Assembly: GCA_028292045.1 (NCBI GenBank)
Contig: JAQGMZ010000181.1
Span: forward strand, 1-34,052
Reading direction: 5' to 3'
DNA length: 34,052 nucleotides
From: Polaromonas sp.
GTDB taxonomy: Bacteria; Pseudomonadota; Gammaproteobacteria; Burkholderiales; Burkholderiaceae_C
A program made the position numbers and the translations under genes. Shown here in pieces: positions 1 through 34,052 of this stretch (position 1 is the stretch's first letter; each line of letters opens with the position of its first letter). Under the pieces are notes generated by a model that did no database searches, was not told where the DNA came from, and saw only the letters and a program-made list of their open reading frames with translations.

Positions 1-284
1 ATCGTGGCGCTGCCCAGTGCCGTGACTAGGCCCAGGCTGACCCAGAGCATGGTGTCGACCTTGCTGCCACGCGCCTTGAGCCAGAGGATTTGCGCCACAG
101 TAGCAATGATGACCACCACCGTGGCCAGCAGCACCGGCGCTTCGGCCGGCCCGACCACGCCCCCCGACACCATGAAACCCAGCCAGTCGGTGGCCGTGGC
201 GGCCGCCCAGTCCTTGTTGCCTTCGGCATACTTGAACATGCCGAAGAACAGCGCAATCGGCAAGAAGTCAAACAAAATATTCAA
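1..284 (-). CDS. yciB: YciB/IspZ septation protein A, N-terminal part (cut by window edge)
   Basis: Inner-membrane protein of the YciB (septation protein A) family, linked to cell-envelope synthesis and division. The reading frame runs off the left edge, leaving about 94 codons of a family that is usually about 180 residues. The translation begins MNILFDFLPIALFFGMFKYA, which matches the typical family opening (a short start, then FDFLPI and a first membrane helix), followed by two more hydrophobic stretches and an ILWLKARGSK loop. An in-frame stop lies 24 bases upstream of the proposed TTG at 284 and there is no ATG between them, so a TTG start is the best choice, although no clear ribosome site precedes it. 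It lies downstream of msrB on the same strand, an arrangement familiar in Comamonadaceae. Confidence 0.85.
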   Translation of the reverse strand, partial: MNILFDFLPIALFFGMFKYAEGNKDWAAATATDWLGFMVSGGVVGPAEAPVLLATVVVIIATVAQILWLKARGSKVDTMLWVSLGLVTALGSAT

Positions 285-362
285 GGCGTGATTATGGCGG
301 AGGGGATTTCAGAGTGAATGCTGGTCGAATATGCATCAAAGCGCAGAAACATTCAAACCCAG

Positions 363-449
363 CAGGGGCCCCAGGACTGGCTTTGCCAGACCGCAGGCGC
401 AACAGCCCCTCGGGGGGCAGCGAACCACGCGAAGCGGGAGCGTGGGGGC
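363..449 (+). repeat. Dispersed intergenic repeat, copy A
   Basis: An 87-base GC-rich unit that starts CAGGGGCC, carries AGGACTGGCTTTGCCAGAC and ends near CGTGGGGGC. Inside it are small inverted repeats (CTGGCTTTGCCAG and CCCCTCGGGGGG) that could fold. A second copy starts 17 bases further on, and an inverted, more diverged copy lies at 16117-16205. The family resembles short repeats common between genes in Comamonadaceae. The bases between yciB and copy A (285-362) hold nothing else recognisable. Confidence 0.8.
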
Positions 450-465
450 ACCACTTCCCCATCGG

Positions 466-554
466 CAGGGGCCGCAGGACTGGCTTTGCCAGACTGCAGG
501 CGCAGCGGCCCCCTCGGGGGGCAGCGCAGTACGCGAAGCGACCAGCGTGGGGGC
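466..554 (+). repeat. Dispersed intergenic repeat, copy B
   Basis: Direct imperfect repeat of copy A. It has the same order of blocks: CAGGGGCCGCAGGACTGG, then TTTGCCAGACTGCAGGCGCA, then the CCCCTCGGGGGG palindrome, then ACGCGAAGCG and CGTGGGGGC. It ends exactly one base before the msrB stop codon, so it forms the immediate 3' region of the selO-msrB transcript and could act as an RNA hairpin or transcript boundary there. That function is an inference. Confidence 0.8.
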
Positions 555-2493
<1,939 letters not shown>

Positions 2494-2687
2494 GACTTAA
2501 TTGTGCTATGGCGCCAGCAGCCCTGTGCAGCAAGGGGTAAGAATTGTGTAGGGCGTTGCACGCTGTCGCCAATGCGGCGCGGCTACGGAGTTTCCCGAAG
2601 CGGGCCTCCTATATCGGCCTGTACCATGCATCAGGTAAACACCACCTTCAACAGCATGCCCTGGGCGGGCGACAAAGGATGCAGACG

Positions 2688-4310
2688 ATGTTAGGTTTAA
2701 TGCAGAACCAGCCAATGCTGATTTCATCGCTGATCGAGTTTGCCGCGCGCCACCATGGCGATGCAGAAATCGTTTCGCGGCGGGTGGAAGGCGACATTCA
2801 CCGCTACACCTACCGGGAAGCCGCCCAGCGCGCGCGCCAGGTGGCCAATGCGCTGGACGCCTTGAATCTCGAGTTCAGCGACCGCGTGGCCACGCTCGCC
2901 TGGAACGGCTACCGGCATTTCGAGCTGTATTACGGCGTCAGCGGCTCGGGCCGGGTGCTGCACACCATCAACCCCCGGCTGCATCCGGAGCAGATCGCCT
3001 GGATCGCCAACCATGCGCAGGACCAGGTGCTGTGCTTTGACCTGAGCTTTCTGCCGCTGGTGCAGGCGGTGCACGCCAAATGCACCAGCATCCGGCACTA
3101 CATTGCGCTGTGCGACGCCGACAAGCTGCCTGCCGATTCGGGGATTCCGAACCTGCAGAGCTACGAAAACTGGATCGGCGGACAGCCAAGCCGCTACGAC
3201 TGGCCTGTATTTGATGAAAACACGGCGTCGAGCATGTGCTACACCAGCGGCACCACCGGCAACCCCAAGGCCGCCCTGTACAGCCACCGCTCCAGCACCT
3301 TGCACGCCTATGCCGCAGCCCTGCCGGACGTGATGAGCATTTCGGCGCGCGATGCCATCTTGCCCGTGGTTCCGATGTTCCACGTCAACGCCTGGGGCAT
3401 GCCCTATTCGGCTGCGCTCACCGGCGCCAAGCTGGTGTTTCCGGGCCCGGCCATGGACGGCAAATCGGTCTACGAGCTGATCGAGTCCGAGAAAGTCACC
3501 TACGCGGCCGGGGTGCCGACGGTATGGCAGATGATGCTGACCCACATGAAACCGGGCGGGCTCCGGTTTTCAACGCTGCGACGCACCGTGATCGGCGGCT
3601 CGGCATGCCCGCCCGCCATGATCCACGCCTTCAACAACGACTACGGCGTGGAAGTGCTGCATGCCTGGGGCATGACCGAGATGAGCCCGCTGGGCACCCT
3701 GTGCACCCTGAAGAACAAGCACGACAGCTTGAGCGACGACGAGAAAATGAAAATCCGCCTCAAGCAGGGCCGGGTGATTTACGGCGTGGACATGAAGATT
3801 GTCGATGGCGGCGGCGAAGAATTGCCCTGGGACGGCAAGACCTACGGCGACCTGCTGGTCAAGGGTCCGTGGATCATCCGCGAATACTTCCAGGGCGAAA
3901 GCGACCCGCTGGTCAACGGCTGGTTTCCCACGGGCGACGTGGCCACCATCGACGCCGACGGCTACATGCAGATCACCGACCGCAGCAAGGACGTCATCAA
4001 GTCCGGCGGCGAATGGATCAGCTCGATCGACATTGAAAACATCGCCGTTGCCCATCCCGCCGTGCTCATGGCCGCTTGCATCGGCGTAGCGCACCCGAAG
4101 TGGGACGAGCGGCCCATCATTGCGGTGGTGAAAAAGCCGGGCATGGACGTCAGCCGGGACGAACTGCTGGCGTTCTACGAAGGCAAGACCGCCAAATGGC
4201 AGATTCCCGACGACGTGGTGTTCGTCGATGCGATTCCGCTAGGCGCGACCGGCAAGATGCTCAAGACACGGCTGCGCGAGTTGCTCAAGGACTACCAGCT
4301 GCCCGCCTGA
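2688..4310 (+). CDS. Fatty-acid/carboxylic acid CoA ligase (AMP-forming)
   Basis: ANL-superfamily acyl-CoA synthetase of 540 residues, activating a carboxylic acid to its CoA thioester through an acyl-adenylate. Visible motifs are the P-loop [10 protein letters not shown] (about 185-194), WGMTEMSP (about 327-334), the [20 protein letters not shown] hinge region and the C-terminal GATGKMLK, whose Lys (about 523) is the adenylation lysine. The sequence resembles the medium/long-chain AlkK-like group, but the substrate cannot be read from sequence. The ATG at 2688 is preferred to an upstream one at 2544 because homology begins here and AAAGGA lies 8 bases ahead. It is followed by an ABC importer and beta-oxidation genes on the same strand, suggesting that it activates the imported acid. 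Confidence 0.93.
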
Positions 4311-4428
4311 ATTCACCGCCCGAGTCACCGATGCGATAGCTGCGGCCGCCTCGTAAGGGCATTCCCTGAGGAGGCACGCAGGCAAAACTTGTACGCTTGA
4401 AAAAATCAACAAACGAAGGAGACACGCG

Positions 4429-5661
4429 GTGAATTTTGCTATTAAATCTGTAGCGGTATGCGCAATGATTGCAAGTGCTTCGATTGCCCTTGCCCAAAAA
4501 GGCGAGACGGTCAAGATCGCCATGATCGAAGGGCTGTCCGGTCCCTTTGGCAACGTCGGCCAGAACCAGCTGAAAAACTGGCAGTTTGTCTCCGAGCGCC
4601 TCAATGGCGCCAAGAACGTGGCTGGCGTCAAGTTTGAAATCGTCGGCATCGACAGCAAAAGCTCGCCGCAAGAAGCCCTGAATGGACTCAAGTCGGCCAT
4701 CGACCAGGGAATCCGTTATGTGGCGCAGGGCAATGGTTCGGCCGTGGCGCTGGCGCTGGCCGATGCCATTGCCAAGCACAATGAACGCAATCCCGGCAAG
4801 GAAGTCATCTTCCTGAATTACGCGGCGGTCGATCCTGCGCTGACCAATGAAAAGTGCTCGTTCGCCCATTTCCGCCTGGACGCCGACACCTCCATGAAAA
4901 TGCAGGCGCTGACCTCTTTCATGAAGGACCAGCCCAAGGTCAAGAAGGTGTATTTGCTTAACCAGAACTACTCGCACGGCCAGCAGGTGGCCAAGTATTT
5001 CAAGGAAGGCTTGACGCGCAGCCGACCCGACGCGCAGATCGTCGGCGAAGACCTGCATCCATTTGGGCAGGTCAAGGACTTCGCCCCCTATATTGCCAAG
5101 ATCAAGGCTTCAGGCGCGGACACGCTGGTCACCGGCAACTGGGGCCAGGACATGACCCTGCTGGTCAAGGCCATTACCGAGGCCGGCCTGAAGATCCCGA
5201 TCTACGCCTACTACGCCGGTGTGAGCGGAACCCCGACGGCGCTGGCTGCCGCGGGCGACATCGAGGTGTACCAGATTGCCTACAACCACTCCAACTACAC
5301 CGGCGAACTGGGCACGATGATGAAGGAGTTCAAGCAGAAGTACAACGACGATTTCTACACTTTTTCCATTTACAACGGCGTGGTCATGCTGTCCGAGGCC
5401 ATGAACAAGGCCAAGTCCACCGATCCGATGAAGGTTGCCGCCGCGCTGGAGGGCCTGTCGTTCAAGGGCTTCAACGGCGACTCGCAAATGCGCAAGTCCG
5501 ACCACCAGCTGCAGCAGGGCCTGTTCATTTCCAAATGGCAAAAAGTGGATGCCAAAAACAGCTACAGCCTTGAAAACACCGGCTACACCTTTGCACCCGT
5601 CAAGTACATCGACGCTTACATCGCCAGCACGCCGACCAGTTGCGACATGAAGCGTTCCTGA
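4429..5661 (+). CDS. LIV/HAAT-type ABC transporter substrate-binding protein
   Basis: Periplasmic binding protein of the type-1 fold (branched-chain amino acid or hydrophobic amino acid transporter group), 410 residues. The GTG start at 4429 follows GAAGGA by 8 bases. A Sec signal peptide is clear: MNFAIKSVAVCAMIASASIA, then LAQKGETVK, with likely cleavage after residue 22 (ALA). The mature start ETVKIAMIEGLSGPFGNVG is typical of the family, as are NGLKSAIDQGIRYVAQG and the lobe-2 segment around DTLVTGNWGQDM. It leads a livJHMGF-like set. Several transporters of this family carry aromatic or aliphatic carboxylates instead of amino acids, and the adjacent CoA ligase supports that reading here, but the ligand is unknown. 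Confidence 0.92.
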   Translation: MNFAIKSVAVCAMIASASIALAQKGETVKIAMIEGLSGPFGNVGQNQLKNWQFVSERLNGAKNVAGVKFEIVGIDSKSSPQEALNGLKSAIDQGIRYVAQGNGSAVALALADAIAKHNERNPGKEVIFLNYAAVDPALTNEKCSFAHFRLDADTSMKMQALTSFMKDQPKVKKVYLLNQNYSHGQQVAKYFKEGLTRSRPDAQIVGEDLHPFGQVKDFAPYIAKIKASGADTLVTGNWGQDMTLLVKAITEAGLKIPIYAYYAGVSGTPTALAAAGDIEVYQIAYNHSNYTGELGTMMKEFKQKYNDDFYTFSIYNGVVMLSEAMNKAKSTDPMKVAAALEGLSFKGFNGDSQMRKSDHQLQQGLFISKWQKVDAKNSYSLENTGYTFAPVKYIDAYIASTPTSCDMKRS

Positions 5662-5770
5662 TTCCTGAAACCGGTTTTTCCGTATCGCGCCGGGTGGAAA
5701 ACTCACCTGGCGCTCTTTTTTGAACTTGGCAAAGCCGTGCATTCCCCAGGCTGCCGACCGACGGACCTTC

Positions 5771-6718
5771 ATGGAATTTTTTACCATTTCCCTGCTGAAC
5801 GGGCTGAGTTATGGCTTGCTGCTGTTCATGCTCAGTTCAGGGCTGACATTGATATTCAGCATGATGGGCGTGCTGAACTTCGCGCATGCCTCGTTCTACA
5901 TGCTGGGCGCCTACTTTGCCTACAGCGTCACCAGCCTGGTGGGTTTTTGGCCGGCGCTGCTTATTGCGCCCCTGCTGGTCGGCGTGATCGGGGCCGCTTT
6001 TGAAAAATTCTGCTTGCGCCGGGTGCACAAGTTCGGGCATGTGCCCGAACTGCTGATCACCTTCGGCCTGAGCTATATCCTGGTGGAACTGGTGCAGCTG
6101 GTCTGGGGCCGCATTGCGGTGGACTACCGGGTGCCCGAGGCGCTCAAGGGGCCGCTGTTCACGCTTTACGGCACGCAGTTTCCGATGTACCGCGGCTTCA
6201 TGATGGCCGTTGCCCTGTTCATGCTGGTAGCGGTCTGGCTGCTGCTTAAAAAGACCCGCATCGGCCTGGTGATCCAGGCGGCCCTGACCCATCCCGAGAC
6301 AGTTGAGGCGCTGGGCCACAACGTGCCGCGCATCTTCATGCTGGTGTTCGGCGGCGGAGCTGCGCTGGCGGGGCTGGCCGGCGTGATTGGCGGCAATGCC
6401 TTCGTCACGGAACCCGGCATGGCGGCGGCGGTGGGCTCGATCATTTTCGTGGTGGTGGTGGTGGGCGGCATGGGGTCGCTGGCCGGTGCTTTTCTCGCCT
6501 CGTTACTGATTGGCGTGCTGCAGACTTTTGCAGTGGCGGTGGACAGCTCGCTCATGAGCGCAGTCGCCGTGCTGGGCGTGGCCGTGACGCCCGAAACTTT
6601 CGGCTATGCGGTGCTCAAGCTCAAGATCAGCCAGATCGCGCCCATCCTGCCCTATCTTTTCCTGGTGCTGATGCTCATTTTCCGGCCCAAGGGTCTTTTA
6701 GGTACCCGGGAAGGCTGA
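5771..6718 (+). CDS. livH: LivH-type ABC transporter permease
   Basis: Inner-membrane permease of the LIV/HAAT importer, about 315 residues and almost wholly hydrophobic with about eight membrane segments. It begins MEFFTISLLNGLSYGLLLFM, continues with SGLTLIFSMMGVLNFAHAS (the characteristic LivH N-terminal block), and carries GGMGSLAGAFLASLLIGVLQ near residues 230-250, where the coupling region to the ATPases lies. An open frame extends 17 codons upstream to a TTG at 5720, but homology starts at the ATG at 5771; its ribosome site is weak. It is 5 bases from the next gene and clearly in one operon with it. Confidence 0.92.
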   Translation: MEFFTISLLNGLSYGLLLFMLSSGLTLIFSMMGVLNFAHASFYMLGAYFAYSVTSLVGFWPALLIAPLLVGVIGAAFEKFCLRRVHKFGHVPELLITFGLSYILVELVQLVWGRIAVDYRVPEALKGPLFTLYGTQFPMYRGFMMAVALFMLVAVWLLLKKTRIGLVIQAALTHPETVEALGHNVPRIFMLVFGGGAALAGLAGVIGGNAFVTEPGMAAAVGSIIFVVVVVGGMGSLAGAFLASLLIGVLQTFAVAVDSSLMSAVAVLGVAVTPETFGYAVLKLKISQIAPILPYLFLVLMLIFRPKGLLGTREG

Positions 6719-6723
6719 CCGTC

Positions 6724-8019
6724 ATGACTACTACATTGCATCGTCAATCCAAACCGGCGGGGCGCGGGCGCCTGCTGGTGTGGGGCCTTTTTGCCCTGCT
6801 GCTGGCCGTGGTGCCGCTGGTGTTCACCAGCAGCCTGAGCCACACCATCCTGTCGCAGATGGGCATTGCCATCATTGTCTGCCTGAGCTACAACATGCTG
6901 CTGGGGCAGGGCGGCATGCTGAGCTTCGGGCATGCCGTCTATTCCGGGCTGGGCGCTTTCATCGCGATTCATGTCCTGAACGGCGTGACCCAGGGAAAAT
7001 TTCCGCTGCCGGTCAGCCTGATTCCGCTGGCGGGCGGCCTGGCCGGGCTGGCGACGGCGCTGTTGCTCGGCTGGGTGACCACCAAGAAGTCGGCCACCAC
7101 CTTTGCCATGATCACGCTGGGCGTTGGCGAACTGGTGTGGGCCATGTCACTGATGTTCCCCGAATTCTTTGGCGGCGAAGGCGGCATTTCGGGCAACCGC
7201 GTGACCGGGCCCAAACCCCTGGGCATTACCTTCGGGCCGCAGATCCAGCTGTATTACCTGATCGCGGTCTACACCTTCGTCTGCACCGGTTTGATGTTTG
7301 CTTTTACCCGCACGCCTTTGGGCCGCATGCTCAACGCAGTTCGGGACAACCCCGAGCGGGTTGAATTCGTTGGCTACGACACCCAGAAAGTGCGCTTCCT
7401 GTCATTTGTGATTGCGGCCTTTTTTGCCGGCATCTCGGGCGGGCTGGCTGCGCTGAATTTCGAAATCGTCACTTCGGAAGTGGTCAGCGGCTACCGCTCA
7501 GGCGCCTACCTGCTGTTCACCTTCCTGGGCGGGGCCACCTTCTTTTTCGGCCCGATCATTGGCGCGGTGCTCATGGTTCTGGCCTTCGTGCTGCTCAGCG
7601 AATTCACCAAAGCCTGGCTGCTGTACCTCGGCCTGCTGTTTTTGTTCATGGTGATGTTCGCGCCGGGCGGTTTTGCCAGCCTGATCATGATGAATGTCCG
7701 CGTGGCTGCGTTTGGCAAGCTCAAGCCGCTGCTGGGCCACTATGCGGCGCTGCTGGCAACCGGATTGCTCGCTTTTGCAGGCGTTGCCGCCATGATTGAA
7801 ATGCTCTACCACCTCCAGCTCGATGCGGCCCTAGGATCGCAGCTCCGCTTCATGGGCATGCAGCTGAATGCGGCAGCGCCCGCCACCTGGGGCGCTGCCG
7901 TTGCCATCACGCTGGCAGGGCTGGCGGTATTTGAAATGGCACGCCGCCGTTTCGCCGTGAAATGGGGCGACACCCAGGAATCGATTGAAAATGAAATCAA
8001 GCGGCGGGAGGCCCTGTGA
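6724..8019 (+). CDS. livM: LivM-type ABC transporter permease with C-terminal membrane extension
   Basis: Second permease of the importer, 431 residues. The core (about 1-330) shows the LivM signature NMLLGQGGMLSFGHAVYSG, the GNRVTGPK loop and GRMLNAVRDNPERVEFVGYD, followed by FAGISGGLAALNFEIVTSE. After about residue 330 there are roughly 100 extra residues with two further hydrophobic segments (around ALLATGLLAFAGVAAMIEML and AAVAITLAGLAVFEMARRR) and a charged tail that ends EIKRREAL. Typical LivM proteins are nearer 300-430 residues, so this is at the long end. It overlaps the next gene by 4 bases, implying translational coupling. Confidence 0.92.
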   Translation: MTTTLHRQSKPAGRGRLLVWGLFALLLAVVPLVFTSSLSHTILSQMGIAIIVCLSYNMLLGQGGMLSFGHAVYSGLGAFIAIHVLNGVTQGKFPLPVSLIPLAGGLAGLATALLLGWVTTKKSATTFAMITLGVGELVWAMSLMFPEFFGGEGGISGNRVTGPKPLGITFGPQIQLYYLIAVYTFVCTGLMFAFTRTPLGRMLNAVRDNPERVEFVGYDTQKVRFLSFVIAAFFAGISGGLAALNFEIVTSEVVSGYRSGAYLLFTFLGGATFFFGPIIGAVLMVLAFVLLSEFTKAWLLYLGLLFLFMVMFAPGGFASLIMMNVRVAAFGKLKPLLGHYAALLATGLLAFAGVAAMIEMLYHLQLDAALGSQLRFMGMQLNAAAPATWGAAVAITLAGLAVFEMARRRFAVKWGDTQESIENEIKRREAL

Positions 8020-8813
8020 GCGCATCGACATCCCGTACAGGCCAACCCCTTGCGATTGAGCTGAAAGACCTGCGCAAGAGTTTCGGCAAGACAGAAATCA
8101 TTCGCGGCATCAACCTGGCGGTTGAACCGGGCCAGCGCATCGCCATCATCGGGCCCAACGGCGCCGGCAAGTCAACCCTGTTCAACCTGATCAGCGGGCG
8201 GTTTGCGCCCACCAGCGGGCAGGTCCTCCTGGACGGCCAGTCCATCGAAGGGAAAAAACCTTATGAAATCAACCGCATGGGGCTGTCGCGAAGTTTCCAG
8301 ATCACCAACATCTTCCCCAAGCTCAGCGTGTTCGAAAACCTGCGCTGCGGCGTGCTGTGGAGCCTTGGCTACAAGTACACCTTCCTGAAATTCCTGGCTG
8401 ATCTGGATGACGCCAATGCGCGGGCCGACGAACTCATGGCCATGATCAAACTCGACAAAAAGCACGACGTGCTGGCCATCAACCTGACCTACGCCGAACA
8501 AAGGGCGCTGGAAATCGGCATCACCATTGCCGGCGGTGCCAGCGTCATCCTGCTCGATGAGCCGACCGCCGGCATGTGCCGGTCTGAAACCAGCCGCTTC
8601 ATCAGCCTGATCAAGGAGGTCACGGTGGGCAAGACGCTGCTGACGGTGGAGCACGACATGGGCGTGGTGTTTGGCCTGGCAGACAAGATTGCCGTTGTTG
8701 TCTACGGCGAAGTGATTGCCTTCGATGTGCCCGAAGCAGTGCGGGCCGACCAGCGGGTGCAGGAAGCCTATCTGGGCTCGTCGGTCGCAGACGCCCAAGG
8801 GCAGGGACACTGA
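8016..8813 (+). CDS. livG: LivG-type ABC transporter ATP-binding protein
   Basis: Cytoplasmic ATPase of the importer, 265 residues, GTG start overlapping the livM stop. The Walker A GPNGAGKST is canonical, followed by the GRFAPTSGQVLLDG segment, the Q-loop region GLSRSFQITNIFPKLSVFEN, Walker B VILLDEPTAGM with the catalytic Glu, and the H-loop VEHDMGVVFGLAD. The signature loop reads LTYAEQRALEIG, where this family usually has L-x-Y-G-Q-Q, so the conserved Gly is Ala. This matters because the LivG signature completes the nucleotide site built on the LivF Walker A, which is also altered. The next gene starts 3 bases after this one ends. Confidence 0.93.
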   Translation: MSASTSRTGQPLAIELKDLRKSFGKTEIIRGINLAVEPGQRIAIIGPNGAGKSTLFNLISGRFAPTSGQVLLDGQSIEGKKPYEINRMGLSRSFQITNIFPKLSVFENLRCGVLWSLGYKYTFLKFLADLDDANARADELMAMIKLDKKHDVLAINLTYAEQRALEIGITIAGGASVILLDEPTAGMCRSETSRFISLIKEVTVGKTLLTVEHDMGVVFGLADKIAVVVYGEVIAFDVPEAVRADQRVQEAYLGSSVADAQGQGH

Positions 8814-8815
8814 AC

Positions 8816-9511
8816 ATGCTCAAGCTAAACAACCTCAATGCCTACTATGGCAAAAGCCATGTCCTGCACGGGGTGTCGTTCGACGTGCAGCCCGGCGAAA
8901 TCGTCGCCCTGCTGGGCCGCAACGGTTCGGGCCGCTCGACGACCGCCAAGGCCATCATGGGGCTGGTTGATTGCGAGGGATCGATTCTGTGGAAAGACGC
9001 TGAAATCGTCGGCAGGAAGGCTTATCAGATCGCCCACCTCGGCCTGGGCTATGTGCCCGAGAACCGCGACATTTTCCCGAAGCTCACGGTGCACCAGAAC
9101 CTGCTGCTGGGCCAGAAGGGCACTGGAAAAGGCTCGCGCTGGTCTTTTGACGACATGTACGCGCTGTTTCCCCGACTGCGCGAACGCCAGCACACCGAGG
9201 CCGGCGTGCTCTCGGGCGGCGAGCAGCAGATGCTGACGCTGTGCCGCACGCTGATGGGTGACCCGGACCTGATCATCATCGACGAGCCGACCGAAGGCCT
9301 GGCGCCCAAGATTGTGGAACTGGTCGGCCAGTACCTGCAAACGCTCAAGGCCAGGGGCATCTCGGTGCTGCTGATCGAGCAAAAATTGACCATTGCCATG
9401 GCCATTTCCGACCGCGCGCTGGTCATGGGCCATGGCAGCATCGTGTTTGACGGAACGCCTGACGGCTTGCGGGCCGATGTTGACATTCGAAAAGAGTGGC
9501 TGGAGGTGTAA
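8816..9511 (+). CDS. livF: LivF-type ABC transporter ATP-binding protein with Arg in Walker A
   Basis: Second ATPase of the importer, 231 residues, the normal LivF size. It has LLGRNGSGRSTTAKAIMG as Walker A, the family block YVPENRDIFPKLTVHQNLLL, a canonical signature LSGGEQQML and Walker B LIIIDEPTEGLAP. The Walker A lysine is replaced by arginine (GSGRST; codon CGC at the expected AAG/AAA position). The H-loop position reads LLIEQKL, with Gln instead of His, which is usual in LivF. It closes the importer operon and is followed by a 190-base regulatory spacer before the beta-oxidation genes. Confidence 0.93.
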   Translation: MLKLNNLNAYYGKSHVLHGVSFDVQPGEIVALLGRNGSGRSTTAKAIMGLVDCEGSILWKDAEIVGRKAYQIAHLGLGYVPENRDIFPKLTVHQNLLLGQKGTGKGSRWSFDDMYALFPRLRERQHTEAGVLSGGEQQMLTLCRTLMGDPDLIIIDEPTEGLAPKIVELVGQYLQTLKARGISVLLIEQKLTIAMAISDRALVMGHGSIVFDGTPDGLRADVDIRKEWLEV

Positions 9512-9525
9512 CGGGCCCTCGAGCT

Positions 9526-9541
9526 TGTCTCTGTAGAGACA
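9526..9541. promoter_or_regulatory. 16-bp palindrome downstream of livF
   Basis: TGTCTCTGTAGAGACA: two perfect 7-base arms around GT, placed 14 bases after the livF stop and upstream of the fadB-like gene. A 2-base loop is too tight for a good RNA hairpin and there is no T run, so a protein-binding site is more likely than a terminator. No regulator is identified. Confidence 0.35.
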
Positions 9542-9591
9542 TATAAAAGGCAAACATGGAGTCCGGGTCGCCAGAAATTGCCACTGGCTTC

Positions 9592-9622
9592 TTTACAATG
9601 AAATAGAACGGTCGTTCTATTT
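9592..9622 (+). promoter_or_regulatory. Putative promoter with TetR-type operator for the beta-oxidation genes
   Basis: The palindrome at 9601-9622 has two perfect 10-base arms, AAATAGAACG and CGTTCTATTT, around GT. A possible -35 (TTTACA, 9592-9597) and a -10-like TCTATT (9616-9621, 18-base spacing) would put the palindrome across the promoter core, as expected for a repressor. The ACG-NN-CGT centre and length are typical of TetR-family operators, including those of acyl-CoA-responsive repressors, but the regulator is not encoded in the window. The fadB-like start lies 80 bases downstream. Confidence 0.6.
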
Positions 9623-9701
9623 GCCAGGACCGCGGCTGGTTGCTCCCGGAAACGCATTGCACCCTGATCCCTGAAATTTCAATCTAGGAAAGAAATACAC
9701 C

Positions 9702-11801
9702 ATGACAACCCTCTACGAAGTTCACGGCTCGGTGGCGCTGATCACCCTGAGCAATCCGCCCGTCAATGGGCTGGGTCACCCCACCCGGCTGAGCCTCACC
9801 CGGCATCTGGCGCAGGCCAACGAAGACGATGCCGTCAAATCCATCGTCCTCACCGGTGCCGGAAAAGCGTTTTCAGGCGGCGCCGACATCAAGGAATTCG
9901 GTTCTCCCCTGGCCACGCAAGAGCCCAACCTGCTCAGCGTGATCATGGCGATTGAAAACTCGCCCAAACCCGTGGTGGCGGCCATTCATTCGGTTTGCAT
10001 GGGCGGCGGGCTGGAACTGGCGCTGGGCTGCCATTACCGCATGGCTGCCCCCGGCTGCAGCGTGGCCTTGCCGGAAGTGAAACTGGGCCTAGTGCCAGGC
10101 GCTGGCGGCACACAGCGACTGCCGCGCGCCCTGGGCGTCGAGCCGGCTCTGAACATGATCGTCAGCGGCGAACCAGTCAAGAGCGAAATGCTGGCGCAAA
10201 TCCCGGGCCAGAAGCTGTTTGACAAAATGGCCTCGACGGCTGCCGCACTGCCTGACGAAGCGTTGGCCTTTGCGCAGGCCATTGCCGACACGCGCCCCCT
10301 GCCGCTGGTGCGCGACCTGCCGTGCAAGCACCGCAACGGCGATGCCTATTTCCAGTTTGCCCGCAACATGGTCAAGGGCATGGCGAAAAATTTACCGGCG
10401 CCGCTCAAGTGCGTCGATGCCGTGGAAGCCGCCACCCAGCAAAAATTCGACGAGGGCATGCGCATCGAGCGCGAGTTTTTCACCAACCTGATGTTCACGC
10501 CGGAAAGCCACGCGCTGCGCCACATCTTCATGGCGGAGCGGGCAGCGTCAAAAATTCCCGATGTGCCGGCCGATACTCCCCAACGCCGCATGGACTCGAT
10601 TGCGGTGATTGGCGCAGGCACGATGGGCGGCGGCATTGCCATGAACTTCCTGAACGCCGGCATTCCGGTCAAGATGCTGGAAATGAAGCAGGAAGCGCTG
10701 GACCGCGGCCTGGCGACCATTCGCAAGAACTACGAGTCGCAGGTCAAGAAAGGCAAGCTCAAGCAGGACAAGTACGAGCAGCGCTTGGGCCTGCTCAGCA
10801 CCACGCTGAGCTATGACGACTTGAACGACGCCGACATGGTCATCGAGGCGGTGTTTGAAGAAATGGGCGTCAAGGAAAAAGTTTTCAAGGAACTCGACCG
10901 CGTAATGAAGCCGGGCGCCATCCTGGCATCGAACACCTCGACGCTGGACCTGAACCGGATAGCCGCTTTCACCGGCCGGCCGCAAGACGTGGTGGGACTG
11001 CACTTTTTCAGCCCGGCCAACATCATGAAGCTGCTGGAAGTGGTGCGCGGCGACAAAACCGCCAGGGACGTCATGGCCACGGTCATGGCGGTGGCCAAGA
11101 AAATCCGCAAGACGGCCGTGGTGTCCGGCGTGTGCGACGGCTTCATCGGCAACCGCATGATCGAGCAGTACGGCCGGCAAGGCGGCTTTTTGCTGGACGA
11201 AGGCTGCACCCCGGCGCAGGTGGACAAGGCGATTGAAAAGTTCGGTTTTGCCATGGGGCCGTTTCGCATGGGCGACCTGGCGGGCAACGACATCGGGTGG
11301 GCGATCCGCAAGCGCCGCTACCAGGAAAAACCAGACATGAAATACAGCAAGACGGCAGACCTGCTGTGCGAGAAGGGCCGTTTCGGCCAGAAGACCGGCG
11401 CCGGCTGGTACGACTATGTGGCGGGCAAGCGGGATGCGATTCCCAACCCGGAAGTCGTGCAGATGATCGAGGCGCACCGCGCGTCGCTGGGCATCAGCCC
11501 ACGCAAGATTTCAGACGAGGAAATTGTCCAGCGCCTGGTGTATTCCCTGGTGAATGAAGGCGCGCATATCCTGGAAGAAGGCATTGCCTCCAAGGCCGGC
11601 GACATCGACATGGTGTACCTGATGGGCTATGGTTTCCCCATCTACCGGGGCGGCCCGATGCTGTACGCCGACCGGATTGGCCTTTTCAATGTAGTGCAGG
11701 CGATGAACCGCTTCGCCAAAAATCCGCTCGACGACGCCAATTTCTGGAAGCCTGCGCCGCTGCTGGCGCGGCTGGCTGCCGAAGGCAAGACCTTCAACTG
11801 A
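9702..11801 (+). CDS. Bifunctional enoyl-CoA hydratase / 3-hydroxyacyl-CoA dehydrogenase
   Basis: Carries out the hydration and NAD-dependent oxidation steps of beta-oxidation. The 699 residues contain an N-terminal crotonase domain (about 1-190) with the oxyanion-hole segment GAGKAFSGGADIKEFG and catalytic glutamates Glu105 (in MGGGLELALG) and Glu125 (in LPEVKLGLVPG). The dehydrogenase domain follows, with NAD-binding IAVIGAGTMGGG (about 300-311) and GLHFFSPANIMKLLEVV carrying the His434/Glu446 pair. Two C-terminal dehydrogenase domains come last (about 475-570 and 610-690). The domain order is that of FadB/FadJ/peroxisomal MFE1, and the sequence looks closer to the MFE1-like bacterial group. 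The ATG follows AGGAAAG. It heads the beta-oxidation part, 45 bases before the thiolase. Confidence 0.94.
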   Translation: MTTLYEVHGSVALITLSNPPVNGLGHPTRLSLTRHLAQANEDDAVKSIVLTGAGKAFSGGADIKEFGSPLATQEPNLLSVIMAIENSPKPVVAAIHSVCMGGGLELALGCHYRMAAPGCSVALPEVKLGLVPGAGGTQRLPRALGVEPALNMIVSGEPVKSEMLAQIPGQKLFDKMASTAAALPDEALAFAQAIADTRPLPLVRDLPCKHRNGDAYFQFARNMVKGMAKNLPAPLKCVDAVEAATQQKFDEGMRIEREFFTNLMFTPESHALRHIFMAERAASKIPDVPADTPQRRMDSIAVIGAGTMGGGIAMNFLNAGIPVKMLEMKQEALDRGLATIRKNYESQVKKGKLKQDKYEQRLGLLSTTLSYDDLNDADMVIEAVFEEMGVKEKVFKELDRVMKPGAILASNTSTLDLNRIAAFTGRPQDVVGLHFFSPANIMKLLEVVRGDKTARDVMATVMAVAKKIRKTAVVSGVCDGFIGNRMIEQYGRQGGFLLDEGCTPAQVDKAIEKFGFAMGPFRMGDLAGNDIGWAIRKRRYQEKPDMKYSKTADLLCEKGRFGQKTGAGWYDYVAGKRDAIPNPEVVQMIEAHRASLGISPRKISDEEIVQRLVYSLVNEGAHILEEGIASKAGDIDMVYLMGYGFPIYRGGPMLYADRIGLFNVVQAMNRFAKNPLDDANFWKPAPLLARLAAEGKTFN

Positions 11802-11846
11802 CCAGCGCCAGCGCCCATCCAGACAAGCCCTAATTCGGAGATATAC

Positions 11847-13022
11847 ATGACTTCTGCCTTAATTGTTTCCACCGCCCGCACCCCCCTGTCCAAGAGCTGG
11901 AAGGGCGCCTTCAACATGACGCACGGCGCCACCCTGGGCGGCCATGCCGTGCAGCACGCCGTTGCACGCGCCGGCATCGACGCCGCCGAAGTCGATGACG
12001 TCATCATGGGCTGCGCCAACCCTGAAGGCGCAACCGGCGCCAACATTGCAAGGCAGATTGCCCTGCGCGCCGGTTGCCCCATCACCGTCTCGGGCATGAC
12101 GGTCAACCGCTTTTGCTCGTCCGGCCTGCAGGCGATTGCGCTGGCTTCCCAGCGCGTCATTGCCGGCGAAGCCGATATTTACGTGGCAGGCGGCGTGGAA
12201 AGCATCTCCTGCGTCCAGCAGGAAATGAACACCCACATGCTGCGCGAAGACTGGCTCGCCAAAAACAAGCCCGAGATTTACTGGAACATGCTGCAGACCG
12301 CCGAGCAGGTGGCCAAGCGCTACGGCATCAGCCGCGAACGCATGGACGAATACGGCGCAGGCAGCCAGCAAAAAGCCACGGCTGCCCTGGCTGCCGGCCT
12401 GTACCAGGCCGAGATCGCGCCCATCACCGTGACAGCAGGCGTGGTCGATCCGGTCATGGGTCTGACGACCAAGCAGGTCACCGTCAGCAACGACGAAGGC
12501 ATTCGCGCCGGCACGACCCGGGAAGGCATCAGCGGCCTGCGTTCGGCGTTGCCGGGCGGGCTGATCACGGCCGGCAACGCCAGCCAGTTCTCCGATGGCG
12601 GCGGTGCAGTGGTGGTCATGGACGAAAAAGTGGCCGAGCGCAAAGGACTGGCGCCCCTGGGCCGCTTCCTCGGTTTTGCGGTTGCCGGCTGCGAGCCCGA
12701 TGAAATGGGCATCGGCCCGGTGTTTGCCATCCCCAAGGTGCTGGCCAAGCTGGGCCTGGGCGTTGGCGACATCGACCTGTGGGAGCTGAACGAAGCTTTT
12801 GCGGTGCAGGTGCTTTACTGCGCCGACAAACTGGGCATTCCGATGGACCGGCTCAATGTGAATGGCGGCGCCATTGCTGTCGGCCACCCCTACGGCGTCA
12901 CCGGCCAGCGCCTGACCGGCCATGCGCTGATCGAAGGCAAGCGGCGCGGTGCCAGACGCGTTTGCGTCACCATGTGCATTGGCGGCGGCATGGGCGCCGC
13001 AGGTATTTTTGAAGTGCTGTAA
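11847..13022 (+). CDS. Acetyl-CoA acyltransferase (thiolase)
   Basis: Thiolase of 391 residues, catalysing the last, chain-shortening step of beta-oxidation. The nucleophile is Cys90 in [15 protein letters not shown]; the general-base residues are His347 in [15 protein letters not shown] and Cys377 in [14 protein letters not shown]. The GGVESIS block and GAGSQQKA segment also fit. Its length and the GHPYG wording place it with 3-ketoacyl-CoA thiolases of the FadA/PcaF type; degradative or synthetic use cannot be settled from sequence alone, but the operon context favours degradation. A GGAG site lies 8 bases before the ATG. Confidence 0.94.
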
Positions 13023-13118
13023 CGTGTAGCACTTTCAATTCAGCCAAGCCGTAACGGGCCGACCCTGCAGGCTTCGTGCATGCGCCGGCCCGCATTATTT
13101 TTGTCCTGAAGGTCAGCC

Positions 13119-14951
13119 ATGCGTTTGCGTTCCACCCTCGATTTCCTGCTTTACCAGTGGCTTGACGCCGAAGCCTTGAGCCAGCGCGGGCGGTTTGCCG
13201 AGCACGGCCGCGAAACCTTCGATGCCGTGCTGGAGACGTGCGAGCGCATCGCACGCGAAAAATACGCGCCTTTCAACCGCACGGTTGACCTGCAGGAACC
13301 CCATTTCGACGGCGAAAAGGTCATCCTGCCGCAAGCCACCCATGATGCGCAGAAGGCTTATGCCGCCTCCGGGATGCTCAGCGCCGCCCAGGACTACGAG
13401 GTGGGCGGCATGCAGCTTCCCTACACGGTGGAAGCCGCCGCCAATGCATTTTTTGCCATGGCCTCGGTCAGCATGGGTTCCAGCCTGCTGACGACGGGCA
13501 ACGCCAATTTGCTGATGGTCCACGGCACCGCTATGCAAAAAAGCGTGTTCGCCCGCCACGAATTTTCGGGCAGGTTTTCGGGCACCATGTGCCTGTCCGA
13601 GCCGCAGGCCGGTTCGTCGCTCAGTGACATCACGACGCGGGCGCTGCCCGATGGCAACGATTTCGAGGCCGATCCCCTGGGGCCGCGCTACCGCCTCAAG
13701 GGCAACAAGATGTGGATATCCAGCGGCGAGCATGAGCTGACCGACAACATCATTCACCTGGTGCTGGCCAAGATCCCCGGTCCTGACGGCCGCCTGATTC
13801 CAGGCACCAAAGGTATTTCGCTGTTCATTGTTCCCAAGAAAATGGTCAATACCGCAGGCGAACTTACCGGCGTGCGCAATGATGTGGCGCTGGCCGGGCT
13901 CAACCACAAGCTGGGCTGGCGCGGCACCACCAACACGCTGCTGAATTTCGGCGAAGGCAAGTACCCGGTGGAGGGCATGGCCGGGGCGGTCGGCTACCTG
14001 GTGGGCCAGCCGCATGAGGGCTTGCGCTGCATGTTCCACATGATGAACGAGGCGCGCATTGCCATTGGCATGGCAGCCACCATGCTGGGCCTGGCCGGCT
14101 ATTACGTATCGCTCGACTATGCAAAAAACCGGACGCAGGGCCGGCCGGTCACCGGCGCCGGAAAGGATGCGGCCGCCCCGCAGAGCAGGATCATCGAGCA
14201 CGCCGATGTCAAGCGCATGCTGCTGGCGCCAAAGTCCTATGCCGAAGGCGCCCTGGCGCTGGAACTGTACTGCGCCCGGCTGGTCGATGAGCAGCATACC
14301 GGCACCCCCGAGGCTGCCGACGAGGCGCGGCTGCTGCTTGAAGTGCTCACGCCCATCGCAAAAAGCTGGCCCAGCGAGTTTTGCCTGGAAGCCAATTCGC
14401 TGGCCATCCAGGTGCTGGGCGGCTATGGGTACACGCGCGATTTTCCCGTGGAGCAATACTGGCGCGACAACCGCCTGAACATGATCCACGAAGGCACCCA
14501 CGGCATACAGGCCATGGACCTGCTGGGCCGCAAGGTGCGGCTGGAAGGCGGGCGCGGCCTGCAACTTCTGGCGGACCGGATTCAGGGAACCGCCGCCCGG
14601 GCCTGCGCCCATCCCGAACTGGCCCCGCATGGCCGTGCGCTGGCCGATGCCCTGGAGCAGATCACCGATGCCACCATGGCCGCATGGTCCACCGGCCATC
14701 CTGGCGATGCGCTTGCCAATGCCGTGCCTTACATGCAGGCGTTCGGCCATACCGTGCTGGCCTGGATCTGGCTTGACGTGGCGCTGGCCGTGTCAGGTCC
14801 CGGCGCCGCACGGTCCGTGGCTGAAAATGCAGGCGTGATGGGAGCCATGCGCTATTTTTACCTTTATGAGTTGCCAAAAACAGCCGCCTGGCTGGGAGTG
14901 GTCTCCAGCCGGGACCGCACCTGCGCCGACTTTCCGGAAGAAGCTTTCTGA
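13119..14951 (+). CDS. Acyl-CoA dehydrogenase, about 600-residue class
   Basis: FAD-dependent alpha,beta-dehydrogenation of acyl-CoA, the first oxidative step of the pathway. The 610 residues belong to the long acyl-CoA dehydrogenase class with an extra C-terminal domain (the DmdC/FadE5-like group). Visible are CLSEPQAGSSLSDI (158-171), GNKMWISSGEHELTDNIIHL (about 195-214), GWRGTTNTLLNF, QVLGGYGYTRDFPVEQYWRD and NRLNMIHEGTHGIQ with the likely catalytic base Glu458. The C-terminal about 130 residues form the extra domain. The substrate is unknown. Its stop overlaps the start of the next small gene by one base (TGATG). Confidence 0.93.
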   Translation: MRLRSTLDFLLYQWLDAEALSQRGRFAEHGRETFDAVLETCERIAREKYAPFNRTVDLQEPHFDGEKVILPQATHDAQKAYAASGMLSAAQDYEVGGMQLPYTVEAAANAFFAMASVSMGSSLLTTGNANLLMVHGTAMQKSVFARHEFSGRFSGTMCLSEPQAGSSLSDITTRALPDGNDFEADPLGPRYRLKGNKMWISSGEHELTDNIIHLVLAKIPGPDGRLIPGTKGISLFIVPKKMVNTAGELTGVRNDVALAGLNHKLGWRGTTNTLLNFGEGKYPVEGMAGAVGYLVGQPHEGLRCMFHMMNEARIAIGMAATMLGLAGYYVSLDYAKNRTQGRPVTGAGKDAAAPQSRIIEHADVKRMLLAPKSYAEGALALELYCARLVDEQHTGTPEAADEARLLLEVLTPIAKSWPSEFCLEANSLAIQVLGGYGYTRDFPVEQYWRDNRLNMIHEGTHGIQAMDLLGRKVRLEGGRGLQLLADRIQGTAARACAHPELAPHGRALADALEQITDATMAAWSTGHPGDALANAVPYMQAFGHTVLAWIWLDVALAVSGPGAARSVAENAGVMGAMRYFYLYELPKTAAWLGVVSSRDRTCADFPEEAF

Positions 14952-15184
14952 TGAGTTATTTCAAGCGATTGCCTGGCGACGCCAAGCCCAACAAGTCGTT
15001 GGCCCGCCTGGGCGCATTGACCTGGGTATTGATCTATGGCGGCCTGTTGGCGCTGGTCTGGGGTGTGTGGGTGCGCCCGGCTCACGAGGACAGCGGCTGG
15101 CTGCTGATGACCGGCGGGGCGCTGGCTGCCGTCACAGGGTTTGCCTTGATTTATGTGCGCTCAAGAATCAAGGACGAGCCTTGA
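14951..15184 (+). CDS. Small two-helix membrane protein, function unknown
   Basis: A 77-residue protein with a short basic N-terminus (MSYFKRLPGDAKPNKS), two predicted membrane helices (about 19-41, LGALTWVLIYGGLLALVWGV, and about 50-68, LLMTGGALAAVTGFALIYV) and a charged tail that ends RSRIKDEP. No family is recognised. The start codon shares its A with the TGA of the acyl-CoA dehydrogenase, so its translation is probably coupled to that gene, which supports it being real. Its role beside a beta-oxidation enzyme is unknown. Confidence 0.75.
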   Translation: MSYFKRLPGDAKPNKSLARLGALTWVLIYGGLLALVWGVWVRPAHEDSGWLLMTGGALAAVTGFALIYVRSRIKDEP

Positions 15185-15321
15185 TTCCATGTTCACACCA
15201 CGCTGATTCGGCGGGCCAGGCCACGGCGCTGCCAGCGGCTTCGCGCCTGATCTCGAAGTGGTTCGGCCATCGACCGAGTTCTGCCCTTTAACGAAATTCA
15301 TCGATCACAAGGAGTTTTTTC

Positions 15322-16113
15322 ATGACCCGCACCATTCAGCAACTTTTCGACCTCAAGGGCAAGACAGCCCTTGTCACCGGCGGCTCGCGCGGCCTGGGCC
15401 TGCAACTGGCCCAGGCGCTGGGCGAGGCCGGCGCCAGGGTGATGCTCAGTTCGCGCAAGTCTGACGACCTGATCGAGTCTGCCGCCGTGCTCAAGGCCGC
15501 CGGGATCGATGTGGACTGGATTGCCGCGGATTGCTCGAAAGAATCTGACATCCATGCCCTGGCCGATGAAACCCTCAAACGCTTCGGCCATGTCGATATT
15601 CTGGTCAACAACGCTGGCGTGGCCTGGGGTGCACCGGCTGAAGACCATCCCGTCGAGGCCTGGGACAAGGTCATGAATGTCAACGTCCGCGGTTATTTCA
15701 TCTTGACCCAGCACATCGCCAAGCACAGCATGATTCCCCGCAAATCGGGCCGCATCATCAACCTGGCGTCGATCGCCGGGCTGGGCGGCAACCCGCGCGG
15801 CATGAACACCATTGCCTACAACACGTCCAAGGGCGCCGTGGTCAATTTCACCCGGGCGCTGGCCTGCGAATGGGGCGTCCACCAGATCACCGTCAATGCC
15901 ATCTGCCCGGGCTTTTTCCCGAGTCGCATGACCGTTGGGACGCTAAAAAACATGGGTGTGGAAAATTTGGAGTCGCATGCGCCGTTGGGCCGTCTGGGCG
16001 ATGATGAGGACCTCAAGGGCCTGTGTGTGCTGTATGCCTCGGATGCGGGCAAGCACATCACTGGCCAGTATCTGGCGGTGGATGGCGGCGTGTCGGCTGT
16101 CACGGGCGGTTGA
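15322..16113 (+). CDS. Short-chain dehydrogenase/reductase (SDR)
   Basis: Classical SDR of 263 residues. The cofactor loop TGGSRGLG is at 19-26, NNAGV at about 96-100, and the catalytic residues are Ser150, Tyr166 and Lys170 (YNTSK). Arg24 and Ser45/Arg46 near the end of the second strand suggest NADP preference, but this is weak evidence. AAGGAG sits 9 bases before the ATG. The gluconate 5-dehydrogenase/3-oxoacyl-ACP reductase type is the closest impression; in this operon a hydroxyacyl or alcohol substrate is plausible. The gap before it (15185-15321) shows no gene or clear signal. Confidence 0.9.
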   Translation: MTRTIQQLFDLKGKTALVTGGSRGLGLQLAQALGEAGARVMLSSRKSDDLIESAAVLKAAGIDVDWIAADCSKESDIHALADETLKRFGHVDILVNNAGVAWGAPAEDHPVEAWDKVMNVNVRGYFILTQHIAKHSMIPRKSGRIINLASIAGLGGNPRGMNTIAYNTSKGAVVNFTRALACEWGVHQITVNAICPGFFPSRMTVGTLKNMGVENLESHAPLGRLGDDEDLKGLCVLYASDAGKHITGQYLAVDGGVSAVTGG

Positions 16114-16116
16114 ATG

Positions 16117-16205
16117 GGCCCCACGCTCCTTGCTTCGCGAGGTTCGCTGCCCACCGGGAGGGTAACTTCGCCAGCAGTCCGGCAAAACCGGTCCTGCGGC
16201 CCTGG
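16117..16205 (-). repeat. Dispersed intergenic repeat, copy C (inverted, diverged)
   Basis: Read on the minus strand, this stretch has the same block order as copies A and B: GGGCCGCAGGACCGG, TTTGCCGGACTGCTGGCG, a degenerate CCTCCCGGTGGGCAGCG block, TCGCGAAGC and GCGTGGGGCCC. It begins 4 bases after the SDR stop and sits in the SDR-thioesterase spacer. It is more diverged than A and B are from each other, so it was not recently copied from them. Confidence 0.75.
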
Positions 16206-16283
16206 CTTGCACGGAACTGCTGCCGTGCTTGTGATATCTGCGCACTTTTCCTTACGTCAAGTTTTTCAGCGGATCCTTCAATC

Positions 16284-16727
16284 ATGAGCTTCGGCGCTGA
16301 CATTCCATTTGTCCACCACCTGGGCTTCACGCTGGAGTTGTTTGAAAACGGCGAGTCGGCCATTGGCTACACCCCGCGCCCCGAACACCTGAATTCATTT
16401 GCCGTCACCCACGGCGGCGCCTGCATGACGCTGCTGGACGTGACCATGGCGGTCGCCGCCCGGAGTGTGCAAAAAGACATGGGCGTGGTCACCATCGAGA
16501 TGAAGACCAGCTTTATGCGGCCGGCGCCGGGCAACGGCAGCCCGCTCACGGCCAAAGGGCGGCTGGTCCACCGAACGGCAACGCTGGCTTTCACCGAAGC
16601 CACCCTTTTTGACGCCCAGGGCAGGGTGTGCAGCCACGCCACGGGCACTTTCAAGTATGTAAGGCGCCGCGATGGAAAAAACGCCAATGCCAGTGGTTTC
16701 CCCCTCAACTCCATATCAACCGACTGA
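16284..16727 (+). CDS. Hotdog-fold acyl-CoA thioesterase (PaaI-like)
   Basis: PaaI/YdiI-type hotdog thioesterase of 147 residues, predicted to hydrolyse acyl- or aryl-CoA to free acid and CoA. The N-terminal part (MSFGADIPFVHHLGFTLELF) and the central helix motif VTHGGACMTLLDVTMAVAA with His43-Gly-Gly and Asp52 match the family. MGVVTIEMKTSFMRPAPG is the usual second block. A longer open frame begins upstream, but it lies within the preceding SDR and the repeat; the ATG at 16284 is where homology starts. In this operon it could recycle CoA or release dead-end thioesters. Confidence 0.88.
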   Translation: MSFGADIPFVHHLGFTLELFENGESAIGYTPRPEHLNSFAVTHGGACMTLLDVTMAVAARSVQKDMGVVTIEMKTSFMRPAPGNGSPLTAKGRLVHRTATLAFTEATLFDAQGRVCSHATGTFKYVRRRDGKNANASGFPLNSISTD

Positions 16728-16821
16728 CGGCCAGGTTTGCATAAGAAATCGTGTTCTGGCGAGCTCAGGACGTCAGTTGTTGCTATTTATTCGATAGTCC
16801 ATTTAGTCTCAAGGAAGCCCC

Positions 16822-17838
16822 ATGCCCACCAATCAGCAAATTTTGCTAGACAACCGCCCCACAGGCGAAGCCGCCACCGGCAACTTCAAGCTGGTCAGCA
16901 GTGAAACGCCTGCCCTGCAAGAAGGGCAAGTGCTGGTGCGACACCATTTCCTCAGCCTGGACCCCTACATGCGCGGCCGTATGAACGACTCCAAAAGCTA
17001 CACCGCGCCGCAGCCCTTGGGCGAGGTGATGGGTGCAGGTACGGTGGGCGAAGTCGCTGAAAGCCGCTCGCCCCAGTTCAAGCCGGGTGACCAGGTGGTC
17101 GGCATGGGCGGCTGGCAGCATTACAGCGTGGTGAATGCCGGCGAGCCCGGTGCATTGCGCAAGGTCGATACCACCCACGTGCCGCTGTCTTACTACCTGG
17201 GCGCAGTAGGCATGCCCGGTGTCACTGCCTGGTACGGGCTGGTCAAGGTCATCGAACCCAAGGCAGGCGAAACCATGGTGGTCAGTGCGGCAACAGGGGC
17301 TGTGGGCAGCGCTTTCGGCGTATTGGCCAAGTCGCGCGGCTGCCGTGCTGTCGGGATTGCGGGCGGTCCTGAAAAATGCCGGTACGCGGTGGACGAACTC
17401 GGTTTTGATGCGTGCATTGACTACAAGCTGCATCCGGACGCGGCATCGCTGTCAAAAGCGCTGAAGGCGGCATGTCCCGACGGCATTGACGGCTATTTTG
17501 AAAATGTCGGCGGCATGGTGCTTGATGCGGTGCTGCTGCGGATGAATGCCTTTGGCCGCATTGCCGTGTGCGGCATGATTGCCGGCTATGACGGCCAGCC
17601 GTTGCCGCTGACCTATCCGGCATTGATACTGACCAACCGGCTCAAGGTGCAGGGATTTATCGTCAGCGAGCACATGGGCATCTGGCCTGAGGCCCTGAAA
17701 GAATTGGGCACCCTGGTCGCCAGCGGGAAGCTGCGGCCCCGGGAAACCATTGCCCAGGGCCTGGAATCAGCGCCTGAAGCTTTCCTGGGCCTCCTCAAGG
17801 GCAAAAATTTCGGCAAGCAACTGGTCAAGCTGATTTAA
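16822..17838 (+). CDS. MDR-family NADP-dependent oxidoreductase (CurA/LTB4DH type)
   Basis: Zinc-free medium-chain reductase of 338 residues, the group that includes prostaglandin/leukotriene reductases and bacterial CurA, which reduce activated double bonds with NADPH. Typical features are RHHFLSLDPYMRGRM near 40-54, the PLGEVMGAGTVGEV segment, GMPGVTAWYGL and the nucleotide loop SAATGAVGSAFGVLAK (about 155-170). The zinc ligands of classical alcohol dehydrogenases are absent. AAGGAAG precedes the ATG by 6 bases. It may handle unsaturated intermediates of the catabolic block, but the substrate is not known. Confidence 0.9.
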   Translation: MPTNQQILLDNRPTGEAATGNFKLVSSETPALQEGQVLVRHHFLSLDPYMRGRMNDSKSYTAPQPLGEVMGAGTVGEVAESRSPQFKPGDQVVGMGGWQHYSVVNAGEPGALRKVDTTHVPLSYYLGAVGMPGVTAWYGLVKVIEPKAGETMVVSAATGAVGSAFGVLAKSRGCRAVGIAGGPEKCRYAVDELGFDACIDYKLHPDAASLSKALKAACPDGIDGYFENVGGMVLDAVLLRMNAFGRIAVCGMIAGYDGQPLPLTYPALILTNRLKVQGFIVSEHMGIWPEALKELGTLVASGKLRPRETIAQGLESAPEAFLGLLKGKNFGKQLVKLI

Positions 17839-17931
17839 AAGCCGGCGCGGCTGCAGGCCCATGAACAGCAACCGCGTCATGGGCCGGGTCATGGCCCCAA
17901 GTTCAATAATGACTGTTTTCAGGAGCACTGC

Positions 17932-18879
17932 ATGACCACGCCGCCCACCTTGATGCTTCACCATTACCCGTCCTCCCCCTTTTCTGAAAAGGTCCGGCTG
18001 ATCCTGGGCTATAAAAACATTCCATGGAAATCGGTGGTGATCCCCATGGTCAGCCCCAAGCCTGACCTGACCGCCCTGACGGGGGGGTACCGCAAGACGC
18101 CCGTGCTCCAGATCGGGGCTGACATCTACTGCGACACGGCATTGATTGCCGACGTGCTGGAGCATGTGGAACCCCTTCCCGCGCTTTATCCGGAGCCCAG
18201 CAAAGGCATGGCGCGCACCCTGGCGCAGTGGGCCGACAGTACCTTGTTCTGGACTGCAATGGCCTACAACATGCAGCCCCGTGGCCTGGCCCAGATATTC
18301 GAGCATGCGCCCCCGGAAGCCGCCCAGGTCTTTGGGCAGGACCGCCAGGCAATGGCCAAAGGCATGGCGCGCCTGCGCCCGCAAGACGCCGCGTCTGCCT
18401 ACAAATCGTACCTGCGGCGCATGTCGGACATGCTCGACGACAGGCCGTACCTGCTGGGCGACATGCCGTGCATCACCGACTTTGCGATGTACCACCCGCT
18501 GTGGTTCACCCGGGTGAGAACCTCGGTTCTGGCCGGTGTGCTGGACGCTACGCCGGCCGTGCTGGACTGGATGGACCGGCTGGCCGCCATTGGCCATGGC
18601 ACGATGGAAAAATCCAGTGCCCAGGAAGCTGTGGACATGGCTGCGGCTTCCACCCCGGCAGCCTTGCACGACGATGTTTTTCAGGACGAGCATGGCCTTG
18701 CGCTGGGCAGCGAGGTGCAGGTCAGTGCCGAAAGCTTTGGCCTGGAGCCCACCCGCGGAGAACTGGTTGCCGCAACCCGCATGCACTACACGCTGCGCCG
18801 CACCGACGCGCGTGCCGGGGTGGTGCATGTGCATTTTCCGCGTATCGGTTACATGCTGAAAGCGGCAGAGCCGCCATGA
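17932..18879 (+). CDS. Glutathione S-transferase-like protein with C-terminal extension
   Basis: A 315-residue protein with an N-terminal thioredoxin-fold GST domain (LMLHHYPSSPFSEKVRLIL at about 5-23; the SPFSEKVR loop supplies the usual Ser/Cys site, and YRKTPVLQIG holds the cis-Pro) and an all-helical GST_C region (about 95-225) with YLLGDMPCITDFAMYHPLW. After about residue 225 there are some 90 residues not found in ordinary GSTs of 200-230 residues, with a beta-like pattern around EVQVSAESFG and HVHFPRIGYM. AGGAG lies 8 bases before the ATG. It overlaps the next gene by 4 bases, so it is co-translated with an acetyltransferase. Confidence 0.88.
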   Translation: MTTPPTLMLHHYPSSPFSEKVRLILGYKNIPWKSVVIPMVSPKPDLTALTGGYRKTPVLQIGADIYCDTALIADVLEHVEPLPALYPEPSKGMARTLAQWADSTLFWTAMAYNMQPRGLAQIFEHAPPEAAQVFGQDRQAMAKGMARLRPQDAASAYKSYLRRMSDMLDDRPYLLGDMPCITDFAMYHPLWFTRVRTSVLAGVLDATPAVLDWMDRLAAIGHGTMEKSSAQEAVDMAAASTPAALHDDVFQDEHGLALGSEVQVSAESFGLEPTRGELVAATRMHYTLRRTDARAGVVHVHFPRIGYMLKAAEPP

Positions 18880-19349
18880 GCGTTATTGAATGGCGTTACC
18901 TGGCGTTCGACCAGCTGACCGCCAGCGAGCTATATGCCGTGCTTCAGTTGCGCAGCGAGGTGTTTGTCGTCGAGCAAGCCTGCATTTTTCAGGACATGGA
19001 CGGGACAGACCCCCAGGCCATGCATCTGCTGGGCAGCATGTCCAGCGGGTTGGTGGCCTATGCCCGGTGTTTTCGGGCAGGCATCAAGTTCCCCGAGGCC
19101 AGTATTGGCCGCGTGGTGACCCGAACTGCCGCGCGGGGCAATGGGGCAGGGCATGCCACGATGAAAAAAGCCATAGCCTGCCTGACGCAAGAGCGGGGCC
19201 TCCAGGCCATCCGGATCGGCGCACAGGCCCATCTTGCGGATTTTTACAGCCGGCACGGGTTTGAAAAGTCCGGACAGGTATATCTGGAGGACGGCATTGA
19301 CCACATTGAAATGCTGCGCCTGCCGCATGAATTAAGGAGTTGTAGATGA
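18876..19349 (+). CDS. elaA: ElaA-type GNAT family N-acetyltransferase
   Basis: GNAT acetyltransferase of the ElaA group, 157 residues, transferring acetyl from acetyl-CoA to an unknown amine. It begins MSVIEWRYLAFDQLTASELY and has the ElaA-typical LQLRSEVFVVEQACIFQDMD, then IGRVVTRTAARGNGAGHATM, which carries the acetyl-CoA-binding RGNGAG loop, and ADFYSRHGFEKSG. A much longer open frame covers this region, but its upstream part is a shadow of the GST gene; the ATG at 18876 overlaps the GST stop as ATGA. It also overlaps the following SDR by 4 bases, so three genes are tightly coupled. Confidence 0.9.
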   Translation: MSVIEWRYLAFDQLTASELYAVLQLRSEVFVVEQACIFQDMDGTDPQAMHLLGSMSSGLVAYARCFRAGIKFPEASIGRVVTRTAARGNGAGHATMKKAIACLTQERGLQAIRIGAQAHLADFYSRHGFEKSGQVYLEDGIDHIEMLRLPHELRSCR

Positions 19350-20251
19350 TCACGAATTTCAAAGGCAAGACAGCCGTGCTGACCGGTGCCGCATCGGGTT
19401 TTGGACTGGAATGCGCCCGGATCGGGGCAAGATTGGGCATGAACCTGGTACTGGTCGATGTGCAGCAGGATGCGCTGGACAGGGCCAGCGCAGAAATGAA
19501 GGGTTTGGGCGCGGATGTGCTGGCATTCAAACTCGACGTTTCCAGTGCCGAAGCGATGCAGTCCATGAGCCAGGCGGCGTTCCAGCGCTTCGGTGCGCCA
19601 CATTTCGTGTTCAACAATGCCGGGGTGGGTTCAGGCGGCCTGGTCTGGGAAAACACTGTCAAGGACTGGGAATGGGTGTTGGGCGTCAATCTGTGGGGCG
19701 TGATCCATGGCGTTCGGCTTTTCACGCCCATGATGCTGGAAGCTGCGGCCAGAGACCCTGCCTGGCAAGGCCATATTGTCAACACCGCCAGCATGGCCGG
19801 CTTGCTCAATCCGCCCAACATGGGCGTCTACAACGTCAGCAAGCACGCCGTCGTGTCCTTGAGCGAAACGCTGTACCAAGACCTGCGCCTGGTGAGCGAC
19901 CAGATCGGCGCCAGCGTGCTGTGCCCGTATTTTGTGCCCACGGGCATCAGCCAGAGCCAGCGCAACCGTCCTGCAGCGCTGAGCTCTGAAAAACCGACAC
20001 GCAGCCAGTTGATCGGCCAGGCCATGACCGACAAGGCCGTGGGTTCGGGCAAGGTCAGTGCAGCGGATGTCGCGCAAAAAGTGTTTGACGCCATGGCCAG
20101 CGACGAGTTTTATATCTTCAGCCACCCCAAGGCGCTGGGCAATGTGCAAAGCCGGATGGAGTGCATCCTGCAACAGACCAATCCGAGCGATCCATTCGCG
20201 GAACGCCTGGAGATCGGGCGTGACCTGAAGGCCGCGTTGCGGGCGAGTTGA
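19346..20251 (+). CDS. Short-chain dehydrogenase/reductase (SDR), second copy
   Basis: SDR of 301 residues, longer than the classical 250 because of a C-terminal region of about 60 residues after the fold. The cofactor loop TGAASGFG is at about 13-20, Asp38 ends the second strand (LVLVDVQ), which suggests NAD preference, NNAGVGSGG follows, and Ser149, Tyr162 and Lys166 (YNVSKHA) form the active site. The ATG follows AAGGAGT and overlaps elaA by 4 bases. It is not close to the SDR at 15322 and is probably not a recent duplicate. It appears to end the catabolic block. Confidence 0.9.
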   Translation: MITNFKGKTAVLTGAASGFGLECARIGARLGMNLVLVDVQQDALDRASAEMKGLGADVLAFKLDVSSAEAMQSMSQAAFQRFGAPHFVFNNAGVGSGGLVWENTVKDWEWVLGVNLWGVIHGVRLFTPMMLEAAARDPAWQGHIVNTASMAGLLNPPNMGVYNVSKHAVVSLSETLYQDLRLVSDQIGASVLCPYFVPTGISQSQRNRPAALSSEKPTRSQLIGQAMTDKAVGSGKVSAADVAQKVFDAMASDEFYIFSHPKALGNVQSRMECILQQTNPSDPFAERLEIGRDLKAALRAS

Positions 20252-20308
20252 GCGGCTTTCATTGCCTGCATGCCGAGCAATGACTGCACTTCTCCATGTC
20301 TGCAGGTG

Positions 20309-20464
20309 TCATACCCGGATACCTGCTGCCCAGATGCCGAAAATCATCAACACGCAGACAATCAATATTGCCGCAAGTGACAGCCGCAGTTGCAAACGGC
20401 GTTTTCGGTGCGACCGGTTGTCACGGTAGTCGCGATAATCCCAGTTGCTGCGTCGTTCAATCAT
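20309..20464 (-). CDS. Possible 51-residue single-pass membrane protein
   Basis: A short frame on the minus strand, ATG at 20464 and TGA at 20309-20311. It encodes a very basic, aromatic N-terminus (MIERRSNWDYRDYRDNRSHR) followed by one strongly hydrophobic helix (about 28-48, LSLAAILIVCVLMIFGIWAA). This polarity is that of a small inner-membrane protein with an inside N-terminus. No good ribosome site is visible and no family is recognised. Conservation of the frame would decide whether it is real. Confidence 0.4.
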   Translation of the reverse strand: MIERRSNWDYRDYRDNRSHRKRRLQLRLSLAAILIVCVLMIFGIWAAGIRV

Positions 20465-20866
20465 GATGAGCAAGCAGCAGATAAAGGTGTCGTGAATTTC
20501 ATGACTTCAGTTTCCTTGAGATCCGGTTTTCTTCCTATCACTCCAACCGGGTACTCAGTAATGTTGTTTTATTCGGTCCAAGGTCAACCGTTCCGAGTGA
20601 AATAATTACCATTTCAGGGCTTATTGAGGGAATTTTGGCCGGTCCATGTGTCAGTAGTTGTATGAAATTTGAGTAATCAAACGTAATTGAGGCCTTTGGC
20701 CGATAGCTTTTCCCCCTGTTTTGCGTATCAATACACTCTACGGTGTAAGCATGGGAAGTTAATAAGTAACAATTTTCTAAACAGAGACCCGTAAAAGTCA
20801 GTAAGCTGACTGGCATCTTTCTCATGCATGAACAATCTGTTGGAAGAAACGCAAGGGAGGAAATCT
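20465..20866. other. AT-rich upstream region of the response regulator
   Basis: About 400 bases with no supported gene, distinctly richer in A and T than its neighbours. It contains the palindrome AGTCAGTAAGCTGACT (20796-20811; 6-base arms around TAAG) about 55 bases before the regulator's ATG, and several TTGA/TCAA words (for example around 20670-20690). It is best read as a promoter and regulatory region, perhaps autoregulated. No exact promoter boxes can be assigned with confidence. Confidence 0.4.
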
Positions 20867-21655
20867 ATGGAACTTCGTAATGATTCGCAAGCTGCTTCGG
20901 ACTTTTTGATCAAAAGCAGTTCAACGCCGTCTAATCAAAATTTGGCGCCGCACAGCGGCCTGCCATCCATGTGGCCCGGTTTTTTGACAGGACAGGCTGA
21001 ACAACCGGTCCGGGTGCTTTTGATTGACGATGATCCGCACATGAGCCGGGTGATTGCGCACGAATTGCTGGCCGACTTGCGCATCAACCTTCTTGGCCAG
21101 GGCAGCAGCGTCAAGGAAGGACGCCGCCTGATCAGCCAGAATGAGTTCGATGTGATGCTGGTCGACCTCAACCTGGGCGATGGCACTGGATTTGCGCTGA
21201 TCGAATACATGAAGACCGTTCGCCCCATGGCCGAGGCCATCGTGATTTCCGCCATGGAAGACGAGCAGCATGCCCTGCATGCCTTTGAACTGGGCGCTAC
21301 CGGCTACCTGGTGAAAAACTCATGGTTTGGCAGCTTTCCCCAAGCTGTGCTCCAGGTGGTCAATGGCGGAGCTTCCATTACGCCCAATCTTGCGCGCCGC
21401 CTGCTCAACAAGTTCGAGCAACCCCAGACCAGCGCCCAGGCGCTGCAGGAAAGCAAGAGCAAGGAAAAATTGTCGGAACGCGAAAAACAGGTTCTTAAAC
21501 TGGTCGCATCGGGCTACACCAGCACTGAAATTGGATCGCGGTTGATCATCAGTGCGCAAACGGTCAACACCCACATCAAAAACATCTACCGCAAGCTCAA
21601 TGTCCGGACACGCGCGCAGGCTGTCAGCTTTGCAGCAAGCCGCGGGCTGTTTTGA
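20867..21655 (+). CDS. Orphan NarL/LuxR-type two-component response regulator
   Basis: Response regulator of 262 residues. An N-terminal tail of about 45 residues, rich in polar amino acids, precedes the receiver domain, which starts VRVLLIDDDPHMSRV. The acidic pocket is Asp54-56, the phosphorylation site is Asp100 (MLVDLNLGDG) and the conserved Lys is 150 (YLVKNSW). The C-terminal LuxR helix-turn-helix (about 200-257) reads KLSEREKQVLKLVASGYTST onward. The ATG at 20867 is preferred to one at 20828 because AGGGAGG sits 6 bases before it. No histidine kinase is encoded in the window, so its partner is elsewhere. Confidence 0.92.
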   Translation: MELRNDSQAASDFLIKSSSTPSNQNLAPHSGLPSMWPGFLTGQAEQPVRVLLIDDDPHMSRVIAHELLADLRINLLGQGSSVKEGRRLISQNEFDVMLVDLNLGDGTGFALIEYMKTVRPMAEAIVISAMEDEQHALHAFELGATGYLVKNSWFGSFPQAVLQVVNGGASITPNLARRLLNKFEQPQTSAQALQESKSKEKLSEREKQVLKLVASGYTSTEIGSRLIISAQTVNTHIKNIYRKLNVRTRAQAVSFAASRGLF

Positions 21656-21729
21656 CCGCGGTTTCGGGAGTCATGCAGCTGAAAATGAAAATGCTTTAAT
21701 GCATTTTCGTTTTCACCCAGCCCAATCCA

Positions 21730-22539
21730 TTGCGTACCCTTACTCACGCACTTCAACCCAGCAGACTGATTGCCAAGCGCCGCGGTTTTCTTAGCGCCTG
21801 TTTGATCGCCCTAAGCTTTTTCGTGCTGCCTGCCCTTCAGGCTGCACCGGGCACCGGCCAACAATGTACAGACAGGTTGGATGCCCCAACCGGCCAACGT
21901 CCGGACAGCACGCCAAATTGCTTTGAATTGCAGGAGTTTGAGCCCTCGGGCGGCCGGTCAATGCCCCGGGTGCTGGTGGTGTTCATCGGCGAAACCAATC
22001 GAAGCAAAATCGGTTTCTCTCACGCGACTGCTACAGCTTCTGAATTGTCAAAAAGGCTGAATGTCTTGGTCGTGAATTTACAGCGCGGCATGACATTCGA
22101 ACAGCCAGGCAATTCAAGCATCTTGCAAAGCATTTACCCGGTTGAAGACGTTGCCAAGGTGGCTGGTGCCACGGACAGGCTGCGCGGCATGCATCCCGGC
22201 AAGAAAATATTGCTGATCGCCCACTCGGACAGCGCCGCCATGGCTGCGCAGTTGCCTGGGCGTTTCCCCGGCAGTGCCGATGCGTATTTATTGGCGGGTT
22301 GCCTGTGCAACCATGCGCCGTTGCGCAGTATGCCGCCCGACACCCGGATCGCATTGCTGGTGGGAACCAATGACGACAAAACGCCAGCCAACTTCAGCGA
22401 GACTTACCTGGCTGCCCTGCGTGTCCAGGGCGTCAAGACGCGCCTGACGTATGCGGTGGGCGCAACGCATGTATCGGTGGTCCGGTCTCCTGAATTTTTC
22501 ATGCTGGCTGAAAAAATGGTTGAAGCGTTGGCGCCATAA
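21730..22539 (+). CDS. Secreted alpha/beta-hydrolase-like protein, function unknown
   Basis: About 269 residues from a TTG at 21730; no suitable ATG exists before the conserved part. A signal peptide is evident (basic MRTLTHALQPSRLIAKRRG, hydrophobic FLSACLIALSFFVLPALQA, cleavage near APGTG). The mature part has PRVLVVFIGETN, a nucleophile-elbow-like ILLIAHSDSAAM, RIALLVGTNDDKTP (possible Asp) and VGATHVSVV (possible His), an order that fits an alpha/beta hydrolase with a Ser-Asp-His triad, although the elbow AHSDS lacks the usual first Gly. Several Cys residues suggest disulfides. It is followed by a thioredoxin-like lipoprotein after 54 bases. The family is not recognised. Confidence 0.65.
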   Translation: MRTLTHALQPSRLIAKRRGFLSACLIALSFFVLPALQAAPGTGQQCTDRLDAPTGQRPDSTPNCFELQEFEPSGGRSMPRVLVVFIGETNRSKIGFSHATATASELSKRLNVLVVNLQRGMTFEQPGNSSILQSIYPVEDVAKVAGATDRLRGMHPGKKILLIAHSDSAAMAAQLPGRFPGSADAYLLAGCLCNHAPLRSMPPDTRIALLVGTNDDKTPANFSETYLAALRVQGVKTRLTYAVGATHVSVVRSPEFFMLAEKMVEALAP

Positions 22540-22593
22540 AATTTTGTTCAATTCTCCACCTCACCCATCAACCTTTCATTTTTTCATTCGACC

Positions 22594-23226
22594 ATGACCT
22601 CAAACAGCGCGCTGACAACGAAACTCGTAGCCTGGGCAGTCATCACGTCCAGTTTGTTGCTGGCGGCGTGCAGCGAATCTACAAATTCCGGAGTGGTCAA
22701 AACGGCTGAGCCCACCGGCATCTCGCCAGCCTCAGTGGCCGCATTGGCCGCGCAGGCGACAGGTTTTGCAGTGGGTTCCCAAATGAGTGCCCGCACGGCC
22801 TATGTGTTTTTTGATGCCCAATGTTCTCACTGCGGCGACTTGTGGAATGCCGCCAAACCGCTTAAATCCCAAATAAAGCTTGTGTGGATTCCTGTAGGCA
22901 TCATCAATGCCGCCAGCACATCACAAGGCGCAACCCTGCTTGCCGCTGCGGATCCGGTCGCCGAGATGGAAAAGCACGAAGCATCCCTGCTGGGCCGGCA
23001 AGGCGGTATCAGTTCGGCAACAGGCATTGACGCACAAAAAGCCGCAGTTGCCAAAAATACAGAACTGATGGGGCAATTCGGCCTGACTTCCATTCCTGCC
23101 ATTGTGGGCACCAATTCCCAAACCGGAGCCATGGTCCGGCAAGAGGGTGCCATGCCGACCGCAGCGCTTGCAAAATTGCTGGGCCTGGACATGCCGCCAC
23201 AGCAGATGATTCCGGCTGGAAAGTAG
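22594..23226 (+). CDS. Lipoprotein with thioredoxin/DsbG-like domain
   Basis: Predicted periplasmic lipoprotein of 210 residues. The lipobox LLAAC places the lipidated Cys at 26. The thioredoxin-like domain starts near residue 67 (ARTAYVFFDAQCSHCGDLW) with the redox motif Cys77-Ser-His-Cys80, followed by the WIPVGIINA strand and the cis-Pro loop TSIPAIVG. The pattern is that of the DsbC/DsbG C-terminal domain without the N-terminal dimerisation domain. It may act as a thiol-disulfide isomerase or reductase; the preceding Cys-containing secreted protein is a possible client. The DsbD partner is not in the window. Confidence 0.8.
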   Translation: MTSNSALTTKLVAWAVITSSLLLAACSESTNSGVVKTAEPTGISPASVAALAAQATGFAVGSQMSARTAYVFFDAQCSHCGDLWNAAKPLKSQIKLVWIPVGIINAASTSQGATLLAAADPVAEMEKHEASLLGRQGGISSATGIDAQKAAVAKNTELMGQFGLTSIPAIVGTNSQTGAMVRQEGAMPTAALAKLLGLDMPPQQMIPAGK

Positions 23227-23322
23227 CTGCCGTTTCGCTGTACAGCTTTTTATCATTTCAATCCATTTTTAAAAACTTTGTCAGCAGCAGCACACGACGG
23301 CTTTTAAAGGGCCAAATCGCGT

Positions 23323-24552
23323 TTAAAAAAGAATACGGCTGCGAATGGTGCCCTGAACCATTGACAGTTTGGCAAGCACCGTTTCGGAATGCGCCGCATC
23401 AATGTCAATCACCACGTAACCGACGGACTCGCTGGTTTGCAGATACTGCGAAGCGATGTTGATGTGGTTGTCCGAAAACACCCGGTTGATCTCCGACAGC
23501 ACGCCCGGCACATTGCGGTGTATGTGCAGCACACGATGCTTGCCCGGGTGGGCGGGCAAGGCCACTTCCGGAAAATTGACAGATGAGGTCGAAGTGCCGT
23601 TGTCGCTGTACTTGACCAGCTTTTCCGCAACCTCGATGCCAATATTGGCCTGCGCCTCCATCGTCGATCCGCCCACGTGCGGCGTCAGGATTACATTGTC
23701 CAGGCCGCGCAAGGGCGACTCAAAGCTGTCCTTGTTGCTCCGCGGCTCGACTGGAAACACATCGATGGCCGCGCCCAGCAATCTTTTAGCCCGCAACGCC
23801 TGAGCCAGCGGCTCGATCTCGACCACCGTGCCGCGTGAAGCATTGATGAGCACGCTTCCAGGCTTCATGGCCGCAATCTGATCGGCTCCCATCATCCATT
23901 GGGTGGACTGGGTTTCCGGCACATGCAGGGTCACCACATCAGCTTGCCCCAGCAATGCAGCCAGGCTGCCAACCTGCTGCGCGTTGCCTAAAGGCAGTTT
24001 GGTGACCACGTCAAAAAAGATGACGCGCATTCCAAGGCCTTCAGCCAGCACTGACAACTGGGTGCCTATGGAGCCATAACCCACGATGCCCAGTGTCTTG
24101 CCCCGTATTTCGTAAGCGTTTTCAGCCGATTTCATCCAGCCACCCCGGTGGGCTGCGGCACTTTTTTCAGGAACGCCACGGAGCAGCAAAATTGCTTCAG
24201 CCAATACCAGCTCGGCAACTGAGCGGGTATTGGAAAACGGCGCATTGAACACGGCGATCCCACGCTCACGCGCAGCAACCAGGTCCACCTGATTGGTGCC
24301 GATGCAGAAGCAGCCGACTGCAACCAGCCTGGAGGCGTGGGCCAGTACGTCCGCAGTCAGTTGCGTCCGGGAACGGATGCCCAGAAAGTGAACATCCGCA
24401 ATCTTGCGTTTGAGCTCATCGTCCGGCAATGCGCCCGCCAGGCTTTCAATGTGCATGTAGCCGGCTGCCTCCAGCACGTTTTTGGCAGAAGCGTCAATTC
24501 CTTCCAAAAGCAAAAATTTGATTTTGTTTTTATCAGTCGAAGTTTTGAGCAT
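23323..24552 (-). CDS. serA: D-3-phosphoglycerate dehydrogenase
   Basis: First enzyme of serine biosynthesis, oxidising 3-phosphoglycerate with NAD. The 409 residues match the Escherichia coli-type SerA in length and layout: NAD loop GIVGYGSIGTQ (about 155-165), catalytic Arg240 (NASRGTVVE), Glu269 (DVFPVEP) and His292 (LTPHVGGST), numbered as in the E. coli enzyme. A C-terminal ACT domain (about 335-409; HRVLHIHRNVPGVLSEIN) usually gives serine feedback inhibition. It is convergent with the lipoprotein gene and separated from it by 96 bases without a clear terminator. Confidence 0.96.
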   Translation of the reverse strand: MLKTSTDKNKIKFLLLEGIDASAKNVLEAAGYMHIESLAGALPDDELKRKIADVHFLGIRSRTQLTADVLAHASRLVAVGCFCIGTNQVDLVAARERGIAVFNAPFSNTRSVAELVLAEAILLLRGVPEKSAAAHRGGWMKSAENAYEIRGKTLGIVGYGSIGTQLSVLAEGLGMRVIFFDVVTKLPLGNAQQVGSLAALLGQADVVTLHVPETQSTQWMMGADQIAAMKPGSVLINASRGTVVEIEPLAQALRAKRLLGAAIDVFPVEPRSNKDSFESPLRGLDNVILTPHVGGSTMEAQANIGIEVAEKLVKYSDNGTSTSSVNFPEVALPAHPGKHRVLHIHRNVPGVLSEINRVFSDNHINIASQYLQTSESVGYVVIDIDAAHSETVLAKLSMVQGTIRSRILF

Positions 24553-24635
24553 GTGAATTTCCGAAAATGAAGTAGATCCAGGCTCCAGTATCCAGCGTCG
24601 TGGCCTTGGCAGCCGGTGCAGGCGAACTTGTCCCT

Positions 24636-24649
24636 GATCTTGGAAGATC
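24636..24649. promoter_or_regulatory. 14-bp perfect palindrome upstream of serA
   Basis: GATCTTGGAAGATC has 6-base arms around GG and lies 84-97 bases upstream of the serA start, in the divergent serA/tRNA spacer. It could be an operator for serA. A short T-rich run follows it on the plus strand, but the 2-base loop argues against a terminator. Otherwise the 24553-24795 spacer shows nothing definite. Confidence 0.25.
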
Positions 24650-24795
24650 TGCTTTTTCTTTAAGCGTGATGCGCCACCATAACTTGCTAGTACATCTGAT
24701 CGAACAATCGCCTTCCGTTTTTAGGATGAAAATTGGATGAAAGGCTTAAACATTCCTCAAACTCGTGCCCGTGGGGTATGCCTGAAAATTCACGC

Positions 24796-24801
24796 TATAA
24801 T
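24796..24801 (+). promoter_or_regulatory. Consensus -10 box of the tRNA-Asn promoter
   Basis: A perfect TATAAT ending 12 bases before the mature tRNA 5' end, the spacing expected for a short tRNA leader. No strong TTGACA-like -35 is visible 16-18 bases upstream. Confidence 0.65.
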
Positions 24802-24813
24802 CAAAGGCTAGAT

Positions 24814-24889
24814 TCCTCAATAGCTCAGTTGGTAGAGCGCCGGACTGTTAATCCGTAGGTCCCTGGTTCGAGCCCAGGTTGAGGAGCCA
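24814..24889 (+). tRNA. tRNA-Asn (anticodon GTT)
   Basis: A 76-base cloverleaf including an encoded CCA. The acceptor arms TCCTCAA and TTGAGGA pair perfectly, with G as discriminator; the D arm is GCTC/GAGC, the anticodon loop CTGTTAA (anticodon at 24847-24849) and the T arm CCTGG-TTCGAGC-CCAGG. The top pair of the anticodon stem (positions 27-43) is a C-T mismatch; the other four pairs hold. It is a single tRNA followed by its own terminator. Confidence 0.97.
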
Positions 24890-24909
24890 GAATAAGCCGT
24901 ACAGGCAGT

Positions 24910-24944
24910 AAAACCCCATTATTTTTTGAGTAATGGGGTTTTTT
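24910..24944 (+). terminator. Strong intrinsic terminator after tRNA-Asn
   Basis: A 12-base perfect stem (AAAACCCCATTA / TAATGGGGTTTT) around the loop TTTTTTGAG, ending in a run of six T. It ends the tRNA transcript 21 bases downstream of CCA and isolates the sen locus from it. Confidence 0.92.
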
Positions 24945-25166
24945 CTTGCCTGTGCAATTGAAGGGTAGTTCGTCAGGCAATTTCGGTAGCCGTTCTGATC
25001 GGTGATGCAGCCAGCAACAGCACTAAAATAGCATGCATGAAAAGCTGTGAAAAGGCAGCAGCATGCCGATCGACCACTGCATCAACGCAACAGCAATCTC
25101 ATGAACAATTGCGAATGTCAGCGCCAATGCTGCTGATAGCCAAAGCGCAATTACAGGTTGGCCGCG

Positions 25167-26360
25167 GTGGTTGACTCGCGTCAGCTCTGCGGCGATGGGT
25201 TGGCCGATGCCCTGCGCGATTCCCGCAGGCGAACCATTTCACTGATCAGCGACCTGTCTGCTGCGCAGTGGAGGCCGGCGCAACAGACAGGCATCAACCC
25301 GATTGCCTGGGAACTTGCCCATCTCGCCTGGTTTGCGGAGTTCTGGATTTTGCGCGGCCCGCATCACCGCGACCTCGACGGACTTGCGCATGCACGACAG
25401 CAGCCCCGTTTTGCCGGACCTGACGCGCTGTTTGACTCGGCTCGACTGGCGCATGCACAACGCTGGGATGAAGCCATGCCCGCCCGCGCTGAGCTGGGCG
25501 CCATGCTGTCCGGTCAGCTGGATGCCTGCATCGAGGCGCTGCCGCCTGCAGGCCTCCATCCAGAGTCAGCGAGAGAGCAGTTTTACTTTCACCGCCTGGC
25601 GCTTTTTCATGAAGATATGCACGGCGAAGCCTTTTGCTGGTTGCGCGCAGCGCTGGGCTATCCGGCTCCCCCGGGCATGACCATGCCCCTGGTTGGCCGC
25701 AGCGCAGCCTTGACTGTGAAGGGCGCAAGCGTCTGGACGGGCTACAGCCATGCTTTTCCGGGATTTACGTTTGACAACGAATACCCTGGCCGATCCGGTT
25801 GGCTGCATGACTTTGAAATCGACAGCGCACCTGTATCGGCAGGCGCTTTTTTGCGTTTTGTGGAAGCGGGCGGCTATGAAGTGCCTGCTTACTGGCCGCT
25901 GGACGCTGGTGCCTGGCGGGCTGAGTCTGGCGACCCCCATCCCCGGCGCTGGCGGCGCACGGGCGCATCAGAATGGGAAATGCGCTGGTTTGATCAATGG
26001 GTGCCTCTTGAGCTTGCGGCGCCGGTCATGCATCTGAACGCCTTTGAAGCACAAGCCTATTGCCTGTGGGCCAACCGGCGCCTGCCGACGGCCAGTGAAT
26101 GGGAGCACTCGGCGCTAACCCAGCCAGCATTTGAATGGGGCTACGGTGTATGGGAATGGATGTCGGATCCGTTCGAACCTTACCCCGGGTTCACGCCAGG
26201 GCCTTACCGTGAATACTCGCAGCCCTGGTTTGGCAATCACCGTGAATTGCGCGGCGGTGCATTTGCAACCCATGCTCGCATGCACAACCCGCGTTATCGC
26301 AATTTTTTCCAGCCGCATCGCAACGATATATTTTCAGGCTTTCGGACGGCAGCGCTGTAA
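25167..26360 (+). CDS. senA: Selenoneine synthase SenA (EgtB-like nonheme iron enzyme)
   Basis: Predicted iron- and oxygen-dependent enzyme that joins a selenosugar to hercynine, the C-Se bond-forming step of selenoneine synthesis. About 397 residues: an N-terminal DinB-like domain (about 15-160) with the EgtB iron motif HEDMHGE (H-x3-H-x-E) and an earlier ELAHLAWFAEFWI helix, then a formylglycine-generating-enzyme-like domain (about 185-397) with LPTASEWEHSAL, GYGVWEWMSDPFEPY, ELRGGAFATHARM and a final FSGFRTAAL. EgtB would be the alternative, but no egtA, egtC or egtD is nearby, while senB- and senC-like genes are. The frame is open to a TTG at 25158; the GTG at 25167 is preferred because ACAGG lies 9 bases before it. 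It is convergent with the importer operon. Confidence 0.85.
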   Translation: MVDSRQLCGDGLADALRDSRRRTISLISDLSAAQWRPAQQTGINPIAWELAHLAWFAEFWILRGPHHRDLDGLAHARQQPRFAGPDALFDSARLAHAQRWDEAMPARAELGAMLSGQLDACIEALPPAGLHPESAREQFYFHRLALFHEDMHGEAFCWLRAALGYPAPPGMTMPLVGRSAALTVKGASVWTGYSHAFPGFTFDNEYPGRSGWLHDFEIDSAPVSAGAFLRFVEAGGYEVPAYWPLDAGAWRAESGDPHPRRWRRTGASEWEMRWFDQWVPLELAAPVMHLNAFEAQAYCLWANRRLPTASEWEHSALTQPAFEWGYGVWEWMSDPFEPYPGFTPGPYREYSQPWFGNHRELRGGAFATHARMHNPRYRNFFQPHRNDIFSGFRTAAL

Positions 26361-26429
26361 GACCATTGCCGGGTGCACCGATGCGCAGTGGTTGCATGGC
26401 CATAAAAGCGGCGAATCTTGAAACAACAT

Positions 26430-27254
26430 TCAACGCGACAAGGCGCTGCGAACCAGGTAGCTCAGCGCGTCCACCAGGGCGACGAGCACCAGCATGGCCA
26501 ACAAGACGGTACTGGTCTCGCCCATCTGGAACAGGCCCATGTGAAACGCGAGCATCTGCCCCAGGCCACCGGCGCCCACCACGCCCAATATGGCGGCGGC
26601 GCGAATATTGTTTTCCCACCGGTACAGCGAATAGCTCATCAGCTGCGGCAAGATTTGCGGCAGCGTGGCGTAAAGGAAAATCCGGCTTTCGCTCACACCG
26701 CGCACCCGCAGAGCAAAGGCGGGCGATGCCCCGGCGTTTTCAATGGACTCGGCAAACAAGCGCCCCAGAACACCCGATGTGTGCAGCCCCAGGGCCAGGG
26801 TGCCTGCAAAAGGACCCAGGCCAACCGCAATCAACAGCAGTGCCGCCCATACCAGTTCGGGCGTGCTGCGCAGTGTATTGAGGAGAAGGCGGGTCAGCAT
26901 GCGCCAGCGTGCCGGGTCTTGCGCATGGGCTTTGCTGGCGGGCAGGGCCAGGGCCAGTCCGAGCAGCACAGCCAGAAGGGTCCCCATGGCCGACATGGCC
27001 AGCGTCTCCAGTGAGGCAATCAACACCTTGCCGATGAAGGCGCTGCTGGTTTGCGGGTGCAAAAGCTCCCTCACAAAACGCCCCATCCTGCCGGCTGCGT
27101 CCCATGACCAGAAGCGTGCCCACTGCAAATCCAGGCTGGCAAAGCTGGCGGCGACCAGCAGCGCAATGCCCAGTACCAGCCAGCACGCCATGCAGCGTGC
27201 ATTGAACAGCCGGGGCGGCAATTTATAGGTGTCGTTGGCGGCGCCGGGTTTCAT
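26430..27254 (-). CDS. PhnE-type ABC transporter permease (second permease)
   Basis: Inner-membrane permease of a phosphonate-type importer, 274 residues with about six membrane segments. The family blocks LLLNTLRSTPELVWAALLLI and SLYRWENNIRAAAILGVVGA (the coupling-helix region with the ...GAGGLGQML continuation) are clear. The frame is open to an ATG at 27311 that would overlap the previous gene by 49 bases; the ATG at 27254, 8 bases after that gene's stop, is more likely. It is the last gene of a phnD-C-E-E operon. Here the importer is flanked by selenium genes and no C-P lyase gene is near, so the cargo is probably not a phosphonate. Confidence 0.88.
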   Translation of the reverse strand: MKPGAANDTYKLPPRLFNARCMACWLVLGIALLVAASFASLDLQWARFWSWDAAGRMGRFVRELLHPQTSSAFIGKVLIASLETLAMSAMGTLLAVLLGLALALPASKAHAQDPARWRMLTRLLLNTLRSTPELVWAALLLIAVGLGPFAGTLALGLHTSGVLGRLFAESIENAGASPAFALRVRGVSESRIFLYATLPQILPQLMSYSLYRWENNIRAAAILGVVGAGGLGQMLAFHMGLFQMGETSTVLLAMLVLVALVDALSYLVRSALSR

Positions 27255-27262
27255 GGCGGATT

Positions 27263-28117
27263 TCAGGCCAGGCCCTTGCGCAGTGCGGCGCTCATGCAGT
27301 CCGCCAGCCACACCAGCGCCATGAACACCAGCAAGATGCTGGCAACCTCAGCGCCATTGAACATTTTCATGGAAGCGTCCATCAACTGCCCCAGACCGCC
27401 GGCGCCGACAAAACCCAACACGGCGCTGGAACGAATGGCGCACTCCCAGCGGTACACGGTGTAGCTGGTCAACTCGCCCGCATTCTGGGGAAGCAGGCCG
27501 TAGAAAAAAGCCTGCAGGCGGCCTGAGCCATTGCGCATCAGGCTGGACGTGGCATGGTCGTCGCCGCTCTCCAGAATGTCGGCATACACCTTACCCAGCA
27601 TGCCGCCGTAAGTCAGCGCTATGGCCAGCACGCCAGAGGTAGGCCCCAGGCCCACCACCCTCACAAACACCAGCGCCCACACAAGTTCCGGCACGCTGCG
27701 CAACAGCGTCAGCAGCCAGCGGACCAGTTGGCGCATCACGCCGGGCAAGAAAGCCATGCGGCCCGTGAGCGCCGACAGGGACAGAGCCCTCACCGACAAG
27801 AGCGACAGCGGAATTGCCAGCAGCAGTGCCAGGGTCAGGCCTGCCGTGGCCATGGCCACGGTGCGCCAGACTTCCCGCAGCAGCAGGATCAAGAAATCAG
27901 CGTCAGTGCGGGGCGGGAAAAAATCTCCCACGAAATTGAGCGCGGGCTTCAAGGCGCCCGGTTCCATCAGCAGCCAGGGTTTGAACTCGGTCAGCACCAG
28001 CGTAGGCCAGAGCAGGGCCAGCCCTGCCAGGAGCCAGAAAATCCGGCCGGACCAAGCCGGGTCGCGCAAGGCCGGTGCGCGCGGGGGCAGGGCTTGAACA
28101 GGCACTGAAAACTTCAT
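27263..28117 (-). CDS. PhnE-type ABC transporter permease (first permease)
   Basis: Permease of 284 residues, related to the next one. Membrane segments begin at about residue 25 (IFWLLAGLALLWPTLVL); LLTLLRSVPELVWALVFVRV and TVYRWECAIRSSAVLGFVGA are the PhnE blocks. Two different PhnE subunits imply a heterodimeric channel, an arrangement known in some phosphonate and phosphite importers. It lies 13 bases after the ATPase gene and 8 bases before its partner, so the three are one transcript. Confidence 0.88.
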   Translation of the reverse strand: MKFSVPVQALPPRAPALRDPAWSGRIFWLLAGLALLWPTLVLTEFKPWLLMEPGALKPALNFVGDFFPPRTDADFLILLLREVWRTVAMATAGLTLALLLAIPLSLLSVRALSLSALTGRMAFLPGVMRQLVRWLLTLLRSVPELVWALVFVRVVGLGPTSGVLAIALTYGGMLGKVYADILESGDDHATSSLMRNGSGRLQAFFYGLLPQNAGELTSYTVYRWECAIRSSAVLGFVGAGGLGQLMDASMKMFNGAEVASILLVFMALVWLADCMSAALRKGLA

Positions 28118-28130
28118 GGCGCGCTGCAGG

Positions 28131-28964
28131 TCAACGGCAGTGCATCACGACGGGCGTCGAGGCGGCAGGGTGAAACCCATCGTCGGCATGCGCAGGCCCC
28201 GTCAATTCATGCAGGTGCTGGGCGTACAGTGCCTGCAGATGCGCCTGGGTGACTGCGGCAGCGGGCAGGTCAAAGGCCAATGCGCCTGCCCGCATGCCCA
28301 CGATGCGCGGAAAATGGGTTAACGCCATTTCGACATGATGCAGCGTGGTCACCAGCGTGGCACCGCGTTCACGGGCGGCCTGGGTCAGGGTCTGAATGGC
28401 GAGTTCGGAGCGGGTCGGGTCCAGCGCTGACAAGGGCTCGTCGACCAGCAGCAGCGCAGCCTCGGACACCAGCACCCGGGCCAGCCCCACACGCTGGCGT
28501 TCGCCGCCCGAAAGGCGGTCCACCCGGTCAAACAGTTTGTCGCTCACATCGAACCCGGCCAGTGCACGTTCAGCCCTGGGGATGTCTACCGGGTAAAACA
28601 GGCTTCTCAGGCTGGACCAAAGGCTTTCATGCGCAAGCCGCCCGGCCAGCACCGTGGTGACCACGCGCTGGCGGGGCGGCAGCGGCGGCACCTGGGGGGC
28701 GAGGAACAACGCCCCACGCAACTCCCGCAAGGCGCCGCGCGGCAACTGCCACGGGTTCTGACCATTGATCAGCACCGAGCCAGCCGAAGGCTTGAGCGCG
28801 CAGGCCATCAAGTGCAGCAACGTGGTTTTGCCGGCGCCCGATGGCCCGATGATGGCTAGCTGCTCACCAGCACGCACGCTCAGGCTCAAGGCGCTCACGG
28901 CGGGCTGTGCCCCCGGCCTTGCCGCCGGGTGACTTCCCGTGGCACTGCGCACATCAATTTTCAT
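28131..28964 (-). CDS. PhnC-type ABC transporter ATP-binding protein
   Basis: ATPase of the importer, 277 residues. Walker A GPSGAGKTT is at 40-48, the signature LSGGERQRVGLARVL at 151-165, Walker B LLLVDEPLSALDP at 171-183 and the H-loop LVTTLHHVEMAL after it; all are canonical, so the single ATPase would serve both sites as a homodimer. Compared with usual PhnC proteins it has about 25 extra, low-complexity residues at the C-terminus (ELTGPAHADDGFHPAAST onward) that include several His. It starts 73 bases after the binding-protein gene. Confidence 0.9.
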   Translation of the reverse strand: MKIDVRSATGSHPAARPGAQPAVSALSLSVRAGEQLAIIGPSGAGKTTLLHLMACALKPSAGSVLINGQNPWQLPRGALRELRGALFLAPQVPPLPPRQRVVTTVLAGRLAHESLWSSLRSLFYPVDIPRAERALAGFDVSDKLFDRVDRLSGGERQRVGLARVLVSEAALLLVDEPLSALDPTRSELAIQTLTQAARERGATLVTTLHHVEMALTHFPRIVGMRAGALAFDLPAAAVTQAHLQALYAQHLHELTGPAHADDGFHPAASTPVVMHCR

Positions 28965-29037
28965 GACAAAAAAGGCATGCTGCTGTTAGTGGGTAGTCAT
29001 TGATCGATATCGGGGCAGCAGCGCATTGTTGGAGCGG

Positions 29038-29904
29038 CTATTTCAAAAGGCCTGCACTGCGCGCCGCTTGCTCAATGCCTTTGTAGTTGCTGGCCTGGGT
29101 GGGAATGAAGCGCGTGGCGCGTTGCAGATCCAGAATTTCCTTGCCTTCCGCGGTAGATTTGTCCAGGCTCAAAAAAGCCTTAGTCAGCTTTTCACGCTGC
29201 GCTGGGGGCATGTCGGCATGCACCGTCCAGTTGTAGTCAAAAAAACCCGGGGTGGTGAAAAATACCTTGACCTTGGCGGTGTCCACCTTGCCATCGGCCA
29301 CAAACTTTTCCCAAACCGAGATGTTCAGGGCGCCTGCATCAACCTTGCCTGCCGCCACTGCTGCAATGGTCGCATCGTGCGCTCCCGAATAGGCCACCCG
29401 CTTGAAGTCCTTGTCCGGGTCGATATTGGCCTGGAGTAAAAAGCTGCGCGGCATCAAATGCCCGGAGGTGCTGGATTGCGAACCAAAGCTCACGCTTTTG
29501 TTTTTCAGATCAGCCAGGGTTTTGATGGCGGGGTCGCTGGTGATGAAAACCGATCGAAACTTTTCGTCCTCTTCCCGTTGAACCAGGGGAACGGCCTTGC
29601 CGCCCGAGCGCACATTGGCCTGCACAAAAGTAAAGCCGCCATACCAGGCCAGGTCGACCTGCTTGTTGGCCAGTGCTTCCACCGAGGCGGCATAGTCGCT
29701 GACCGGCGTGAATTCGACTTTCATGCCCAGGGTTTTTTCCAGGTACTTCATCAGCGGCGCTGCCTTGCGCGACAACTCGGTGGGTGATTCGTCAGGAATC
29801 GCGGTGACCCTGAACACCGTTTGGGCATGTGAAAAAGCGCCAAAGGCAAACAACGCCAGAGCAGTGATTCCGCGAAAGGGACGAGAACTGAAAATACCAA
29901 CCAT
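29038..29904 (-). CDS. PhnD-type periplasmic binding protein, putative selenium oxyanion receptor
   Basis: Substrate-binding protein of 288 residues. Signal peptide: SRPFRGITALALFAFGAFSH with cleavage after SHA (residue 27). The mature part has the PhnD-like opening TAIPDESPTELSRKAAPLM, the pocket segment VDLAWYGGFTFVQA, the anion loop FGSQSSTSGHLMPRSFLLQ and AYSGAHDATIAAVAAGKVDA. From memory, NCBI recognises a PhnD subfamily named putative selenate ABC transporter substrate-binding protein, which co-occurs with the SelD fusion found here; that match was not tested. It heads the importer operon and is divergent from senB, sharing a 151-base promoter region. Phosphate-, phosphite- or phosphonate-binding remains the alternative. 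Confidence 0.85.
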   Translation of the reverse strand: MVGIFSSRPFRGITALALFAFGAFSHAQTVFRVTAIPDESPTELSRKAAPLMKYLEKTLGMKVEFTPVSDYAASVEALANKQVDLAWYGGFTFVQANVRSGGKAVPLVQREEDEKFRSVFITSDPAIKTLADLKNKSVSFGSQSSTSGHLMPRSFLLQANIDPDKDFKRVAYSGAHDATIAAVAAGKVDAGALNISVWEKFVADGKVDTAKVKVFFTTPGFFDYNWTVHADMPPAQREKLTKAFLSLDKSTAEGKEILDLQRATRFIPTQASNYKGIEQAARSAGLLK

Positions 29905-30055
29905 GAAGACCTCAACCGGAAAGAAAAGAGTTGTCGATTAGACTTGATATTTGGCGCTCATGCAGCCAGCGCCGCTTGGCAAAACTCATGTAATTTCTGC
30001 AGGTGTGGACGGCCTGGATGCATTTTTCGTCAAAGATCCACTTCTCAAATGCCGT
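29905..30055. promoter_or_regulatory. Divergent promoter region, importer operon / senBC
   Basis: The only room for promoters of both the phnD-like operon and senBC. It holds an inverted repeat GGCGCT-N9-AGCGCC (29953-29973) near its middle and is more AT-rich toward phnD. No unambiguous -35/-10 pairs could be assigned. Joint control of import and utilisation from this spacer is an inference from the gene layout. Confidence 0.4.
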
Positions 30056-31078
30056 ATGAAACGTTCTCGCCTGCTCATTATTGTCCCCGCAACGGCCGCT
30101 GCCAACAACGGTAACTGGCAAACCGCCCAGCGTTGGTCACGCATGCTGCGGCCGACATTTCAGGTCACCCTGGCGCAGGGCTGGAATGGCGAGCCTTTCG
30201 ATGTGATGCTGGCGCTGCATGCCCGGCGTTCAGCCGAATCCATTGCCCGGTGGCCGCGCACGCAAGGTGCAGACGCTGTCGCCCCGGGTCTGGGCGTGGT
30301 GCTGACCGGCACCGACCTGTACCGGGACATTCAGAGCGATGCATCGGCGCAGGCATCCCTGGCTTATGCGCAGCAACTGGTCGTTTTGCAGGAATGCGCG
30401 CCTGATGCCTTGCCGGTGGCGGTGCGGCCCAAAGCCAGGGTGATTTTTCAATCCGTGGGCCTCCGGCAAACCGCGGTGAAGCCAGGGCAGCTTTTGCGCG
30501 CCGTGATGGTCGGTCACCTGCGTGAAGAAAAGTCGCCGCAAACCCTTTTCAACGCAGCCCGACGGCTCAAGCAGCATCCCGACATCCACATCGACCACAT
30601 CGGGGATGCGCTGGACGCTGAACTCGGCAGGCAAGCCCAGGCCTGTGCTGCCGAATGCCCGCGCTACCGGTGGCTGGGCGGACTGGCGCATGACGTCGCG
30701 CGCCGGCGCATACAGCGCGCGCACGTGCTGGTGCATGCCAGCCGCATGGAAGGAGGCGCCCATGTGGTGATGGAGGCCATCTGCAGCGGAACACCGGTGT
30801 TGGCCTCCAGGATTCCGGGCAATGTCGGCATGCTGGGCGCCGGCTACGCGGGCTATTTCGAACACGGCAATGCGCAGGAACTCGCGGATTTGCTCTTACG
30901 GCTGCGGGCTGAACAAAAAACTGCCGACGGCTTGTATCGTTTGCTGCAAGCCCAATGCGCCCAGCGCGCGCCGCTGTTTGCACCTGCCGCTGAAAAAGCA
31001 GCGCTGACGGCGTTGATGCGCGATCTGCTGCAATACAAAACCAACCCGGAAACTGCACTGCCCCATGCTTGCGCCTGA
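30056..31078 (+). CDS. senB: Selenosugar synthase SenB (TIGR04348-type glycosyltransferase)
   Basis: Predicted to transfer the selenium of selenophosphate to a UDP-sugar, giving the selenosugar used by SenA. About 340 residues with a GT-B, GT4-like layout. The N-terminus RLLIIVPATAAANNGNWQTA resembles the TIGR04348 opening (PAPxxxxxGN), and GVVLTGTDLYRDI and RAVMVGHLREEKSP follow. The donor-site motif E-x7-E lies in SRMEGGAHVVMEAICSGTPV. The frame is open 35 codons further upstream, but homology starts at the ATG at 30056. No good ribosome site is seen there. Its last 14 bases overlap the start of senC, so the two are translationally coupled. Confidence 0.85.
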   Translation: MKRSRLLIIVPATAAANNGNWQTAQRWSRMLRPTFQVTLAQGWNGEPFDVMLALHARRSAESIARWPRTQGADAVAPGLGVVLTGTDLYRDIQSDASAQASLAYAQQLVVLQECAPDALPVAVRPKARVIFQSVGLRQTAVKPGQLLRAVMVGHLREEKSPQTLFNAARRLKQHPDIHIDHIGDALDAELGRQAQACAAECPRYRWLGGLAHDVARRRIQRAHVLVHASRMEGGAHVVMEAICSGTPVLASRIPGNVGMLGAGYAGYFEHGNAQELADLLLRLRAEQKTADGLYRLLQAQCAQRAPLFAPAAEKAALTALMRDLLQYKTNPETALPHACA

Positions 31079-33353
31079 ACAACCTATCTTGAGAGACATC
31101 GTGCTGGTCGGCGGGGGCCACAGCCATGTCGGCGTTCTCAAGAGCTTTGGCATGCGGCCGGTTGCCGGTGTGCGGCTCACCTTGATTTGCACCGACACGC
31201 ACACCCCGTATTCAGGCATGCTGCCCGGCTATGTGGCAGGCCACTACGACTATGACGCGGTGCATATCGACCTGAGCCGCCTGGCGGTTTTTGCCGGGGC
31301 ACGGCTGTACCGCGACGAAGTAGTAGGCCTGGACCGGGTCAACCACAAAGTGCTTTGCCGCAACCGGCCGCCGGTGCCTTTTGATGTGTTGTCCATCAAC
31401 ATCGGCTCCACCCCCCGGCTGCAAGGCGTGCCGGGCGCTGCGATGCATGTGGTGGCGGTCAAGCCGATTGCCCGCTTCAATGAGCGTTGGCTGGCGCTGC
31501 TGGAACGTGTGCAGCGCCACCCCGGATGCACGACCGTGGCCGTGGTGGGCGCAGGGGCGGGCGGCGTGGAACTGCTTCTGGCCATGCAGTTTCGCCTGCG
31601 CAATGCTTTGGCCGCACTGGGCCGCAACCCGGATGAAATTGCTTTTCACCTGTTCACCGACAGTGCCTGCATCTTGCCGACGCACAACCCGGGTGTGCGG
31701 CGCCGGTTTGAAGCCGTGTTGGCTGACCGCCAGGTGGTGGTGCACCGCAATGCGGCTGTCGTCGAGGTCATGCGCGGACGTCTGCAAACCGCATCGGGCG
31801 AGGTGCTTGATGCCGATGAGATCGTCTGGGTGACGCGCGCCGGCGGAGCCGACTGGTTGAAATCCACCGGCCTGGCGCTGGATCCGGAAGGGTTTATCCA
31901 GGTCGCGGACACCTTGCAGAGCGTGACGGACCCGGCTATTTTTGCCGCCGGCGACATCGCCAGCATGGTGAACCATCCATTGGAAAAAGCCGGTGTGTTT
32001 GCCGTGCGCCAGGGGCCGCCCCTGACCGACAACCTTCGCCGCACCGTGCAGGGCGCATTGCTGAAGCCCTACCGCCCCCAACGCAGCTGGCTGGCCCTGA
32101 TCAGCACCGGCGACCAGTACGCCGTGGGATCGCGCGGCTGGCTCGGTTTTGCCGGCGCATGGGTATGGCGCTGGAAAGACCGGATTGACCGGCGTTTCAT
32201 GCGCAACTACCAGGAACTGGCGCCCATGGACACGCGGGCAGCGGCAACAGCGGCAAACCCGACCGGCACGGTGCAGCTCACTTCAGAGGAGTCGTTGCAG
32301 GCTATCTCGGCCATTGCCATGCGCTGCGGCGGCTGCGGCGCCAAGGTGGGCGCCACCGTGCTGTCGCGCGCATTGAGCCAGTTGCACCCGGTGCAGCGCG
32401 ACGACGTGCTGGTGGGCCTGAAAGACCCGGACGATGCCGCCGTGGTTCGGGTGCCCCCCGGCAAAGCCATGGTGCATTCAGTGGACTTTTTCCGATCCTT
32501 CATTGACGACCCCTATCTGTTCGGCAAGGTTGCCGCCAACCATGCGCTGGGCGACATTTGGGCCATGGGCGCGCAGGCGCAGTCAGCCACTGCGATTGCC
32601 ACCGTGCCCTCGGGGCTGGAGAGCAAGGTCGAAGATGTGCTGTTCCAGATGATGACCGGCGCACTGGAGGTATTGAACGCGGCCAACTGCGCGCTGGTGG
32701 GCGGCCACACGGGGGAGGGCAGGGAACTGGCGCTGGGCTTTGCCATCAACGGCCTGATCGACGACGATCCGTCGCAGATCCTGAGAAAAAACGGCATGCG
32801 CCCGGGCGATGTGCTGATTTTGACCAAGCCGATGGGTACCGGCACCCTGTTTGCCGCGCACGCCCGCCTCGCCGCCAAGGGCCGGTGGATAGACGCCGCA
32901 ATGCAGTCCATGGTGGTGTCCAACCGGCTGGGCGCGCAATGCCTGCGCGAATTCGGCGCCACTGCCTGCACTGACCTCACCGGCTTCGGGCTGCTGGGCC
33001 ATCTGGTGGAAATGACCCGGCCTTCAGGGGTGGATGCAGAAATCGATCTGGGCGCCTTGCCCCTGCTGGAGGGCGCGCAGGAATGCGTGAACGCCGGGAT
33101 TGTGAGCTCCCTGCAAAGCGCCAACGTGCGGTTGCGCCGCGCCTTGCGCAACCAGGAAGCGATGCGCAGTCATCCGCGCTATCCGCTGATCTTTGACCCG
33201 CAAACGGCAGGCGGCCTGCTGGCCAGCGTTCCGGCCGACCGGGCTGAGGCGTGCATGGCAGCGTTGCGTAAATTGGGGTATTGCCACACTGCAGCGATCG
33301 GCCGAATTTTGGTGCAGGGTGATGCGTTGGAGCCGATTACGCTTTGTGCTTGA
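31065..33353 (+). CDS. senC: SenC: FAD/NAD oxidoreductase fused to selenophosphate synthetase (SelD)
   Basis: A 762-residue fusion. Residues about 9-385 are a pyridine nucleotide-disulfide oxidoreductase of the NDH-2-like type: FAD loop DIVLVGGGHSHVGVL, NAD loop VAVVGAGAGGVELLLAMQ (about 158-175) and DPAIFAAGDIASM (about 289-301). Residues about 415-762 are SelD, making selenophosphate from selenide and ATP: RCGGCGAKVGATVL with Cys424 and Lys427 at the positions of E. coli SelD Cys17 and Lys20 (the second Cys, Cys19, is Ala426), then VHSVDFFRSFIDDPYLFGKV, NHALGDIWAMGAQAQSA and VGGHTGEGRELALGF. The oxidoreductase half may reduce an oxidised selenium species for the SelD half; this is inferred. 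No selA, selB or selC is in the window. Confidence 0.92.
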   Translation: MLAPEQPILRDIVLVGGGHSHVGVLKSFGMRPVAGVRLTLICTDTHTPYSGMLPGYVAGHYDYDAVHIDLSRLAVFAGARLYRDEVVGLDRVNHKVLCRNRPPVPFDVLSINIGSTPRLQGVPGAAMHVVAVKPIARFNERWLALLERVQRHPGCTTVAVVGAGAGGVELLLAMQFRLRNALAALGRNPDEIAFHLFTDSACILPTHNPGVRRRFEAVLADRQVVVHRNAAVVEVMRGRLQTASGEVLDADEIVWVTRAGGADWLKSTGLALDPEGFIQVADTLQSVTDPAIFAAGDIASMVNHPLEKAGVFAVRQGPPLTDNLRRTVQGALLKPYRPQRSWLALISTGDQYAVGSRGWLGFAGAWVWRWKDRIDRRFMRNYQELAPMDTRAAATAANPTGTVQLTSEESLQAISAIAMRCGGCGAKVGATVLSRALSQLHPVQRDDVLVGLKDPDDAAVVRVPPGKAMVHSVDFFRSFIDDPYLFGKVAANHALGDIWAMGAQAQSATAIATVPSGLESKVEDVLFQMMTGALEVLNAANCALVGGHTGEGRELALGFAINGLIDDDPSQILRKNGMRPGDVLILTKPMGTGTLFAAHARLAAKGRWIDAAMQSMVVSNRLGAQCLREFGATACTDLTGFGLLGHLVEMTRPSGVDAEIDLGALPLLEGAQECVNAGIVSSLQSANVRLRRALRNQEAMRSHPRYPLIFDPQTAGGLLASVPADRAEACMAALRKLGYCHTAAIGRILVQGDALEPITLCA

Positions 33354-33463
33354 AACGGGTATTGCCGGGAGTTGAAGGCTGACGGCAGCACGTCGATTTG
33401 CTTGAATGTTAGGTGCTTTGCGTGTGGTTTTTTGCTGCCTTCGGCTGGGGCGTTCTGTCTTTT

Positions 33464-34052
33464 GATTGAGTCCGAGCGCTTGCCCTGCGGGGGGTGACTT
33501 TCTTTTCTGGCAAAAAAGAAAGTAACCAAAGAAAGTTGCCCAGGGTGCGGGAGCGGGTTAGAGCTGGGCGCTCTGTCGGGCCTTCGCTTCGCTGGGCCCT
33601 GGGCACCTGGATCTGAGGGCGGACGGCATTAGCCATCACTGGCTGGTGCTGCCGCTCGTTCGCCAACAGCTTCACGCTCTGCTGGTTCTGAAAAAGGGTG
33701 CCGCATCCGCATCCATCAGTCACGCCAGTGCCTTGCCTGGCTTTGCCGCGCGGACTCCAAAATTCATCAAATCCAGCAAAGCAGCCAAGCCCACCATCAA
33801 GTTACCGGGTGATGCGGCGGTGACTTGCCCGATCAAGCAGAGCGTGAAGCTTTTGGCGAACGAGCGGTCAAGCAGCAGTGCGAACCATGCCAACAACGGC
33901 TGAAGCCGCCAACGCCCTCCGTGGCCGAGCGAAGCAATGGCCCGTTCGAGCGCTCAGCTCGTTTGCGAGCCCTGAGGCAACTTTCTTTCGTGAGTTTCTT
34001 TTTTGCCAGAAAAGAAAGTCACCCCCCGCAGGGAAGGCGCTCGGACTCAAAC
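33464..34052. repeat. Large imperfect inverted repeat, probable non-autonomous dispersed element (reaches window edge)
   Basis: The outer arms, 33464-33540 and 33976-34052, are 77 bases each and inverted, with a perfect 39-base core (33483-33521 against 33995-34033) that includes GGGGGGTGACTTTCTTTTCT. The symmetry continues inward at lower identity, with a second strong pair at 33652-33685 and 33833-33867 (CCGCTCGTTCGCCAA and AGCTTCACGCTCTGCT against their complements). The centre, about 33690-33830, is unpaired. No transposase or convincing gene is inside; short frames on both strands share the words SVKLLANER only because of the symmetry. The 33354-33463 stretch after senC shows no gene or clear terminator. 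Confidence 0.8.

Follow-up and report, generated by a model that had tools for sequence, protein, structure and literature searches.

The window, by which we mean the whole 34,052-nucleotide stretch of Polaromonas DNA that was analysed, contains an importer of the PhnDCE type, encoded on the opposite strand to, and flanked by, genes for SenA, SenB and a fused oxidoreductase-SelD protein (SenC). A sequence-only reading had proposed that senA, senB and senC surround an opposite-strand importer, and NCBIfam scores and coordinates placed all seven genes as claimed:

25158-26360, plus strand: senA, selenoneine synthase of a divergent subtype (NF041186, 450.5 bits, cut-off 420; PDB SenA 8ryz, E 5.7e-82)
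26430-27311, minus strand: PhnE-type permease 2 (TIGR01097, 251.4 bits, above the PhnE cut-off of 216.7), probable start ATG 27254
27263-28117, minus strand: PhnE-type permease 1 (TIGR01097, 200.7 bits, below the same cut-off; Pfam BPD_transp_1)
28131-28964, minus strand: PhnC-like ATPase (Pfam ABC_tran; PhnC model TIGR02315, 181.8 bits, below the cut-off of 266.1)
29038-29904, minus strand: periplasmic oxyanion receptor, putatively selenium (selenite) binding (TIGR04553, 417.8 bits; PhnD1 folds)
29905-30055, no strand: divergent gap of 151 bp, including a promoter-like core that is conserved, TCAAGTCTAATCGA (29934-29947, minus strand)
30056-31078, plus strand: senB, selenosugar synthase (TIGR04348, 432.1 bits, cut-off 300; PDB SenB 8k5u, E 3.3e-112)
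31065-33353, plus strand: senC fusion of a pyridine-nucleotide oxidoreductase (TIGR03169, 503.9 bits, cut-off 310) and a selenophosphate synthetase (TIGR00476 SelD, 298.2 bits, cut-off 125)

The senA gene starts at TTG 25158 or GTG 25167, and the second permease probably begins at ATG 27254 rather than at GTG 27311. The start of SenB is most likely ATG 30056, where the alignment to the solved structure begins, and not TTG 29951, from which the reading frame is open; together with the receptor start at ATG 29904, this leaves the divergent gap of 151 bp. The suggestion that the importer and senBC have a promoter region in common was correct with respect to the divergent gap, but a shared promoter found no support, as the gap held one promoter-like site versus 1.8 in shuffled sequences. 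The core TCAAGTCTAATCGA was found with up to two mismatches in 27 of 114 stretches upstream of receptor genes, compared to 3–14 in ten shuffled sets, and the nine stretches having at most one mismatch belonged to the window and its close relatives within loci L021-L032, of which L021 is from Polaromonas glacialis. An operator common to the importer and the sen genes was rejected, the element being no more than a promoter-like core that precedes some receptor genes, and a second k-mer, GTAGTACTAC, came to nothing.

SenA, SenB and a SelD-type SenC were present together, all exceeding their NCBIfam cut-offs. SenB makes a selenosugar, SenA joins selenium to hercynine, and SelD makes selenophosphate (PMC9814287); this commentary on the founding sen paper names no importer. 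All three enzyme families are shared with the sen cluster (SenA-SenB-SenC) of Variovorax paradoxus, from which the window differs in having an importer between senA and senBC, a fused SenC and a divergent SenA. The window SenA fell on the SenA side of the tree, separate from EgtB, with copies in the same place in loci L022, L023 and L028, and was 34–45% identical to full-length SenA copies located beside senB elsewhere. The fused SenC is the sole SelD match in the window's assembly (G000). It scored 436.3 bits, below the cut-off of 700, against TIGR04369, the NCBIfam model for oxidoreductase/SelD fusions judged not to be SelD. Fusion is the minority form, occurring in 18 of 80 named loci that were chosen for likeness to the window receptor and whose flanks vary in length.

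Within the flanking DNA covered, SenB, SelD/SenC or SelU was encoded in 60 of these 80 loci, and SenB in 53; where 9.5 kb was covered on both sides, 31 of 44 loci contained SenB. None of the three was seen in twenty loci, of which nine had long flanking stretches on either side. The egtD gene adjoins the receptor in 37 loci and senA lies upstream of it in 36, indicating that the importer is usually situated at the edge of the cluster. All 34 candidate EgtD proteins from receptor-adjacent gaps, chosen by sequence motifs, matched the EgtD model (E ≤ 1e-40). A sen locus split by an importer is thus an apt description of the window, but not of the general layout, because the window's senA position recurred in three of the 80 loci. 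Linkage to selenium genes took other forms as well: selD stands head-to-head with the receptor in four of the 80 loci, as it does in individual loci from other sets, a Sphaerotilus plasmid carries the run selU-ATPase-permease-receptor-selD with a receptor 51% identical to ours, and two genomes of another order have SenB and a fused SenC beside a receptor of 34–35% identity (the SenB of one scored 370.4 bits).

In a sample of 300 genomes of the window's order, the receptor was present in 65 and absent in 235. With kinship ignored, SenB was found in 36/65 receptor genomes versus 53/235 others, SelD in 61/65 versus 157/235, and SelA in 33/65 versus 51/235. SenB and the receptor were on different contigs in 26 of the 36 genomes possessing both, 29 of the 65 receptor genomes had no SenB, and four had no SelD match. 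Among 16 SenB-lacking genomes with flanks examined, selD or selU was nearby in two, and receptor flanks at the phylum level included selenium genes in three of 11 cases; where SenB was absent or unlinked, ten genes from the receptor's neighbourhood proved to be unrelated, encoding for example a diguanylate cyclase, a CheX/CheC-like protein, CcmI and a multicopper oxidase. The absence of SenB from 29 of 65 receptor genomes, and the receptors that face selD, did not bear out the idea of an importer dedicated to selenoneine. We therefore rejected an importer for selenoneine only, and suggest that it serves selenium use generally.

Phosphorus genes showed a different distribution. The sequence-only reading had noted that the importer lacks a C-P lyase neighbour, which was confirmed; the window's own assembly (81% complete) likewise gave no match to PhnJ. 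The receptor scored 168.6 bits against TIGR03431, the model for C-P lyase-linked PhnD, below the cut-off of 261.1. Receptor and PhnJ co-occurred in ten genomes of the order sample, on a common contig in one of them at a distance of 515 kb, and the receptor was never near C-P lyase. On the basis of the TIGR03431 score and the PhnJ distribution, a phosphonate importer was rejected. C-P lyase-linked PhnD proteins share the fold of the window receptor but differ in the cap residues, and these relatives have PhnJ within 8 kb. The gene at 23323-24552 was considered as a phosphite dehydrogenase (PtxD) and rejected, since its identity to PtxD, the best such match within the window, is only 28% and it exceeds the phosphoglycerate dehydrogenase model (667.5 bits, cut-off 404); no phosphite dehydrogenase lies beside the receptor. 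Across 186 loci searched, many of them short, PtxD-like genes of at least 45% identity were confined to six, in each of which the receptor scored below the TIGR04553 cut-off, and the next-best match was 31%. Weaker relatives of the receptor do adjoin C-P lyase or phosphite dehydrogenase genes, but the possibility that close homologues occur mostly beside such genes was checked and did not hold. These observations support an association of the importer with selenium genes rather than with those for C-P lyase or phosphite.

The receptor matched TIGR04553, "putative selenate ABC transporter", over its full length and far above the cut-off of 250 bits. The selenium label is therefore already known and not new; the model is of the hypoth_equivalog kind, and we found no experiment behind the label. 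The nearest solved folds were those of PhnD1 (7s6g, 5lq8 and 5lq5), the receptor of marine picocyanobacteria. All 11 pocket positions of PhnD1 are identical in the window receptor when residues are compared, including the three-oxygen STS-H site with its tyrosine cap, and among the window receptor and 49 relatives ten of the 11 positions were invariant, N194 being present in 49 of 50. PtxB phosphite receptors also share the fold and the STS-H motif, but PtxB of Pseudomonas stutzeri differs at pocket positions 11, 90, 176 and 205, and PtxB-related loci, unlike the window, sit beside PtxD.

Selenite is trigonal, whereas selenate is tetrahedral. A pocket matching that of a receptor described as having three oxygen sites, with the fourth side capped by a tyrosine, therefore favors selenite over selenate, in contrast to the name of TIGR04553. 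PhnD1 is also reported to hold phosphate far less well than phosphite. The family name, and the structure of ArrX, a more distant receptor of the same fold that was crystallographically or otherwise solved with arsenate and sulfate, both tetrahedral, speak for selenate, but given the pocket we consider a selenate importer improbable.

The same pocket keeps phosphite alive as a ligand, and because the pockets are identical, sequence alone cannot tell selenite from phosphite. Selenite has a lone pair where phosphite has its P-H bond, and cannot make the P-H contact with the cap tyrosine. That contact is reported to account for part of the fit of phosphite in PhnD1. Reported Kd values are 0.051 uM for phosphite and 182 uM for phosphate with Prochlorococcus PhnD, and 1.7 and 2.8 uM for phosphite with two Synechococcus PhnD1 proteins; the two main texts consulted on these receptors make no mention of selenite. 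It is conceivable that the cellular ligand of the receptor is phosphite (or phosphate), and that its proximity to sen genes has another reason or was inherited by chance, as the crystallised PhnD1, with the same pocket residues, is reported to bind phosphite at 51 nM, and a Burkholderia plasmid receptor, 41% identical and located beside a phosphite dehydrogenase gene, keeps ten of the 11 pocket residues. However, this plasmid receptor scored 221 bits, below the TIGR04553 cut-off, as did the receptors of all six loci with PtxD-like genes; there is no PhnJ link, whereas SenB, SelD and SelU are found linked to the receptor repeatedly, in different families and in a second order. We regard phosphite import as unlikely. 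Import of organic selenium, for instance as a selenosugar, or recovery of selenoneine could suit an importer that sits with selenoneine genes, and an ergothioneine ABC transporter is described in gut bacteria (PMC10903977, consulted in part). The pocket residues are nevertheless those of a small closed pocket, and the receptor family also occurs beside selD-selU without sen genes, so that we give this substrate very little credence.

We propose, with a probability of about two in three, that the products of the four minus-strand genes use ATP to import a small selenium oxyanion, most probably selenite, and thereby supply enzymes of the SelD type. Judging from the identity of the PhnD1 pocket, the receptor would bind SeO3(2-)/HSeO3(-) through three oxygens with the STS-H cluster, and the tyrosine cap would close over the fourth side of the ligand. 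Judging from their families, the PhnE-type permeases and the ATPase would then drive inward transport. Thiols of the cell may reduce the selenite to selenide, possibly with help from the oxidoreductase half of the SenC fusion, after which known family chemistry (PMC9814287) would lead through selenophosphate (SelD half) and selenosugar (SenB) to the joining of selenium to hercynine by SenA, the hercynine presumably supplied by EgtD, encoded on another contig. Since no SelD other than the fused SenC was found, SelU, which makes tRNA selenouridine, would draw on this selenium supply too, and the sen cluster may be one customer of a general selenium importer.

Reviews from 2022 and 2026 and a mutant study from 2024 state, in the sections available, that no specific high-affinity or dedicated selenium transporter has been identified. 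In the literature searched, some of it available in part and excluding the founding sen paper, we found no description of a link between sen genes and an importer. Related labels do appear in the portions of three reports consulted: a genome analysis deduced the role of a "selenate ABC transporter" from the label, an exoproteome table for Pseudomonas putida lists a "phosphonate/selenate" binding protein, and a table for E. coli gives the sulfate/thiosulfate importer as the selenite/selenate carrier. With relatives placed beside other selenium genes in other bacteria, the importer described here is a strong candidate for the role of dedicated selenium importer, which the reviews leave unassigned.

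This role may extend to marine picocyanobacteria, whose PhnD1, reported on as a phosphorus receptor, keeps the pocket and exceeds the TIGR04553 cut-off (302 and 338 bits), suggesting that their orphan transporter may import selenium too. PhnD1 branched with receptors of which two are beside SenB and a fused SenC (joint support 98/77, below the starred level, with long branches). Prochlorococcus and marine Synechococcus are reported to have SelU and a SelD homologue whose N-terminal extension is NADH-dehydrogenase-like (PMC1273633, in part). Neither the window receptor nor Synechococcus PhnD1 had a relative in the viral contigs scanned. We tentatively raise the possibility, without considering it probable, that TIGR04553 represents the missing dedicated bacterial selenium (selenite) importer, including the orphan PhnDCE of Prochlorococcus and marine Synechococcus, and that phosphite binding is a by-product of the similar shapes of phosphite and selenite. 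For the question of how bacteria take up trace selenium, this locus and its relatives provide a defined receptor with a predicted ligand, and do so in cultured organisms. If the family does include the picocyanobacterial PhnDCE, this would account for a transporter whose presumed role in phosphorus use has been termed paradoxical (PMC10284923, as far as consulted).

The sen-importer locus of the window is real and conserved, with ordinary enzymes, and its importer (receptor, PhnC-like ATPase and two PhnE-type permeases) is a strong candidate for a selenium-dedicated importer serving several selenium pathways. The sequence-only reading placed the importer on the opposite strand between senA and senBC, and this arrangement is present:

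1000-2493, minus strand: protein of the YdiU/SelO family (593 bits against a cut-off of 431)
24814-24889, plus strand: tRNA-Asn (GTT), 5' of senA
25158-33353: senA (plus); two permeases, ATPase and receptor (minus); senB and fused senC (plus)

Enzyme and receptor identities were set by curated score cut-offs, all of which were exceeded: SenA 450.5 bits (cut-off 420), SenB 432.1 (300), fused SenC 503.9 on the Nterm_to_SelD model (310) and 298.2 on SelD (125), and the receptor 417.8 on TIGR04553 (250). On the PhnE and PhnC models, one permease scored above cut-off (251.4 vs 216.7), and the second permease and the ATPase scored below. SenB and the receptor are divergent and 151 bp apart if SenB starts at ATG 30056, and there is a 14-bp overlap between senB and senC. 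A conserved core, GTCTAATCGA (29934-29947, minus strand), lies mostly 20–40 bp upstream of the receptor start in close relatives, and resembles a -10 box or an operator.

The selenium label of TIGR04553, the NCBIfam 'putative selenate ABC transporter' binding protein, is already known, and the sen link may be familiar to specialists. No experiment behind the selenate label was found in the literature searched, and a mutant study and two reviews, in the portions consulted, give a specific selenium transporter as not known. In that literature the full family name occurs in one paper, a genome analysis which, in the portion consulted, infers the role from the label.

A receptor scan returned 241 relatives, the best 80 of which were retained as named loci. 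Among these best 80, SenB, SelD/SenC or SelU was found in 60 and SenB itself in 53, or in 31 of the 44 with flanks of at least 9.5 kb on both sides. The other 20 showed no such selenium gene within the stretch examined; nine of them had flanks of about 10 kb to either side, and egtD was present in four. In the same best 80, a frequent order was senC-senB-senA-egtD-importer, with senA upstream of the receptor in 36 and egtD adjoining it in 37; all 34 motif-picked EgtD candidates from gaps matched the EgtD model. SenC was fused in 18 and a SelD-type protein unfused in 34, and selD directly faced the receptor in four. In nine, as in the window, SenB faced the receptor at a distance of no more than 400 bp, and in three (L022, L023, L028) senA lay past the second permease. 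Two Hydrogenophaga loci (L066, L075) had a receptor without adjoining permeases or ATPase, contrary to nearly all others.

Within an order sample of 300 genomes, the window's own included, the receptor was above cut-off in 65 and SenB in 89. With genomes treated as independent, which they are not, receptor and SenB co-occurred in 36 (odds ratio 4.3, p 1e-6), SelA was associated with the receptor (odds 3.7, p 9e-6), SelD was present in 61 of 65 receptor genomes vs 157 of 235 others (p 3e-6), and no PhnJ (C-P lyase) association was detected (10/65 vs 23/235, p 0.26). The proposal that the importer is a selenoneine module thus holds in part: 36 of 65 receptor genomes carry SenB, but 29 lack it, and 16 of these have SelA. 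Receptor and SenB were within 10 kb in 10 of the 36 (window included) and on separate contigs in 26; in flanks from 16 of the 29 SenB-lacking genomes, selD or selU was near the receptor in two. Of 150 genomes sampled across the phylum, 14 had the receptor, three overlapping earlier samples; of the 11 new flanks, three contained selenium genes and eight showed none. SenB (370.4 bits in L173) and fused SenC adjoin receptors of 34–35% identity in loci L173 and L174, and selD and selU stand head to head with the receptor in L182. On a Sphaerotilus sulfidivorans plasmid (L184, 6430-11880), selU, ATPase, a double-length permease, receptor and selD follow on one strand, a putative compact unit for selenium uptake and tRNA modification.

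Relatives below the TIGR04553 cut-off served as controls and showed a different pattern. Of the 79 places tested, out of 85 listed from a longer set, 18 lay within 8 kb of PhnJ. A gene like PtxD (phosphite dehydrogenase; 47–100% identity, the 100% match being the query's own locus) occurred in 6 of 186 loci, all six with a below-cut-off receptor. No selenium genes were found in the stretches examined of 15 such below-cut-off loci, eight of these stretches being shorter than 5 kb.

The receptor model (mean pLDDT 89.0) best matched PhnD1, the PhnDCE receptor of marine picocyanobacteria, from Synechococcus (E 1.6e-33, 42% identity). Eleven Prochlorococcus PhnD1 positions, in the ligand site or the cap, were compared; we chose 64 and 130 ourselves and took the others from the portion consulted of PMC5700983. 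The window receptor is identical at all eleven; when 49 relatives are included, ten positions do not vary and N194 is kept in 49 of the 50 proteins, and all eight C-P-lyase-linked relatives read have lost the cap tyrosine and its partner. Phosphite is still a plausible rival ligand for this pocket, although its P–H contact with the cap has no counterpart in selenite, which has a trigonal shape of three oxygens. Because the pocket is that of PhnD1 and selenite has this shape, the comparison favours selenite rather than selenate as candidate ligand. In the parts consulted, PMC5700983 gives a phosphite affinity of 0.051 uM for Prochlorococcus PhnD and describes the P–H contact, and PMC10284923 reports that PhnD1 holds phosphite no less than tenfold more tightly than phosphate, infers a requirement for three or more trigonally arranged oxygens, and finds that two Synechococcus strains could not use phosphite as sole phosphorus source. 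PhnD1 shares the window receptor's pocket, yet the literature, as far as consulted, treats it as a phosphorus receptor. On TIGR04553 the two crystallised PhnD1 proteins (5LQ5, 7S6G) reach 302.4 and 338.3 bits, above cut-off, and they branch with L173–L176 and L183 (support 98/77). According to the part consulted of a 2005 survey, Prochlorococcus and Synechococcus have a SelD homologue extended at its N-terminus by 320 residues, and SelU occurs in cyanobacteria. Selenite as a candidate PhnDCE substrate would fit these observations.

The weakest above-cut-off receptor of the order sample (G190, L132; 282 bits, just above) has five of eleven pocket positions changed, its genome gave no SelD match, and it probably binds a different ligand. 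Three positions are changed in each of L134 (G063) and L183 (G432), and one in each of L173 and L174; given these changes, the cut-off may admit receptors for other ligands.

The window's assembly (81% complete) encodes three SenA/EgtB-type proteins: the window SenA, a copy on contig C17 (L144, 7859-11588; 447.6 bits, above the SenA cut-off) and EgtB on C146 (549.8 bits, cut-off 360); EgtD is on C266. The window SenA falls inside the SenA half of the tree (support 100/100), on its own branch with Rhodoferax copies from the same position (100/98), and the C17 copy is placed, though not firmly supported, with SenAs encoded next to senB. Close to the C17 gene are genes for an ABC ATPase and for a tungstate receptor of TupA-like type (217 bits, below the cut-off of 400). 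This 81% complete assembly gave one SelD match (the SenC fusion), one SelU and no SelA; from this gene content, the importer would feed both selenoneine and tRNA selenouridine through a single selenophosphate source. The question of selenium uptake becomes testable through the receptor locus.
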